A DNA stretch of 64,000 bases from Megamonas hypermegale (GTDB lineage Bacteria > Bacillota > Negativicutes > Selenomonadales > Selenomonadaceae). The notes under the pieces were generated by a model that had not been told where the DNA came from, did no database searches, and worked only from the letters and a program-made list of their open reading frames with translations. Of the stretch, positions 1-64,000 are shown in pieces. Position numbers and translations under genes: made by a program. The stretch is from positions 930,001-994,000 of the forward strand of contig NZ_LT906446.1 of NCBI RefSeq assembly GCF_900187035.1, read 5' to 3'. Position 1 is the first letter of the stretch. Each line of letters begins with the position of its first letter.

Positions 1-413
1 GCTATACCTAAAAATATTTTTCCAGTAAACCACGTTGCCATAAAATCATTACCTAGAGGCTTACCATATTGCACAGAAGCAAAACTCACTACATTTTTAT
101 ACAATTCAGTAGTTTCAGCAGGAGTTGTTGTTACTGAAGTAAAAGATATTCCACATAAATTATTATTTTTAAATTCTAGAGTAATAGGCTGGTCTACTTT
201 TATATCATAAAAATTTAAAGAGAGCACTTGTGCTTCATATTTTGTTATGCCTTCTTCTTCATCATATTCTTCATTTAATAGCTCATATTGCTGCTGAATT
301 TCTTCTATCGGCTGACCGAAATAAAAATCATCAATGCCATTTTCATGCGGGCTAGCAAAAGAACTAGCTGAAAAAAGACAAAGTATACTTAATATCAAAA
401 AAATTTTTCTCAT
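1..413 (-). CDS. Partial secreted protein, paralogue of the next gene (3' end outside window)
   Basis: Open from an ATG at 413 to the window edge, 137 codons seen. An AGGAG 9 bases upstream favours this ATG over the one at 419. Residues 1-20 are a signal peptide (MRKIFLILSILCLFSASSFA). The mature start SPHENGIDDFYFGQPIEEIQ is the same as in the gene at 441-1616, so the two are tandem duplicates. I do not recognise the family. The protein is predicted to be exported and no catalytic motif is visible. The function is unknown. Confidence 0.75.
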   Translation of the reverse strand, partial: MRKIFLILSILCLFSASSFASPHENGIDDFYFGQPIEEIQQQYELLNEEYDEEEGITKYEAQVLSLNFYDIKVDQPITLEFKNNNLCGISFTSVTTTPAETTELYKNVVSFASVQYGKPLGNDFMATWFTGKIFLGI

Positions 414-440
414 ACTCATCCTCTCCTTAGATAAAATATC

Positions 441-1616
441 TTAATCGAATATGCTCATATCCATACCAGCATCTTTTAAAGCTTGTTCATATTCAGGAAT
501 ATTTTTCATTTGACTTTTAAAATTTTCTTTATACTGAGGATTTTCTTTTATCAGATTTTCCAAATAATGCATATTTTGAGGTGATAATTTCAAACCTTTT
601 GCATATTTCAATAATGAAATCTTCGTTATTTCCTGTTGGTATGGTACATAGTAAAAATTTAAATGCCCTCTACCTTCATATAATAATAAGTTCAATCCAT
701 AATCACCATTTATCCATGAATAATTCAACGCACTAAAAGAAGCCATATCAACCGTTTCTGCTATTGGAGTGCCTAAATTTTCTATCAGATGATTTTTTAG
801 CTGTACTCCATCTCCTGTAAACATTAAAAACACATTATTCAAATAATTTTTATAAAAACTCAATTCTGCTTTATCTTCAAAATCTACTCCATACATATAT
901 TGTTCTATTAATGATACACGATAACCCATTATATCCTTATTTTTCATTTGTGTTGGCATAGGATTTCTTATTAAATGAACTCTATTAGAAGTATCTTCTA
1001 ATGAAGCATTTAATTCAACTTTACATAATACATATAATTGTGCTTGTATTGGATTCATATTCTTTGGAAGTTCTATAATAGAAATAGGATTATCTTTTAC
1101 TTCAGAAAAAGATGTATTCTCTGTCTCTGAAATATTTTCAGATATAGTGTTTTCATTCATACTAAAAGATAAATACGCTAAATTATCCTTTACATTATAC
1201 GTCATGCACAAAAATATCTTATCAGTAATCCATTCCATACGATTTTTATGAAATGAACTATTACCATATTGTACTGAAGCAAAATTAGCAATCATTTTTT
1301 GCTGATTTTCTGCTTCAATTAATGAAACTGTATCAGTATTAAATGTTATTTTATATAATCTATTATTTTTAAAACCTAAAGTAATTGGCTGACTAATTTC
1401 CACTCCATAAAAATTTAAAGAAGGAACTTGCGCCTTATAATAGATGACAGCACCATCTTCAACAGTGAATTCTTTATCAGTTAACTCATATTGCTGCTGA
1501 ATTTCTTCTATCGGCTGACCAAAATAAAAATCATCAATACCATTTTCATGCGGACTAGCAAAAGAAATAGATACCATAAAAAACAATGCTATCACTGTTA
1601 AAAATATTTTACGCAA
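441..1616 (-). CDS. Secreted protein of unknown function, 391 aa
   Basis: The reading frame opens with TTG at 1616, supported by AAGGAGG about 9 bases upstream; no better ATG lies near. Residues 1-20 form a signal peptide ending SISFA, followed by a soluble mature chain with no lipobox and no later membrane segment. The N-terminal 130 residues match the partial gene at 1-413, and the matching part is almost identical at the DNA level around the signal peptide. The chain alternates aromatic-rich strands, and a second half (from about residue 180) may be another copy of a similar fold. The family is unknown; an exported substrate-binding or structural role is only a guess. Confidence 0.7.
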   Translation of the reverse strand: MRKIFLTVIALFFMVSISFASPHENGIDDFYFGQPIEEIQQQYELTDKEFTVEDGAVIYYKAQVPSLNFYGVEISQPITLGFKNNRLYKITFNTDTVSLIEAENQQKMIANFASVQYGNSSFHKNRMEWITDKIFLCMTYNVKDNLAYLSFSMNENTISENISETENTSFSEVKDNPISIIELPKNMNPIQAQLYVLCKVELNASLEDTSNRVHLIRNPMPTQMKNKDIMGYRVSLIEQYMYGVDFEDKAELSFYKNYLNNVFLMFTGDGVQLKNHLIENLGTPIAETVDMASFSALNYSWINGDYGLNLLLYEGRGHLNFYYVPYQQEITKISLLKYAKGLKLSPQNMHYLENLIKENPQYKENFKSQMKNIPEYEQALKDAGMDMSIFD

Positions 1617-1643
1617 GATATATTTCCTCCTTTAAAATCTTTA

Positions 1644-2246
1644 TTATTTATCTTTTAGTGCTTTCATATATTCTTCCTTTGTTTCATTAAAATCATCATA
1701 AAAATCCTTTATTGCTCTACCAAACATAGCAAAAGTATCTTTATCAGCTTCGCGTTTTTCTACTTTTTTAAAAATCACTTTACCTGTATTATCTGTTACT
1801 GTAAATTCAGCCGTAAAGTACTGTTCATATACATAATGTTCTTCTGTATATAAATCAAATGTTACAGGTTCATATGTTGTACTTCCATCTGTATCAACAT
1901 ATTCGATATTGGCTTCTTTTGTATATTCTTCTGTTGGTATATATGTTTCTTTTATATTCCATGAAGTTACATTTATCGTTATTACAGCATCTGCTAAAGA
2001 TTTATCATCAATAATTTTAAAATCATCTAATTTATCTTTTTCTTCATCTAATTTAACCAAATTTTTATAAAGCTCTAATTCCCCAATACTACAACTAGGA
2101 GCATAAATTATTTCTGGCTCTACGTAAACTGTTCTTATTTTAGAAAAATCATATACAGGATCTTTCCATGAACTACTTTCTGCAAAAACTATATTAAAAT
2201 TTGATAGCATAACTAGCATAGTTAATATCATAATAAACTTTTTCAC
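1644..2246 (-). CDS. Secreted protein of unknown function, 200 aa (DUF4136-like pattern)
   Basis: A GTG at 2246 preceded by GGGGAG with 9 bases spacing is the likely start; an in-frame ATG at 2267 lies before that ribosome site and is less likely. Residues 1-22 are a signal peptide ending NIVFA. The mature part begins with the pattern YDFSKIRTVYVEPEI, and shares DFxxVxxIYIEPxI, a D/N-KxxADxVITI strand and a DxFAMFGRAIKDF tail with the next gene. The pattern recalls small periplasmic DUF4136-type domains, but I could not confirm that. The product is exported; its partner and role are unknown. Confidence 0.7.
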   Translation of the reverse strand: MKKFIMILTMLVMLSNFNIVFAESSSWKDPVYDFSKIRTVYVEPEIIYAPSCSIGELELYKNLVKLDEEKDKLDDFKIIDDKSLADAVITINVTSWNIKETYIPTEEYTKEANIEYVDTDGSTTYEPVTFDLYTEEHYVYEQYFTAEFTVTDNTGKVIFKKVEKREADKDTFAMFGRAIKDFYDDFNETKEEYMKALKDK

Positions 2247-2277
2247 AAAATCACGCTCCCCATCCATTCATAAATAA

Positions 2278-2847
2278 TTATTTTGTCTTATTTAAACTTT
2301 TAAAGAAATTTTTCATTGCTCTATCAAACATATTAATATTATCTTTTTGTGCTTCACGACTATCTATGTAAACATATGCTACATAACCATCCTTTGTCAT
2401 CGCCGTACCTTTCATTGTAAAATAATCATAGTGTTTATAATATCCACCATATTCCTTAATATATGGTGTTTTTGTATATGCTTTATTTCCATATTCGTCT
2501 TCATAAGTTACAGTAGTATCATAAGCAATATCCGTATATTTATATATATATTCATCTCGTTTATTCCAATCAATAAGACTTATCGTAACTACTAAGTCCG
2601 CTATATCTTTATTTGATACTATTCTATAATCATCTAAGTATTTTTGATTTTTATTTATGACATTTAATAAATCTGCATTTGTTACATCAAACAAATTTAC
2701 ACCTTCATAATATTCAATATCTGGTTCAATATAAATTTTCTCAACTTGCTTAAAATCTACTCCACAATTCTCCCATTCTACATTTTCAGCAAAGACAATT
2801 GATATACTAAAAAATGTTATTATACACATCAATCCTAAAATCCTCAT
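2278..2847 (-). CDS. Secreted protein of unknown function, 189 aa, paralogue of neighbour
   Basis: ATG at 2847 with AAAGGAG 8 bases upstream. Signal peptide 1-20 (ends SIVFA). The body parallels the gene at 1644-2246: VDFKQVEKIYIEPDIEY near residue 30, DIADLVVTISLIDWN near 85, and a C-terminal REAQKDNINMFDRAMKNFF. The pair is therefore a tandem duplication with considerable divergence. The chain is tyrosine-rich in its middle (residues 95-145). Exported, probably soluble in the periplasm. No catalytic motif is visible. Confidence 0.7.
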   Translation of the reverse strand: MRILGLMCIITFFSISIVFAENVEWENCGVDFKQVEKIYIEPDIEYYEGVNLFDVTNADLLNVINKNQKYLDDYRIVSNKDIADLVVTISLIDWNKRDEYIYKYTDIAYDTTVTYEDEYGNKAYTKTPYIKEYGGYYKHYDYFTMKGTAMTKDGYVAYVYIDSREAQKDNINMFDRAMKNFFKSLNKTK

Positions 2848-2901
2848 AAAAAGTACTCCTTTCGATTATCATAATCATCTTCTTATTTACTAATAACATA
2901 A

Positions 2902-3702
2902 TCACTTTCTTTTTTTACTTGCTTCATAATAAGCCATAAAACTAAAAAACACAGCTAACCCAGCATTATCAGCAGCTCTTTTAGATTCTTCAGCTGCAAT
3001 TTTAGAATATTTCTCTGTTTCTCGTGCAGCACGTGTTTGTTCTTCAATTAATTGAGTCTGTCTTTTCAATACTAATTCATATTCATAAAGATTTATAGCA
3101 TCAGTAAGGTTATTGGCTCTACAATCTAATATATAATTTTTTAAAACATTTGAAACTTCCCAATATTTTTGGGGAATTATACATTTAACATACATTTCCT
3201 TTTCAAGTCTATAAAATATATTTTCTTCATTTTCTATTAATTTACATAATATAGGCAAATTAACAACAGCTTCCTCTTTAAATTTATGAAAAATTTTTAA
3301 ATCTTTATTATATGTTTTATCTATTATTATACAATGTCCAATAATTACTATAGATGTTATTAACACAATAAACATAAGAAAGAAAACTTCTTGCTTTTTA
3401 TTAAAATAATATATAAAAATAGGATCTAAAGTACCATAAAAACCTTCTATGAGTGTATAAATTATCCCTACAAAAAAACTTACTGTTAAAAATAAATATC
3501 CAAAATTTTCAATCAAATAAAATATAGGAAATCTAATGTCATCCAAATCTTTCAACCAATTTTTCTTATATTGTTTATCATCTGTATTTAAAGCATTCTG
3601 AATTTCATATTTTTTATTATATAAATTTCTTAATTTAGCTTGTTGAATATGCCATTGTTCACAATAATTAAATGAAATATTTAACGTCTTAATATAATCC
3701 AT
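2902..3702 (-). CDS. Membrane protein of unknown function, 266 aa
   Basis: ATG at 3702 with GGGAG 9 bases before it. A charged N-terminal region (1-55) leads into two transmembrane helices (about 60-85 and 105-130) and then a long cytoplasmic helical part. Residues 205-250 are rich in Glu, Lys, Arg and Ala in a heptad-like pattern (QLIEEQTRAARETEKYSKIA), a probable coiled coil or membrane-lying helix, followed by a short hydrophobic tail. Codon usage is even more A+T-rich than nearby genes. The gene at 3716-4108 lies 13 bases upstream in the same operon. Family not recognised. Confidence 0.6.
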   Translation of the reverse strand: MDYIKTLNISFNYCEQWHIQQAKLRNLYNKKYEIQNALNTDDKQYKKNWLKDLDDIRFPIFYLIENFGYLFLTVSFFVGIIYTLIEGFYGTLDPIFIYYFNKKQEVFFLMFIVLITSIVIIGHCIIIDKTYNKDLKIFHKFKEEAVVNLPILCKLIENEENIFYRLEKEMYVKCIIPQKYWEVSNVLKNYILDCRANNLTDAINLYEYELVLKRQTQLIEEQTRAARETEKYSKIAAEESKRAADNAGLAVFFSFMAYYEASKKRK

Positions 3703-3715
3703 ATAATTAATCTCC

Positions 3716-4108
3716 CTATTGTATTATTTTAGCTTTTTCATATATTTGTAAAGTCAATCCTTCTAATTTGTAAACACTAGGTTGAACAATTTCTTTACTA
3801 TTTTTATTACCAACAGAATGAACTTTAAAATCTTCTATTCTAAATGTTTTTTCTTCATCATTAACATTAACTATATATTCACCATAAGAAAAATCATTAT
3901 TTATTATTAATACTTTAAACTTATTTTGTTCACTATTATAACTTTCTTTTATATAGTAATATTTAACATCTTTATATTCTCCTACATAAATTTTTTCTTG
4001 AGTCAAAACATCATACGGATTTTTATTCATAAATACAATAAATGGAATTATTCCATAAATCATCAAACATACTGCGACAATTGATACTATTATTGCTTTA
4101 ATTGTCAC
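3716..4108 (-). CDS. Small membrane-anchored protein, 130 aa
   Basis: Reads from GTG at 4108 with only a weak GGTG ribosome site. Residues 3-27 are one transmembrane helix; the remaining 100 residues are a beta-rich, lysine-rich domain probably outside the inner membrane (Tyr-rich strands, YVGEYKDVKYYYIKE). It sits just upstream of the two-helix membrane protein at 2902-3702, so the two are likely co-expressed. No family was recognised and no catalytic motif seen. Confidence 0.55.
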   Translation of the reverse strand: MTIKAIIVSIVAVCLMIYGIIPFIVFMNKNPYDVLTQEKIYVGEYKDVKYYYIKESYNSEQNKFKVLIINNDFSYGEYIVNVNDEEKTFRIEDFKVHSVGNKNSKEIVQPSVYKLEGLTLQIYEKAKIIQ

Positions 4109-4187
4109 TTTATTTCACCAACTTTATAAACAATACATTGCTATTAGACTAGCCTTTCTATAATCAATATTTAATAATACAATGACA

Positions 4188-5066
4188 TTAAATTTCAAAC
4201 ATTACAGCATATTTATCAAGAAAATGACTGCGTTGGTTTTCAGCAAGAATTCTATCTGCATCTTCTACTGAAATTACAACATCACATTTATTGACAGTTC
4301 TTTCGCGTACTCCAACAGCCTCAATAACAAGTGGTTTTATTCCAGCACGAGAAGTACCAGCAGATACTTTTCCCCAACCTTCAGGGCCTTTTGCATAACC
4401 AACTACACCATAATCAATAGCATATTTTTTATCAACATTGTATACACCATAAATTGCTCTACCATTTGTATCATAAATAGCTGGACAGAAAGTTCGTACT
4501 AAGCCTTTATCTCTAACATTAATAACAAGTCCGCTATAATTGCCAGAGATACTAACACCTGTACCTGGTACATAATCAACACTTGGAGCTGGAACTGGCA
4601 CAGGAGCTTTATCACCTACAACAGCTGTAATTGCTACATCAGCAATGCTACCTACGCCATAAACTGGCACTGCCATTGTAACTTTATAAACTCCATCTTG
4701 AGCTTCTTCAGAAATAACACGTGCACCTGTAATAATACCATTTACTTTACTATGAATTATATCATCTTTTAACATAAAATTTTCTACAGTAGTTTCAGAA
4801 TCAATAGCAACTCCTTTTACTGATTCTAAAAGATTTCGTTGTGCATCAACAACAGCAGCTCTTCTAGCCAAAACTTTAGCTGCCCCTGCTGGCATTCCAC
4901 TTGGCATAGGACCATAACCTTCAGCAGTGATAGTTTCCATAGAATTATTAATTTGATACTGAGCTGCATATACTGCTGTTGGCGCAATATAATCATTAAG
5001 CGGTGCAGCTCCAACTGCTACAGAAAACACCAAGACACTTGAAAGAGCTATTAAAGACTTTTTCAT
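4188..5066 (-). CDS. LPP20-like exported protein, 292 aa
   Basis: ATG at 5066 with AGAAGGGAAG upstream. Signal peptide 1-34 (ends AVYAA). Residues 45-130 carry the pattern ITAEGYGPMPSG..AKVLARRAAVVDAQRNLLESV and then the VNGIITGARVISEE strand. This is the arrangement of LPP20 / FlgT N-terminal domains, in which an Ala-Arg-rich helix precedes an amyloid-like beta domain. Residues 155-290 form a second domain with ISGNYSGLVINVRDKGL and SRAGIKPLVIEAVG. Family members are envelope proteins, often next to CsgG-like genes. It lies 35 bases downstream of the FlgT-like gene and is likely in the same operon. The molecular role is unknown. Confidence 0.65.
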   Translation of the reverse strand: MKKSLIALSSVLVFSVAVGAAPLNDYIAPTAVYAAQYQINNSMETITAEGYGPMPSGMPAGAAKVLARRAAVVDAQRNLLESVKGVAIDSETTVENFMLKDDIIHSKVNGIITGARVISEEAQDGVYKVTMAVPVYGVGSIADVAITAVVGDKAPVPVPAPSVDYVPGTGVSISGNYSGLVINVRDKGLVRTFCPAIYDTNGRAIYGVYNVDKKYAIDYGVVGYAKGPEGWGKVSAGTSRAGIKPLVIEAVGVRERTVNKCDVVISVEDADRILAENQRSHFLDKYAVMFEI

Positions 5067-5101
5067 AAAAAAACTTCCCTTCTAAAAATAAAATAATAAT
5101 A

Positions 5102-6202
5102 TTAATAAGCGGAAATACTTAAAGTATTATAGGATAGAGATTGCATATTTATATTAAAATTAACTGCTTGATTTAACTGATTAAATAACGTTTGTGGGGT
5201 TCCAGAAAATTTAACAGAAAGTGTTGCTTTGCCATTGTTATAATCTGTTACCATGGAACTTTCTACTCCACGTATTTTTTGCATAGCACTATTAATAGCA
5301 TTTATTTTATTAAAATCCGTTGCTGTTACTACTACTTCTAAATTTTGACGAGTACTACTGCCATAATTTAAAAGTTTTTCGACTATATAATCTCCCATTT
5401 TTTCGCCAGCATCATTTAAAGCTTTTTTCCCAGCAATATATTCAGTTAAATCCGCTGCTGTACCATATGTACCATTAGCAGAAATAATTTGACCTGTTTT
5501 AGCAATAAAAATCTTTGCTTCTAAGCGCGCTTTACAAGAAACGATACCTGTATTTCTTCCAGTTGGTAAAAATTTACCAACATCACCAACACCTTCACTA
5601 AAAGCTTCTCCAACGATTAAAATATCCACGTTACGACTTCTTGCTATATTTTCCATATCTTGTTTTGTAAGCGCACTTAATTTATTTAAGTTATAACGTG
5701 TATCACTAATATCTGTAATACGAGAGAAACCTGCATCAATCAATTTCCTAATTACCGCTGTTTCGCCTGCAGGGTCTGGAACACGTGCTCTAATATGATA
5801 TTCTGGAATAACTACAGCGATTTTAGGGTCACGTAATTGACGATTAATAATGCCCAAACGCGTAAGTTCATTCATTAATTTAGAATTAGGATTAGTATCC
5901 ACATTTGCATTAATCATAACTTCATAAGTTCCATCACCGTTCATTTTTTGAGATACAACCGTATAATTTGTAATATAACCACGTGATTGAGTATAAATTT
6001 CATCATTTATAAGCATATTATTTTGTACTAATGTAGCTGAATCAACTAATGTTCCTACAGCTTGTTCAACTGCATTTCTAAGCGCATCACGTTCAGCTTC
6101 ATCAGTAGTTGTCCCGTAACCAGATACAGTAATTTGTTGAGCTGAGGCTACATTAAACCAACAAAAAAACACCATTATACATATATAAATGATTTTTTTC
6201 AT
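5102..6202 (-). CDS. FlgT N-terminal-like exported protein, 366 aa
   Basis: ATG at 6202 preceded by GAGGTG. Signal peptide 1-21 (ends VASA). Residues 22-115 show the FlgT/LPP20 N-terminal pattern: VSGYGTTTDEAERDALRNAV, then IYTQSRGYITNYTVVSQK and DGTYEVMINANVD. A central domain (125-265) has KIAVVIPEYHIR and a strand reading DILIVGEAF that resembles the nucleotide-fold-like core of CsgG/FlgT middle domains. A third domain follows (280-366, VVVTATDFNKINAINSAMQK). No other flagellar gene occurs in the window, so a flagellar role is not supported. It starts 3 bases after the CsgG-like gene, in one transcript. Confidence 0.65.
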   Translation of the reverse strand: MKKIIYICIMVFFCWFNVASAQQITVSGYGTTTDEAERDALRNAVEQAVGTLVDSATLVQNNMLINDEIYTQSRGYITNYTVVSQKMNGDGTYEVMINANVDTNPNSKLMNELTRLGIINRQLRDPKIAVVIPEYHIRARVPDPAGETAVIRKLIDAGFSRITDISDTRYNLNKLSALTKQDMENIARSRNVDILIVGEAFSEGVGDVGKFLPTGRNTGIVSCKARLEAKIFIAKTGQIISANGTYGTAADLTEYIAGKKALNDAGEKMGDYIVEKLLNYGSSTRQNLEVVVTATDFNKINAINSAMQKIRGVESSMVTDYNNGKATLSVKFSGTPQTLFNQLNQAVNFNINMQSLSYNTLSISAY

Positions 6203-6205
6203 GGA

Positions 6206-7057
6206 TTATTCACCTCGTTTAATTTTATCGCCAGTTTTAAACGCAGATTTCTCTTTCTTTATTTCAGCTATAGAATAATTTGATTTAACATCTTTAACTT
6301 TTACCGTACCAAGAGTTGTTTCTTTTATTCCGAGAATTTCACCCGTTACTGGATGTACGAGAGGCGCACCTTCTTTATAAATAGTATACGTATCACCTTC
6401 ACGAACGCCATTATCATAGCCCAAATCAAAATAAACAACGTCTTCAGCTCTATCTACATTCAAAACTGTTCCTGTAAGAGGTGTTATTTCATTCATCTTT
6501 TCTAAAACTTTATTAGCTGCATTATGCGCTGCTCCACTTATTAAAACACGTTCATTAACAGAAACTCCTGGTGAATACATTTGACTATCTGTATCAGAAA
6601 TAACATCAGAATACAATACTAAACCTGTTTTGTTATCAACAAAGTGCATTTCAAATGCTACTTTACCTTTATATCCTCTGTATAAAATATTATCAAACGG
6701 TATTACTTCGGCTGTAAGTACTTTTCCAACTAAAGTATAATCGGCGCCAGATAAATTACCTATTTCAATAGCTGATTTGCTATCTACGACACCAGAATTT
6801 TGTAATCCAAGTTCACGAAAAATTTGGTCTAATTGAGCACGTTCTACTACTTCATAATTTTTATTTTGTACAAGTCCGCTAAATATATTAGATTCTAAAT
6901 TACTACAAGCTAAAGTACCATAACGAGATTTAGCTCCATTAGCAAAAGTTCCTATTGCCACTTTTTTTACTGCTGCTTCAGTAGTTATAAATGTTCCCAT
7001 TAAAATAAAAACAAATACAAAAATACTTGTTAACCGTAAAATAAATTTCTGTTTCAT
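6206..7057 (-). CDS. CsgG/HfaB-like exported protein with FlgT-type C-terminal domain
   Basis: I place the start at ATG 7057 because GGGAGG lies 7 bases upstream; the longer frame (TTG at 7072) would begin inside that site. Signal peptide 1-29, no lipobox cysteine, which differs from curli CsgG, a lipoprotein. Residues 30-190 fit the CsgG family: VAIGTFANG, the Arg-rich ..NYEVVERAQLDQIFRELGL, then GADYTLVGKVLTAEV and a VLYSDVISDT strand. Residues 195-283 (GTVLNVDRAEDVVYFDLGYD and TLGTVKVKDV) match a FlgT C-terminal-like domain. First gene of a three-gene envelope operon. Possibly part of an outer-membrane pore or assembly device, by inference only. Confidence 0.7.
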   Translation of the reverse strand: MKQKFILRLTSIFVFVFILMGTFITTEAAVKKVAIGTFANGAKSRYGTLACSNLESNIFSGLVQNKNYEVVERAQLDQIFRELGLQNSGVVDSKSAIEIGNLSGADYTLVGKVLTAEVIPFDNILYRGYKGKVAFEMHFVDNKTGLVLYSDVISDTDSQMYSPGVSVNERVLISGAAHNAANKVLEKMNEITPLTGTVLNVDRAEDVVYFDLGYDNGVREGDTYTIYKEGAPLVHPVTGEILGIKETTLGTVKVKDVKSNYSIAEIKKEKSAFKTGDKIKRGE

Positions 7058-7098
7058 ATGTAATCCTCCCAAAATAAATAAAAAATAAAATTATTATG

Positions 7099-7144
7099 TT
7101 ATAGTAATTAAGTCAGCCTAAAACAACTGGCTTAATTACTATAA
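7099..7144. terminator. Long near-perfect hairpin between repeat-protein gene and CsgG-like operon
   Basis: TTATAGTAATTAAGTCAG at 7099-7116 pairs with its near-perfect complement at 7127-7144: 18 pairs with one G-T, loop of 10. It lies downstream of the gene at 7160-8791 and upstream of the CsgG-like gene. There is no clean U-run on either strand, so it may be a weak terminator, an mRNA-stability hairpin or an operator. Confidence 0.55.
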
Positions 7145-7159
7145 TAGCCTATGTCATCC

Positions 7160-8791
7160 TTATAAAGTTGTCACATCATAAAAACTGTCTGCTTGATTAT
7201 CAAAAAATCTCATATTATATGCCATATAAAAAGCCATTTCCGCCATTGCAACAATATCTGGTTCTGTTGTATTTAAATCCATATAATTAGAATTTTTGTA
7301 TTTATAATGATAATCGCCATATAAATTAGTAAATACTACACTATGTGCATCAATATTATATTTAAATTCCCATGTATTCATTTTTCTATCCATCGGCTTA
7401 GAAACATCTGCACTAAATTCATTGACCTTTATTGTGTAATACGGTGGATTATAATTTGAAACTTTTAATGAAGTTTTATCCAAATAATAATCAACATGAT
7501 TATCACTTACATTAGAATAATTATTGCAATAAATCTGCACATATTTTTCTGGATAATCAAGATCAAGGCCAGCACAATCAAAGCCCATATCATTTAACTC
7601 AGAACTTAATTTAGCATTATCTTTAGCAAAACTCATTCGTTCTAAGAATATCCCTGTCAAAATTCTTTCCCATACACTTGGTTTATCTTCTTTATATTCA
7701 TAATCAGGTGGTGGTGGAGGTGCTTCTCTAGATGATAAAATTACCGGTTTAGGAGATACTACTGTAAATTTTTTCAACGATTTTCTTGGTAATTTATCTC
7801 TTTTCGGTTTATTTATCGGTGGTTGAAAACCCTTATTTTCCAGCTTATGTTCTGGTCTTCTTCCTACATTCATATTTGGCTTTTGCCCTGGTTTAGTCAT
7901 CGGCGGCTTAAAACCATTATTTCCTGGCTTATGTTCCGGTCTTCTTCCCACATTCATATTTGGCTTTTGCCCTGGTTTAGTCATCGGCGGTTTAAAACCA
8001 TTATTTCCTGGCTTATGTTCCGGTCTTCTTCCCACATTCATATTTGGCTTTTGTCCTGGTTTAGTCATCGGTGGTTTAAAACCATTATTTTCCGCTCTAT
8101 GTTCTGGTTTTCTTCCTACATTCATATTTGGCTTTTGCCCTGGTTTAGTCATCGGTGGTTTAAAACCATTATTTTCCGCTCTATGTTCTGGTTTTCTTCC
8201 CACATTCATATTTGGCTTTTGCCCTGGTTTAGTCATCGGCGGTTTAAAACCATTATTTCCTGGCTTATGTTCCGGTCTTCTTCCCACATTCATATTTGGC
8301 TTTTGTCCTGGTTTAGTCATCGGTGGTTTAAAATTATTATTACCTGATTTATTTACATTTACTTTCGATACTGGTTTATGTACTGGTGGATTTGGTCTAT
8401 TTGGTCTATTTACATTGGATTTTACTGGTGGTCTATGTACCGACGGCTTTGGTCTATTAGCATTAGGCTTTGTTACTGGTTTATGCATTGGCGGTTTCGG
8501 TTTATTTACATTAGGCCTTGTTGGTGGTTTATGCATTGTTGGTTTTGGTCTATTTACATTAGGCCTTGTTGGTGGTTTATGCATTGTTGGCTTTGGTCTA
8601 TTCACATTTGGTTTTGCTGCTGGTTTATGCTCTGTTTTCTTTGGTGGTGGTTGTTTCTTTTCCGTTTGATTAGGCGGTGGTGGTGGTACAGGTGCAGCCT
8701 CTGCCCAATTTATATGTATATAATTTAAAGACGTACAAAGGAAAAAAGCTATTGATACCACACCTATTTTCTTTTTTAAATTTTTTAACAT
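7160..8791 (-). CDS. Secreted Pro/Lys-rich tandem-repeat protein, 543 aa
   Basis: ATG at 8791 with AAAGGGG upstream. Signal peptide 1-32 (ends NWAEA). Residues 33-150 are Pro/Lys-rich with about five 16-residue units of the type PNVNRPKPTMHKPPTR. Residues 152-325 are six near-identical 28-residue units (NNGFKPPMTKPGQKPNMNVG then RRPEHKPG or RKPEHRAE), with a degenerate seventh. The basic proline-rich stalk would be extended and could bind peptidoglycan, outer-membrane anionic polymers or partner proteins. The C-terminal 180 residues form a globular domain with many Tyr/Asn and no known motif (NSNYMDLNTTEPDIVAMAEM near the end). Expressed upstream of the CsgG-like operon. Function unknown. Confidence 0.75.
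   Translation of the reverse strand: MLKNLKKKIGVVSIAFFLCTSLNYIHINWAEAAPVPPPPPNQTEKKQPPPKKTEHKPAAKPNVNRPKPTMHKPPTRPNVNRPKPTMHKPPTRPNVNKPKPPMHKPVTKPNANRPKPSVHRPPVKSNVNRPNRPNPPVHKPVSKVNVNKSGNNNFKPPMTKPGQKPNMNVGRRPEHKPGNNGFKPPMTKPGQKPNMNVGRKPEHRAENNGFKPPMTKPGQKPNMNVGRKPEHRAENNGFKPPMTKPGQKPNMNVGRRPEHKPGNNGFKPPMTKPGQKPNMNVGRRPEHKPGNNGFKPPMTKPGQKPNMNVGRRPEHKLENKGFQPPINKPKRDKLPRKSLKKFTVVSPKPVILSSREAPPPPPDYEYKEDKPSVWERILTGIFLERMSFAKDNAKLSSELNDMGFDCAGLDLDYPEKYVQIYCNNYSNVSDNHVDYYLDKTSLKVSNYNPPYYTIKVNEFSADVSKPMDRKMNTWEFKYNIDAHSVVFTNLYGDYHYKYKNSNYMDLNTTEPDIVAMAEMAFYMAYNMRFFDNQADSFYDVTTL
7825..8345. repeat. 84-bp coding tandem repeats, about 6 copies
   Basis: Six consecutive 84-bp units with only a few substitutions, encoding the 28-residue repeats of the protein at 7160-8791. 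Two sub-types alternate: units ending in GRRPEHKPG and units ending in GRKPEHRAE. The sub-types are grouped, which suggests recent unit duplication or gene conversion. Copy number is likely to vary between strains. Confidence 0.85.
8385..8640. repeat. 48-bp coding tandem repeats, about 5 copies
   Basis: A second, more diverged repeat array upstream of the 84-bp array in the same gene. It codes for 16-residue units of the type PNVNRPKPxMHKPPTR. The two copies around 8510-8600 are almost identical and the outer copies are more divergent. Confidence 0.75.
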
Positions 8792-9294
8792 AATTAAGAC
8801 CCCTTTAAATGATTATATAAAATCATTATTATATCTTTTCATTACCCAATTAAATATAAATTTAAAAATCGTAAATTAATATAATTAATGACTTTACTAA
8901 TTTACATTCATAATACTTTGATATAAAAAGTATATAAGTTAAAAATAAGTTTGTCAATGAACCCCACTTCATTTAATAAAATTTTAATAACATCTTAATG
9001 TTTTTTTAATATTTATCTTTATTTTACCTATATAAACGGTCAAAATTATCATCATCATAATATATAATATAAAATATAATTAATCTTAACATATATATAA
9101 TAAAAATCTATTTAAATAACATAAATAATTAATAATATATTCATTAAATTATATTAATGAAATACATATAAACATATTATTAACTTTATTATTATTCTAC
9201 AAATATTTTTCACCTTTATTACGAAATAATTTTGTCATAATAATTTTCTATATTATAATAATAATAAAATATTATTTTATAGGTAGATGATTAA
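8792..9294. other. Gene-free, extremely A+T-rich 503-bp divergent intergenic region
   Basis: No open frame of note and no RNA gene seen. It separates the minus-strand envelope block from priA. It carries the priA promoter at 9232-9259 and an inverted repeat TTCATTAA / TTAATGAA (9140-9147, 9154-9161). No DnaA-box cluster was seen. Confidence 0.6.
9232..9259 (+). promoter_or_regulatory. Sigma-A-type promoter of priA
   Basis: TTGTCA at 9232-9237, 16-base spacer, TATAAT at 9254-9259. Transcription would begin near 9266, about 30 bases before the priA start. Confidence 0.6.
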
Positions 9295-11718
9295 ATGAAA
9301 AAAATAGCTGATATATATATTAACATTCCTGTAAAAAGTATTGCTAAACCGTATACTTATTTAATACCGGAACAATTTGATATATTAACTGTAGGTTGTC
9401 GTGTACTCGTTCCATTTGGCAATCGCATCATGGAAGGCTTTATCATAAAGATATATCCAGATAATAATTCTATTGATACAACAAAACTAAAAGAAATAAA
9501 AGATATAATCGATACACAGCCATGGTTTACGCCTAATATGTACGCAACTGCAAAATGGATGGCAGATTTTTACATGTGTTCATTAGGTGAAACGATGCGT
9601 TTATTTATTCCTGGAAAAAATAGTGTGAAAATACGTCCTATCTTTAATATCAATGATAAAGAAATCCCCCTTGAAGAATGGAAAAAACTTTCGGATAAAC
9701 AACAAGCTCTATATAAATACATGCAAGCATATAAAGATGTTGATTTATTAACATTGAGGCGCAGTTTTGGTTCAAATGAAAATTTTATTTTTGATTTAGA
9801 AAAATTAATTAATAAAAATTATATAACAAAATCATATATTTATCATAAACAAGCAAAAAAAATATACACAGATTATATAATATTAAACACTTTAGTAAAT
9901 GATGATATTTTAGCTACGTTAAAGCGAAAGCCAGCACAAAAAAAAGCACTTATATACTTAAATGAAATAAAAGAAGCTAGTGTCACAGATTTAAAACAAC
10001 AGCACATTTCTCTTACAACATTAAAAGCATTAGCTCAATTAAATTACGTTAAAATTGAAAAAAAACAAGTTTTACGTGATAGTTATAAAAATATGCTCGT
10101 TAATAAAGCACAGCAACGTACATTAACTGAAGAACAACAAACAGCCATGAACACCATAGAAAACAGTTTATCACAAGGAAAAAATAAATTTCTCTTATTC
10201 GGCGTAACAGGTAGTGGAAAAACACAAATCTATATTGAAATGGCATTAAAAATACGCGCTTTGGGCAAGCAAGTTTTAATTCTCGTTCCTGAAATTGTCT
10301 TGACAGGTCAGCTCGTCATGTCTTTTAAACAATATTTTAACGATGATGTAGCCGTTATTCATAGCAAGCTTTCAGTAAATGAACGCAACGATACATTTTG
10401 GCGCATACGAACTGGACAAGTGGGGATAGTCATCGGTGCTCGTTCTGCTTTATTTGCTCCATTTTTAACTTTAGGTCTCGTCGTAATGGACGAAGAACAT
10501 GAAGCTTCTTATAAGCAAGATGAGTCCCCCCGATATCATAGTCATGATGTAGCGGAAAAAATGGCACAGATTTATGATGCTATATTACTTCTTGGCAGTG
10601 CTACTCCTTCACTTGAAAGTTTTTATAAAGCTCAAAACGGAGAATATACATTGCTTACTATGAAAGAGCGCATCGATAACATCCCTATGCCATTCATTGA
10701 AGGAGTAGATATGCGTGAGGAATTAAAACACGGCAATCGTAAAATCTTATCCCGTAAACTAAAAGAATTAATATCTACTACATTGGCAAAAAAACAACAA
10801 TTGATTATCATGCTGAACAGGCGTGGATTTTCTACTTTTGTAATGTGTCGCTCCTGCGGTTATGTTATAAAATGCCCACAATGCGGTTTGCCTCTCGTCT
10901 ATCATAAGCAAGGCAAATTGCAATGCCACCATTGCGATATCATTGAACCTGTTCCCGATATTTGTCCTAAATGTTCTAGCCGATATATTAAATTTTTCGG
11001 CTCTGGCACTGAAAAATTAGAAGAAGAATTATCTCAAACATTTCCTAATGCTAGAATAATTCGCTTAGATAGAGATACAACTGGTAAAAAATTTGCCCAT
11101 CAAGATATTTTAAAACAATTTAAAGCAGGTTTATATGATATTTTACTTGGAACTCAAATGGTAGCAAAAGGTCATGACATTCCTAATGTAACAGGGGTTG
11201 GCATCATAAGTGCAGATTCAAGTTTAAATTTACCCGATTTTCGTGCTAGCGAACGCACTTTCGCTTTAATTACTCAAACAGCTGGTAGAGCAGGTCGTGG
11301 CTCGCAAAAAGGTCATGTAATTTTACAGACATATAATTTAGAACACTATGCTGTACAATACGGTATGCAACAGGATTATATTTCTTTTTATAACGAAGAA
11401 CTCACATTGCGCAAAATGCTTTATTATCCTCCATTTTGCAATTTAATAAAACTCATTTTCCAAAACGAAATAGAAGAACAAGCTATTAAAATTGCTAATG
11501 ATTTTAAAATGGATATGGAAAAGTATTTTTCAGATAATGACAATATTCAAGTAATGGGACCAGCTCCAGCACTCATTTCAAAATTTAAAGATATGTATCG
11601 TTTTAATTTGCTCATAAAAACTAATGATTTATCGATTGTAAATAAATTTCTTCGTCAAAAAAATATTGATATTAATAAATATATCACTATAGATATAAAT
11701 CCAATTAATACTAATTAA
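9295..11718 (+). CDS. priA: Primosomal protein N' (replication restart helicase PriA), 807 aa
   Basis: PriA rebuilds replication forks away from the origin: it binds forked DNA, unwinds the lagging arm with ATP and loads the primosome. Seen here: an N-terminal DNA-binding domain (DIYINIPVKSIAKPYTYLIP), Walker A GVTGSGKT at 303-310, a DEEH box at 399-402, and a zinc-binding insert with paired CxxC motifs starting C518-RSC-521 and reaching CPKC. Later helicase motifs include GTQMVAKGHD and QTAGRAGR. The length is usual for the family. ATG at 9295 follows a weak ribosome site. It is transcribed alone from the promoter at 9232-9259. Confidence 0.97.
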   Translation: MKKIADIYINIPVKSIAKPYTYLIPEQFDILTVGCRVLVPFGNRIMEGFIIKIYPDNNSIDTTKLKEIKDIIDTQPWFTPNMYATAKWMADFYMCSLGETMRLFIPGKNSVKIRPIFNINDKEIPLEEWKKLSDKQQALYKYMQAYKDVDLLTLRRSFGSNENFIFDLEKLINKNYITKSYIYHKQAKKIYTDYIILNTLVNDDILATLKRKPAQKKALIYLNEIKEASVTDLKQQHISLTTLKALAQLNYVKIEKKQVLRDSYKNMLVNKAQQRTLTEEQQTAMNTIENSLSQGKNKFLLFGVTGSGKTQIYIEMALKIRALGKQVLILVPEIVLTGQLVMSFKQYFNDDVAVIHSKLSVNERNDTFWRIRTGQVGIVIGARSALFAPFLTLGLVVMDEEHEASYKQDESPRYHSHDVAEKMAQIYDAILLLGSATPSLESFYKAQNGEYTLLTMKERIDNIPMPFIEGVDMREELKHGNRKILSRKLKELISTTLAKKQQLIIMLNRRGFSTFVMCRSCGYVIKCPQCGLPLVYHKQGKLQCHHCDIIEPVPDICPKCSSRYIKFFGSGTEKLEEELSQTFPNARIIRLDRDTTGKKFAHQDILKQFKAGLYDILLGTQMVAKGHDIPNVTGVGIISADSSLNLPDFRASERTFALITQTAGRAGRGSQKGHVILQTYNLEHYAVQYGMQQDYISFYNEELTLRKMLYYPPFCNLIKLIFQNEIEEQAIKIANDFKMDMEKYFSDNDNIQVMGPAPALISKFKDMYRFNLLIKTNDLSIVNKFLRQKNIDINKYITIDINPINTN

Positions 11719-11783
11719 CATAAAATAAAACTATATTTATTAATAAAAAATTGATTATATTAACTATAAAGTCCTAGTAAAAA

Positions 11784-11807
11784 GCTAAAAAATTTCCCCA
11801 TTTTAGC
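11784..11807 (+). other. Hairpin in the priA-uspA gap
   Basis: GCTAAAA (11784-11790) pairs with TTTTAGC (11801-11807) over a 10-base loop. It may weakly end the priA transcript. The rest of the gap, 11719-11903, holds no gene. Confidence 0.35.
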
Positions 11808-11903
11808 AGGATTTTAAAACTCTCTATCGAATATAACAAGTAGGAAAAATAGCTTTGATAAAAGCTTTAAAATACACTCAATTTATTTTAGGGAGGGTTT
11901 GGT

Positions 11904-12329
11904 ATGTCAGTTAATATGAAACGTATTTTAGTTCCTATTGATAGCTCTGAAATTGCAGAACGTGCAATGCAACAAGCTATAAAAGTCAATCGTTTTGGTG
12001 AAGCAGAAATTCACATTCTTTATGTAGCCGATATCAATAAATTAGCTATTAATTCTTATTTATCGGGTAATGTTCTGCTTGAAATCAGCAAAGCTGGTGA
12101 AAGAATATTAAACGCAGCTTGTGATGAGTTCCCAGAATCCATGCATGTGGTTAAAGTTTATCGTACGGGCGACCCAGCAGAAGCAATCATGGATTATGCA
12201 AAAGAAATCAATACAGATTTAATTATTATGGGTAGTAGAGGCTTAGGTCTTGTTCGTGGTGTATTACTTGGCAGCGTAAGTAAATATGTTTTAGAACATG
12301 CCAAATGCCCAGTATTAATTGTAAAATAA
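11904..12329 (+). CDS. Universal stress protein UspA family, 141 aa
   Basis: A single Usp domain, probably a cytoplasmic ATP-binding dimer that rises under stress. The N-terminal strand KRILVPIDSSEIAERAM and the C-terminal ATP-binding signature GSRGLG-(9 residues)-GS, then VLEHAKCPVLIVK, are intact. Length is typical. ATG at 11904 follows GGGAGGG at 6 bases spacing. It is a single-gene unit ended by the hairpin at 12341-12390. Usp proteins vary widely in client and role, so a specific function cannot be given. Confidence 0.93.
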   Translation: MSVNMKRILVPIDSSEIAERAMQQAIKVNRFGEAEIHILYVADINKLAINSYLSGNVLLEISKAGERILNAACDEFPESMHVVKVYRTGDPAEAIMDYAKEINTDLIIMGSRGLGLVRGVLLGSVSKYVLEHAKCPVLIVK

Positions 12330-12340
12330 TTTAATATCAG

Positions 12341-12390
12341 AAAACTGCACTTCAAAAGCTAAATATCACTTTTGCTAGTGCAGTTTTTTT
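12341..12390 (+). terminator. Terminator of uspA
   Basis: AAAACTGCACT (12341-12351) pairs with AGTGCAGTTTT (12377-12387), followed by more T. The 25-base interior can form a second CAAAAG/CTTTTG stem. Confidence 0.8.
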
Positions 12391-12413
12391 ATTGCAAAAA
12401 AATGATTTAATTT

Positions 12414-12446
12414 ATAAAAAAAACCAGCCCTTAAAAAGAGCTGGTT
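12414..12446 (-). terminator. Terminator of the aroQ-pepP-efp operon
   Basis: On the minus strand AACCAGC (12446-12440) pairs with GCTGGTT (12428-12422) and runs into a stretch of T, just past the efp stop. Confidence 0.85.
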
Positions 12447-12453
12447 CTTGTGA

Positions 12454-13011
12454 TTAAGCACGTTCAATATAGTTACCAGTACGAGTATCAATTCTGAGTA
12501 CATCGCCTTCATTAACGAAGAGTGGTACACGAACTTCATAGCCAGTTTCAACTTTAGCCATTTTAGTTGCACCAGTTGCAGTATCACCTTTAACACTTGG
12601 TTCACATTCTACAACTGTAAGATTAACAGAGTTTGGTAAGCTGATGCCGATGATTTTACCTTTAAAGAACTGTAAGGAAATATCCATATTTTCTTTTAAG
12701 TAATTTAAAGCATCACCGAGCTGGTCTTTAGAGAGTTCGAACTGTTCATAAGTTTCGTTGTCCATAACAGTATACATACCATCAACTTCATATAAATACT
12801 GTACGCTTCTTGTTTCAAGATGAGCTGCTGGTAATTTTTCATTTGGGTTGAAAGTACGTTCAACTACAGCACCAGTCTGTACATTTTTAATTTTAGTACG
12901 AACGAAAGCTGCACCTTTACCTGGTTTTACGTGCTGGAAATCAACAATCTGCCATACACCGTTATCAATTTCAAGTGTAAGACCTGTGCGGAAATCACTG
13001 CTGGAAATCAT
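12454..13011 (-). CDS. efp: Elongation factor P, 185 aa
   Basis: EF-P enters the ribosomal E site and speeds peptide-bond formation at proline runs. Three OB-like domains are intact: KOW-like N-terminus with the conserved loop KPGKGAAF (29-36), where K32 is the position modified in many bacteria, a middle domain, and the C-terminal signature [16 protein letters not shown]. No modification gene (epmA/B, ymfI, earP) is next to it, so the state of K32 cannot be told. It is the last gene of aroQ-pepP-efp, a common Firmicutes order. The Pro-rich protein at 7160-8791 is a plausible local client. Confidence 0.97.
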
Positions 13012-13071
13012 TAAAACATTCCTCCAAAATAATATTATTATCTAAATTTATAAAATGCAAAGCAAAAAGCT

Positions 13072-14154
13072 TTACATTATTTCAATAAGCCGTTTATCGC
13101 TTTGTGTAAGCGGCTGGCATCCATCAGCCGTAACTAAAACAGTATCTTCTATGCGAACACCGCCAAAGTCAGGCAAATAAATACCCGGCTCATCAGTAAC
13201 AAGCATATTTTTTAATAACTGCGCCGTAGGACTCAATGGCGAAAGACGTGGTAATTCATGTATTTCAAGACCAACGCCATGACCAAGACCATGACCGAAA
13301 TACTGTCCGTAACCGGCATTTGCAATATAATCACGAACAGGAGCATCAACTTCCTTGCCACTTCTGCCTGGAGCAATTTCTTTAAGTGCTAAAAGTTGCG
13401 CATTCAAAACAACATCATAAATTTCTTTTTGTTTATCACTTGCCTGTCCAATACAAAAAGTACGTGTTATATCTGAGTGATAGCCCTTGTAAACGGCACC
13501 AAAATCTATTGTAACAAATTCACCGTCATTTATCAACTTATCTGTAGCCACACCGTGCGGAAGTGCACCTCTTACACCTGAAGCTACAATTGTAGTAAAT
13601 GCTGGTCGTTCACTGCCCAATCTACGCATAACAGTTTCTAATTCACAAGCGATTTCATTTTCACTCATGCCGGGTTTTGCATATTTTAAAATATGGCTAT
13701 ACGCTTCATCACTAATCCAAATAGCTTTTTTTATTAGCTCGATTTCTTCATCATCTTTAACTACGCGCAATTCATCTAAATCAACAGAAGTAGAAAAATC
13801 TATATCTTTGCCTTGCAATAAGTTATTTAATTTAGCATACGCATTGTAACGTAATGAATTACCTTCAAAAGCTACGCGTTTTAATCCTAATTCTTCAACC
13901 ATCTGTGCAGTTTTACTGAGTAAACCTGTCTTTTGTTCAAATATAGCAAAATCAGTCTGTTGCTTTGCTTGCTCAATGTAGCGAGAATCAGTTATTAAAT
14001 AACAATCATTTGATGTGATGATAAGAATTGTATCATCACCTGTAAAACCACTAAAATAATGCAGGTTTTCTTCTTTATTAATAATTACACCATCACAATT
14101 TTGTTGCTTTAAGAATTCACGCAAACGAAAGATACGATTTTCCATATTATTCAC
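13072..14154 (-). CDS. Xaa-Pro aminopeptidase/dipeptidase, M24 family, 360 aa
   Basis: A cytoplasmic metallopeptidase that releases residues preceding proline. The C-terminal pita-bread domain has the expected metal ligands: D217 and D228 in DFGAVYKGYHSD, H288 in GHGLGHGVG, and two Glu in DEPGIYLP and RIEDTVLV. An N-terminal creatinase-like domain spans 1-125. The frame starts at GTG 14154, 4 bases after the aroQ stop with GAAGG 8 bases upstream; an ATG 3 codons later is possible. The symbols pepP, pepQ or ypdF are all used for such proteins, so I give none. Confidence 0.93.
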   Translation of the reverse strand: MNNMENRIFRLREFLKQQNCDGVIINKEENLHYFSGFTGDDTILIITSNDCYLITDSRYIEQAKQQTDFAIFEQKTGLLSKTAQMVEELGLKRVAFEGNSLRYNAYAKLNNLLQGKDIDFSTSVDLDELRVVKDDEEIELIKKAIWISDEAYSHILKYAKPGMSENEIACELETVMRRLGSERPAFTTIVASGVRGALPHGVATDKLINDGEFVTIDFGAVYKGYHSDITRTFCIGQASDKQKEIYDVVLNAQLLALKEIAPGRSGKEVDAPVRDYIANAGYGQYFGHGLGHGVGLEIHELPRLSPLSPTAQLLKNMLVTDEPGIYLPDFGGVRIEDTVLVTADGCQPLTQSDKRLIEIM

Positions 14155-14158
14155 GATT

Positions 14159-14602
14159 TCAGCCTTCTTCCTGTAATTTTCTTATAGCAACATACAATGC
14201 TGCTTTATAGCTATCAAGACCAAAACCACAAATTTGACCAACAACAACTGGTGCAATCACTGAATGATGACGAAATTCTTCACGTTGATGAATATTTGAT
14301 ATATGCACTTCAATCGTTGGAATTTCTATTGCAGCAAGTGCATCGCGAATGGCAATACTATAATGCGTATAAGCACCAGCATTTAAAATTATATAATCAT
14401 ATCTGCCACGAGCATCATGCAATTTATCAATAATTTCCCCTTCATGATTGCTTTGGAAAAAATCAATATTTACATCAGCTTCTTTAGCTTGCTTTTGTAA
14501 ATCTTCATTTATATCCTGCATTGTCATACTACCGTAAATTTCAGGTTCACGTGTTCCCAATAAATTTAAATTTGGTCCGTGAATAACTAAAATATTATTC
14601 AT
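14159..14602 (-). CDS. aroQ: Type II 3-dehydroquinate dehydratase, 147 aa
   Basis: Converts 3-dehydroquinate to 3-dehydroshikimate in the shikimate pathway. The usual signature is present: ILVIHGPNLNLLGTREPEIYG with N11, R18 and catalytic Y23, then NAGAYTHYS and the VHISN-x2-QRE-x-FRHHS segment with its histidines. I start at ATG 14602 because the protein then begins as in homologues; the frame extends to a TTG at 14620 that overlaps the GAGG ribosome site. First gene of the aroQ-pepP-efp operon. Confidence 0.95.
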   Translation of the reverse strand: MNNILVIHGPNLNLLGTREPEIYGSMTMQDINEDLQKQAKEADVNIDFFQSNHEGEIIDKLHDARGRYDYIILNAGAYTHYSIAIRDALAAIEIPTIEVHISNIHQREEFRHHSVIAPVVVGQICGFGLDSYKAALYVAIRKLQEEG

Positions 14603-14693
14603 CAAAATCACTATCCTCAAAAACTAATTAAATTATATTAAAATTTTATCATGAAATAAAAAAGCTGTAAATAAAAAGCCTTATTTATCAATG

Positions 14694-14741
14694 AAAAAAC
14701 CTCCCCACTAAATTTTATTTTAATCTGTGAGAAGGTTTTTT
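14694..14741 (-). terminator. Terminator of the alpha-glucoside PTS gene
   Basis: An imperfect stem pairs AAAACCTCCCCAC (ending 14708) with GTGAGAAGGTTTT (from 14727), with two C-A mismatches. T-rich tails lie on both sides, so it may also stop read-through from the other strand. Confidence 0.65.
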
Positions 14742-14767
14742 ATTTTATTTATGCTGGGGATAGCAAA

Positions 14768-16894
14768 TTAATAACTAGCTATTTCAGATTTACCCGCTAC
14801 AACATCTTGTTCTGCCTTAAATTTAAGTGCAGCATATTGGTCAAAATTAGTTGCAACCATGATTGTTATCGGATTATAACCTGCTTTTTTAATTTTATCG
14901 ATATCGATTTCAACAAGTTTATCACCAGCTTTTACATTATCATCAGCTTTGACGAGAACTTTAAAACCATCACCATTCATATTAACTGTATCAATACCGA
15001 TATGAATTAAAATTTCTAAGCCAGTATTAAGTTTTAAACCAATAGCATGACCTGTTGCTTCCATTACCATCATAACAGAACCATCAGCTGGGGCTGTGAT
15101 GTATTTATCTGTAGGAATTATACCTACACCATCACCCATAGCTTTAGAAGCAAATGCTTCATCTGGCACTTTTTCAATTGGTACCATATGACCTGTAGCA
15201 AAAGCATCTAAATGTGCATCAAATCTTTTTTTCGTAGCTTCAGTAACAGGCTGTTCTGCCTTTTTCGTTATTTCTTCTGCATTATATGAAGCTATTTCTG
15301 TTTCTGGTGCTTGAAGTAATGCTTCAAAACGTTCACGAATTTGTGGCACAGAAAGACCAACAATTACTTGAATAGCATGTCCATTATGAACAAGACCATG
15401 TGCACCAGCTGCTGTGAATGCACCTGTTGGCTGTACTAAACTATCATCTTTAACTGTTACACGTAAACGAGTTGCACAGTTTGTTACATCTACAATATTA
15501 TTTTTACCACCGAGAGCTTGCAAGAATGCTGCAGCTTTCATATCACGTTCATCCATATGACCAGCTGCTTGTTTTTGTTTATAATCAGCTTTTCTATAAA
15601 GTTTAATTTCTTCATCATCGCCACGGCCAGGAGTTTTCAAATTGAGTTTTACAATTAAAAATCTAAATACTACGAACCAAATGCAAGTGAAAATTAAACC
15701 AATGATAATCTGTGTGAGATATGTGCCCCAATGATTATTGAAAAGTGGTATCCAGTTTTGGAATAAATCCGTATCGAGTAAACCGCCACCAAAGTTACCA
15801 GTTACACCGAAGAAATACATAGTAGCTGCTAATGTACCAGCTAAAAGTGCATGAATTAAGAACAATACAGGAGCAACAAATAAGAATGTAAATTCAAGTG
15901 GTTCAGTAATACCGCATAAAACAGCTACAATTGCTGCTGGGAATAACAAGGAACCGACTTTTTTACGATTTTCTTTTTTAGCGGAGAAATAAATAGCGAG
16001 TGCGATACCTGGACAACCGAACATTTTACTCATACCATGTAACGCAAAACCACCCTGTGGGAATAATTCAATGAGTGGCTGAGTTGATTGAGCAAATTCT
16101 TGAATATGTGCCAGCCAATAAGCTTGAATACCACCATCTACAACTGCTGGACCATAGATAAACGGAATGTAAATAAAATGATGAAGACCTGTCGGTATTA
16201 AAATACGTTCAAGGAATGTATATACCCAAACACCAAGCACACCTGCACCTGTCAAGAAACCTTGAAGTGATGCGATTATTGCTTGGAAATGTGGCCAAAT
16301 CAAGCAGAAGAGGAATGCTATAGGAAGCATTAAACCAAAACCTGCAACAACAACTAAAGAAGACCCTTTAAATAAACCGAGCCATTCTGGTACATCAACA
16401 TCAAATAATTTATTATGTAACCATACAGCTAATGAAGAAATTAAAATTGCACCAACCATGCTTGTATCAAGTGTTTTGATATTGGCAATTGTTGTGAGAC
16501 CACTGCCTGGAACTGCATCTTTCGCAAAATCTACGCCAAAGCTTGGTCCCCATAATGTGAGCATTGCGGATACGAAATAGTTAAAAATAAGATATATCAA
16601 AAATGCTTCCATAACAGCTCTAGCATTTTCTTTTTTAGCTAAGCCAATAGGTAAACCAATTACAAATAACAATGGCAATTGATTAAAAACTGTCCAAGCA
16701 CCTTGTTCAACAATATACCAAAAATCATACCATCCCGTACCTTTCTCAGCAATACTGCCAAGTATCATCGGGTTTTTACATAAAATGGAAACTGCTACAA
16801 AAATACCGAATACGCCAAACATTATAACTGGTGTAAACATCGCGCCACCGAAACGCTGTATTTTTTGCATTATAACATCTTTATTAAAAGCCAT
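14768..16894 (-). CDS. Alpha-glucoside-type PTS permease, fused EIICBA, 708 aa
   Basis: Takes up and phosphorylates a sugar at the inner membrane with phosphate from HPr. Domain order: EIIC with about ten membrane helices (1-425), EIIB (445-530) with the phosphocysteine C473 in DVTNCATRLRV, and EIIA (560-708) with the phosphohistidine H631 in ILIHIGIDTVNMNG. Glucose-superfamily type. The adjacent GH4 phospho-alpha-glucosidase points to maltose-like or other alpha-glucoside substrates. I choose ATG 16894, 11 bases after AAAGG; GTG at 16906 abuts that site. Having its own EIIA makes it independent of a separate Crr. Confidence 0.9.
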   Translation of the reverse strand: MAFNKDVIMQKIQRFGGAMFTPVIMFGVFGIFVAVSILCKNPMILGSIAEKGTGWYDFWYIVEQGAWTVFNQLPLLFVIGLPIGLAKKENARAVMEAFLIYLIFNYFVSAMLTLWGPSFGVDFAKDAVPGSGLTTIANIKTLDTSMVGAILISSLAVWLHNKLFDVDVPEWLGLFKGSSLVVVAGFGLMLPIAFLFCLIWPHFQAIIASLQGFLTGAGVLGVWVYTFLERILIPTGLHHFIYIPFIYGPAVVDGGIQAYWLAHIQEFAQSTQPLIELFPQGGFALHGMSKMFGCPGIALAIYFSAKKENRKKVGSLLFPAAIVAVLCGITEPLEFTFLFVAPVLFLIHALLAGTLAATMYFFGVTGNFGGGLLDTDLFQNWIPLFNNHWGTYLTQIIIGLIFTCIWFVVFRFLIVKLNLKTPGRGDDEEIKLYRKADYKQKQAAGHMDERDMKAAAFLQALGGKNNIVDVTNCATRLRVTVKDDSLVQPTGAFTAAGAHGLVHNGHAIQVIVGLSVPQIRERFEALLQAPETEIASYNAEEITKKAEQPVTEATKKRFDAHLDAFATGHMVPIEKVPDEAFASKAMGDGVGIIPTDKYITAPADGSVMMVMEATGHAIGLKLNTGLEILIHIGIDTVNMNGDGFKVLVKADDNVKAGDKLVEIDIDKIKKAGYNPITIMVATNFDQYAALKFKAEQDVVAGKSEIASY

Positions 16895-16913
16895 TTTCCC
16901 AGCCACCTTTTCG

Positions 16914-17023
16914 ATAAAATAACTCTCTTAATAAAAAATAATATATAACTAAATTTATTACTTATTCTATAAAATAACTCTCTTAATAAAAATAATATAT
17001 AATCAAATTTGTTACTTATAAAA
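16914..17023. repeat. Two direct 55-bp repeats in the leader of the PTS gene
   Basis: 16914-16968 and 16969-17023 both begin ATAAAATAACTCTCTTAATA and continue with the same A+T-rich sequence, with a few differences towards the ends. They lie directly upstream of the PTS ribosome site. They could be a duplicated operator or promoter. Confidence 0.75.
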
Positions 17024-17061
17024 ATTATATAAATTGTCTAACTACTCAATTCCAAGAAATA

Positions 17062-17087
17062 AGGCACAAAGCATTTGCTTCGTGCCT
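17062..17087 (-). other. Intercistronic hairpin after the GH4 gene
   Basis: AGGCAC and GTGCCT flank a second AAGC/GCTT stem with one mismatch. There is no U-run, so it more likely sets relative mRNA levels between glucosidase and PTS than ends transcription fully. Confidence 0.5.
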
Positions 17088-17108
17088 CATCTCAATAACC
17101 GAACTGAA

Positions 17109-18458
<1,350 letters not shown>

Positions 18459-18515
18459 TTATCATAAATTACATTTATGTTTTATGTTTTTATTTTTTAT
18501 CAACCTCATGGCTAT

Positions 18516-18544
18516 ATAATAATCCAAGCCAATCACAAATTCAA
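18516..18544 (-). promoter_or_regulatory. Probable promoter of the GH4-PTS operon
   Basis: On the minus strand TTGAAT (18544-18539), 17-base spacer, TATTAT (18521-18516). The start of transcription would be near 18508, about 70 bases before the GH4 ATG. Confidence 0.5.
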
Positions 18545-18586
18545 TAGTTTCAAGGGTTTTAGGGCATTAGCAACCATTATTGCACC

Positions 18587-18614
18587 ATATCACAGCGCAT
18601 GTGATATATCACAT
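18587..18614. promoter_or_regulatory. CRP/FNR-family-like operator, overlapping palindromes
   Basis: The stretch contains a perfect 16-bp palindrome ATGTGATATATCACAT (18599-18614). It overlaps an inverted repeat ATATCACA-5-TGTGATAT (18587-18607). The half-site TGTGA/TCACA is that of CRP-type regulators, though spacings of 4 and about 9 differ from the E. coli spacing of 6. Its centre is near -90 to -98 of the GH4 promoter. Confidence 0.5.
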
Positions 18615-18662
18615 CAGATTTTAAATTGATATATATACTATAAATAATCATAGCTACTCAAG

Positions 18663-18740
18663 CATAAAAAAATCAGTTTAAAATAATATACTATAAAAAT
18701 CTTATTAATTAATTTCCATACATATTATTTCAAACTGATT
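18663..18740 (-). terminator. Terminator of the MFS-marR operon
   Basis: AATCAGTTT-a-AAATAATAT (from 18671) pairs with ATATTATTT-c-AAACTGATT (to 18740): two 9-bp stems separated by one mismatch, with a 32-base loop. On the minus strand it runs into seven T. Confidence 0.8.
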
Positions 18741-18756
18741 GTATTACCATATTTTA

Positions 18757-19233
18757 TTATTTTTCACTTAGAGTATTATCATAAATACGTCGCATGAGTT
18801 TAAATAAAACGTATCGGTCTTCTTTACTTAAACCATCTAATGCTTTCATACGATGTTGTGATACCTTTTCTTGTAAAAAATCATAAATCTCTAAAGCATG
18901 ATTAGTGAGAAATATATATTTTTCCCTTTTTCCTTGAAGGCGTTTTCGTTCCACAAGGTTTTTTTCTTCCATTTTCTTTATAGTCTTGGATATAGCTGCT
19001 GGTTCAACATTTAACATATTAGCTAATTCCAATTGAGAAATCATATCATGCTCTTTGACCATTTTCAAAACCGACCATTCAGAACTATATACATCTGCTG
19101 TATAAATCTCATTGTTAAGTGTTTTTGAAAATGCCCTCATTGTTTGATAAAGTTGATGTATTAACAAATCGTCCAGTCCATCTTTTTCTTGAGATACTAA
19201 AGTATCATTATCTATTCCATTCATAATCAACAA
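18757..19233 (-). CDS. MarR family transcriptional regulator, 155-158 aa
   Basis: A dimeric winged-helix repressor. The core helix-turn-helix ISQLELANMLNVEPAAISKT (about 78-97) and wing LVERKRLQGKREKYIFLT are plain. The start is uncertain: TTG at 19233, TTG at 19230 and ATG at 19224 are in frame after AAGGA; spacing favours TTG 19230, codon type favours ATG. It is downstream of the MFS gene and likely represses the shared promoter through the two TTAACTAGTTAA sites at 20513-20555. The ligand is unknown. Confidence 0.88.
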   Translation of the reverse strand: MLIMNGIDNDTLVSQEKDGLDDLLIHQLYQTMRAFSKTLNNEIYTADVYSSEWSVLKMVKEHDMISQLELANMLNVEPAAISKTIKKMEEKNLVERKRLQGKREKYIFLTNHALEIYDFLQEKVSQHRMKALDGLSKEDRYVLFKLMRRIYDNTLSEK

Positions 19234-19312
19234 TAATTCCTTTCTGCCATTTATATCTTGTTATAGCAGAAAAATTTTTATATGACAATACAAATTAATT
19301 TACAAAATCAAG

Positions 19313-20491
19313 CTAAAGTGTGTTTTCTTTTACTTTGTTTTTTTGTAATACAAAATGATTAAATAAGAAAAATACTATAAAAATTACCATTACAGCAATT
19401 ACATAAAAATACATATTAACGTAACCGATAGAACCTGCAACACTGCCTAATAAGATGATACCGCTACTTGTACCGATATCTAACATATTATAGAAAGTTG
19501 CACTAGCACCACTGCGACGGTCTGGTGTAACAACATTGAGCATCCAAGTCATGAGAGAAGGTAATAATAAACCTCCGCCTAAACCATAAAATACAGAAGC
19601 AACTAACAACATTGTTAAAGAGCTAGAAGAAATCAATATGCACAAACCAATTAAATATAAAATACCGCCTGGCAGGATTACCCAGAAACCACCTTTGCTG
19701 TCAAAAATACGTCCACCAAATGGTCTGGAAATAAATACAAAGATTGTACCAACAATGAAGAACAAGCCTGCATTTTCAATACCAGCTTCATTAGCCATCA
19801 TAGCTACAAAAGTATTTACACTACCATAAGCAGCACCAAATAAAACAGTCAATATAGAAGGAATACCTGTACCGTATTCACATATTTTATGACGAATAGA
19901 AATGCTTTTCTTTTCAGCTGGCAAAGGAGCTTCTTTAGCATTACATAATTTTGCACTGACAGCAGATAAGAGAGTGACTACCATAGAAGTTAAAAACAAT
20001 ATATTAGCACTAAAATCAGTTAATAACATAACACCTAAAGCAGGAGCTACAGCCATAGCCACTGTACTACCTAAGCCAAAATAACCAATTCCTTCACCAC
20101 GTCTTTGAGCAGGAATTACATCTGCAACTAAAGCTGCAGCAAAAGTAGTACTAAGGCCAAAACCTATACCATGTAAAATACGAGCTAATATTAAGGAATA
20201 TACAGAAGTAAATATATCATAACTAAATGTTGCTAAGAAGGAGCAAAACAATCCAAAATATAAACATTTCTTTTTACCAAATTTACGAACACCAGTATCT
20301 GTGAATAAACGAATAAAAATTGCAGAAAAACCAAAAATCCCTGTTATTATACCTATTTCCGTACCTGTAGCCCCTATAGAAGCTGCATATAAAGGTAATG
20401 TAGGTAACAAAAAGTGAAAGCCTGCAAAAAGCAATCCATTAGCCCACACTAAAGCCATAAAATTTCTAGTCCACAATTTTACTTTTGTCAT
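19313..20491 (-). CDS. MFS transporter, drug-efflux type, 392 aa
   Basis: Twelve predicted membrane helices. It has a short version of the MFS loop 2-3 motif (RLFTDTGVRKFGKKK, about 60-75) and a second copy in the other half (ISRPFGGRIFDSKGG). The start is ATG 20491 with AAAGGA 8 bases upstream; ATG at 20500 overlaps that site. Co-transcribed with the MarR gene 79 bases downstream, a usual pairing for efflux of toxic organic compounds. The substrate cannot be read from sequence; a YfcJ/YwoG-like or arabinose-type exporter is an alternative. Confidence 0.85.
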   Translation of the reverse strand: MTKVKLWTRNFMALVWANGLLFAGFHFLLPTLPLYAASIGATGTEIGIITGIFGFSAIFIRLFTDTGVRKFGKKKCLYFGLFCSFLATFSYDIFTSVYSLILARILHGIGFGLSTTFAAALVADVIPAQRRGEGIGYFGLGSTVAMAVAPALGVMLLTDFSANILFLTSMVVTLLSAVSAKLCNAKEAPLPAEKKSISIRHKICEYGTGIPSILTVLFGAAYGSVNTFVAMMANEAGIENAGLFFIVGTIFVFISRPFGGRIFDSKGGFWVILPGGILYLIGLCILISSSSLTMLLVASVFYGLGGGLLLPSLMTWMLNVVTPDRRSGASATFYNMLDIGTSSGIILLGSVAGSIGYVNMYFYVIAVMVIFIVFFLFNHFVLQKNKVKENTL

Positions 20492-20512
20492 TATATCCAT
20501 CCTTTCATTGAT

Positions 20513-20524
20513 TTAACTAGTTAA
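20513..20524. promoter_or_regulatory. MarR operator site 1
   Basis: Perfect 12-bp palindrome TTAACTAGTTAA followed by CTT, between the promoter and the MFS start codon. The same sequence recurs 31 bp away. Confidence 0.7.
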
Positions 20525-20543
20525 CTTTAAGCCTAGGATATAG

Positions 20544-20555
20544 TTAACTAGTTAA
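20544..20555. promoter_or_regulatory. MarR operator site 2
   Basis: Second perfect TTAACTAGTTAA, within GTTAACTAGTTAAC. It begins 31 bp from site 1 (three helical turns) and lies about 10 to 20 bases downstream of the predicted transcription start. Confidence 0.75.
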
Positions 20556-20571
20556 CTTGAAGCTGATAACT

Positions 20572-20600
20572 AATATAAACTTTCTATAAAAACATGTCAA
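20572..20600 (-). promoter_or_regulatory. Promoter of the MFS-marR operon
   Basis: Minus strand: TTGACA (20600-20595), 17-base spacer, TATATT (20577-20572). The two operators follow at once, the place expected for a repressor block. Confidence 0.75.
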
Positions 20601-20674
20601 TACCGTATAAAAATATTATTTTAATGTAATATTTATAAATCTTCAAAATATAAAAATAATATTTTATCATAAAG

Positions 20675-20714
20675 AAACGGTATTAAAAAATTAAATAATT
20701 TCTTAATACCGTTT
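20675..20714 (-). terminator. Hairpin downstream of the RpiR-type gene
   Basis: AAACGGTATTAA (20675-20686) pairs perfectly with TTAATACCGTTT (20703-20714), 16-base loop. The U-run is short and broken (TTTCTTTA). It lies 8 bases after the regulator stop codon. Confidence 0.65.
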
Positions 20715-20721
20715 ATCTTAT

Positions 20722-21483
20722 TTATTCAATTTGTTCTGCACAATATCCACTATAACTAACAAACCACATTTCTACAGCTAAGAAAAAGCCTAATAATGAT
20801 TTATATTCATAGTCTAATGTTGCTGGTAAATCTATAGGGGTAATATATAAATTTTCTGTACTAAGTGTAGCTAAAGTATTACTTTTTAATCTAGTTAACG
20901 ATATCACAGGTATCTTTTGTAAATGTAATTTTTGCGCAATATCTACAACATTTTTTGATTCTCCACTTAAAGAAATGATAATAAACAAATCATCACTTGT
21001 CACATTTTTTGAAATAATCCCCATTTCATCTGAACCTTTTATCTCGTAAACAAATATATTGCAATTTACAAATAATCGTTCTATTTCACTAGCTACATTT
21101 CTTTGCACATGACCAGAGGCATAAACAAAAATCCTTTTCGCTTTATATAACAGCTTGTTCAATCTCGTAAAATCCTGTTTTGCTATCTCTTCGCCAACTT
21201 GTTGGCATAAATTTACTGTAGCTTGAGCAATATTCATTGATGGTTTTTCTCTTACCTGACTTATTTCCATTTTCAGCATCATTTTTAAATCGCTAAAACC
21301 ATCTAATCCCAATTTTTTAGCAAAACGCAAAACCGTTGTACGCGAAACATTGCAATTATCCGCTATATCATAAATAGATATATAACAACATTCCTTTTTA
21401 TGTGCATAAATATACCGCCAAACAATTAAGTCTGTAGGATTTAATTTTGCTAAACTATTATTAACTAAATCTTCTAATAACAT
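20722..21483 (-). CDS. RpiR family transcriptional regulator, 253 aa
   Basis: An N-terminal RpiR-type helix-turn-helix (YDIADNCNVSRTTVLRFAKK, about 35-55) and a C-terminal SIS sugar-phosphate-binding domain (100-235; YASGHVQRNVASEIER, IISLSGESKNVVDIAQ). It should sense a phosphorylated sugar. I start at ATG 21483 with GGAG 8 bases upstream; TTG 21501 overlaps the site. It sits between the fucose and MFS operons. The phospho-alpha-glucoside system 2-6 kb away is a candidate target, since GlvR of Bacillus is RpiR-type; this is inference. Confidence 0.88.
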   Translation of the reverse strand: MLLEDLVNNSLAKLNPTDLIVWRYIYAHKKECCYISIYDIADNCNVSRTTVLRFAKKLGLDGFSDLKMMLKMEISQVREKPSMNIAQATVNLCQQVGEEIAKQDFTRLNKLLYKAKRIFVYASGHVQRNVASEIERLFVNCNIFVYEIKGSDEMGIISKNVTSDDLFIIISLSGESKNVVDIAQKLHLQKIPVISLTRLKSNTLATLSTENLYITPIDLPATLDYEYKSLLGFFLAVEMWFVSYSGYCAEQIE

Positions 21484-21579
21484 AAAACTTACTCCTATCA
21501 AAATAAAATCTACTTTATTTTAACAGAATTTTCATATATAAAAAACACCTAAAAATTTTATGTTACTAATACAAATTTT

Positions 21580-22176
21580 TTAATCTTTATTTATATACTC
21601 AATGATAATATCCGCTATATCGTCTAATGATTTATAACTTGTATTTACTGATAAATCATAGTTTTTAGGATTTCCCCATTCCTTACCAGTATAATAAGCA
21701 TAATATTCAGCTCGTTTAGCATCTTCCTGATTTAACTCTATAACTGATTTTCCTTCATATACTTCTAAACCTCGTTTAGCTCTATATTCATCATTAGCAC
21801 AAACAAATACAGAACACACATTTTCATTGCCTTGTAAAACAGCATCTGCACATCTACCAAGAATAATACAATTACCATCTTTAGCTAAACGGCGAATAAT
21901 TTCAGATTCTTGTTCAAACATTTTATGGTTCATTGGTTTTGCACCACTCATACCAAAAATATAAAAAGGCATAAACTTTAAAGAAAGTGGTGGAACATTA
22001 TCCTCAAATTCTTTTAACTCTTTTTCACTCATACCACTGATACCTAATTGAGCAGCAGCCATATGCACTATTTGTCTGTCATATAGTTTATAACCTAATT
22101 TTTTAGATAAAATATTTGCAAGTTCACGACCGCCACTACCGTATTGACGACTAATTGCTATAACTGTATTTTTCAA
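21580..22176 (-). CDS. Cytidylate kinase-like protein, 198 aa
   Basis: P-loop NMP-kinase fold with the Cmk-like signature AISRQYGSGGRELANILSKK (Walker A variant QYGSGGRE near 10-17) and LYDRQIVHMAA. An IILGRCADAVL strand and an R-rich lid region (KRAEYYAYYTGKEW) follow. Such PF13189 proteins are distinct from the essential Cmk and most have no known substrate. It ends the fucK-fucU-fucP transcript, 50 bases after fucP. Why a nucleotide-kinase-like protein belongs to a fucose operon is unclear. Confidence 0.8.
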   Translation of the reverse strand: MKNTVIAISRQYGSGGRELANILSKKLGYKLYDRQIVHMAAAQLGISGMSEKELKEFEDNVPPLSLKFMPFYIFGMSGAKPMNHKMFEQESEIIRRLAKDGNCIILGRCADAVLQGNENVCSVFVCANDEYRAKRGLEVYEGKSVIELNQEDAKRAEYYAYYTGKEWGNPKNYDLSVNTSYKSLDDIADIIIEYINKD

Positions 22177-22226
22177 AATAAAAACCCCTTTTCCGTTAAT
22201 TTTAATTTTTCTACTGCTATTTTTTA

Positions 22227-23537
22227 TTAATCTTTTACATTTCTAAATGCTAATGAATAAATAAGCACGATAACAAAACATGCTATTGGAAAATAATATG
22301 CTGTTCTAATAGATGCTTCTTCTATTGAAAAACCACTAATTAAGAATGTTAATGCTCCCGTATCAACAAGCCAACCCATAACGGGTGGCACTACAGCTCC
22401 ACCTAAGATTGCCATGATAAGACCAGCTGCACCAAATTTTACTTCAGGACCTAAATTACGTAACGCAATACCATAAATAGTTGGAAACATCAAGCTCATA
22501 CAACCAGAAATTGCAATCAAACACCATATAGAGGCAGATGCTGGTAAATAAATTGTACCAAAACAACATAATATGCCAGCAATTGCAAATACTGCCATCA
22601 TTTTAGCTGGTACAAAATACTTCATCAAGTACACACAAACATAACGAAAAATGATAAATAATACCATTGAAATAATAAAATAATCTACCGCTTCATGTTC
22701 TACAATATGTTCTGTAGTCATAATGTATTTAATAGTCCAAGTCCAAACAGCAACTTGTACTCCTACATAGAAAAATTGAGTAATTACACCACAATAATAA
22801 CGAGGTTTGCTAAATAACTTTTTAAAAGCTTCTGGTACTGTCATCGCTGTACGAGCATCTTTTTCATTAAGTTTACTTTTAAAGAAAATTAACCACAAAA
22901 TTATTGCTACAAAAATCAAACCAATATATGGCACACAAATCCAAAACAATTCTGTATGTCTAATAGCTGCAAGTTCATCAGCTGGCATAGCCATTCTTGC
23001 TTCTAAATCAGCTGGATTTAAATTAGCTAAAATTAAATATTTGGCTAAAAACAATCCAGCAATAGAACCTACTGGGTTAAATGCTTGAGCAAAGTTTAAA
23101 CGACGTACACTTGTTTCTTGTGCTCCTAATGAAAGTACAAATGGATTACATGTTGTTTCTAAAACAGATAAACCACATGCTAGAACGAAAATAGAAACAA
23201 GGAATAAATTATAATTCTGTAAAAGTGCTGCCGGTACATATCCAAAAGCACCTATCATATAAAAACCTAATCCTACTAATACCCCTACACGGTACGAATA
23301 TTTTTTGATGATAAACGCTGCTGGCATAGCTAAAACAGCATATGCACCATAAAATGCCACTTGTACCAAAGAAGAATCTACTGCTTTAATCATAAAAATT
23401 TTAGCAAAAGCCGGTACTAGCGTATCATTCATGTTATTAAGCAGTCCCCAAAGAGCAAAACAAAATACTAAAAGAAAAAAATACAATTTATATTCTTTTG
23501 CAACAATCGGTATATTATTATTCACTTTATTATCCAT
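22227..23537 (-). CDS. fucP: L-fucose:H+ symporter FucP, 436 aa
   Basis: A 12-helix MFS protein of the FHS family importing L-fucose with a proton. Family features: FALWGLLNNMNDTLVPAFAK in helix 1, with the acidic/Asn residues (N and D of NNMNDTL) found in FucP, and CGLSVLETTCNPFVLSLG in helix 4. GFGAAGLIMAI-like small-residue runs (KFGAAGLIMAILGGAVVPP) occur late. Length matches E. coli FucP (438). The context with fucU, kinase, fucA and fucI makes fucose the likely substrate rather than glucose/galactose. Confidence 0.9.
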   Translation of the reverse strand: MDNKVNNNIPIVAKEYKLYFFLLVFCFALWGLLNNMNDTLVPAFAKIFMIKAVDSSLVQVAFYGAYAVLAMPAAFIIKKYSYRVGVLVGLGFYMIGAFGYVPAALLQNYNLFLVSIFVLACGLSVLETTCNPFVLSLGAQETSVRRLNFAQAFNPVGSIAGLFLAKYLILANLNPADLEARMAMPADELAAIRHTELFWICVPYIGLIFVAIILWLIFFKSKLNEKDARTAMTVPEAFKKLFSKPRYYCGVITQFFYVGVQVAVWTWTIKYIMTTEHIVEHEAVDYFIISMVLFIIFRYVCVYLMKYFVPAKMMAVFAIAGILCCFGTIYLPASASIWCLIAISGCMSLMFPTIYGIALRNLGPEVKFGAAGLIMAILGGAVVPPVMGWLVDTGALTFLISGFSIEEASIRTAYYFPIACFVIVLIYSLAFRNVKD

Positions 23538-23570
23538 AGCAAAAATCCTCTCAAATAAAAATCATATGTT

Positions 23571-24011
23571 TCAATCTATAACAACACCTTTTTGCAACAT
23601 AACATTTGCATAAAGAGCAGATTCACTTGTAGCTATAATTGCATAAGCTTTTTTAGCTTCTTCATAAAAAGCAAATCTTTCAATATGTCCAATTGCTTTA
23701 TTGCCTCGTTCATCATATTTAGTCACTATTTTTTCGTATTCATCCCAAATTGGTGTTTCTACAGTATCACCTTTCACTACTTCCATTAATGATACTGGCT
23801 TATCAATATATTTATCCAATGGGAATACTTGCAATATTGCATCTAAAATTTCTACCACACCGTGTCCGTCACATCTTATTACAATAGCATTTTTTCCCAT
23901 GGTTTCAGCTGGAAAATTGCCATCCCCAATGACAATTCTATCGCTATGACCCATTTCACAAAGAACTTTTAATAACTCTGGAGATAAAATTTTAGGTATA
24001 TTTTTTAACAT
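23571..24011 (-). CDS. fucU: L-fucose mutarotase FucU, 146 aa
   Basis: RbsD/FucU family. It interconverts alpha- and beta-L-fucose, giving FucI its preferred anomer. Family signs: IPKILSPELLKVLCEMGHSD with the catalytic His of GHSDRIVIGDGNFPAE, then RCDGHGVVEILDAIL and a C-terminal FY-rich strand (RFAFYEEAKKAYAIIATSE). The ATG at 24011 overlaps the end of the kinase gene by 7 bases, so translation is probably coupled. Confidence 0.93.
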   Translation of the reverse strand: MLKNIPKILSPELLKVLCEMGHSDRIVIGDGNFPAETMGKNAIVIRCDGHGVVEILDAILQVFPLDKYIDKPVSLMEVVKGDTVETPIWDEYEKIVTKYDERGNKAIGHIERFAFYEEAKKAYAIIATSESALYANVMLQKGVVID

Positions 24012-25480
24012 AATATTTGCTCCTTTACTTTTTTATATATTCTTTCCCATTTTTCACAATTTCTAGGTTCATAAACTGTTACATTTTCTGAATTAGCAAT
24101 TATTTGACGTGCTTGTTTTAAATCAGTTATCACTCCTAAAGAAACCAGTTGCAAAGCTATATTTCCCATAACAGTAGCTTCTACAGGGCCTGCTATCACT
24201 TTTCTGCCACAGATATCGGCTGTTAATTGACAAAGCAATTTACTTTGAATTCCCCCGCCAATCATATTTATACTTGTATATTTTTTACCTGTGCACTGTT
24301 CTATTTGTTCTAACGCAAATCTGTATTTCATTGCTAAACTTTGGTCAATTACTCGAACAATTTCTGCTTCATCTTTTGGTACATATTGTCCTGTATGTTC
24401 ACAATAATTCTTTATTTTTTGCGGAATATTACCTGCTGGAATAAATTCTTCATCATCTGTATCAATGAAAGCATTTACATCTCCAACATTCAAAGCCATT
24501 TGCTCCAACTCACCAAAGCTATATTCTTTTCCTTCTCTAATCCATTGGCGACGACTTTCTTGAATAAGCCATAATCCAATGATATTTTTTAAAAAAGATG
24601 TTTTATTATTAACACCGCCTTCATTTGTGATATTAAATTGCTGCGATTTTTCATTGATAATTGGCTTATCGAGTTCCGTTCCTAAAAGTGACCAAGTACC
24701 ACATGATAAAAATATGAAATCATCTTCTTGTGTTGGTACTGCTACCATTGCCGATTGTGTATCATGACCTGCAACCGCGATAACATCCATCTTGTTTAAG
24801 CCAAGTTCATCACAAATATCTTGTTTTAATGTACCTATCTTAACCCCTGGCTTTACTATTTCAGTGAATATTTTTTTAGGTAAATTTAAATTTTCAATAA
24901 TTTCTGATGACCATTTTTTATCAACCGCATCTAATAATTGTGTTGTTGAAGCAATCGTATATTCTGTTACTTTTTTACCTGATAAAAAATAATTCAATAA
25001 ATCTGGTATCAATAACATTGTTTCCGCCCTATTTAAAATCTCTGGGCGATATTGTTTCAATGCCATTAATTGAAATACCGTATTAATTTCCATAAATTGA
25101 TTGCCTGTAATTTGATAAAACACCTCTTTGTCTATCTTATCAAAAGCCTTATCCATCATGCCTTTTGTTCTAGCATCACGATAATGCACTGGGTTGTCTA
25201 ATAATTTTCCATTTTCATCTAATAGACCAAAATCAACACCCCATGTATCAATTCCAATACTTTTTATATCGCCATATTGTTTTGATTTAACGAGTCCAAC
25301 TTTTATATCATGAAAAAGTCTTAATATATCCCAATACATTGTGCCTAATAAATTTACTGGTTCATTTGCAAAACGATGAATTTCTTTTAATCTTATTTTT
25401 TTACCATCAAAATTTCCTATTATTGCTCTACCACTGGAAGCTCCAAAATCTAAAGCTAAAACATTAATACTTTTTTCCAT
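24005..25480 (-). CDS. Rhamnulokinase-type sugar kinase, acting as L-fuculokinase, 491 aa
   Basis: FGGY kinase that should phosphorylate L-fuculose at O-1. The N-terminal LALDFGASSGRAIIG, the IDTWGVDFGLLD segment and the later FNITNEGG..TSFLKNIIGLW region are closer to RhaB than to E. coli FucK. C-terminal INMIGGGIQSKLLCQLTA is the adenosine motif. Because fucI, fucA, fucU and fucP surround it and no rhamnose gene is seen, I infer fuculose as the main substrate, perhaps with rhamnulose too. It has its own AraC-type promoter at 25531-25593 and leads the fucK-fucU-fucP-kinase-like transcript. Confidence 0.85.
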   Translation of the reverse strand: MEKSINVLALDFGASSGRAIIGNFDGKKIRLKEIHRFANEPVNLLGTMYWDILRLFHDIKVGLVKSKQYGDIKSIGIDTWGVDFGLLDENGKLLDNPVHYRDARTKGMMDKAFDKIDKEVFYQITGNQFMEINTVFQLMALKQYRPEILNRAETMLLIPDLLNYFLSGKKVTEYTIASTTQLLDAVDKKWSSEIIENLNLPKKIFTEIVKPGVKIGTLKQDICDELGLNKMDVIAVAGHDTQSAMVAVPTQEDDFIFLSCGTWSLLGTELDKPIINEKSQQFNITNEGGVNNKTSFLKNIIGLWLIQESRRQWIREGKEYSFGELEQMALNVGDVNAFIDTDDEEFIPAGNIPQKIKNYCEHTGQYVPKDEAEIVRVIDQSLAMKYRFALEQIEQCTGKKYTSINMIGGGIQSKLLCQLTADICGRKVIAGPVEATVMGNIALQLVSLGVITDLKQARQIIANSENVTVYEPRNCEKWERIYKKVKEQILC

Positions 25481-25530
25481 TATTTCACTCCTCTTTTATT
25501 AATTATCTTTCTCTCATCTTTGTTGATTTA

Positions 25531-25593
25531 ATTATATCAATCTAAGTTTATTAAATCTTGTTATATTATCACTAAAAATAGTACTATATTCAC
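25531..25593 (-). promoter_or_regulatory. Fucose promoter 2 with 21-bp-spaced GTGA direct repeats (kinase operon)
   Basis: Minus strand: GTGA (25593-25590), GTGA (25572-25569) exactly 21 bp on, the flanking GTGATAATATAACAAGA, then 32 bases to TATAAT (25536-25531). No good -35 box is present, as expected for an activated promoter. The layout is the same as at 28284-28346. Confidence 0.7.
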
Positions 25594-25626
25594 TTTTAAA
25601 AAATAATTAGAATTTTTATTATTAAT

Positions 25627-25668
25627 AGTAAAAAAGCAGTAGAAAAGTTTAAAAACTCTTCTACTGCT
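25627..25668 (-). terminator. Terminator of the fucI-fucA transcript
   Basis: AGCAGTAGAA (25635-25644) pairs with TTCTACTGCT (25659-25668); on the minus strand six T follow. It separates fucA from the downstream promoter for the kinase operon. Confidence 0.85.
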
Positions 25669-25678
25669 AAAAATAATA

Positions 25679-26362
25679 TTAATCTTTTTGATAATGCTTA
25701 TAACCTGGATGTCTACCTTTTACACCATAGTAACTACGTAAATTTATAAGTTTATCGATATTTTCACGAGAAATTTCTTTTGGCCCACCTAAAAGATAAG
25801 CATTTAAATTAATCTTAGCAAATAATTCTAATGTTTCCATTTTATAATAAGCTTCTACTAAATTAGAACCTACAGTTAAAGCTCCATGATTTTCTAATAA
25901 AACCGCATCATGTTCTTGAATGTAAGGAGCTATAGCTTCAGGCACTTCATAAGTAGAAGGTGTTCCATAAGGAGTAATAGGAATAGAACCTAATGCTACT
26001 ACTGTTTCAATCATATCATATCTATCTAAAGGTACATGCGCTACAGCAAAACCAGTAGCTGTTGGTGGATGCGCATGGAGTACTGCACCTACATCTTCAC
26101 GGTCAGCATAACAACGTAAATGCATTTTAATTTCAGAAGAAGGTCTATATCCTTCATTTGCTTCTAAGATTTCTCCTTGTGCATTAATACGTACTAATTT
26201 TTCAGGAGTAATAAAACTTTTGCTAATTCCTGTTGGTGTAGCAAGGAAAGTGCCATCATCTAATTTTACAGTTACATTGCCATCATTAGCAGCAACCCAA
26301 CCTAATTGCCACATTTTATGACAGATATCACATATTTGTTCTTTTATTTCTTCATAAGCCAT
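25679..26362 (-). CDS. fucA: L-fuculose-1-phosphate aldolase, class II, 227 aa
   Basis: Zinc-dependent aldolase that splits L-fuculose 1-phosphate into dihydroxyacetone phosphate and L-lactaldehyde. Family signs: AANDGNVTVKLDDGTFLATPTG, the zinc ligands H96 and H98 in LHAHPP, and LLENHGALTVGS with the third His. A catalytic Glu lies in SSEIKMH. Related RhaD/AraD-type aldolases share the fold, but the operon supports fuculose phosphate. 38 bases after fucI. Confidence 0.93.
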   Translation of the reverse strand: MAYEEIKEQICDICHKMWQLGWVAANDGNVTVKLDDGTFLATPTGISKSFITPEKLVRINAQGEILEANEGYRPSSEIKMHLRCYADREDVGAVLHAHPPTATGFAVAHVPLDRYDMIETVVALGSIPITPYGTPSTYEVPEAIAPYIQEHDAVLLENHGALTVGSNLVEAYYKMETLELFAKINLNAYLLGGPKEISRENIDKLINLRSYYGVKGRHPGYKHYQKD

Positions 26363-26400
26363 ATATAAGCTCCTCCATTAACTTAAATCATATTTTTCAA

Positions 26401-28194
26401 TTATTTATATAAAGGTCCATAGTTTTTACAAGCTCTATAGTCTTGACCTTCTTTATCCATGCCAAAAGCATTCCAAGCAGCAGGACGGAAAATTTTATCT
26501 TCAGAAACATTATGCATGCATACAGGAATTCTAAGCATAGAGCATAATGTAATGAGGTCTGCACCAATATGACCATAACTGATTGCACCATGATTTGCGC
26601 CCCAATTATTCATTACATCATAAGCAGATTTAAATGCACCTTCACCAGTTAAGCGTGGAGCAAACCAAGTGCAAGGCCAAGTGTAGTCAGTACGTTTCCA
26701 GAGTTTATCAGATACTTCATCTGGTAATTTTACAGTCCAACCTTCTGCAATCTGTAATACAGGGCCTAAGCCTTTTACAAGATTTAAACGAACCATAGTT
26801 ACAGGCATTTCGCTATTTGTTAAGAAACGAGAGCTAAATCCGCCACCTCTAAAGTAACCATTATCAGCAGGGCACCATTCAGTTGCATCAAGACAAGCTT
26901 TTTGGTCTTTTTCAGTCATTTCCCAGAATGGTTTAATTACGCCATTACCATTTTCATCTTTTGCTTCACCGCAAGCATCAAGACAAGCGGCACCAGAGTT
27001 GATTAAATGAATAAATCCTTTAGATTCTTTAGCAACGCCTTCTAATTCATAACCAGTAGCCTGTTTAACTGCTTCAGGGCTCCAGTATGTTCTAACATCC
27101 GCGAAAATCTGTGCAGTATTTGTCAATAATTTATTAAATAACATGCCAACGCCATTTAAAGTATCATTTTCTGTAGCTAAAATATACGGTTCTCTTGCAC
27201 CATTCCAATCGAAAGAAGAATTCATTAAAGCTTCAGCAAAATCACCATTTGGATAAAAATCCGTCCACTGTCTTTGACCTTGGAAGCCACCAGCAATTGC
27301 ATTATGTCCTACTTTTTCTTCTTCACAACCTTCTGGTAAATTTTTATTACCGTTGAATAAGTCTTTTATAATGCACATCATTTTTACAACAAATTCCCAA
27401 GCTTCTTCTTTTTCTTCGTCCGTTTTACGGCAGAAATCTGGGTTTTTATCAAAACCTTGTTTGCAGTTTTCTTTAGTCCATTTTAAAGCTTTTTCAAATT
27501 CATCATGGTCATAGATACCTTCTGTCATACGACGGATAATTTCTACTTCGTCTACAGACTCAACTCTCATGCCGAGATATTCTTCAAAAAATTCAGGGCT
27601 GATGATAGAACCTGCAATACCCATTGTAATAGAACCAATCTGTAAATAAGATTTACCTCTCATTGTAGCAACAGCTACAGCTGCACGACCAAATCTTAAA
27701 AGTTTTTCTTGAACATCTTCCGGAATACCTGTAGCATCTGCATTTTGTACATCATGTCCATAAATACCGAAAGCTGGAAGACCTTTTTGTGCATGACTTG
27801 CGAGTACGGAAGCAAGATATACAGCACCAGGGCGTTCTGTGCCATTAAAGCCCCATACACCTTTTATTGTTTTCGGGTCCATATCCATTGTTTCAGAACC
27901 ATAGCACCAGCAAGGTGTTACTGTTAAAGTGATATCTACGCCTTCTTTTTTGAATTTTTCTGCACAAGCAGCAGCTTCAGGCACACGACCGATTGTTGTA
28001 TCAGCGATAACTACTTTTACAGGTTCACCATTAGAATATCTAAGGTTTTCTGTAAATAATTTAGCGGCAGCTTTTGCCATACCCATAGTTTGTTCTTCTA
28101 ATGATTCTCTAACTTTTAAAACACCTCTACGTCCATCAATTGTAGGACGAATACCAATTACAGGATAATCTCCAATTAATCTGTTAGTTGCCAT
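26401..28194 (-). CDS. fucI: L-fucose isomerase, 597 aa
   Basis: Isomerises L-fucose to L-fuculose with Mn; active as a hexamer in known homologues. The chain opens with the usual [20 protein letters not shown] and contains [32 protein letters not shown] and [15 protein letters not shown]-terminal [20 protein letters not shown] carries a conserved His. Length is close to E. coli FucI (591). First gene of the fucI-fucA transcript, driven by the promoter at 28284-28346. Confidence 0.97.
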
Positions 28195-28283
28195 AATAAA
28201 TTTTCCCCCTAAAACTATCTGTTAATTTTAATTTTTTTGTTGTATACTTTTAATAGTTAGTTTGTTTTTCACTTGATGATTAA

Positions 28284-28346
28284 ATTATATCAGTCCCATT
28301 TTTTTTATTCTTGTTTTATTATCACCAAAAATATAATAATATTCAC
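28284..28346 (-). promoter_or_regulatory. Fucose promoter 1 with 21-bp-spaced GTGA direct repeats (fucI-fucA)
   Basis: Minus strand: GTGA (28346-28343), GTGA (28325-28322), 21 bp apart, then GTGATAATAAAACAAGA and 32 bases to TATAAT (28289-28284). Direct repeats two helical turns apart upstream of -10 are the usual AraC-family activator arrangement. An inverted GTTAGT-type repeat (28255-28269 and 28379-28393) flanks the promoter. Confidence 0.7.
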
Positions 28347-28410
28347 TTTTTACAAATTATAAAAAAATTTATATTTTTAACAAACAACTAACTTTTAGGA
28401 GAATACATTT

Positions 28411-29289
28411 ATGAAACATATATCTTATAACGAACAACGAGAACGTGGTAACTTTTCATTTCCTGTAGAATACCATTATGTTACAAATCATCATCCTCGT
28501 TATAATATGCCCTATCACTGGCATATTCAATACGAAATAATTCGTGTCCTTCAAGGAAAAATTGTCATCACGGTTGATGAAAATGAGTATACTGTAAATC
28601 AAGGTGAAATCTTATTTATTCCCGATGGTGCTGTTCACGGTGGTAAAGCATTTTTAGAAAATACGATTTATGAATGCATTGTTTTTGATAAAAAATTATT
28701 TGAAACAGATATTGGCGAAAGCGGTATGCTACAAAAATTCTTCGACCATCAAATTCTAATCAATAAGCACTATACAAACGAACATTCATTAATAAAAGAA
28801 TTAATATGGCTGACTTTTAGAACTTTAAAATATAGATATGAAGGATTTGAATATATTGTCAAAGGTGCTCTGCTTGCATTTTTTGGATTAGTTTTAAAAA
28901 ATAAATTATATACTGTATCCTTAACAAATTTCGTCAATAATAATCAACGCAACATTTACAAATTAAAAAAAGTATTCCATTTAATAGAAACATCATATAA
29001 TAAACCTTTAACCTTAGAAGAATTAGCTTCAACAGCTGATTTATCTCCTAAATATTTCTGTCGTTTCTTTCAAAGTATGACAAATAAATCTCCTATATCT
29101 TATTTAAATTATTATCGTATTGAATGTGCTTGTATCAAATTAATAAACGACCCTGAAATTTCTATCACAGATATTGCTTATGATTGTGGCTTCAATGATT
29201 TATCTTATTTTATAAAAACCTTTCGCAAATACAAAGGAACTACACCTAATAAATATCTAAAAACGTATCAACAACTAACTAAAGGTTAA
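28411..29289 (+). CDS. AraC family regulator, probable fucose activator, 292 aa
   Basis: An N-terminal cupin sugar-binding domain (20-110; MPYHWHIQYEIIRVLQGKI, GEILFIPDGAVHGG) and a C-terminal double helix-turn-helix (190-288): LTLEELASTADLSPKYFCRF, then ISITDIAYDCGFNDLSYFIK and FRKYKGTTPNKY. ATG at 28411 follows AGGAG at the proper distance. It is divergent from fucI. The paired 21-bp direct repeats at both fucose promoters are its likely binding sites. Symbol fucR would be by function only. Confidence 0.9.
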   Translation: MKHISYNEQRERGNFSFPVEYHYVTNHHPRYNMPYHWHIQYEIIRVLQGKIVITVDENEYTVNQGEILFIPDGAVHGGKAFLENTIYECIVFDKKLFETDIGESGMLQKFFDHQILINKHYTNEHSLIKELIWLTFRTLKYRYEGFEYIVKGALLAFFGLVLKNKLYTVSLTNFVNNNQRNIYKLKKVFHLIETSYNKPLTLEELASTADLSPKYFCRFFQSMTNKSPISYLNYYRIECACIKLINDPEISITDIAYDCGFNDLSYFIKTFRKYKGTTPNKYLKTYQQLTKG

Positions 29290-29300
29290 TTTTATAAAAA

Positions 29301-29330
29301 AACCACTATGATTTTATTTTCATAGTGGTT
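29301..29330. terminator. Bidirectional terminator between the AraC gene and the radical-SAM gene
   Basis: AACCACTATGA (29301-29311) pairs with TCATAGTGGTT (29320-29330); T-rich tails lie on both strands. Confidence 0.85.
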
Positions 29331-29335
29331 TTACT

Positions 29336-30283
29336 TTATTTTAAAAATTTTTGTACAGCACTGCCATTTAAATAATTACATAAACGACCTTGATAAAGAT
29401 TTTTTTCTTCCATTTCTTTTACAATTTCATCGCGAATTTTCCACCAGCCAGTTTGCCAATTACTAAATAAAGTATTTTCAGCTGGTGCTCTACCGATTAA
29501 TCGCTGTAAAACGATATTCGGTGATAAATTCTCAAGAAAATCAATCACCCTTTGCTTGTAATGTTCACAAGAAATAATCTCAAATTCCTTATTTTCATAT
29601 TGCTGTGCCATCTTCGTATTTTTTACAATATAAAGTGCATGCAATTTTACTTGGTCAACACCGAGTGCTGAAATCACTCTAGCTGTTTCAATCAAATCTT
29701 TATCATCATCCCACGGCAAATCTAAAATTACATGAGTACAACACAGTAGACCGTATCGTTTAATGCGCAACACTGCATCAATATATTCCGCCAAACCATG
29801 ACCGCGATTTATCTTTTCTAATGTTTTATAATTTATAGTCTGCAAACCCAATTCCACACAAATATCTATATTTTTTTCTTTAGCAATTCTAGCTAGAATT
29901 TCTAAATAAACATCATTGATACAATCAGGGCGAGTAGCTATATACACCGCTACTACATCATCACTAGCACAAGCTTCTAATACATACTCTTCTAATTGCT
30001 TTGGTGGCATATACGTATTACTGAAATTTTGGAAATACGGTATAAATTTTTTTGCTTTATACTTAGGCACAATATGAGCTTTATTCATGCGAATTTGTTC
30101 CGTTATGGATAATTCCGGTGGTAAATTTTCATAACCTGCGCCAATGCTACCGCAAAATGTACAGCCAAATTTACCGCAAGAACCATCTCTATTAGGGCAT
30201 GTAAGTGGCAATCCAATCGGCAATTTATAAACTTTTTCACCATAACGCTGTTTTAAATAATCGGAAAAAGCATAATAAATCAT
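29336..30283 (-). CDS. Radical SAM protein, TIGR01212/YhcC family, 315 aa
   Basis: Carries the iron-sulphur site CPNRDGSCGKFGCTFC near 27-42, where the last three cysteines follow the CxxxxC-x2-C pattern of the YhcC subgroup instead of CxxxCxxC. The core VCVELGLQTINYKTLEKINRG and the THVILDLPWDD strand are typical. The substrate of the family is unknown; roles in tRNA or metabolite modification are only proposed. It overlaps the stop of the gene at 30280-32025 by 4 bases, so the two are co-translated. Confidence 0.88.
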   Translation of the reverse strand: MIYYAFSDYLKQRYGEKVYKLPIGLPLTCPNRDGSCGKFGCTFCGSIGAGYENLPPELSITEQIRMNKAHIVPKYKAKKFIPYFQNFSNTYMPPKQLEEYVLEACASDDVVAVYIATRPDCINDVYLEILARIAKEKNIDICVELGLQTINYKTLEKINRGHGLAEYIDAVLRIKRYGLLCCTHVILDLPWDDDKDLIETARVISALGVDQVKLHALYIVKNTKMAQQYENKEFEIISCEHYKQRVIDFLENLSPNIVLQRLIGRAPAENTLFSNWQTGWWKIRDEIVKEMEEKNLYQGRLCNYLNGSAVQKFLK

Positions 30284-32025
30284 AATTCAATATCTCCTTG
30301 TTCTATCTGTTGATAAGATACTTTTCCATCTTCATAAACAAAAAGCATAACATTTTTACATTTTTCAATTTTATTTTGCAAAGCTTTCTCTATATCATAG
30401 TTAAAAATTTCCAAAGTAAATTTTTTCTTCAAATCACGCCAAGATTTAAATTGATAATTTTTAATATATTTTTGTGCCTGTTCACCCATATAAAAATCAT
30501 CAATAACTTGTTTTGATAACTCTTGCCATGGCAAAAATTCTGGTCTAAATTTACCATTATCACTCATTAAAGCATCAAATTTTAAAATCTCATAAATTAC
30601 ATCTTTATTTACAAATCTATCATTAATCTGTATGAAATCAGCCAAAAACTTATATAAATTTTTAGGTGCATGCGGTGCTAAGTGTAACTTTTCGCGTCTC
30701 CAATACGCAGTGAAATCAGCAAAAAAAGTATAAGCATCTTGCTCATATAAATCGATTAAATACGTTATCGTATGACGAAATCTGCCCGCATTATAATACA
30801 TCTCTACAATATCCACAAAGATTTGCAAATAACGCATTGTCTTATAATCCATATATTTATTGCTGATGACTTGATACGGTGCTTGCGGCATATAAACATA
30901 ATCGTGTTCTTTCGTCAAATTGTTCATCGCCGCGCCCTTTAACAATTTTAAAAAGCCTACTTGAAGCATATCCGCTTGCAATAAATACACATCATTGAAA
31001 GATTTAGCAAATGATGTCAAATCTTCATACGGAAGCCCGATAATTAAATCCACATGTAAATGAATATTACCGTATGCCATGATGGATTTTATATTATCTG
31101 TCATTTCCTGCCATGGATTAGCACGGCTTATCTGCCCGAGTGTTTTCAAATTCGTCGACTGAATGCCGATTTCAAATTGAATTCTACCTTTTGGCATGGT
31201 TTTTAAAACTTCTTTTATCTCTTCATCAATATGATGTGCCACAATTTCAAAATGGAAATTAGTTCGACAGTTTTGTTTCGCTATGAATTTTAAAATCGGT
31301 AAATAATGTGCTTTATCTGCATTAAATGTTCTATCGACAAATTTTACTTGACGCACATCGTGGGCAATAAAAAATTCAAGTTCAGCAAAAACTTTATCAA
31401 GTGAACGGTATCTAACGCCACGCGTTGCACAAGACAGACAATATTTACAAGAATATGGACAACCACGCGAGCTTTCATAATATATAATTCTATCTTTTAA
31501 ATTCTCTATATCTGCTTCATCATATGGAAAAGCTATGTTATCTAAATCCGCCACAGTTACGGCTATATTTTCATCTATACTGCCATCTTCATTGCGCTTT
31601 GCTACACCTTTTATATCTATCTGTCCATCATCTTCTTTAACGATTAAAGCTTCAATTAAACTGTGAAAAGCTTCTTCACCTTCACCACGCACTACATAAT
31701 TTACCATTGGAAAATCATTCATAAATTCCTTTGTTTCATATGAAACTTCTGGGCCACCGCAGATTATCTTGCACTGTGGCAACAATCTATGCACCAACGG
31801 CAAAAGCTGTTTTACAAGTTCAATATTCCAAATATAACAAGATATCGCTAAAATATCTGGTTGTTCATCAAAAATTTGATTAGCTATATCAATCAAATGA
31901 TTATTAATCGACACTTCCAATATCTTCATATCACAATCTAAATCAGTACAATTTTTATACAAATATCGCACTGATAATGATGAATGAATATATTTTGCAT
32001 TTATCGCTGTCAATAAAATTTTCAT
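30280..32025 (-). CDS. B12-binding-domain radical SAM protein with DUF4080 tail, 581 aa
   Basis: An N-terminal cobalamin-binding-like domain (1-130; MKILLTAINAKYIHSSLSVR), a radical-SAM core with SSRGCPYSCKYCLS at about 190-203 (CxxxCxxC), and a C-terminal DUF4080-type domain. IGIQSTNLKTLGQISR and LHVDLIIGLPYEDL are usual core strands. Family enzymes are often methyltransferases, but the substrate is unknown. First of a two-gene operon; the start codon at 32025 faces the ACT-domain gene across 144 bases. Confidence 0.88.
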   Translation of the reverse strand: MKILLTAINAKYIHSSLSVRYLYKNCTDLDCDMKILEVSINNHLIDIANQIFDEQPDILAISCYIWNIELVKQLLPLVHRLLPQCKIICGGPEVSYETKEFMNDFPMVNYVVRGEGEEAFHSLIEALIVKEDDGQIDIKGVAKRNEDGSIDENIAVTVADLDNIAFPYDEADIENLKDRIIYYESSRGCPYSCKYCLSCATRGVRYRSLDKVFAELEFFIAHDVRQVKFVDRTFNADKAHYLPILKFIAKQNCRTNFHFEIVAHHIDEEIKEVLKTMPKGRIQFEIGIQSTNLKTLGQISRANPWQEMTDNIKSIMAYGNIHLHVDLIIGLPYEDLTSFAKSFNDVYLLQADMLQVGFLKLLKGAAMNNLTKEHDYVYMPQAPYQVISNKYMDYKTMRYLQIFVDIVEMYYNAGRFRHTITYLIDLYEQDAYTFFADFTAYWRREKLHLAPHAPKNLYKFLADFIQINDRFVNKDVIYEILKFDALMSDNGKFRPEFLPWQELSKQVIDDFYMGEQAQKYIKNYQFKSWRDLKKKFTLEIFNYDIEKALQNKIEKCKNVMLFVYEDGKVSYQQIEQGDIEL

Positions 32026-32120
32026 AATCTAAATCCAACCTCCTTCGTGTTATTATACTATGTACAATGTATTTTTAGCAAAATAATAGCACAATATATA
32101 TATTAATGATATAATAACCA

Positions 32121-32141
32121 TGTTACGTAAATTTAGTAACA
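32121..32141. promoter_or_regulatory. Small inverted repeat upstream of the ACT-domain gene
   Basis: TGTTAC (32121-32126) and GTAACA (32136-32141) with a 9-base spacer, in the shared regulatory gap between the B12-radical-SAM gene and the ACT-domain gene. It may be an operator; support is only the symmetry. Confidence 0.35.
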
Positions 32142-32169
32142 CATCATTTTATATAAGGGGATTTGGCAA

Positions 32170-32439
32170 ATGAAACTTGTTGTAACAGTTGTAGGTAAAG
32201 ACCGTGTGGGGATTATCGCCACAGTTAGCAGTATTCTTGCAGAAAATAATGTTAACATTATCAGCATCAACCAAAATATCATGAATGGTTTCTTCAACAT
32301 GGTATTAATCGCTGAAGTAAGTGACAAAAATATTAAATTGCAGGAATTACAAAAAATTCTCAAAGAAAAAGGTACTGAATTAAACGTAGATATCAAAGTA
32401 CAGCACGAAGAAATTTTCAATGCAATGCACACTATTTAA
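32170..32439 (+). CDS. ACT domain protein, UPF0237 family, 89 aa
   Basis: A single ACT domain: KLVVTVVGKDRVGIIATVSSIL near the N-terminus and a FNMVLIAEVSDKNIKLQELQ second half. ACT domains bind amino acids or related ligands and act as small regulators. Good AAGGGG ribosome site 9 bases before ATG. Followed after 36 bases by a UPF0210 gene, a pairing conserved in many Firmicutes and archaea that suggests a joint, unknown function. Confidence 0.92.
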   Translation: MKLVVTVVGKDRVGIIATVSSILAENNVNIISINQNIMNGFFNMVLIAEVSDKNIKLQELQKILKEKGTELNVDIKVQHEEIFNAMHTI

Positions 32440-32475
32440 TTTTCAAATTTTTATTTCATTTTTGGAGGAAATTCT

Positions 32476-33837
32476 GTGATTACAATAAATGATATCTTAG
32501 AAACAAATCGCATGATAACAGAAAACAAATTAGACGTGCGTACTATCACTTTAGGTCTTAGCCTTAGAGATTGTGCTCATCCTAATTTAAAACAATTCTG
32601 CGACAATGTTTATGATAAAATCACCAAATCCGGTGAATTTTTAGTAAAAACTGGTGAAGATATAGCTAATGAATATGGTATTCCTATCATCAACAAACGC
32701 GTATCTGTAACACCAATCGCTATAGCTGCTGAAGCTTGCAAAACAGATACGTATGTACCTGTAGCTGAAGCTATGGATAAAGCAGCAAAAGAAATCGGTA
32801 TCGATTTTATCGGTGGTTTTTCTGCTCTTGTAGAAAAAGGCTATACAAACGGAGACCGTATTCTTATAAAATCCATTCCACAAGCTCTTTCTGTAACAGA
32901 TTTAGTTTGCTCTTCTGTAAATTTAGGCTCAACTAAAGCTGGTATCAATATGGATTGCGTGCGTGAAATGGGCGAAATCGTAAAACGTACAGCAGAACTT
33001 ACTCGTGACCGCGAAGCTATCGGTTGCGCTAAACTCGTAATATTTGCTAATGCCCCTGGCGACAATCCATTTATGGCTGGTGCTTTCCATGGCGTAAGCG
33101 AAGCTGAAAAAGTCGTAAGTGTAGGTGTCAGTGGCCCTGGCGTAGTAAAACACGCTCTTGAAAATTTAAAAGGTGCTGATTTCACTGAAATCGCTGAAAC
33201 AATCAAAAAGACAGCATTCAAAATCACTCGCGTTGGTCAACTCGTAGCTAAAGAAGCTTCCAAACGCCTTGGCGTACAATTCGGCATAATCGACTTATCC
33301 CTTGCTCCAACTCCAGCAGTAGGTGATAGTGTCGCTCATATCCTCGAAGAAATGGGACTTGAAAGTTGCGGTGCTCCAGGTACAACAGCTGCTCTTGCTC
33401 TCTTAAATGACGCTGTAAAAAAAGGTGGCTTAATGGCTTCTTCTCATGTAGGCGGTTTAAGTGGTGCATTCATTCCTGTAAGTGAAGACGCTGGCATGAT
33501 TGATGCTGTAGCTTGTGGCAGTCTTTCTATCGAAAAACTCGAAGCTATGACTTGCGTTTGCTCCGTAGGACTTGATATGATTGCTGTCGCTGGTGATACT
33601 CCTGCTTCCACTATCTCCGGTATCATTGCTGATGAAGCTGCTATCGGTATGATTAACAATAAAACTACTGCTGTTCGTCTTATTCCTGTTCCAGGCAAAA
33701 AAGTCGGCGATACAGTAAACTTCGGTGGTCTTTTAGGTCATTGCCCTATCGTAAAAGTTCGCAGTGAATACAGCTCTGACGCATTTATCGCTCGTGGCGG
33801 TCGAATTCCTGCACCAATCCGCAGTTTAACAAATTGA
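32476..33837 (+). CDS. UPF0210 (DUF711) protein, 453 aa
   Basis: Starts at GTG 32476 with GGAGG 7 bases upstream. The whole length fits the UPF0210 family: [20 protein letters not shown], a long glycine-rich core ([19 protein letters not shown]), and [20 protein letters not shown] and [14 protein letters not shown] towards the end. No enzyme activity is established; the glycyl-radical-like fold similarity is a structural remark only. Likely co-transcribed with the ACT-domain gene. Confidence 0.92.
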
Positions 33838-33857
33838 TAAATTTTTAAAAATAAGTG

Positions 33858-33886
33858 TTGACAAATCATATTAATATAGATATAAT
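33858..33886 (+). promoter_or_regulatory. Consensus promoter of tRNA-Arg(TCT)
   Basis: TTGACA (33858-33863), 17-base spacer, TATAAT (33881-33886): perfect boxes. Confidence 0.9.
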
Positions 33887-33925
33887 ATTAAATGTTCTCG
33901 ACAAGAGCTTACTTGATTGAGAAAT

Positions 33926-34002
33926 GCGCCTATAGCTCAGCTGGATAGAGCACACGCCTTCTAAGCGTGCGGTCGCAGGTTCGAATCCTGCTGGGCGCAC
34001 CA
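33926..34002 (+). tRNA. tRNA-Arg (anticodon TCT)
   Basis: 77-base cloverleaf: acceptor GCGCCTA/TGGGCGC, D-arm with AGCTGGATAGAGC, anticodon loop CTTCTAA (TCT reads AGA), T-arm with GGTTCGAATCC, encoded CCA at 34000-34002. Single-gene unit with perfect promoter and terminator. Confidence 0.97.
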
Positions 34003-34014
34003 TTTGGTAAATAC

Positions 34015-34043
34015 AGACCTGACTTTTGTCAGGTCTTTTTTTA
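34015..34043 (+). terminator. Terminator after tRNA-Arg(TCT)
   Basis: AGACCTGAC (34015-34023) pairs with GTCAGGTCT (34028-34036), then seven T. Confidence 0.9.
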
Positions 34044-34061
34044 TGCTTAAAATGTAAATTA

Positions 34062-34076
34062 TTGACTTAAAGTCAA
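34062..34076 (+). promoter_or_regulatory. Inverted repeat upstream of larC
   Basis: TTGACTT-A-AAGTCAA is a perfect 7-bp inverted repeat. It may overlap the promoter of the larC-like gene, but no -10 box at the usual distance is clear. Confidence 0.4.
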
Positions 34077-34122
34077 CTTTAAGGATTAAAATATATACAA
34101 TAATTTATAAAGGAGTTTTTTT

Positions 34123-34971
34123 ATGGAACAAGCACTATATATTGAATGTTACGCTGGAATTAGTGGTGATATGTTTGTAGCTTCACTGCTCGATTTAGGT
34201 GTAGATAAAGATTATTTACTCAGCAATTTGCAAACCCTACCATTAGAAGGATATAAAATAAATATAAGCCGTGTAAAAAAAATGGCATTAGATGCCTGCG
34301 ATTTTAATGTTATCTTAGATGTAGATAATCATGACCACGATATGCAATACTTATATGAAGAAAATCATGAACATACACATGAGCACGAACATAGTCATGA
34401 GCATAAGCATAAACACCATGAACATCATATACATGAAGCAAATCACACTCATCATATACATCGCAATTTAAATGACGTTACAACCATCATCAATAATTCT
34501 CAAATCACGGATAACGCTAAATCCATTGCTAATAAAATTTTTCAGATAATCGCTGAAGCTGAAGCAAAAGCACATGGAACATCAGTTGAACAAGTTCATT
34601 TTCACGAAGTTGGCGCCGTTGATTCTATTGTAGATATCACTGCTGCTGCTATTTGCATTGATAAATTAAACATAAATAAAGTATTTTGCTCTAGTTTATC
34701 CGAAGGCAAAGGCTTCGTTAATTGCCAACACGGTGCAATACCTATTCCTGTGCCTGCTGTTGTAAATATTGTAAGTGCTAATGATTTAAAACTGCATTTC
34801 ACCAATACAAAAGGTGAATTAATCACTCCAACTGGAGCTGCTATCATCGCCGCAATAAAAACTGATGATTCCATGCCAGAAAATTTCATGATTGAAAAAA
34901 TTGGTATCGGTGCAGGAAAAAGACAATATAATATACCAAATGTCGTTCGCTCTATGTTAATTAAATATTGA
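34123..34971 (+). CDS. larC: LarC-like protein, N-terminal (LarC1) part only, 282 aa
   Basis: LarC inserts nickel into the pincer cofactor of lactate racemase-type enzymes. Family signs: YIECYAGISGDMFVASLLDL, a His-rich metal loop at 71-116, VHFHEVGAVDSIVDI, and LITPTGAAIIAAIKT. The chain stops after NVVRSMLIKY, where full LarC goes on for about 120 residues to the cyclometallase domain. The next gene starts 117 bases later and no LarC2-type frame is in between. In Lactiplantibacillus the two halves are joined by a frameshift; here the second half is missing. No larA, larB or larE lies in the window. Function is therefore doubtful. Confidence 0.85.
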   Translation: MEQALYIECYAGISGDMFVASLLDLGVDKDYLLSNLQTLPLEGYKINISRVKKMALDACDFNVILDVDNHDHDMQYLYEENHEHTHEHEHSHEHKHKHHEHHIHEANHTHHIHRNLNDVTTIINNSQITDNAKSIANKIFQIIAEAEAKAHGTSVEQVHFHEVGAVDSIVDITAAAICIDKLNINKVFCSSLSEGKGFVNCQHGAIPIPVPAVVNIVSANDLKLHFTNTKGELITPTGAAIIAAIKTDDSMPENFMIEKIGIGAGKRQYNIPNVVRSMLIKY

Positions 34972-35088
34972 TTAGAAAAACCCTCCTTGCCTTGTATAAT
35001 TCCTTTTTTTGTGCTATTTTTATACTTATTGGAAAGATATTATACGTAATCTTTTAATATTATTAAAAAGCTCAGGAGGATTTTCATT

Positions 35089-36114
35089 TTGGAAACAGAT
35101 ATTACTGAAAAAATCAAACCCATAATACGCTACAGCTTGCCTATAATTTTAATTATTGCTGCACTTCTTGTTTTCGGTATTTTTAAATGGAATGAAGCTA
35201 AAGCCGTATTAAATATTTCTGATGCTAAGTTGACAAGTTCTCTCGTTCATGTCAGCGCGCAATCAGATGGAACGCTTACAGAAATTCTTGTCAATGATGG
35301 TGATAAAATCGAAGCTGGTCAAGTAATCGCTAAAGTTAAAGTAATAACAACACCAGAACAGATAGAAGCTCTACAAAAAGCATGCGATGAAGCACAAGCA
35401 AATTACGATAATATAGAACAACAAATAAAAAGTTCTACTACAACTACTCAAACAGTAGTAAGTTCTGCTCCTTCTAGCGGAAATATTGCTGCTGCCCAAG
35501 CTCGTGTCGATGCTGCTGCTGCCCAAGCTGAAAAAATGAGCAAACTCTATTCTATTGGTGCTGTAAGTGCTACCCAATACACAGAAGCTCAATCTGAATA
35601 TTCCGCAGCTCAAGCCGCTTTAAGTGCTGCTAGTGCACCACAACAAGTAACACGTGAAGTACAAACACCTACAGCTCCATCAAAAGAACTTTCTGAAGCA
35701 CTCGCTAGTGCTCAAGTTCAACTTGAACAAGCACAGGCTGCATTAAACCAAGCTCAATCTGATGATAATTATGCAGATATCACAGCGCCTGTAAGTGGCA
35801 TAATCTATTTAACAGATTTCAAACAAGGCGATAACTTAAAACAAAATGATGTATTCATCAATATCGGTAATACTAAAAACCTTTGGGTAGAAGCTCCATT
35901 GACAGAAGAACAATATAATAAAGTTCATCCAGGACAATTTGTTCATTATACTGTTGATGATTTAGATTTAACCGGCACAGTTTTAGAAGTAACTCATGCT
36001 GATGACAGCGATAACAATCTCATCACAGCAGCTAAAATCTCTTTTCCAGATGACATGATAGATAAAGTAACTCCGGGCGCTGATGTTACAGTGCAAATAA
36101 CTTTGGACAAATAA
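35089..36114 (+). CDS. HlyD/EmrA-type membrane-fusion adaptor, 341 aa
   Basis: Starts at TTG 35089 with AGGAGG 9 bases upstream. One N-terminal membrane helix (15-35), a biotinyl-lipoyl-like half (SSLVHVSAQSDGTLTEILVNDGDKIEAGQVIAKV), a coiled-coil hairpin rich in Ala/Gln (95-235), the second lipoyl half (ITAPVSGIIYLTDFKQGD) and a beta-barrel domain. Such adaptors link an inner-membrane exporter to an outer-membrane channel, which fits a diderm cell. No transporter or TolC-like gene is adjacent, so it is an orphan here. Confidence 0.88.
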   Translation: METDITEKIKPIIRYSLPIILIIAALLVFGIFKWNEAKAVLNISDAKLTSSLVHVSAQSDGTLTEILVNDGDKIEAGQVIAKVKVITTPEQIEALQKACDEAQANYDNIEQQIKSSTTTTQTVVSSAPSSGNIAAAQARVDAAAAQAEKMSKLYSIGAVSATQYTEAQSEYSAAQAALSAASAPQQVTREVQTPTAPSKELSEALASAQVQLEQAQAALNQAQSDDNYADITAPVSGIIYLTDFKQGDNLKQNDVFINIGNTKNLWVEAPLTEEQYNKVHPGQFVHYTVDDLDLTGTVLEVTHADDSDNNLITAAKISFPDDMIDKVTPGADVTVQITLDK

Positions 36115-36148
36115 ACAGACAAAATCTCTTTATTTGTTACAAAAAATC

Positions 36149-36177
36149 TTGCAACAATCCTAAAAAATAGGTACAAT
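36149..36177 (+). promoter_or_regulatory. Promoter of xpt
   Basis: TTGCAA (36149-36154), 17-base spacer, TACAAT (36172-36177), about 48 bases before the start codon. No purine riboswitch is visible between them. Confidence 0.55.
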
Positions 36178-36224
36178 ATTATTTATATATTTATTGACGG
36201 AAAATTTTTAGGAGGAAAGGCCCC

Positions 36225-36806
36225 ATGCAATTGCTGGAAGAAAGAATACAAAAAGACGGTATCGTTAAAGAAGGAAATGTTTTAAAAGTCGATAGTTTTT
36301 TAAACCATCAAATGGATGTTAAATTATTTAAAGAAATAGGTAAAGAATTCAAACGACTTTTTGGCAATGAAGAAATAACTAAAATTTTAACAATTGAAGC
36401 TTCTGGTATCGGCATTGCTTGTATCGTTGCTGAATTTTTTGATGTTCCCGTTGTTTTTGCAAAAAAAAGTAAATCCAAAAATATTGACGGAGCTGTTTAT
36501 ACCAGTAAAGTAGTATCATTTACTCATAATAAAACATATGATGTAATCGTATCCAAAAAATTTCTCAATGAAAATGATAAAGTTTTATTAATAGATGATT
36601 TCTTAGCTAATGGAAATGCTATGAAAGGTCTTATTGAAATAGTAAAACTGGCAAATGCAAAACTTATTGGTGCTGGCATTGTCATTGAAAAAGGTTTCCA
36701 AAAAGGTGGGGCAGAACTTCGTGAAGCTGGTATTCATTTAGAATCACTTGCTATCATAGATGATATGGATGAAACTACTGGAAAAATCACTTTTAGAAAA
36801 CAGTAA
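36225..36806 (+). CDS. xpt: Xanthine phosphoribosyltransferase, 193 aa
   Basis: Salvages xanthine with PRPP to XMP in the cytoplasm. Family signs: [31 protein letters not shown], the loop [14 protein letters not shown], a [18 protein letters not shown] loop and the PRPP motif [14 protein letters not shown] (about 120-133). Length equals Bacillus Xpt (194). Ribosome site AGGAGG. In Bacillus xpt is riboswitch-controlled with a permease; neither is seen here. Confidence 0.95.
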
Positions 36807-36825
36807 AAAATTTTAAATAAAACTA

Positions 36826-36854
36826 TTGCAAAATTAATTTTTGAGCAGTATAAT
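36826..36854 (+). promoter_or_regulatory. Promoter of tRNA-Lys(CTT)
   Basis: TTGCAA (36826-36831), 17-base spacer, TATAAT (36849-36854). Confidence 0.8.
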
Positions 36855-36870
36855 AGTTAATGTTCTCAAT

Positions 36871-36946
36871 GACTCATTAGCTCAATTGGTAGAGCATCTG
36901 ACTCTTAATCAGCAGGTTCGGGGTTCGATTCCCCGATGGGTCACCA
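36871..36946 (+). tRNA. tRNA-Lys (anticodon CTT)
   Basis: 76 bases: acceptor GACTCAT/ATGGGTC, anticodon loop CTCTTAA (CTT reads AAG), T-arm GGTTCGATTCC, encoded CCA (36944-36946). The first pair of the anticodon stem is a T-C mismatch. Confidence 0.95.
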
Positions 36947-37004
36947 TTTAGTAAAAATGAACGCATTTATATCAAAATTGTGTTCTTTAATATGTTGAAA
37001 TATA

Positions 37005-37037
37005 AAATAGCAACTACAAATAAAGTAGTTGCTATTT
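37005..37037. terminator. Bidirectional terminator after tRNA-Lys and the orphan membrane gene
   Basis: AAATAGCAACTAC (37005-37017) pairs with GTAGTTGCTATTT (37025-37037); T-rich on both sides. Confidence 0.85.
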
Positions 37038-37079
37038 TTATATTTACTCTATACTTATATATACTATAAAACAATACTT

Positions 37080-37877
37080 TTATATCTTCTCTTCATATCT
37101 TATTGGAATAATTTCGTCATTTATCAATATACGCAATGGAAAACTAGCTGAATAACATTCCATTGTATTACCCATTTTTAAATCTTTCCTAATTAATCCT
37201 AATAAAAAAGCAGGAGTCATTATTTTATACATAGTAATAAATGCATCACAATATACATTATCTGAATATTTTTCATTAAATGCTTTTAAATTTGGAGTTT
37301 CATCTATCATAGGAACAAGTTTTTCTTTCAAAATTTTAAGATTCTCTATAATAAAATTTCTATCTTTATCAATATTTTTATAAAAATATTGTTCTATTAT
37401 TTTTACTAAAATTTTATCATTGTAATTTCCCATTACAAATTGATTCAACTCACTAATATTTTGCCATATTTCTAAAAAAAGTTTAGTACAAAATATATAA
37501 TCTATTATTTCTTTTGAGGCATATATATTTAATTTTGTTATTTCCAATACATACTCTTCTGTTACCTGTACATATTCTTTACTATTTTTTATTTTAGGAT
37601 TATTACTCCGTTCAAAAGACATATATTTCAAATATATTTTTATAAAAGATGCATAGTTTTCCCTTTTACTTTGTAATATATATTGTTCCTTCTGATTTTT
37701 AGAATTATTATTAAATGAATACGCTATATACGCTGCAAAAATCGCAGCTCCTGTTGAAAATATACCTGTAATAATTGTCACTATATCTTTAAAAGCTGTT
37801 AAATTTATATTAGTTTTTTCAGTTTGTGCTAATAATATAATTATTACTAAAAAACAAAAAAATATAATATATCTCAT
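37080..37877 (-). CDS. Membrane protein of unknown function, 265 aa
   Basis: Two N-terminal membrane helices (2-18 and about 28-52, TGIFSTGAAIFAAYIAY), then a 200-residue helical, very Lys/Ile/Asn-rich cytoplasmic part. The helical part resembles the general shape of the short membrane-plus-helical proteins at 2902-3702, without recognisable sequence identity. No catalytic motif. Codon use is more A+T-rich than the housekeeping genes to either side, and it lies alone on the minus strand, which suggests later acquisition. Ends at the bidirectional terminator 37005-37037. Confidence 0.6.
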   Translation of the reverse strand: MRYIIFFCFLVIIILLAQTEKTNINLTAFKDIVTIITGIFSTGAAIFAAYIAYSFNNNSKNQKEQYILQSKRENYASFIKIYLKYMSFERSNNPKIKNSKEYVQVTEEYVLEITKLNIYASKEIIDYIFCTKLFLEIWQNISELNQFVMGNYNDKILVKIIEQYFYKNIDKDRNFIIENLKILKEKLVPMIDETPNLKAFNEKYSDNVYCDAFITMYKIMTPAFLLGLIRKDLKMGNTMECYSASFPLRILINDEIIPIRYEEKI

Positions 37878-38255
37878 GAAAACACCTCCATAATAATATC
37901 TATTTTAACATAAATTAAAATAATATTCTAAATTGCATTTAAAAATAACAAAAGTAGTAAACAAACTGATACTTAAATCTATATTTAATTTTATTATTTT
38001 CTTCATCAGTTCATAGAAAACCAAAAAACTTATTTATTTTACAACTATATCACTAATATTTATTATTATTAATGTTTCTTATTTTAACTTTTTACTTATT
38101 TTAAATATAAAACTTCATACCTTACTTAAATATTTGGCATAAATAAAAAATATAATTTTTTTAATATCACCTATTTAAAATAAAACTTGCTAATGTCAAA
38201 AAGTCAAACTATAATATAAATAGTAACAAAAATAATTAAAGTAAAGGTGATAATT
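37878..38255. other. A+T-rich 378-bp intergenic region upstream of ctsR
   Basis: No gene. Only the ctsR promoter/operator at 38187-38215 stands out. The remainder is low-complexity A+T-rich sequence. Confidence 0.6.
38187..38215 (+). promoter_or_regulatory. ctsR promoter with CtsR-type repeats in the spacer
   Basis: TTGCTA (38187-38192), 17-base spacer, TATAAT (38210-38215). The spacer holds GTCAAA twice (38195-38200 and 38203-38208), i.e. an 8-bp period. The Bacillus CtsR box has two heptads at 10-bp period, so this is a shortened form. Repression of ctsR and clpC by CtsR from this site is likely. Confidence 0.7.
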
Positions 38256-38702
38256 ATGAGCAATATAGCTGATTTAATTGAAGATTACATCTTACGTCGG
38301 CTGGCGGCGGAGCAAAACCGTAAAGTGGAACTTAAACGCTCAGATATTGCGGATGAAATTTCCTGCGCACCTTCACAGATAAGTTATGTCCTAAGTACAC
38401 GTTTTACACAGGATAAAGGCTTTGTTGTAGAATCGCGTCGCGGATTGGGCGGATTTATCCGTATTGGCAGAGTGCCTCTCCAAGATTTAATCTATCAAGA
38501 CATTTTAGCCAAAATAAATACAGAAACAACTTTTGATGATTTTAGAAATATTATTCACTATTTGTATAAACGAGAAATCATAAAAAAACGTGAGGCTGCT
38601 TTGATGTTGCAGACGATTTCTGTTGTATTTGACAAATTAAAACCAGATGATAGAGTTGAATTAATGAAATCGCTGATTTTAACATTAGCAAATTTTGCCT
38701 AG
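38256..38702 (+). CDS. ctsR: Transcriptional repressor CtsR, 148 aa
   Basis: Heat-sensing repressor of clp genes. N-terminal winged helix with VELKRSDIADEISCAPSQISYVLSTRF and the glycine-rich wing VESRRGLGGFIRIGRV; the C-terminal dimer part follows. I start at ATG 38256, 8 bases after AAAGG; GTG 38247 overlaps that site. McsB-dependent control and degradation of CtsR are known in Bacillus; mcsA, mcsB and clpC follow here in the same operon. Confidence 0.96.
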   Translation: MSNIADLIEDYILRRLAAEQNRKVELKRSDIADEISCAPSQISYVLSTRFTQDKGFVVESRRGLGGFIRIGRVPLQDLIYQDILAKINTETTFDDFRNIIHYLYKREIIKKREAALMLQTISVVFDKLKPDDRVELMKSLILTLANFA

Positions 38703-38720
38703 CGTTAAAGGAGGATTACC

Positions 38721-39272
38721 ATGCTGTGTGATGAATGCCATAAAAACGAAGCCAGCATTTATATTACCGAACTCACTAACAAAGGACAAGTAGAGCATCA
38801 TTTATGTGAAAGTTGTGCTCTTAAATTTGGCTTACTATCCGAAAAAAATAATATTTTTTCTATTAATGATTTTCTATCTGGAATTTTTAACCATGAAGGT
38901 TCTAATGAAAACAAACAGCAACTCAAATTAAAACCAGAATTGACTTGCCCAAATTGTCATATGACTTATAAAGATTTCAAACGCACTGGACAAATCGGCT
39001 GTAGTGTTTGCTATAAAACATTTGCTACACGCTTAGAACCATTTTTGCGTCGTCTTCATGGTTATAGCAAACATATCGGCAAAATTCCACGTCGTGCCGG
39101 TGGCAACTTAGGCTTAAAACAAGAAATCGCCTCACTGCGTGAAAAAATTCAAGAATATATTCAAGAAGAAGAATATGAACAAGCTGCTATTTTGCGCGAC
39201 CGTATTAAAGTATTAGAAAATCAATTAAATACTAATTTAAATAAAGAACAGGCAGGTGATGTAAATGACTAA
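38721..39272 (+). CDS. mcsA: McsA, activator of the McsB arginine kinase, 183 aa
   Basis: Zinc-finger protein with several CxxC pairs: CDEC (3-6), CESC, CPNC, CSVC. A UVR domain lies at the C-terminus (REKIQEYIQEEEYEQAAILRDRIKVLE). It stimulates McsB and bridges to ClpC. Starts 18 bases after ctsR with AAAGGAGG and overlaps mcsB by 8 bases. Confidence 0.95.
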   Translation: MLCDECHKNEASIYITELTNKGQVEHHLCESCALKFGLLSEKNNIFSINDFLSGIFNHEGSNENKQQLKLKPELTCPNCHMTYKDFKRTGQIGCSVCYKTFATRLEPFLRRLHGYSKHIGKIPRRAGGNLGLKQEIASLREKIQEYIQEEEYEQAAILRDRIKVLENQLNTNLNKEQAGDVND

Positions 39273-40341
39273 TTCTACTTTATTTACCAGTCCTGTATTA
39301 ACATGGCTCGATAATCAAGGAAAAAACAGTGATATCGTTCTCGCTAGTAGAGTTCGTTTAGCGCGCAATTTGAAAAACATTCCATTTCCTAACCGTGCCA
39401 AACGCTCCGATTTAATTCAAGTAAAAGAACTTATCCTTCGTTTACTTCCTGCCATTGAAACTGCTACAAATCTCCATTTTGAATATATTGAAATAGATAA
39501 ATTAAATCATTTACAACAAAATGTTTTAGCAGAAAAATTCTTGATAAGTCAAAAGCTCATAAACAATCCTGAAAATCGCTTGGTACTTTTAAGTGATGAT
39601 TTATCTGTCAGCATCATGGTAAATGAAGATGACCATTTACGCATTCAATGCCGAGCTCCAGGACTTGATTTAGACAGCTGCTTAAAACGCGCTTTTGCCA
39701 TTGATGATGCCATTGAAGCTTATTTAAACATCGCATTTGATGAAAAAATGGGCTATCTCACGGCATATCCGACTAATCTCGGTACTGGTCTTCGCGCTAC
39801 AGTATTACTGCATTTGCCTGCACTCGTCATAACGCAACAGATTTCCAAAATCATCAATATTTCTCCTCAACTTGGAATGACTATTCGCGGTTTATTCGGA
39901 GAAGATAGCCTTGGAAATCTCTTCCAAGCTTCCAATCAACTGACATTAGGCTTTAAAGAAGAAGAATTAATTGAAAATCTTTCTGCTACAGTGCAAGAAA
40001 TTATCTCTCATGAACATGATGCACGCAAAGCTCTTTTAAATTATTCACATGACAAATTAGAAAATAGAGTTTGGCGTTCTTTCGGAATATTAAAATATGC
40101 TCATTCTATTTCACAGCATGAAATGCTTAATCTCGTTAGTAAAGTGCGTTTAGGCGTGGATATGGGCATAATTGATGAAACAAAAGCCGATATTTTAAAT
40201 TTATTATTGATTGCAGGACAGAAAAATTATTTACAAAATTTAAATGAAATGGACAATATGACACCGCAAGAAATTGAAAAACAACGTGCAACAACCATTC
40301 GAAATATTTTTTCTCAACTACAAAATACACCAACTCCATGA
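39265..40341 (+). CDS. mcsB: Protein arginine kinase McsB, 358 aa
   Basis: Phosphorylates arginines on proteins and marks them for ClpCP. Phosphagen-kinase fold: IVLASRVRLARNLKNIPFPN, then the active-site strand VNEDDHLRIQC and TAYPTNLGTGLRATVLLHLP. TIRGLFGEDSLGNLFQ and a DHxxR-like pArg-binding region follow. The start codon overlaps the mcsA stop. Length is typical. Confidence 0.96.
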   Translation: MTNSTLFTSPVLTWLDNQGKNSDIVLASRVRLARNLKNIPFPNRAKRSDLIQVKELILRLLPAIETATNLHFEYIEIDKLNHLQQNVLAEKFLISQKLINNPENRLVLLSDDLSVSIMVNEDDHLRIQCRAPGLDLDSCLKRAFAIDDAIEAYLNIAFDEKMGYLTAYPTNLGTGLRATVLLHLPALVITQQISKIINISPQLGMTIRGLFGEDSLGNLFQASNQLTLGFKEEELIENLSATVQEIISHEHDARKALLNYSHDKLENRVWRSFGILKYAHSISQHEMLNLVSKVRLGVDMGIIDETKADILNLLLIAGQKNYLQNLNEMDNMTPQEIEKQRATTIRNIFSQLQNTPTP

Positions 40342-40358
40342 ACTAGAAAGGAATAATT

Positions 40359-42860
40359 ATGCAAGGACGTTTTACACAAAACGCTATAAAAGTATTAAAA
40401 CTCGCTCAATATGAAGCTAGACATTTAAAACATAATTATGTTGGTACTGAACATTTACTTTTAGGTTTATTACATGAAGGTAATAGCATTGCTGCAAAGG
40501 CATTATCTTCACTGGGCATTGATTTATACAGTTTACGCCAAAGAGTCCATGATATTGCTCCATCACAAGATTATGATGATTATTATATCCATGAAATTGG
40601 CTATACACCCGATGCCAAAGAAACCTTAGAGCTTGCTGTAAAAGAAGCGCAGATTTTATCTCATGATTATATCGGTGCAGAACATATTTTACTCGGTATC
40701 ATCAGCAATAAAGAAAATATCGCTTCACAAATATTGATTTCTTTAGGAGCAGACCTCGATATCATTCAATCAACTGTACTTGATTTACTCAACGAAAATA
40801 ATGATACAGATATTTCTAAAGAAGAATTCAATGAAAAATCTAATAAAATTAGTGAAGAAAACACAAATACCCCACTTTTGGATAAATACGGCCGTGATTT
40901 AAATGAATTAGCAAAAAACAATAAGATTGACCCAGTCATCGGTAGAAATCGCGAAATCGAACGCGTTATCCAAATTTTAAGTCGCCGCACAAAAAATAAC
41001 CCTGTTTTAATCGGTGAACCTGGTGTTGGTAAAACGGCAGTAGCTGAAGGTTTAGCACAGCGACTTATTCAAGGCTTAACCCCTAAAATTTTAGCTAATA
41101 AACGCATTATTTCTTTAAGTATGGCTTCACTAGTTGCTGGAGCTAAATATCGCGGCGAATTTGAAGACCGTTTAAAGAAAATCATTGATGAAATCACTCA
41201 AGCACAAAACATCATCTTATTTATCGATGAATTGCATACTTTAGTCGGTGCTGGCGCTAGTGAAGGTTCTCTTGATGCTGCCAACATATTAAAACCAGCT
41301 TTATCTCGCGGAGAAATTCAAATAATTGGTGCTACCACCTTAAAAGAATACAAAAAATATATAGAAAAAGATGCTGCATTAGAGCGCCGTTTTCAAACGA
41401 TAATGGTTGAAGAACCGACTGTTGAAGACGCTATTTCTATATTGATGGGTATTCGCGATAAATATGAAAAATTCCACTGCGCTAAGATAACAGACAAAGC
41501 TATTGAAGCAGCAGTAAAAATCTCTCACCGCTATATTACAGATAGATTTTTACCTGATAAAGCAATTGATTTAATGGATGAAGCTGCCGCTAAAGTTCGC
41601 TTAAGCACAGTAGCAAATCCACGCAATATTACATCTTTAGAATTGCAATTAAATTCGTTGCGCAAAGATAAAGAAAAAGCTATAAACGACCAAGATTATG
41701 AATTGGCTGCTAAAATTCGCGATGAAGAAACCAATTTAAAAGAACAATTAGCAGATATTAAAGCTGATTGGGAAGCACAAAATAATGCTCAAGTAGAAGT
41801 TACAGAAAATGATATAGCTGATGTCGCTACTTTATGGACAGGTATACCGATTAGAAAACTTGTAACTAAAGAAGCAGACAGACTTCTCCATATGGAAGAT
41901 ATCATGCACAAGCGCGTTGTCGGTCAAAACGAAGGTGTTTGTGCCGTTGCTAAAGCAATTCGTCGCGCTAGAGCAGGATTAAAAGACCCGAAACGCCCTA
42001 TTGGCTCTTTCTTATTCTTAGGCCCTACAGGTGTCGGCAAAACAGAACTTGCTCGTTCATTAGCTGAAGCTATATTCGGTGATGAATCCGCCATGATTCG
42101 CTTTGATATGAGTGAATACATGGAAAAACACACTGTTTCCCGCATGGTTGGAGCACCTCCTGGCTATATCGGCTATGATGAAGGCGGTCAATTAACCGAT
42201 GCAATCCGTCGCAAACCATACGCTGTTATTTTGCTTGATGAAATTGAAAAAGCTCACCCTGATGTATTCAATATCTTATTACAAGTTTTGGAAGATGGCC
42301 GTTTGACAGATAGCCAAGGTCGCACTGTCGACTTTAAAAATACTGTTATCATCATGACTTCAAATGCTGGTGCATTTAAATTGCAAAAACAAAGTAATAA
42401 TACATTAGGTTTTGCTGTAAATGATAACGCTAATGAAGAAGTAAATGACAATGCTAAAAAACTTGTAATGGAAGAAGTAAAAAAACAGTTCAAGCCAGAA
42501 TTTTTAAATCGTATCGATGAAATCATCATCTTCAATCCACTTACAGACAAGGAATTATTACAAATTGTTGATTTATTACTCCATGATGTAGAAAATCGTT
42601 TACAATTATTAGGCATAAAAATTTCTGTCACAGATAAAGCTAAACAATACATTTTATCTCATGGAACAGATAGTGCTTATGGTGCTCGTCCACTTAAACG
42701 TGCTGTTCAGCGTTATTTAGAAGACCCATTGGCAGAAGAAATTTTACGCAAAAAAGTAAAAGAACATCAACAAATCACAGTTGATTGTGTAGATGATAAA
42801 CTAGATTTCACTTTTTCTGATATACCAGAGGTAGTAGATGAACAAGATGCAGAAAAATAA
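40359..42860 (+). CDS. clpC: AAA+ unfoldase ClpC, 833 aa
   Basis: Unfolds substrates, including arginine-phosphorylated proteins, for ClpP. Two N-terminal Clp repeats (1-145), AAA-1 with Walker A GEPGVGKT at 219-226 and [15 protein letters not shown], and a UVR-containing M domain (about 425-465). AAA-2 has GPTGVGKT at 555-562, [15 protein letters not shown] and a C-terminal D2 domain. The IGF-like ClpP loop is not clear by eye. Last 23 bases overlap a 48-codon ORF. Confidence 0.97.
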
Positions 42861-42984
42861 ATTAGCGGAAAAATCTCTATTAGCTAATTTTAGAAATTTC
42901 ATTTTAAATTTTGGTATTGCCATCTATTGGCTTATAAAATCCTTTGGCAAAATTTTAAAACAAAAATTATTCAAAAATAAATAA
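42838..42984 (+). CDS. Possible 48-aa basic hydrophobic protein overlapping clpC
   Basis: ATG at 42838 has GAGG 6 bases upstream and overlaps the clpC end by 23 bases in another frame. The frame runs to TAA at 42984, 11 bases before radA. The product is strongly basic (about 10 Lys and 1 Arg, 1 Glu) with a hydrophobic centre (FILNFGIAIYWLIKSFGKIL), so it could be an amphipathic or membrane-associated peptide. It fills the clpC-radA gap exactly. No homology is known to me. Conservation in related genomes would decide. Confidence 0.45.
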   Translation: MNKMQKNKLAEKSLLANFRNFILNFGIAIYWLIKSFGKILKQKLFKNK

Positions 42985-42995
42985 AGGAAATCACT

Positions 42996-44420
42996 ATGGC
43001 TAAAAGAAAAACTCTTTACGTTTGTCAAGAATGTGGTTATAGTGTGCCAAAATGGCTGGGCAAATGTCCCGGCTGTGGCAAATGGAATACACTTGTAGAG
43101 GAACTGGAAGAACCCAGTTCCTTTACTAATATAAACCGCAATTTCAGTTTAAATACAAATAAGACAAACTCTATCCCAAAACCGATAAAAACAATTGAAA
43201 CAGAAGATTTACCTAGATTTTCCGCAGGCTCACCTGAAATGAACCGCGTATTAGGTGGTGGCATAATACCTGGCTCATTAGTGCTGATGGTAGGTGACCC
43301 TGGCGTTGGTAAATCAAGTTTGAATTTACGCATATGTGCATATGTAGCTAAAAAACACAAAGTTTTATACGTAACGGGCGAAGAAAGTTCCCGCCAAATT
43401 CGCATGCGCGCTGACCGCTTAAACGCATTAGATGACAATTTATATGTACTAAGTGAAACGGATTTAGAGCGCATTGAACGCCATGTATTAGAGCAAAAAC
43501 CTGATTTACTCGTCATCGATTCCATTCAGACTATTTTTCGCCCCGACATTCAAAGTGCGCCTGGCAGTGTAAGCCAAGTCCGCGAATGTTCCGTCAATCT
43601 TTTGCGCATTGCCAAGCAAAATAATATAGCCATTTTTATAATTGGTCATGTTACAAAAGACGGTACACTCGCTGGTCCGCGTGTACTAGAACATATCGTC
43701 GATACAGTATTGTATTTCGAAGGTGAACGCAATGCTGAATACCGCGTTTTGCGCGCTGTAAAAAATCGTTTTGGCAATACAAATGAAATCGGCATTTTTG
43801 AAATGCGCGAAAATGGATTAGTTGATGTTCCCGATGCTTCAAAAATGTTTTTATCCGAACAAAATGATAACACTTCGGGAACTGTCATAATTCCTGCATT
43901 AGAAGGAACGCGTCCACTACTTGTAGAAATTCAAGCTCTTGTGGCACCAACGCCTTATGTTCCACCGCGCAGAACGTCTGACTCTATCGATATAAAAAAA
44001 ATACAATTATTATTAGCTGTATTAGAAAAACGTGTTCATTTAAATATCGGCAGTTGTGATGTCTACGTTAAAGTGGCTGGTGGCATAAAAATAGATGACC
44101 CTGCTGTCGACCTCGCGCTATGCTGTGCCATGGCATCGAGTTTTCGCAACCAAAATATCAAACCACAAACCATTATTTTCGGTGAAGTGGGACTGGCTGG
44201 TGAAGTACGTTCTGTAAGCCAACCAGATATCAGAGTACGCGAAGCCATTCGCATGGGATTTACAAATATCATCTTGCCTGCTAAAAATTTAGACCGCCTA
44301 GAACATTCCTCTTCCAATGTACAAATTCATGGCGTTCGCTATTTAAGTGAAGCTTTAAAAATCGCATTTAATTTAGAGGTGTTTTATAATGAATACGATA
44401 ATTCACCTCATAAAAAATAA
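42996..44420 (+). CDS. radA: DNA repair protein RadA (Sms), 474 aa
   Basis: A RecA-like ATPase that aids branch migration in recombination. N-terminal zinc finger CQECGYSVPKWLGKCPGCGKW (9-30), Walker A GDPGVGKS at 100-107, the RadA-specific KNRFG at 256-260, and a C-terminal Lon-protease-like domain with no active serine expected. Length is usual. The last 32 bases overlap the GNAT gene. Confidence 0.97.
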   Translation: MAKRKTLYVCQECGYSVPKWLGKCPGCGKWNTLVEELEEPSSFTNINRNFSLNTNKTNSIPKPIKTIETEDLPRFSAGSPEMNRVLGGGIIPGSLVLMVGDPGVGKSSLNLRICAYVAKKHKVLYVTGEESSRQIRMRADRLNALDDNLYVLSETDLERIERHVLEQKPDLLVIDSIQTIFRPDIQSAPGSVSQVRECSVNLLRIAKQNNIAIFIIGHVTKDGTLAGPRVLEHIVDTVLYFEGERNAEYRVLRAVKNRFGNTNEIGIFEMRENGLVDVPDASKMFLSEQNDNTSGTVIIPALEGTRPLLVEIQALVAPTPYVPPRRTSDSIDIKKIQLLLAVLEKRVHLNIGSCDVYVKVAGGIKIDDPAVDLALCCAMASSFRNQNIKPQTIIFGEVGLAGEVRSVSQPDIRVREAIRMGFTNIILPAKNLDRLEHSSSNVQIHGVRYLSEALKIAFNLEVFYNEYDNSPHKK

Positions 44421-44862
44421 TGAAATTCCATTATTAACAGATTTTTTATATGAAGCTATCTTCATTCCCGATAATCAAACAGCCTTGCCTAGAACGATAA
44501 TTCAAGAACCTACATTGTGGCGTTATATAAATAATTTTGGCAAAGAAAAAGATGATTTTTGCTTAGTTGCTCAAGTCGATAAATATATTGTAGGTGCCAT
44601 TTGGACGCGGTGTATTCAAGGTTTTGGACATATAAATGACGCTACTCCAGAACTTGCCATGTCAATTTATCCCCAGTATCGAAGCAAAGGGATTGGCACT
44701 ACTTTATTAAAAAATTTCTTAGATTTTTTACGACAAAAAAATTACACTCAAATTTCTCTATCAGTTCAAAAGAATAATTATGCTATTAATATGTACAAAA
44801 AAGCTGGTTTTAAAATTGTTTCAGAAGACCAATCTGAATGTATTATGACTTTATTTCTATAA
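44389..44862 (+). CDS. GNAT family N-acetyltransferase, 157 aa
   Basis: The acetyl-CoA site is the QYRSKGIGTTLLKNFLDFLR segment (about 105-122), with LSVQKNNYAINMYKKAGF following, as in RimI-like enzymes. The start codon is inside the radA end with GAGG 9 bases before it. It stands between radA and the PIN/TRAM gene, where Bacillus carries disA. Substrate unknown. Confidence 0.85.
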   Translation: MNTIIHLIKNNEIPLLTDFLYEAIFIPDNQTALPRTIIQEPTLWRYINNFGKEKDDFCLVAQVDKYIVGAIWTRCIQGFGHINDATPELAMSIYPQYRSKGIGTTLLKNFLDFLRQKNYTQISLSVQKNNYAINMYKKAGFKIVSEDQSECIMTLFL

Positions 44863-44964
44863 AAATTATAATTTGATTAGATTTTATCAATCTGCATAGA
44901 CATTTGTTTGTTATTTTAGTACAATAGTTTATATCATCTTAGAAAAGGGGGTTTAAGGACGACA

Positions 44965-46101
44965 GTGTTATTAGATAAAGTATTGAAATTTTTCATCACA
45001 GCATTTGCCGTAGTACTTGGTGCAACTTTATTGGAATTTGCCAGTCCACTTTTGGCTTTTATTATCAGCGCAGAATTCTTACAAATCAATTTGGACATTC
45101 TGGACATGACCATGATGAATGTCATATCTATTGTATTAGGAGGTGCCATTGGTGGAACGATTGGTTTTCTGATATCTCCATATTGCATAAGAAAACTTCG
45201 TCTTTTCTCCATTTGGGTAGAACATCAACTTAGTAAAACGCCAATTCATGATGTAGTTGCTGGTGTATGCGGCTTGGCTATCGGTCTTATTATTGCTAAT
45301 CTTTTAGGCGTTGCTTTTTCCAGAATACCACTTATTGGGCCATACATTCCCATTATTTTTAGTATAGTATTCGGTTATCTAGGTCTTTATATTACTATAA
45401 AAAAACGCAACGATATTATTTCTATATTGCCAAATCGTAATAAAGATACTATTATTAAAGAAACACATAAAGCAGAACACGTTTCATCTGAAAAAAATAA
45501 GAAAAATCTTCCATCTTACAAATTACTTGATACAAGTGTAATCATTGATGGACGAATTGCTGATATATGTAAAACAGGCTTTATTGAAGGAACTCTTTTA
45601 ATTCCAGTATTTGTTTTAGAAGAATTGCAATTTATTGCAGATTCATCTGATTTATTAAAACGTACTAGAGGTCGTCGCGGTCTTGATATCTTAAAGCGAA
45701 TTCAAACAGAATTTGATATGCTTGTAGAAATAGACCATCATGATTATGATGATATTTCCGGCGTTGATTCTAAATTAATTCGTTTAGGACAGGAAATAGG
45801 CGCAAAAATCATCACTAACGATTTTAATTTAAATAAAGTCGCTGACCTCCAAGGCGTGCAAGTTCTCAATATTAATGAACTTGCTAATGCTATAAAACCT
45901 GTGGTCATTCCAGGTGAAACTATGGTAGTTACCATAGTCAAAGATGGTAAAGAACAAGGACAAGGCGTTGCATATTTAGATGATGGTACAATGATTGTTA
46001 TTGAAAACGGACACAAACATCTCAATGAAACATTAGAGGTGGTTGTTACATCTGTGCTTCAAACATCAGCAGGACGCATGATTTTTGCTAAACCAAAATA
46101 A
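44965..46101 (+). CDS. PIN/TRAM domain membrane protein (YacL type), 378 aa
   Basis: GTG start at 44965 after AAGGA. Four membrane helices in 1-140, then a PIN nuclease-like domain (about 180-290; KLLDTSVIIDGRIADICKTG with the first Asp, GRRGLDILKR, and later IITNDFNLNKVADLQG with further acidic residues). A TRAM RNA-binding domain follows (300-378; GETMVVTIVKDGKEQGQGVA). Homologues follow radA/disA in Firmicutes. RNase activity is proposed for the family, unproven here. Confidence 0.9.
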   Translation: MLLDKVLKFFITAFAVVLGATLLEFASPLLAFIISAEFLQINLDILDMTMMNVISIVLGGAIGGTIGFLISPYCIRKLRLFSIWVEHQLSKTPIHDVVAGVCGLAIGLIIANLLGVAFSRIPLIGPYIPIIFSIVFGYLGLYITIKKRNDIISILPNRNKDTIIKETHKAEHVSSEKNKKNLPSYKLLDTSVIIDGRIADICKTGFIEGTLLIPVFVLEELQFIADSSDLLKRTRGRRGLDILKRIQTEFDMLVEIDHHDYDDISGVDSKLIRLGQEIGAKIITNDFNLNKVADLQGVQVLNINELANAIKPVVIPGETMVVTIVKDGKEQGQGVAYLDDGTMIVIENGHKHLNETLEVVVTSVLQTSAGRMIFAKPK

Positions 46102-46111
46102 AACTATGAAA

Positions 46112-46144
46112 ACGCTACGATATATTTCGTAGCGTCTTTTTTTT
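46112..46144 (+). terminator. Intrinsic terminator directly before ispD
   Basis: ACGCTACGA (46112-46120) pairs with TCGTAGCGT (46127-46135), then C and nine T. The T-run ends at the AAGGAG ribosome site of ispD, only 16 bases before the ispD ATG. Confidence 0.85.
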
Positions 46145-46160
46145 AAGGAGTGAATAGATA

Positions 46161-46907
46161 ATGGTATCTGTTATTTTTCCCGCAGCAGGGCATGGTAAAC
46201 GCATGGGGCTCGGCTTTAATAAAATTTTTACCGAACTTTCTGGTAAACCAATACTCATTCAGACTTTATTGACGTTTTCACGTTGCGATTGTGTTGATGA
46301 ACTCATCATCGCTGTTGATGTAAATGAAATGGAAGTCATTCAAAAAGTTTTAAGCAAAATTCCTCGTTTAAAACCATATAAAATAGTAGCAGGTGGCAGC
46401 GAACGACAATATTCTGTATATAACGGTTTAATGGCAGTTAGTCCTGACGCTGATATTGTACTCGTACATGATGCCGCACGTCCACTAATTTCTGAAACAG
46501 TAATTCAAAATGTTGTAAATGAAGTAATGTTGTCCGGTGGTGCTGTATGTGCCGTTCCAGTAAAAGACACAACAGCTGAAATCAATGAAATGGGTTTTAT
46601 TGAAAAAGTACCTGACCGTAATAAATTATGGGCTATCCAAACACCACAAGGATTTAAAAAAGAAATTTTAGTAGAAGCTCATAAAAAAGCCCAAGAAGAC
46701 GATTTTCTCGGCACTGATGAAGCTAGCCTTGTTCGTCGTACTGGTCGTGCTGTAAAACTAGTCATGGGTTCTTATGATAATATTAAAGTTACGACTCCAA
46801 CTGATTTATTGATGGCAGAAATGCTATTTAGTCATAAAACTGCTAAGCATGTCAAGTTTAAGATATCTTCATTATTCAGCGAAATTCTCGGTACAGTTCA
46901 AAAATAA
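46161..46907 (+). CDS. ispD: 2-C-methyl-D-erythritol 4-phosphate cytidylyltransferase, 248 aa
   Basis: MEP-pathway enzyme that joins CTP and MEP. N-terminal nucleotide motif IFPAAGHGKRMGLGFNKIF with the conserved Arg and Lys, then DAARPLISETVI and PVKDTTAEIN; the C-terminal KVTTPTDLLMAEM is typical. The start codon follows a terminator, so expression depends on read-through or an unseen promoter. ispF follows after 88 bases. Confidence 0.96.
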   Translation: MVSVIFPAAGHGKRMGLGFNKIFTELSGKPILIQTLLTFSRCDCVDELIIAVDVNEMEVIQKVLSKIPRLKPYKIVAGGSERQYSVYNGLMAVSPDADIVLVHDAARPLISETVIQNVVNEVMLSGGAVCAVPVKDTTAEINEMGFIEKVPDRNKLWAIQTPQGFKKEILVEAHKKAQEDDFLGTDEASLVRRTGRAVKLVMGSYDNIKVTTPTDLLMAEMLFSHKTAKHVKFKISSLFSEILGTVQK

Positions 46908-46995
46908 AAATTTAATCTAAAATATTAATTATATTATTAGCACTTATTTATACTTTATATTTTTATAGCTTTATAAATATAATAGGAGGTTTTTT

Positions 46996-47475
46996 ATGCG
47001 AGTTGGTATTGGTTATGATGTACACAAATTAGTAGAAAATCGTAAATTAATTTTAGGTGGTGTAGATATTCCTCACGAAAAAGGACTTCTCGGTCATTCT
47101 GATGCTGATGTACTGCTCCATGCAATTTCTGATGCACTGCTTGGCAGCGCAGCCCTTGGTGATATAGGCAAACATTTTCCTGATAGTGATGACCGATATA
47201 AAGGAATTTCCAGCCTTATCTTATTAAAACATGTCGGCGATTTATTAAATGAAAAAAATTATGCAGTAAATAACATTGATGCTACAATCGTTGCACAGCG
47301 ACCAAAATTACTTCCTTATATAGAACAAATGCGCCAAAATGTCGCAACTACTTTAGACATTCCTTTAGAAGATGTCAATATCAAAGCGACTACAGAAGAA
47401 CGTCTTGGCTTTACTGGTTCTGAAGAAGGTATATCATCTTACGCTGTTTGCACTATTAAAAAAATCAGCGAATGA
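46996..47475 (+). CDS. ispF: 2-C-methyl-D-erythritol 2,4-cyclodiphosphate synthase, 159 aa
   Basis: Forms the cyclic diphosphate in the MEP pathway. Zinc ligands are D8, H10 and H42 in GYDVHKL and DVLLHAISD. Further motifs are [10 protein letters not shown] and [18 protein letters not shown] at 46996 with AGGAGG. Length is typical. It is downstream of ispD, the next-but-two step of the pathway. Confidence 0.97.
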
Positions 47476-47556
47476 CTTAACAGCCTTGGTTTTTATGATA
47501 TAATATAATTTGCTAATAAATTATACTGTAATCTCAAATATTTGGAGGTATTATTA

Positions 47557-49038
47557 ATGTCTGAACAAATCAGAGTTAGATTTGCACCAAGCCCTACTGG
47601 CCCATTCCATATTGGTGGTGCTAGAAGTGCATTATTCAACTGGTTATTTGCCAGAAAATATCCTGACGGTAAATTAATCTTACGTATCGAAGATACAGAT
47701 AGAGTACGTTCCACAAAAGAGTCTGAAGAAAATATCAAAGCTGCTTTAAAATGGCTTGGTATTACTTGGGACGAAGGAATTGATATCGGCGGTGAATACG
47801 GTCCATATCGCCAGACAGAACGTTTGGATATCTATAAAAAATTCACAGATAAACTCTTAGCTGAAGGCAAAGCATATTATTGCTATTGCACAGAAGAAGA
47901 AATCGAAGCTGAACGCCAAAAATTACGCGCAGAAAATAAAATGCCAATCTATGGTGGTCATTGCCGTAACCTTACACCAGAACAAATCGAAAAATACAAA
48001 GCTGAAGGCAGAAAACCTGTTATCCGTTTCCGCACTCCAGCTGACCAAAGCGTAAACTTCGATGATATGGTTCGTGGTAAAATGAGTTTTGACTCCAACG
48101 GTATTGGTGATTTCGTAATCGTAAAAGCTGATGGCATTCCTGTTTATAACTATGCTGTTGTCATCGATGATGCTTTAATGCACATTACTCATGTAATCCG
48201 TGCAGAAGAACATCTTTCCAATACACCACGCCAAGTTGTATTATATGAAGCACTCGGTTTCCCTGTGCCTAAATTCGGTCATATTTCCCTCATCTTAGGT
48301 AAAGACCATACAAAAATGAGTAAACGCCATGGCGCAACTTCCGTTGAACAATATAAAAACCTCGGTTATTTGCCAGAAGCAATCGTAAACTTCTTAGCAT
48401 TACTCGGCTGGGCACCACAGAGCGAACAGGAAATCTTTACTATTGATGAATTAATTAAAGAATTCTCCATGGACCATGTAGCTAAAAATCCAGCAGTATT
48501 CGATATCGATAAATTAAACTGGATTAATGCTCAATACATGAAGAAACTTCCTGCTGAAAAAATCACTGAAATGGCTATTCCTCATTTAATCGAAAAAGGC
48601 TATATTTCAGAATCTCCAACAGGTGAAGAACTCGATAGATTAAATCGCTTCACTCAAGTTATTCGTGACCATTTAAGCTTTGCTGCTCAATATACAGATT
48701 TTGCAGACCTTTATTATAAAGATGATTTCTCTGTTGATAGCGAAGACTGCCAAACTGTATTAAAAGAAGAAACTGCTAATGAAGTTATTTCTTTATTCAA
48801 AGAAAAACTTTCCAGCATAGAAGAATTTACAGCAGAAAATATTCAGCCATTATTTAAACAAATCATGAAACAGTTTAAAGCTGAAAAAGGCATTAAAATC
48901 GGCGGTAAATCCGTATATATGCCAATTCGCGTTGCTTTAACTGGACAAATGCACGGCCCTGACCTTGCTGGTCTTGTAGAAGTTTTAGGCTATGACCGCG
49001 CTGTAAAACGTATTGAACAAACATTACAACATATGTAA
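47557..49038 (+). CDS. gltX: Glutamyl-tRNA synthetase, 493 aa
   Basis: Class I synthetase with PSPTGPFHIGGARSALFNW (HIGH box) near the start and HTKMSKRHGATS (KMSKR box) near 252. A CYCTEEEIEAERQ segment and a C-terminal anticodon-binding domain are intact. Start ATG 47557 with GGAGG 8 bases upstream; the frame is open 5 codons further up. Whether it is discriminating for Glu or also charges tRNA-Gln cannot be told from sequence alone. No T-box leader was seen. Confidence 0.97.
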   Translation: MSEQIRVRFAPSPTGPFHIGGARSALFNWLFARKYPDGKLILRIEDTDRVRSTKESEENIKAALKWLGITWDEGIDIGGEYGPYRQTERLDIYKKFTDKLLAEGKAYYCYCTEEEIEAERQKLRAENKMPIYGGHCRNLTPEQIEKYKAEGRKPVIRFRTPADQSVNFDDMVRGKMSFDSNGIGDFVIVKADGIPVYNYAVVIDDALMHITHVIRAEEHLSNTPRQVVLYEALGFPVPKFGHISLILGKDHTKMSKRHGATSVEQYKNLGYLPEAIVNFLALLGWAPQSEQEIFTIDELIKEFSMDHVAKNPAVFDIDKLNWINAQYMKKLPAEKITEMAIPHLIEKGYISESPTGEELDRLNRFTQVIRDHLSFAAQYTDFADLYYKDDFSVDSEDCQTVLKEETANEVISLFKEKLSSIEEFTAENIQPLFKQIMKQFKAEKGIKIGGKSVYMPIRVALTGQMHGPDLAGLVEVLGYDRAVKRIEQTLQHM

Positions 49039-49058
49039 TAATATAATAAAATCAAAAT

Positions 49059-49080
49059 AACCCAGCTTCAATGCTGGGTT
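49059..49080 (+). other. Hairpin between gltX and cysE
   Basis: AACCCAGC (49059-49066) pairs with GCTGGGTT (49073-49080) over six bases. No U-run follows, so it is a weak stop or a processing/attenuation hairpin. Confidence 0.5.
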
Positions 49081-49102
49081 ATACATTATAGGCGGTGATG
49101 AT

Positions 49103-49822
49103 TTGAGTTTTATATCGACTTTAAAAAAAGACATTCGTGTTGTTTTTGAACGTGACCCAGCAGCAAAAAATATCATTGAGGTATTACTGTGTTATCCTGG
49201 TCTTCATGCCATTTGGTTTTATCGTTTATCTCACTATTTTTACTGCAAAAAATGGGTAGTGTTACCGCGACTTATTTCTCATTTAGCCCGTTTCTTAACA
49301 GGCATTGAAATTCACCCTGGCGCACAAATAGGGCCTGGACTATTTATTGACCATGGTTCCGGTATCGTCATCGGTGAAACAACTATAATTGGCAAAAATG
49401 TTACCTTATATCAAGGCGTAACATTAGGTGGTACAGGCAAAGAAAAAGGCAAACGCCACCCAACTATCGGAAATAATGTCGTTGTAGCTTGTGGAGCTAA
49501 GGTTTTAGGCTCATTTACAGTCGGTGACCATGCCAAAATTGGCGCTGGTTCTGTCGTTGTAAAACCAGTCCCTGCCTATGCTACTGTTGTCGGCATTCCA
49601 GGACGTGTCATTCTAATCAAAGGCAAAAAACAAGAACAAGTACGCGATATTTCACCTAAAATGCGTGAATTAGCGGAAGAACTTGATGTCGACTTATCAC
49701 ATGATAAATTGCCAGACCCTGAACTTGATATGATTAAATCCCTATCACAACGCATTTCCGATTTACAGACACAATTGGATAACGTAAAAAAAGAATTGGA
49801 GGCTTCCAAGAAAAATGCTTAA
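49103..49822 (+). CDS. cysE: Serine O-acetyltransferase, 239 aa
   Basis: Makes O-acetylserine for cysteine synthesis. A helical N-terminal part and a left-handed beta-helix of hexapeptide repeats (about 70-165): [20 protein letters not shown] with the catalytic His, [19 protein letters not shown] with the CysE loop, and AGSVV. TTG start at 49103 with GGCGG 7 bases upstream; no ATG option fits. C-terminal coiled tail to 239. It overlaps cysS by 8 bases. Confidence 0.95.
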
Positions 49823-51242
49823 AGTATATAATACCCTCACGAAACAAAAAGAAGAATTTAAACCACTAGTACCAGGACAAGTAAGCATCTATGTATGCGG
49901 TGTAACACCATACAATCATCCTCATATTGGCAATGCTCGTCCATTCGTTACTTGGGATGTTATTAAACGTTACTTCCGTCATCTTGGCTATAAAGTAAAA
50001 CACATTCAAAACTTTACTGATGTAGATGATAAAATTATTCGCACTGCTAATGAACATGGTGTGCAATGGAGCGATGTTTCCGATAAATACATCAAATCTT
50101 ATTTTGAAGTAATGGATAAACTCAACGTTCAACATGCAGATGTTTACCCAAGAGTTTCCCAGACTATGCCTGAAATCATCGATATGATTAAAGTTCTTGT
50201 AGAAAAAGGCTATGCTTATGAATTAGATGGTGACGTTTATTACAGCGTAGAAAAATTCAAAGGCTATGGCAAATTAAGCGGTCGTAAATTAGAAGATATG
50301 ATGGCTGGTGCTCGCATCGAAGTAAACGAACGCAAACACAATCCAATGGACTTTGCACTTTGGAAAGCTGCAAAACCAGGTGAACCATTCTGGGAAAGCC
50401 CTTGGGGCAAAGGCCGTCCAGGTTGGCATATCGAATGCTCCACTATGTCTTTAAAATATCTTGGCAAAACTTTTGATTTCCATGGTGGTGGTAGCGATTT
50501 AATCTTCCCACATCATGAAAATGAAATTGCTCAATCTCAAGCTTATTGCGGTGATGAAAATAGCTTTGCTCGTTATTGGTTACACAATGGATTTATCACA
50601 ATCAATCAAGAAAAAATGAGTAAATCCCTCGGCAATTTCTTCACTGTAAAAGAAATTCTCGATAAATATCCAGCAGAAGTATTGCGCTTCTTCATCGTTT
50701 CCACACATTATCGCAGCCCACTCGATTTCAGCGATGCTCGCCTTGATGAAGCAGCGTCTAGCCTTGCTCGTTTAAAAAATGCTCTCGATAATCTCAAAGA
50801 ATTAGCAAAATTACCAGCTGATAATAATAATTCTGGTGCAAATTTAGCGCAAAAAGCAGATGAAGCTAAAAAAGGTTTCTATGAAGCAATGGATGATGAT
50901 TTCAATACTGCTCTTGCTATTGCTAATATGTTTGATTTAGCAAAAGAAATCAATATCTATTACAATGAAGTAACATCTGGCAAAGTAGCTTGCGATAAAA
51001 ATGCTGTAGATACGGCACTCGCTGTATTTGAAGAAATGGCTGATATCATCGGTATTTTAGCTGATAACAATGCTGCTGTTGATAATGCACTCGTTGATAA
51101 TTTAATGAATCTCATCATTTCCATTCGCCAAGATGCTCGCAAAAATAAAAATTGGGCAGTAGCTGATAAAATTCGTGATGAATTAAAAGCTATCGGCATT
51201 ACATTAGAAGATTCTCCTACAGGTGTTCGCTGGAAAAAATAA
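49815..51242 (+). CDS. cysS: Cysteinyl-tRNA synthetase, 475 aa
   Basis: Class I synthetase. HIGH box [13 protein letters not shown] (with zinc Cys of YVCGVTPY just before), zinc ligands in HIECSTMS and [13 protein letters not shown] box [10 protein letters not shown] near 270. Start overlaps cysE by 8 bases and the stop shares one base with mrnC. The clustering with cysE links cysteine supply to its charging. Confidence 0.97.
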
Positions 51243-51730
51243 TGAAATTTCAACAATACCAAAATCTGAAAAAAAATCTATTTCCTTTTAATGAACAAAA
51301 CGTATTAAATGACCGCTACAAAAAAGAAGATATTAATCCAAGACAATTAAATCCACTAGTACTTGCCTATGTAGGTGATGCTTATTACCATTTGTACATT
51401 CGCACTCGCCTATTAAACTTTGAACAAGCACATGTTCATTTGCTCAATGATTTTAGCATGCAAATAGTATCTGCCACTTTTCAAGTACAAGCGTATGAAG
51501 CGATTAAAGATGAATTGACTGAAACTGAAAGTTATATCTTTAAGCGCGGAAAAAATGCTAAATCTCATGCTCCACGCGTTGCCTCTGTGCATGATTACCA
51601 TATCAGCACAGGTTTTGAAGCAATTTTAGGGTATTTGTATTTGAACAATGAACAAAATCGTTTGGATTTTTTATGTGAACGCTCTTTTCTTCAAGTAGCA
51701 AAAAATATGTATCAAGCTCATCAACAATAG
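51242..51730 (+). CDS. mrnC: Mini-ribonuclease III, 162 aa
   Basis: An RNase III catalytic domain without an RNA-binding domain; in Bacillus it matures 23S rRNA. The active-site helix LNPLVLAYVGDAYYHLYIRT has the catalytic Asp; a second acidic cluster is HDYHISTGFEAILGYLYL. The ATG shares an A with the cysS stop. Ends the long operon at a strong terminator. Confidence 0.94.
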   Translation: MKFQQYQNLKKNLFPFNEQNVLNDRYKKEDINPRQLNPLVLAYVGDAYYHLYIRTRLLNFEQAHVHLLNDFSMQIVSATFQVQAYEAIKDELTETESYIFKRGKNAKSHAPRVASVHDYHISTGFEAILGYLYLNNEQNRLDFLCERSFLQVAKNMYQAHQQ

Positions 51731-51744
51731 ATTAACGCAATTAA

Positions 51745-51788
51745 AAAATAGCTGCCAATCTCTTTAAAATTGACAGCTATTTTTTTTT
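51745..51788 (+). terminator. Terminator of the cysS-mrnC operon
   Basis: AAAATAGCTG (51745-51754) pairs with CAGCTATTTT (from 51774), then more T. An inner CAAT/ATTG extends the stem. The -35 box of the tRNA promoter lies in its 3' half. Confidence 0.85.
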
Positions 51789-51798
51789 ATAATATAAT
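51770..51798 (+). promoter_or_regulatory. Consensus promoter of tRNA-Arg(CCG), inside the mrnC terminator
   Basis: TTGACA (51770-51775), 17-base spacer, TATAAT (51793-51798). The start would be near 51805, leaving a leader of about 8 bases before the tRNA. Confidence 0.85.
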
Positions 51799-51812
51799 TA
51801 ACTCTGTTGTAT

Positions 51813-51887
51813 GCGCCCATAGTCTAGTGGATAAAACGTTGGCCTCCGGAGCCGAAAACGCAGGTTCGATTCCTGTTGGGCGCACCA
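51813..51887 (+). tRNA. tRNA-Arg (anticodon CCG)
   Basis: 75 bases: acceptor GCGCCCA/TGGGCGC, anticodon loop CTCCGGA (CCG reads CGG), T-arm GGTTCGATTCC, encoded CCA at 51885-51887. The D-loop is short. Confidence 0.96.
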
Positions 51888-51936
51888 AGGATTTTAGCCA
51901 ATATTTGCTTTCTCTGACAAGTTATTAATATAAAAT

Positions 51937-51979
51937 AAAAGCTGTAACAGTAAGTTTTTACTTAATTGTTACAGCTTTT
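51937..51979. terminator. Bidirectional terminator of tRNA-Arg(CCG) and lepB
   Basis: AAAAGCTGTAACA (51937-51949) pairs with TGTTACAGCTTTT (51967-51979), with a further AGTAAG/CTTA inner stem. Confidence 0.85.
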
Positions 51980-51983
51980 ATTA

Positions 51984-52520
51984 TTATGGTAACGTTCTTA
52001 TTTTATCAAGTGGCCAGAATATCAGAATAGCTTTACCTTTAATTAAATCAAATGGAACCATACCTACATCGGCAAAACGACTATCTTCTGAATTATTGCG
52101 GTTATCACCCATTACAAAGATATGTCCTTCTGGAACTGTAGCAAGTGGATAATCTCCTCTAGTCGTGCTTAAAATATACGGTTCATGTTGAAGTTCACCA
52201 TTTACAAACACATGACCATCTTTTATTTCAATTGTATCACCAGGTACAGCGATTACGCGTTTGATAAAATCACGGCTTGGGTCGCTTGGATATTGGAATA
52301 CTAAAATATCACCACGTTCTGGTGCATGAAATTTGTAAATAAATTTATTTACCACGAGTCGTTCTTGATTTTGTAAAGTAGGACGCATTGAAGGGCCATC
52401 TACTAAATACAACTCTACGACAAAATGGCGAATAAATAATGCCAATACAACAGCTATGGCTATAGAAATAGCCCAGTCTTTGATTTCGCTTCCCAACGAT
52501 GACTCTTTTTTATCAGCCAT
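51984..52520 (-). CDS. lepB: Signal peptidase I, 178 aa
   Basis: Cuts signal peptides of exported proteins at the outer face of the inner membrane. One membrane helix (15-33), catalytic S44 in DGPSMRPTL, catalytic K87 in RDFIKRVIAVPGDTIE, and the GDNRNNSEDSRFADVG box. A single-helix, Gram-positive-length form. Its substrates include the many signal-peptide proteins in this window. It is downstream of rplS on the same strand. Confidence 0.96.
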   Translation of the reverse strand: MADKKESSLGSEIKDWAISIAIAVVLALFIRHFVVELYLVDGPSMRPTLQNQERLVVNKFIYKFHAPERGDILVFQYPSDPSRDFIKRVIAVPGDTIEIKDGHVFVNGELQHEPYILSTTRGDYPLATVPEGHIFVMGDNRNNSEDSRFADVGMVPFDLIKGKAILIFWPLDKIRTLP

Positions 52521-52564
52521 GACTAAAATCCTCCTAGACTAAATAAATAACTAGCTATTACAAC

Positions 52565-52596
52565 AAAAGGGACTTACCTTCAAGGCAGTCCCTTTT
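52565..52596 (-). terminator. Terminator of rplS
   Basis: AAAAGGGACT (52565-52574) pairs with AGTCCCTTTT (52587-52596); the T-run on the minus strand is short (TTTTGTTGT), so some read-through into lepB is possible. Confidence 0.7.
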
Positions 52597-52605
52597 ATTA
52601 TATGA

Positions 52606-52947
52606 TTAGCGTCTTTCTTTAATACGAGCAGCTTTACCAGTGAGGTTGCGGAGATAATAAAGTTTAGCTCTGCGAACAATACCTCTACGAACTACATCGA
52701 TTTTTGCAAGGCGTGGGGAATGTACAGGGAAAGTACGTTCAATACCAACACCATAAGAAATTCTTCTTACTGTGAAGTTTTCACGTACGCCAGAACCCTG
52801 ACGAGCGATAACAACGCCTTCGAACATCTGAATACGTTCGTTGGAACCTTCAACTACTTTTACATGTACACGTACAGTATCACCAGGGATGAATTTAGGG
52901 ATATCGTTACGTAACTGTTCTTGTTCTAAAACCTGAATAATATTCAT
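52606..52947 (-). CDS. rplS: Ribosomal protein L19, 113 aa
   Basis: Binds 23S rRNA at the subunit interface. The whole length matches the family: [60 protein letters not shown] and [23 protein letters not shown] with AAGGAGG upstream. No trmD/rimM next to it, unlike in many Firmicutes. A leader hairpin precedes it. Confidence 0.98.
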
Positions 52948-52966
52948 TTATTTTTCCTCCTTAATT

Positions 52967-53006
52967 CAGACGTTCATGTCGGACTTGCCGTATAGAGGAC
53001 CGTCTG
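52967..53006 (-). ncRNA. Possible L19 leader RNA element
   Basis: In the rplS 5' untranslated region CAGACG (53006-53001 on the minus strand) pairs with CGTCTG (52972-52967), with GTCC/GGAC-type pairings inside. It lies 20-60 bases before rplS, as the Firmicutes L19 leader (autoregulation by L19) does. I cannot check it against the family model. Confidence 0.5.
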
Positions 53007-53226
53007 TTGCATACTCGACTATTTTATCATATCTAAAAAATCTATGCAATGATATTTTGAGAAAAATTTATCTGTTTTCTTGAAAAAAATATGCTTTCCT
53101 ACTATTATATATAGTATATAAATAAAATAGGAAGATACTGTCTTGACTTATAGTAAACTTCATATACTATAATTTAAAATAAACAAAAAATTTACAATAC
53201 ATTTTAGAAAGGTATGACATATATAC

Positions 53227-53835
53227 ATGAACCGTAGAGATTTTATTTTAAATGGCTTAAAACTTGGCGGTCTTTTATTAGCCGGAGGAAGTATTTCCAC
53301 GCTTGCCAATTTGATAAATCCAGATAAAGTTAAAGCAGCAGACTATACTTTATATGCTTCTGATTTACCAATTGTAGAAAATTATTTTAATTTCACTTCA
53401 TTATCCGAACGAAGATTAACTAATCAAATCATAATCCATCATTCAGCCACAACAGGTGATGATGTATCTGCCGCCGATATCCATCGCATGCATTTGCAAA
53501 ATGGCTGGTCAGGTATTGGCTACCATATGTTTATTCGAAAAAGTGGTTTGATTGAAACAGGTCGTCCTTTAGCTGATATTGGTGCTCATACATATCAACA
53601 CAACAATAACAGCATTGGCATTTGCCTAGCAGGTAACTTCAACAACGAAATGCCAACTGATATGCAAATGGCATCTGCTAGCAAATTAATCGGACTGCTC
53701 TGTCAAATGTACAGCTTAAGTCCTAATGAAGGCACAATATTTGGCCATCGTGATTTTAATGCTACAGCTTGCCCAGGCGAAAATCTATATGCAGATTTAT
53801 ATTATTTGCGTCAAACAGCATCTAATTTCATCTAA
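53227..53835 (+). CDS. N-acetylmuramoyl-L-alanine amidase with Tat-type signal, 202 aa
   Basis: Type-2 amidase (PGRP fold) that cuts the amide between muramic acid and peptide in peptidoglycan. Zinc ligands: H in IIHHSATTG and the later H and C of FGHRDFNATACPG. A catalytic Tyr or Glu is not certain. The N-terminus MNRRDFILNGLKLGGLLLAG has twin Arg followed by Asp-Phe-Ile and a weakly hydrophobic segment, as in Tat substrates. The start lies 14 bases after AAAGG. Monocistronic. Cell-wall recycling or remodelling is likely. Confidence 0.87.
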   Translation: MNRRDFILNGLKLGGLLLAGGSISTLANLINPDKVKAADYTLYASDLPIVENYFNFTSLSERRLTNQIIIHHSATTGDDVSAADIHRMHLQNGWSGIGYHMFIRKSGLIETGRPLADIGAHTYQHNNNSIGICLAGNFNNEMPTDMQMASASKLIGLLCQMYSLSPNEGTIFGHRDFNATACPGENLYADLYYLRQTASNFI

Positions 53836-53851
53836 ATCAATACAAAAAAGG

Positions 53852-53880
53852 CAGACATAAAAATATGTCTGTCTTTTTTA
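53852..53880. terminator. Bidirectional terminator between the amidase gene and metY
   Basis: CAGACATA (53852-53859) pairs with TATGTCTG (53864-53871); T-runs occur on both strands. Confidence 0.8.
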
Positions 53881-53892
53881 TTTACTATTAAA

Positions 53893-55158
53893 TTAATCTA
53901 TAGCTGCAAAAGCTTTATCAAGGTCAGCTAAAATATCTTCAACATCTTCAAGTCCTACGGAGAAACGAACCATACCGCTGTTGATACCAGCAGCTACAAG
54001 CTGTTCATCAGTAAGCTGGCGATGAGTTTCACTTGCTGGATGAAGTACGCAAGTGCGAATATCTGCAACGTGAACTTCATTAGATGCAAGGCTAAGTGCG
54101 TCCATGAATTTAACAGCGTTAGCTTTGCCACCTTTTATAACGAAAGTGATAACACCACTGCAACCTTTTAAATATTTTTTAGCAAGTGCATGGCATTTAT
54201 CATTTTCAAGTCCTGGATACATAACGCTTTCTACTTTATCATTAGCTTCTAAATATTTTGCTACAGTTAAAGCATTTTCACAATACTGTTTCATACGAAC
54301 TGCTAAAGTTTCCAAACCTAAATTGAGTAAAAATGCGGAATGAGCTGCTGGATAGCAACCAAAATCACGCATGAGTTGCATTCTTGCTTTTAAGATATAA
54401 GCCATTTTGCCATATTCTTTTACATAAGAAAGTCCATGATAAGATTCATCTGGTTCAACGAGTTCAGGGAAGTTGCCATTGCTCCAGTCAAATTTACCAC
54501 TATCAACGATTACACCGCCGATTTGTAAAGCATGTCCATCCATGTATTTACTTGTAGAATGTGTTACAATATCTGCACCAAATTCAAATGGTTTGCATAA
54601 AATTGGTGTAGCAAATGTATTATCTACGATAAGAGGTACACCGTGTTTATGGGCAATTTTAGCAAAACGTTCAATATCAAAAACACTGAGTGCAGGGTTA
54701 GCGATAGTTTCACCAAAAACAGCTTTTGTATTTGGTTTAAATGCAGCTTCAATTTCTTCATCAGTTGCTTCTTCGCCAACAAAAATACATTCAATGCCGA
54801 GTTTTTTCAAAGTAAAACCGAATAAATTTATTGTACCACCATAAATTTGAGTTGTACTGATAAAGCTATCACCAGCACGACAGATATTTAAAATAGCGAG
54901 TAAGTTAGCAGCTTGACCAGAAGTTGTGCACATAGCAGCAACGCCACCTTCAAGTTCTGCTATTTTTTGTTCAACTGCCATAACAGTAGGATTAGCAAAG
55001 CGAGAATAAATAAGTGCTTTTGTTGGGTCATCAAATACAGCAGCTACATCATCAGTGGAGTCAAAAACATATGTAGTGCTTTGTACGATAGGTACAACTC
55101 TTGGTTCTGTATTTTTAGGATGATAGCCTGAATGCAGGCATTTTGTAGCATCTTTCAT
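53893..55158 (-). CDS. metY: O-acetylhomoserine sulfhydrylase, 421 aa
   Basis: PLP enzyme that makes homocysteine from O-acetylhomoserine and sulfide. Family signs: MKDATKCLHSGYHPKNTEPR, YSRFANPTVMAVEQKIAELE, PLP-Lys in DIVTHSTSKYMDG, and late RTCVLHPASETHRQL. Length matches the family. Upstream 55159-55340 has no SAM riboswitch. The residue pattern cannot exclude a cystathionine-gamma-type role, but the length and N-terminus favour MetY. Confidence 0.92.
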   Translation of the reverse strand: MKDATKCLHSGYHPKNTEPRVVPIVQSTTYVFDSTDDVAAVFDDPTKALIYSRFANPTVMAVEQKIAELEGGVAAMCTTSGQAANLLAILNICRAGDSFISTTQIYGGTINLFGFTLKKLGIECIFVGEEATDEEIEAAFKPNTKAVFGETIANPALSVFDIERFAKIAHKHGVPLIVDNTFATPILCKPFEFGADIVTHSTSKYMDGHALQIGGVIVDSGKFDWSNGNFPELVEPDESYHGLSYVKEYGKMAYILKARMQLMRDFGCYPAAHSAFLLNLGLETLAVRMKQYCENALTVAKYLEANDKVESVMYPGLENDKCHALAKKYLKGCSGVITFVIKGGKANAVKFMDALSLASNEVHVADIRTCVLHPASETHRQLTDEQLVAAGINSGMVRFSVGLEDVEDILADLDKAFAAID

Positions 55159-55286
55159 TAAAAAAATTCCTCCTTGGAAAACAACTATACCTACTATTAT
55201 AATCTAAAATAGCTAATTTATAAAGTAGTAATAGACAAAATTTATGTTTATTAAAATTTATCTGTAATCATGTAATAAAATTACAG

Positions 55287-55324
55287 AAAAAAAAACTGTA
55301 ATAAGATAAAATTACCTATTACAG
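55287..55324 (-). terminator. Terminator of the DUF368 gene
   Basis: CTGTAATA (55296-55303) pairs with TATTACAG (55317-55324); on the minus strand nine T follow. Confidence 0.8.
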
Positions 55325-55339
55325 CTTTTAACTTCATTT

Positions 55340-56146
55340 TTAATTATCTTTTGAAGATATATATTTAATTATGCCAAAACCTAATACAAGTGCTACAAGG
55401 CAAATGATTATTTCCCTGCCTGTCGGTATACCTGGATAAAGTTCTAGCAAAGAGCCAAGGATAAAGCCGAGAATTATCAAAAATGTTGGACGCGGATATT
55501 CATTCATACATTTTTCCAATAATTTAGTAGTCAATAAAATTCCTGCAACGAGTCCAACACCAATCGGCACTAAAAATGGCAGATAAAAAGTCGAAGCAGC
55601 GCGCATAGTTTCATCGTACAAACCTAAAAGCAACAGCATATACGATACGCTTATACCAGGCAATACAAGTGCTATAGCCGCAATAAAACCTGCTATTATC
55701 AATAAGAAATACGTTATCCAGCTAGTTCCTTCATTAGCGCTAACACTGCTAATCGGTGTCATTTCAAAAATGAACACAACTAAAAAACCAAGTGCAATGT
55801 AAATCGGCATTGTCCAAGAAAACTTTTTAATCTGCGCTTGTTTAAAGATGAGCGGTATACTACCAGCTACAGCTCCCATAAAAAAGTACAACATAGGCAT
55901 TGGATACGTTTCAATCAAATGAAGTATCGGTTTGGAAAACGATACTATTCCTAATAGTGAACCTGCTAAAAACACAGCTAAGAAAAAGAAATTCCTAACT
56001 TTGTCTTTCATAAAAGAGCTAACCGCAGAGATTAGCTTTGCATAAATGCCGAGTATCATTGCCATTGAACCGCCGCTCACACCAGGAACAAGCATGGTAC
56101 TGCCGACAATCAAACTCTTGCCAAAAGTTACAACATAATGTTTCAT
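55340..56146 (-). CDS. DUF368 membrane protein, probable polyprenyl-phosphate transporter, 268 aa
   Basis: About eight membrane helices. Family signs: LVPGVSGGSMAMILGIY near the N-terminus and ALVLPGISVSYMLLLLGLY near residue 160, inverted-repeat-like motifs. DUF368 proteins (PopT) recycle undecaprenyl phosphate across the inner membrane for cell-wall synthesis in other bacteria; that role is inferred here. It stands alone, with the terminator at 55287-55324. Confidence 0.85.
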   Translation of the reverse strand: MKHYVVTFGKSLIVGSTMLVPGVSGGSMAMILGIYAKLISAVSSFMKDKVRNFFFLAVFLAGSLLGIVSFSKPILHLIETYPMPMLYFFMGAVAGSIPLIFKQAQIKKFSWTMPIYIALGFLVVFIFEMTPISSVSANEGTSWITYFLLIIAGFIAAIALVLPGISVSYMLLLLGLYDETMRAASTFYLPFLVPIGVGLVAGILLTTKLLEKCMNEYPRPTFLIILGFILGSLLELYPGIPTGREIIICLVALVLGFGIIKYISSKDN

Positions 56147-56193
56147 AGGATATATACTTTCCTTTCTACTCTATAAAATAAAATTATATATAA

Positions 56194-56230
56194 AAAAAGA
56201 CATAGCTAATGCTAATAGTTATGTCTTTTT
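56194..56230 (-). terminator. Terminator of the birA-coaX-dusB operon
   Basis: AAAAAGACATA (56194-56204) pairs with TATGTCTTTTT (56220-56230), with T-rich flanks on the minus strand. Confidence 0.85.
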
Positions 56231-56251
56231 ATAAACTTTTTGCTTTATTTA

Positions 56252-57208
56252 TCACATGGTTTTTAATATCTCAATAAAATCTTGTCTTGTCTCTGCCATG
56301 TTAAATTTCTGTCGCAATTTAGCACTATTTGGTAAACCATGTGTATACCATGTAGCGTGTTTTCGCATTTCGCGCGGACCGATATAATCGCCTTTCCATT
56401 TTAAGAGCATATCAAGATGTTCTAAAATGACGCCACGGCGTTCGTCCATCGTTGGTTCTCCCGGGTCTACGCCAGTGAAAAGAAATTCTTTAAAACGGCG
56501 GAATATCCACGGATTGCCCTGTGCCCCACGCCCAATCATTACAGCATCACAACCAGTTCGCGCAAAAATATTTTTTAAATCTTGACACGTTCTGACATCG
56601 CCGTTACCAATTACTGGGATATCTACTGCATTTTTTACTTCTTTAATTATATCCCAATCAGCATGACCGCGATAAAATTCTTCACGCGTTCTGCCATGTA
56701 CAGCTACTGCATCAAGCCCTGCTTTTTGCGCTAACTGTGCCATTTCCACTACATTGCAATGTTCACTGTCCCAGCCCTTGCGCATTTTGACAGTTACTGG
56801 CATATTTTTAACCGCTTCACGCGCTGCACACATAATCTCATATGCAAGCGATGGATTTTTCATGAGCGCTGAACCTTCATTATTGCGCACGATTTTTGGA
56901 GCAGGACAGCCCATATTTATATCAATGATATCACAACAGTTTAAAGAAGCTACGTATTCAGCCGCTTTGTACATGCGTTCTGGACTACTGCTAAAAAGCT
57001 GAATTGCCATCGGTCTTTCCTCTGGCACTGTCTTTAGCATTTCTAAAGTGCGTTCATTGCGAAAATTAATTCCCTGGTCGCTGACCATTTCTGAATACAC
57101 CAATCCACAACCCATTCGACGAGCTAATATACAATAAGCCGTATCCGTAACACCTGCCATCGGTGCCAAAAATACTGGAGTGATTATTTCAAGATTTCCT
57201 ATTTTCAT
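56252..57208 (-). CDS. dusB: tRNA-dihydrouridine synthase, DusB type, 318 aa
   Basis: FMN enzyme that reduces uridines in the D-loop of tRNA. Family signs: [20 protein letters not shown], the active-site Cys in [11 protein letters not shown] (about 100), [15 protein letters not shown] and [14 protein letters not shown]. Overlaps coaX by 4 bases. Third gene of birA-coaX-dusB. Confidence 0.94.
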
Positions 57209-58035
57209 AAGTTAGTATTAGACTGTGTAGCTTTTTGTGCTTTTAGTCTTTCAAGGTACCCCCTTCTAGCAATAGCATTGCGTTCATACAATACACGCAA
57301 GCCTGTCAAAGTTAGAAAATGGTCTGTTTTATCAATTGTAGAAGATTCTTTTGCAATCATGCGTGCTAATCCGCCAGTTGCAATAACCTTCATGTCTTTG
57401 CCGTATTCTTTTTTAATTCTATCTACAATTCCATCAATCTGACCTACAGCACCAAAAATAATACCAGACTGCATATTTGTAATAGTATTATGGCAAATTA
57501 CTGTTTTTGGTGTAACGAGTTCAATACGTGGCAAATTAGCGGCTTTTTGGAACAGTGCATCTGCTGACATGCCAATACCAGGAGCGATTACCCCGCCTAA
57601 AAAATCACCTTTTTCATTTACTACATCAAAAGTAGTAGCCGTACCGATATCTATTACAATCAAAGGGCCACCATATTGTTCAAATGCACCTACAACATTT
57701 ACAATACGGTCAGCACCTAAAAGGCGCGGATTTTCATATACAAGTCTGATACCTGTTTTTATACCAGGGCCAACAAGTAATGGTCTTATTTTAAAATAAC
57801 GTTCACACATTTTGCTAAGTGGAATAACAAGTGGTGGTACTACAGATGAAATGATTATATCATCTATATCGCTCATATTTATTCCTTGAAAACGAAACAG
57901 CTCATTTATCAGCATACCATACTCATCGCCGGTCTTTTGTCGGTCGGTGGAAATTCGCCAATGGTAGCATAATTTTTTTCCTTCATATGCACCCATAACA
58001 ATGTTGCTGTTGCCAATATCAAAAACTAATAGCAT
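57205..58035 (-). CDS. coaX: Type III pantothenate kinase, 276 aa
   Basis: First step of CoA synthesis, a type without feedback by CoA. Family signs: [19 protein letters not shown] (ATP site), [28 protein letters not shown] in the middle (catalytic Asp in GADR), and [15 protein letters not shown] near the end. ATG 58035 is 5 bases after GGAGG; ATG 58047 overlaps the site. C-terminal 15 residues are longer than in most homologues. Confidence 0.94.
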
Positions 58036-58063
58036 TTTATCCTCCATCTGTGAGTTTAGCGGC

Positions 58064-59035
58064 TCATCTAGGTCTTATTGATACATCGCCTGCTAACACA
58101 CGTTTTATTTGTCCATTTATTTCAACAAGTAATGCACCATCATCATCAATATCCATAGCTCTTCCATATGTAATATCTTTTCCACTGATTACTTTTATAT
58201 CTTGATTTAATGTAATTGAATATCTTCGCCATTCATCAAGAATTGGTGCAAAATCATGCCTCTGTGCCATTATATATAATTGTTCTAAATGATACAAGAC
58301 TTTATTTAAAAGTTTTAAACGAGAAACCTGTTTTTTAGTTATTTGACTTAAAGAAGTTACAATATCTCTGATATCTTCTGGCAAATCTTCTTTTTCTATA
58401 TTTACATCAATACCAATGCCTATAATAATATAGTTGATACGTTCCATTTCCGCACTTATTTCTGTTAAGATGCCAACTAATTTTTTACCCTCGTATAAAA
58501 CATCATTTGGCCATTTTATGCCCACTTTAACGCCTGTAACATCTTCTATAGCGCGTGCTACAGCCACAGCCGCCATTAAAGTACATTTTGGCGCTTCCTG
58601 TGGTAAAAAATCTGGACGTAAGATAGCAGAAAACCAAATACCTTTATATTTAGGGCAAAAAAATGAACGCGATAATCTACCTTTGCCACCGCATTGTTCT
58701 TCACTGATTACAATAGCACCATCAGGTGCTCCTTGCATTGCAAATTTTTTAGCTTGATTATTTGTAGAATCTGTTGTTGTAAAATATTTAATTTCTGAAC
58801 CTAAAATCTTAGTAGATAAAGTATTTTTTACTTCTTCAGCCGATAATAAATCAGGTGAATTAAGTAAACGATATCCATTTCTCGGTACACTTTCAATATC
58901 GTAGCCACTATCACGCAAAGCTTTTATATGTTTCCAAATGGCAGTACGCGATACATTCAATGTCTCTGCCAAATATTCTCCCGATAAAAAATTATCACCG
59001 GCTTGTTTTAACAAATTTAAAATTTTAGAACGCAT
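58064..59035 (-). CDS. birA: Biotin operon repressor / biotin-protein ligase BirA, 323 aa
   Basis: Attaches biotin to acetyl-CoA carboxylase and represses biotin genes. N-terminal helix-turn-helix ([20 protein letters not shown]), ligase core with [20 protein letters not shown], the [17 protein letters not shown] strand and a C-terminal SH3-like part. Full-length bifunctional form. First gene of birA-coaX-dusB. No bio gene in the window. Confidence 0.95.
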
Positions 59036-59217
59036 TACACAGCCAGCCTCTCTTCTTTAAAATTAAACATTTACTATATAATATCTTATGCAGACAATAT
59101 ACGCAAGAAAATAGATAAATTTTTACCAAAAAAAGGATTTTTCTTATCCTGTCGCTAATTATAATATACAAAAGATATAAATTAATATTAAATAATTATA
59201 AATTGGAGATGATTTTT

Positions 59218-59562
59218 ATGATGTCATTAAATTTTCAAGCGCCAAAACATGAAAAACTGCTCATGGCTCGCAAAAAAAATTGTACTGTTCGTTTAGGTGA
59301 TGTTCGCAAGCAATATCCTGAAAGTTCTATCGTATGGATTACTACTGGCAAAAAATATGATGTAAAAAAAAGATTATACACTGCTTTTATCGATAAAGTA
59401 CGTGTAAAAAAATTCTCCGAATTGACTTCTGCTGACTTAGGCCATCAAAATCCAGAAATAGATACTATCGAAGGATTACGCCTCGATTTTGAAGAAATTT
59501 ACAAACGTCGCATTACTCTTGATGATATCGTTACTGTAATTTATTTCTCTGAAGTTCTTTAA
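59218..59562 (+). CDS. ASCH domain protein, PUA-like fold, 115 aa
   Basis: ATG 59218 with GGAG 9 bases upstream; a second ATG follows directly. The LLMARKKNCTVRLGDVRKQY segment matches the Gly/Lys-Thr-Ile-Arg-Leu pattern of ASCH domains, and KFSELTSADLGHQNPEIDTI with EGLRLDFEEIY fits the second half. ASCH proteins bind RNA or modify nucleotides; the function here is unknown. Isolated between divergent neighbours and followed by a terminator. Confidence 0.75.
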   Translation: MMSLNFQAPKHEKLLMARKKNCTVRLGDVRKQYPESSIVWITTGKKYDVKKRLYTAFIDKVRVKKFSELTSADLGHQNPEIDTIEGLRLDFEEIYKRRITLDDIVTVIYFSEVL

Positions 59563-59575
59563 TCTAGCTTAAAAC

Positions 59576-59620
59576 AAATGACCTTTAATAGTTATACAAA
59601 AACTACTAAAGGTCATTTTT
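59576..59620 (+). terminator. Terminator after the ASCH gene
   Basis: AAATGACCTTTA (59576-59587) pairs with TAAAGGTCATTT (59607-59618), followed by T. Confidence 0.8.
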
Positions 59621-59675
59621 CATACTAAAATACAATTAAAAATAATTCCTATATAAATTTTAAATACTTGATGTA

Positions 59676-60322
59676 TTATTCTTTCAAAACTTGTTTGATT
59701 AAAAATTCACTTTTAGGAAGCCAAAACTGCACAAGTGGACCAGTTAAAAATGCTGCTATCACTGTACCCACACCTACAGTACCACCTAAGATATAACCTA
59801 AAATGACAAAGAATAAATCACATGTCATGCGCACCCAGCGAAATTGAAATTTTTGTAATTTATCTGTCAAAATAATAGCTATCAAATCATTAGGGCCAGT
59901 ACCTGCATTGCTCTTGATTACAATGGACATGCCAATGGATAACCTAAAATCATAGCTACAATACGCCATGGCAAAATAGAATCAGCATTTACAATATCGC
60001 CTAAAAGCCAAGTAAAAAAGTCAATGATAGGACCACCGCAAAAAGCACATAAAATAGTACCAGGTTTTACATAACCTTTCGTAGTAAGAAGCATTATCAC
60101 CAATAAGATACATAAGACAATAACATGAAATGTCCCAACTGTTAAATTAAATGTTCGAGCTAATCCTTGAATAAATACAGTGAATGTATCAGTGCCAAGC
60201 TCAGATAATAAAAATAAAGAAATCCCTAAATGGGCAATGATTAAACCCAGTAACAATATACTGAGTGCTATAATCCAATTTTTTAAACTTCGTTTTGAAG
60301 TATCACTTGCAAATGTAGACAT
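59676..60322 (-). pseudogene. YczE-like membrane protein broken by a frameshift
   Basis: Two overlapping frames (59918-60322 and 59676-59969) together give one five-helix YczE/YitT-like protein of about 215 residues. The first ends RIVAMILGYPLACPL; the second continues with LSIGMSIVIKSNAGTGPNDL. Adding one T in GGTTATCC near 59940 would join them as GLSIGMSIVIK. Either a real decayed gene or a base-calling error. The protein is a membrane transporter of unknown substrate. Confidence 0.75.
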
Positions 60323-60350
60323 AAAAACCTCTTTATATAATATATTAATT

Positions 60351-61337
60351 TTACATTTCTTCGGGATATACTAAATTCCATTCACGGCGCAATTTAGTCA
60401 TGATATCCATTACATCTTTCGTATAGGCAAATTGCAAAAGTTCAGTTTGTCCTTGCAAAATTGCTTTTTCCATATCTTCCATTTCATATTGAAGAGCTTT
60501 TTTTGTATCACCTAAAATTATTTCCTGTTTTTCGCCTGTAACAGCATCAGTAATTACAGCTTTATTAGCACGAGGAAATTTCATGATTTCAATATACGCT
60601 TTTTCACAACTAATCATGGCTCTTTTTGGCTGTTTAGAATGAAGCGATAAAGCAATTGTAGCCATTTGATTATTTTCATTCATCAATAAAATAGTGGCTT
60701 GCTCATCAACACCTGTAGGTGCTGGAAGCATTTGACTTAAAATCTTAGTCGGTTTACTTTGCATAAAACTGCGCGTAATACTGAGAGCATATACACCAAT
60801 ATCCAACAATGCACCGCCAGCTAAATTCTTATTGAAAAATCTGTTTTTCATATCATAATCTTTAAAGCTACCAAAATTTATAGTAATCATCTGCACTTTG
60901 CCAAATTCATTATTATGTATCATTTCCCATAATTTTTTATAAATAGGCATATGCCAAATAGTCATAGCTTCAGCTAAGATTAAATTATTTTTTTGCGCGA
61001 GCTTTACACATTCATCTAATTCATCACTGTTTAAAGTAATGGATTTTTCCACAAATAAATGTTTATGATTTTCAAGTGCTTTTTTCATAAAAGGATAATG
61101 TGTATTATGTGGTGTAGTTAAATAAATGATATCAACCTCAGGGTCAGTGAAAATATCCTGGAAATCATCATAAACCTTCTCAATGCCGTATTTTTCAGCA
61201 AAATCAACTGCTTTGCTATGTGTGCGATTGCCAACTGCATAAAGCTTTTTGCCCATATTTTGTAGAGCTTGTGCCATCTCATTGGCAATTACGCCTACAC
61301 CTAAAACAGCCCAATTTAATTCTTTAGTACTTGTCAT
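60351..61337 (-). CDS. Gfo/Idh/MocA family oxidoreductase, 328 aa
   Basis: NAD(P)-dependent sugar or inositol dehydrogenase-like enzyme. Rossmann start NWAVLGVGVIANEMAQAL, strand VDIIYLTTPHNTHY, then HLFVEKSITLNSDELDE with the catalytic Lys motif EKS. GGALLDIGVYALSITRSF follows (typical GG..DIG.Y). I start at ATG 61337, 9 bases after GAGGAGG; TTG 61355 would overlap that site. Substrate unknown. 28 bases upstream of the YczE-like pseudogene on the same strand. Confidence 0.9.
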   Translation of the reverse strand: MTSTKELNWAVLGVGVIANEMAQALQNMGKKLYAVGNRTHSKAVDFAEKYGIEKVYDDFQDIFTDPEVDIIYLTTPHNTHYPFMKKALENHKHLFVEKSITLNSDELDECVKLAQKNNLILAEAMTIWHMPIYKKLWEMIHNNEFGKVQMITINFGSFKDYDMKNRFFNKNLAGGALLDIGVYALSITRSFMQSKPTKILSQMLPAPTGVDEQATILLMNENNQMATIALSLHSKQPKRAMISCEKAYIEIMKFPRANKAVITDAVTGEKQEIILGDTKKALQYEMEDMEKAILQGQTELLQFAYTKDVMDIMTKLRREWNLVYPEEM

Positions 61338-61424
61338 TAAAATCAGCCTCCTCAAAATATTTTTATTAACATTATAAAAAAAATGCCCTCCTAAAGAAAT
61401 AACAATCTATTTTTAATCATAAAT

Positions 61425-61883
61425 TTATTTTTCCATTAAATCTGAAGTACAATGAGCACATTTTACAGCATCATACGGTATTTGAGATTTACAAAATGGG
61501 CAAATCTTTGTTTTTGGCGGTTCTTTTGGAATGGGAATTAACTTGTTAAGCTGTTTAATCAAACAAAATACTACAAATGCCAAGATTAAAAATTGTAGAA
61601 AATCTGTCAAAAACGCTCCATAGGCAAAAACAGCTCCCGCTTTTTTAGCAGTTTCAAGGTCAGCACCTTGCGCTGAAAGAACATAAGAAGCTTTTGTAAG
61701 TGGCAAATACATATTATTGAAATCAATGCCACCTGTGAATATGCTGATTATCGGCATGATTAAATTTTTTACAATCGAATTTACCAAACTCGTAAATGCT
61801 GCACCAATAATCATACCAACAGCTAAATCAATCATATTGCCTTTAAAGGCAAATTTCTTAAACTCATTAAAAAAATTTTTCAT
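61425..61883 (-). CDS. mscL: Large-conductance mechanosensitive channel MscL with zinc ribbon, 152 aa
   Basis: Opens under osmotic downshock. The N-terminal helix and TM1 are FKKFAFKGNMIDLAVGMIIGAAF with the conserved small-residue pore stretch, a periplasmic loop (about 55-85), and TM2 (90-112, FLQFLILAFVVFCLIKQLNK). An unusual C-terminus has CPFC (residues 128-131) and CAHC (142-145), a zinc ribbon with 10 residues between the pairs. Typical MscL is about 136 aa and lacks this. Confidence 0.92.
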   Translation of the reverse strand: MKNFFNEFKKFAFKGNMIDLAVGMIIGAAFTSLVNSIVKNLIMPIISIFTGGIDFNNMYLPLTKASYVLSAQGADLETAKKAGAVFAYGAFLTDFLQFLILAFVVFCLIKQLNKLIPIPKEPPKTKICPFCKSQIPYDAVKCAHCTSDLMEK

Positions 61884-62088
61884 GATAATACCTTTCTAAA
61901 ATGATTTATACGATTTTGTGCTCTAAATAAATTATATCTTTTAGCTTTAAAATCCTTCAATTAATAAAAAATATCTTCAAATTTTATAAATTTCGTCAGT
62001 TTTTCATAAAAATTTACCAGCTAAAGCCTTTATTTTAAAGGCTTTTTGAACAAAATCAAATAAACTAAAAAAAATTTTAAAAAAGTTG

Positions 62089-62117
62089 TTGACAAAACTA
62101 TACCATATGGATATAAT
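62089..62117 (+). promoter_or_regulatory. Consensus promoter of tRNA-Gly/tRNA-Cys
   Basis: TTGACA (62089-62094), 17-base spacer, TATAAT (62112-62117): perfect boxes. Confidence 0.9.
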
Positions 62118-62160
62118 AATACATGTCGCTGATACAGCGAAGCAAAAAAACAAGTCAAAT

Positions 62161-62235
62161 GCGGAAATAGCTCAGTGGTAGAGCACCACCTTGCCAAGGT
62201 GGGGGTCGCGAGTTCGAGCCTCGTTTTCCGCTCCA
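62161..62235 (+). tRNA. tRNA-Gly (anticodon GCC)
   Basis: 75 bases: acceptor GCGGAAA/TTTCCGC, anticodon loop TTGCCAA (GCC reads GGC and GGT), T-arm AGTTCGAGCC, encoded CCA at 62233-62235. Separated from tRNA-Cys by 3 bases. Confidence 0.97.
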
Positions 62236-62238
62236 GAC

Positions 62239-62313
<75 letters not shown>

Positions 62314-62326
62314 AACGAATATAACG

Positions 62327-62355
62327 GCACTGTGTAAATGCACAGTGCTTTTTTT
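62327..62355 (+). terminator. Terminator of the tRNA-Gly/tRNA-Cys unit
   Basis: GCACTGTG (62327-62334) pairs with CACAGTGC (62341-62348), then seven T. Confidence 0.9.
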
Positions 62356-62403
62356 GTATCTCAATATAAATATAATTGATAAAATATTTTTCGAGGTGAT
62401 TTT

Positions 62404-62853
62404 ATGCGCAAACGCGGTTTTGAAATAATTTCTACGTACAAAGATAAAAATATAAATCTGCCTAGTCGCAAAACAGCAAAATCCGCTGGTTACGATTTAG
62501 AAGCTGGCACTGATGTATTGATTGAAGCTGGCAAAACAGCTATCATTCCTACTGGTTTAAAAGCGTATATGCTAGATGATGAATACTTAGGCATACACAT
62601 TCGCTCTAGTTTAGCTTTTAAAAAACATTTAAACTTAATAAATGCACAAGGCATCATTGACGCTGATTATTATAATAATCCCGACAATGAAGGTCATATC
62701 ATGATTGGCATTATAAACTTCGGAACAGAAGATGTACAAATAAAAAAAGGCATGCGCATTGCTCAAGCAATCTTTTATAAATTTTTGACAGTTGATGACG
62801 AAATCCTTGATGATACAATTCGCCAAGGTGGATTTGGTTCAACAGGAGAATAA
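62404..62853 (+). CDS. dut: Deoxyuridine 5'-triphosphate nucleotidohydrolase, 149 aa
   Basis: Converts dUTP to dUMP, keeping uracil out of DNA. Five trimeric-dUTPase motifs: SAGYDLEA (27-34), RSSLAFK, GIIDADYYNNPDNEG with the catalytic Asp, GMRIAQAIF, and C-terminal RQGGFGSTG. The NPDNEGHI variant of motif 3 is the Gram-positive/phage type. ATG at 62404 after GAGG. The rarA ATG begins 2 bases after the stop. Confidence 0.93.
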   Translation: MRKRGFEIISTYKDKNINLPSRKTAKSAGYDLEAGTDVLIEAGKTAIIPTGLKAYMLDDEYLGIHIRSSLAFKKHLNLINAQGIIDADYYNNPDNEGHIMIGIINFGTEDVQIKKGMRIAQAIFYKFLTVDDEILDDTIRQGGFGSTGE

Positions 62854-62855
62854 TT

Positions 62856-64000
62856 ATGGAAACATTAGATTTATTTTCAGCTAGTTTACCAGAAAACAAT
62901 TCAAATACTGACAATGATTTAATAGATTACAGTCCTTTGGCTTCTCGCATGCGACCGCGCAATTTTAATGAATACATCGGTCAAGAACAAATTCTCGGCA
63001 AAGGTCGCTTTTTGCGCCGCATGATTGAAGAAGATAAAATTCCTTCTATGATATTATACGGCCCACCTGGCACAGGTAAGACTACACTTGCCAAGATGAT
63101 TGCCAATATGACTAAAAGCAATTTTGAACGCTTAAATGCCGTAGCTTCTGGCATAAACGATGTTCGCAAATTAATCGATAAAGCTAATGAACAGCGCAAA
63201 TTTTACCATAAACGCACCATCATATTTTTAGATGAAATTCACCGCTTCAATAAAGCTCAACAAGATGTATTATTGCCATACGTAGAAGATGGACGCATAA
63301 TCTTAATCGGCGCTACTACGGAAAATCCATATTTTGAAGTAAATCACGCTTTATTATCGCGTGTTCGCGTCATTCAATTACAGCCATTGACCGATGAACA
63401 TATCACAAAAATCCTACAAATGGCTTTGACTGATACGAAGCGCGGTTTAGGCAAGCAAAAAATTCAATGCGATGAAAAAATTCTATCCGCCATCGCTCAA
63501 TTTGCCAGCGGTGATGCTCGTATCGCTTTAAATATTTTAGAACAAGCCAGTGATATTGCCCGCGAAAACAACAATATAATAAATGAAAACATCATCGATA
63601 CATTGCTCGAAGAACGCATTCAAAAATACGACAAAAACGGCGACAATCATTACGATATTGTATCCGCTTTCATAAAGAGCATGCGAGGCAGTGACCCTGA
63701 TGCAGCCATTCACTATTTGGCTAGAATGCTCGCAGCTGGCGAAGATATAAATTTCATAGCTCGCCGCATTGCCATCTGTGCTGCTGAAGATGTTGGCAAC
63801 GCTGACCCACAAGCTTTAGTTATCGCCATGGCTGCCGTTCAAGCTGTACAATTCATCGGCATGCCTGAAGCTAGAATTCCACTTGCTCAAGCTGTGACTT
63901 ACGTTGCCTGCGCTCCTAAAAGCAATGCAAGCTATTTAGCAATTGATAAAGCACTCGCTGATGTACGCGCCAAAGACTGCGGTGATGTACCTATTCATCT
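62856..64000 (+). CDS. rarA: Replication-associated recombination protein RarA/MgsA (3' end outside window)
   Basis: AAA+ clamp-loader-like ATPase at stalled forks. The visible 381 residues include MRPRNFNEYIGQEQILG, Walker A GPPGTGKT at 69-76, FLDEIHRFNKAQQD (Walker B) and sensor GATTENPYFEVNHALLSR. The C-terminal tetramer region (MRGSDPDAAIHYLARMLAAG, ICAAEDVGNADP) follows. The AGGAG ribosome site overlaps the dut stop, so translation is coupled. The remaining tail is cut by the window end. Confidence 0.95.
   Translation, partial: METLDLFSASLPENNSNTDNDLIDYSPLASRMRPRNFNEYIGQEQILGKGRFLRRMIEEDKIPSMILYGPPGTGKTTLAKMIANMTKSNFERLNAVASGINDVRKLIDKANEQRKFYHKRTIIFLDEIHRFNKAQQDVLLPYVEDGRIILIGATTENPYFEVNHALLSRVRVIQLQPLTDEHITKILQMALTDTKRGLGKQKIQCDEKILSAIAQFASGDARIALNILEQASDIARENNNIINENIIDTLLEERIQKYDKNGDNHYDIVSAFIKSMRGSDPDAAIHYLARMLAAGEDINFIARRIAICAAEDVGNADPQALVIAMAAVQAVQFIGMPEARIPLAQAVTYVACAPKSNASYLAIDKALADVRAKDCGDVPIH

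Follow-up and report, generated by a model that had tools for sequence, protein, structure and literature searches.

An Exported Three-Gene Relative of FlgT and FlgP That Appears to Track the Outer Membrane, Not the Flagellum, in Bacillota

Introduction

FlgT and FlgP have so far been studied as flagellar parts. FlgT belongs to the H-ring of the Vibrio polar flagellum and carries its N-terminal, middle, and C-terminal domains in one protein (PDB 3w1e, 8z5n, 9ydo), while FlgP is found in the basal disk of Campylobacter and Vibrio (PDB 9hmf, 8z5n). PMC12222027 identifies 9hmf as a Campylobacter FlgP entry, places the ring-forming hairpin of FlgP between the SHS2 helix and the second strand, and reports that ring formation correlates with this hairpin. 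Related domains are found in TsaP, which is associated with type IV pili (PDB 3jc8, 6ve2), in the curli pore CsgG (PDB 4uv3, 6l7a), and in PelC and the N-terminal domain of TolB.

Within the open-licence literature searched, no paper was found that names FlgT, CsgG, and LPP20 together, and titles and abstract openings yielded no non-flagellar FlgT/FlgP module. PMC5758724 ran BLAST with an FlgP of Acetonema longum as query, and FlgP relatives in Negativicutes were therefore already known. Here, a locus from Megamonas hypermegale is compared with these systems. We judge, with somewhat better than even confidence, that its three core genes encode a non-flagellar, three-part relative of FlgT and FlgP, whose rings encircle flagella beneath the outer membrane. 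If such a module does go with the outer membrane instead of the flagellum, it would become possible to test how flagellar outer rings arose, and diderm Bacillota would gain an envelope structure to seek by cryo-tomography.

The Gene Block and Its Core Operon

The window analyzed is a 64,000-nucleotide stretch of the M. hypermegale genome (NZ_LT906446.1, positions 930,001 to 994,000). Ten ORFs lie within positions 1-8791, all on the minus strand and each judged by eye to begin with a signal peptide or a membrane anchor, which extends the count of at least eight such products given by the initial annotation. From the high-coordinate end of the block they are:

7160..8791 (-), Pro/Lys/Asn-rich repeat protein, secreted, 543 aa; a neighbor outside the conserved module
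6206..7072 (-), CsgG-like protein (CsgGL), exported; from Pfam, PDB profile matches, AlphaFold model, and VIA
5102..6202 (-), LPP20-like protein (LPP20L), exported; from Pfam, PDB profile match, model, and VIA
4188..5066 (-), FlgP-like protein (FlgPL), exported, initially annotated as FlgT-like; from PDB profile matches
3716..4108 (-), small membrane-anchored protein of no family; neighbor only
2902..3702 (-), membrane protein with two hydrophobic spans, of no family; neighbor only
2278-2847 and 1644-2267 (-), two exported paralogues of no family, 29% identical; neighbors only
441-1616 and 3-419 (-), a pair of exported paralogues belonging to a local tandem family, the latter cut by the window edge; neighbors only

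The core trio spans 4188-7072 on the minus strand. Since the gaps between its genes are only 3 and 35 bases, the trio is likely to form one operon, as initially proposed. Promoter and terminator scans gave no excess of sites over shuffled sequences. Position 1 is not the limit of the block, because the ORF at 3-419 continues upstream (L031:11859-12419) and further secreted-protein genes follow beyond it.

Domains and Folds of the Three Proteins

CsgGL comprises 283 aa from an ATG at 7057 or 288 aa from a TTG at 7072. Its Pfam matches to CsgG (7.2e-10) and FlgT_C (3.3e-7) are over the cut-off and are accompanied by LpoB (6.4e-9). A CsgG/LpoB/TolB-N-type domain is combined with an FlgT_C domain, a layout that corresponds to the middle and C-terminal parts of FlgT. 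Profile comparison with PDB entries returned TsaP (6e-10), FlgT (1.4e-8), CsgG (2e-5), and LpoB (5e-4). TsaP has a C-terminal barrel like that of CsgGL, but CsgGL carries the CsgG-type domain in place of LysM, and no LysM domain was found in it. The AlphaFold model (pLDDT 87.5) superposes on FlgT in VIA with Z of 13.6 and 13.2, covering FlgT residues 91-354. Among CsgGL relatives, Pfam detects FlgT_C in 13/20 and FlgT_M in 5/20, while CsgG and LpoB each match all 20.

The initial annotation had noted that CsgG-type proteins build outer-membrane pores in curli, which raises a curli-type secretion pore for a surface fiber as one reading. The universal CsgG match among the relatives and the core alpha/beta fold that CsgGL has in common with CsgG (Z 10.4-12.3) would fit such a pore. 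However, the segment of the first membrane hairpin has 34 residues in CsgGL, close to the 35 of FlgT and short of the 44 of CsgG, although the second hairpin was compared by eye only and some CsgGL relatives have longer hairpin segments. A pore is not supported, since this hairpin length is FlgT-like. The FlgT_C domain also sets CsgGL apart from CsgG, and CsgF occurs in none of 60 genomes, that of M. hypermegale included. The N-terminal region of CsgGL has no cysteine and hence, as had been noted initially, no lipobox. On these four grounds the identity of CsgGL as a curli pore was rejected, and a secretion pore of this type is highly improbable.

Two further possibilities were weighed. In one, the proteins would be LpoB-like periplasmic activators of wall synthesis that act singly, without a ring. 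The Pfam LpoB matches in CsgGL and its relatives agree with this, but CsgGL scores only 36.2 bits on the NCBIfam LpoB equivalog against a cut-off of 110.55, it has no lipobox, and the conserved FlgP-like partners would be left unexplained, so that we consider this role quite unlikely. In the other, CsgGL would aid the export of surface polysaccharide, like the PelC dodecamer under PelB. In VIA, the CsgG-like domain scores equally well against PelC, TolB, and FlgT (Z 13.2-13.6). With Z 13.5 over 124 residues at rmsd 2.4, PelC is one of the top fold matches of CsgGL, and the second domain of LPP20L likewise matches PelC (VIA, Z 10.7). The domain partners differ, however: PelC is not known to have FlgT_C or FlgP-like partners, and no polysaccharide operon adjoins the trio in the window, although at one other locus, L022, sugar-nucleotide-like ORFs are found near trio genes. 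There is accordingly little likelihood that the trio serves polysaccharide export.

LPP20L, with 366 aa, falls just below the curated cut-off of Pfam LPP20 (5.5e-5). It consists of a FlgP/FlgT_N-type SHS2 domain, a FlgT_M/TolB-N-type domain, and a small C-terminal alpha/beta domain, making it the counterpart of the N-terminal and middle parts of FlgT plus a tail. Residues 22-279 of its model superpose on FlgT 1-264 in VIA (Z 10.6), and its profile matches FlgP of 9hmf at 1.7e-7. The VIA superpositions of both CsgGL and LPP20L on FlgT have an rmsd of 11-12 because the angles between domains differ. Among LPP20L relatives, Pfam finds FlgT_N in 5/18 and FlgO in 1/18. At the site of the FlgP hairpin, two additional strands are seen in the model of LPP20L, in a region of low pLDDT (about 33-34). 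Taken together, all three FlgT domains are matched in order over two proteins, and the trio differs from FlgT in splitting these domains between two genes and in having the middle-type domain twice.

FlgPL (292 aa) has Pfam matches to FlgT_N (0.0059) and LPP20 (0.095), both below the curated cut-off. In profile comparison with PDB entries, 9hmf is matched at 2.6e-19, Vibrio FlgP at 1.6e-10, and 5jir, whose entry name is OOP family OmpA-OmpF porin, at 6e-8. FlgPL thus has a FlgP-type domain and, C-terminal to it, a second one similar to 5jir residues 128-259. In the profile alignment it is colinear with 9hmf and 8z5n between the SHS2 helix and the second strand, and it is predicted to carry the SHS2 domain with hairpin insert of FlgP. 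It differs from FlgP in its extra C-terminal domain, in lacking a lipobox, and in not being flagellar here. The label FlgT-like for 4188-5066 is therefore revised: FlgP is the closer relative, and the FlgT_C domain lies in CsgGL.

Conservation of the Trio

The trio is kept together across many Bacillota families, with variable gene order; carriers include Selenomonas ruminantium, Sporomusa, and Propionispira. CsgGL lies within 3 kb of LPP20L in 20/20 named loci, and FlgPL does so as well in six of them. Among 24 further LPP20L-positive Bacillota genomes, the same distance includes CsgGL in 18, FlgPL in 17, and at least one of the two in 21. A larger set, with neighbors counted from all ORFs, gave CsgGL at 42/45 loci, FlgPL at 25/45, and both at 23/45. 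This set includes three genomes twice (L023/L058, L026/L062, L030/L074) and two loci picked for their known neighbors (L099, L105), and the 20 named loci and 24 genomes of the phylum are preferred for this reason. In a single genus, three genomes (G016, G302, G371) carry LPP20L but lack both partners in its vicinity. The initial annotation had proposed that scattered, independent genes in relatives would speak against a common system; neighborhood comparison found the three genes together across many families, and this objection fails.

Outer Membrane and Flagellum

The LPP20L marker occurs in 25/398 Bacillota genomes. Every one of these 25 has Omp85, compared with 102/398 genomes overall, the LPP20L list used for this comparison having excluded the weakest matches. 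The linkage across families and the confinement of the marker to Omp85-bearing genomes of the sample bear out the suggestion, made initially, of a distinct outer-envelope system.

Homology to FlgT and FlgP could also mean that the trio is a flagellar accessory of the H-ring or basal-disk kind in motile relatives and a relic in the non-motile M. hypermegale. FliG is indeed present in 22/25 marker-positive genomes, and flagellar genes lie near trio genes in two cases. In L098 (genome G206), a FlgPL-LPP20L pair is about 3-6 kb from ORFs that we take, by eye, to be flgM-, flgN-, flgK-, and flgL-like, and in G028 a flagellar cluster, again by eye, begins about 8 kb from trio genes. FliG is, however, comparably common in Omp85-positive, marker-negative genomes (64/77, p = 0.75), and LPP20L lies within 30 kb of FliG in only 2/42 genomes that have both. 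Genus g10 (G010, G278) has LPP20L-CsgGL without FliG or FlhA. Neither FliG nor FlhA was found in the M. hypermegale genome, yet this genome holds a second trio (C1:2121014-2130666) with 57-68% identity to that of the window, in which LPP20L is about 6 kb from CsgGL and FlgPL; both trios are full-length and without stops. We therefore regard a flagellar accessory as unlikely, and the conserved trio appears to track the outer membrane, not the flagellum. The search covered one further genome of the genus, G001, and found none of the three proteins there.

A Possible Ring Beneath the Outer Membrane

On the preferred reading, a non-flagellar relative of FlgT and FlgP, all three proteins would be exported to the periplasm. 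There, FlgPL and the SHS2 domain of LPP20L may oligomerize through the FlgP-type beta-hairpin insert to form a ring- or disk-shaped assembly under the outer membrane, which LPP20L (FlgT N and M) and CsgGL (FlgT M and C) would join through their TolB-N/CsgG-type domains. The FlgT_C barrel of CsgGL would then touch an outer-membrane or wall-bound client, and the ring may support, in the manner of a bushing or brace, a structure that crosses the outer membrane.

The single secretin of the M. hypermegale genome is a candidate for this client, because TsaP, which has a pilus role, shares its C-terminal barrel with CsgGL. Secretins occur in 57/60 genomes. As an obligatory partner the secretin was set aside: G015 has CsgGL, LPP20L, and FlgPL on contig C36 and no secretin, although this draft assembly makes a weak case.

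A bolder proposal, which we hold to be doubtful, is that the trio represents an old, self-standing outer-membrane ring machine of diderm Bacillota, made of parts that came to be known as FlgT, FlgO, and FlgP in the flagella of Proteobacteria, and with a different or variable client. Flagellar rings would then have been recruited from such rings, and not the reverse.

Neighboring Genes

The initial annotation had placed the repeat protein next to the operon and suggested a check of their co-occurrence. Its gene contains 6.4 copies of an 84-bp unit and 5.1 copies of a 48-bp unit, and only the C-terminal ~110 aa of the product have relatives. As these are rarely near the trio, the protein was rejected as a partner; it adjoins the trio in M. 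hypermegale only, and in G036 the distance is 2.4 kb, a weak case. The paralogues at 1644-2847 were considered as further CsgG-type proteins and dropped, their profile comparison with CsgGL giving a probability of 3.3%. A Pfam WH1 match in the two-span protein at 2902-3702 (0.006, below cut-off) was judged to be chance.

Core Genes and Their Surroundings

The block at 1-8791 holds ten ORFs, all on the reverse strand and each judged by eye to carry a signal peptide or membrane anchor. The core consists of three genes spaced 3 and 35 bases apart:

6206-7072, reverse strand, CsgG-like protein (CsgGL), core gene
5102-6202, reverse strand, LPP20-like protein (LPP20L), core gene
4188-5066, reverse strand, FlgP-like protein (FlgPL; FlgT-like in the initial annotation), core gene

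The component protein families of this trio are already known, and its grouping into a module outside flagella is apparently new within the literature covered. The seven non-core ORFs gave no Pfam or NCBIfam match above cut-off. In the repeat-protein gene, an 84-bp tandem repeat (7806-8346) is present in 6.4 copies with 92% matches, so copy number likely varies among strains. Further families of small secreted proteins lie upstream of window position 1 (locus L031), arranged in tandem at L031:8151-13616; one family is present in three copies (31-41% identical), about four copies belong to the family found at window 3-1616, and no Pfam match above cut-off was obtained among those scanned.

Homology to FlgT and FlgP

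Against profiles of solved structures, FlgPL matched FlgP (9hmf, 2.6e-19; Vibrio 8z5n, 1.6e-10), with its C-terminal half resembling residues 128-259 of 5jir (6e-8), and LPP20L matched 9hmf (1.7e-7). The CsgGL matches ranked TsaP, FlgT, CsgG and LpoB in descending order; another search placed CsgG ahead of FlgT. Pfam assigned CsgG and LpoB to 20/20 CsgGL members, FlgT_C to 13/20 and FlgT_M to 5/20; LPP20L members matched FlgT_N (5/18), LPP20 (3/18) and FlgO (1/18), and three of five FlgPL members matched LPP20. An SHS2 domain is common to LPP20L and FlgPL (hhalign probability 98%).

The CsgGL model (pLDDT 87.5) superposes on FlgT 91-354 (Z 13.2; 13.6 against FlgT within the LPHT ring) and the LPP20L model (pLDDT 75.3) on FlgT 1-264 (Z 10.6), and the pair therefore spans FlgT with the middle-type domain represented twice. 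Since the rmsd of the models to FlgT is 11-12, the domain arrangement differs and the claim is limited to domain order. CsgG superposes on the CsgGL model with Z 10.4-12.3, and PelC and TolB equal FlgT as matches to its first domain.

In CsgG, the first membrane hairpin sits between the conserved glycine and the TG turn; this stretch measures 34 residues in the window CsgGL, 35 in FlgT and 44 in CsgG. As evidence on a CsgG-type pore, the comparison applies primarily to the window protein, since some CsgGL relatives have longer segments. Between the SHS2 helix and the second strand, where PMC12222027 places the ring-forming hairpin of FlgP, with which it reports ring formation to correlate, the FlgPL-FlgP alignment is gap-free and the LPP20L model has two strands of low confidence, which makes ring formation by FlgPL and LPP20L plausible from alignment and prediction.

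Linkage, Outer Membrane and Flagellum

Computation establishes the trio's modular layout and conserved linkage as well as its homology. In 20/20 named loci LPP20L has CsgGL within 3 kb, and in six of them FlgPL as well; gene order varies and the CsgGL gene is inverted in four, which argues that linkage is held by selection. Across 60 relatives (E<=0.001), CsgGL occurred in 20, LPP20L in 30 and FlgPL in 35, and 16/27 CsgGL matches had LPP20L within 1.5 kb. In six Selenomonadaceae loci (L056, L057, L059, L062, L063 and L065), LPP20L adjoins two or three tandem CsgG-like genes.

LPP20L (E<=1e-10) marked 25/398 sampled Bacillota genomes, spread over nine families by our own count. All 24 carriers besides M. 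hypermegale were examined for neighbours, and within 3 kb CsgGL was found in 18, FlgPL in 17 and at least one of them in 21. Within the sample, the module is restricted to Bacillota bearing Omp85, our stand-in for an outer membrane: all 25 carriers fall among the 102/398 Omp85-positive genomes (hypergeometric 1.4e-16, of smaller true weight because the genomes are related). A link to the flagellum finds its best support in two neighbourhoods: at L098:3-8065 (genome G206) ORFs judged by eye to be similar to flgM, flgN, flgK and flgL sit about 3-6 kb away from a FlgPL-LPP20L pair, and in genome G028 a cluster likewise judged by eye to be flagellar begins about 8 kb away. The flagellar stand-in FliG occurs in 22/25 carriers versus 64/77 Omp85-positive non-carriers (p=0.75), and it lies within 30 kb of LPP20L in 2/42 genomes having both. 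The complete 2.23-Mb M. hypermegale genome encodes Omp85 and one secretin; searches of it for FliG, FlhA and the curli partner CsgF found none. On balance, we lean slightly toward the trio forming a ring beneath the outer membrane that braces some client. G028 also contains eleven matches to the FlgP-like query, an expansion.

A Second Trio

A second trio in M. hypermegale (C1:2121014-2130666, locus L021) is 57-68% identical to that of the window, and a distance of about 6 kb separates its LPP20L gene from CsgGL and FlgPL; all six genes of the two trios have open reading frames. None of the three genes was found in G001, the only further genome of the genus that was searched, so the module is readily gained or lost. 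Within the second trio, L021:2863-5814 packs five near-identical ORFs of 70-72 aa (82-96% identical) into 3 kb, which look like a repeated element.
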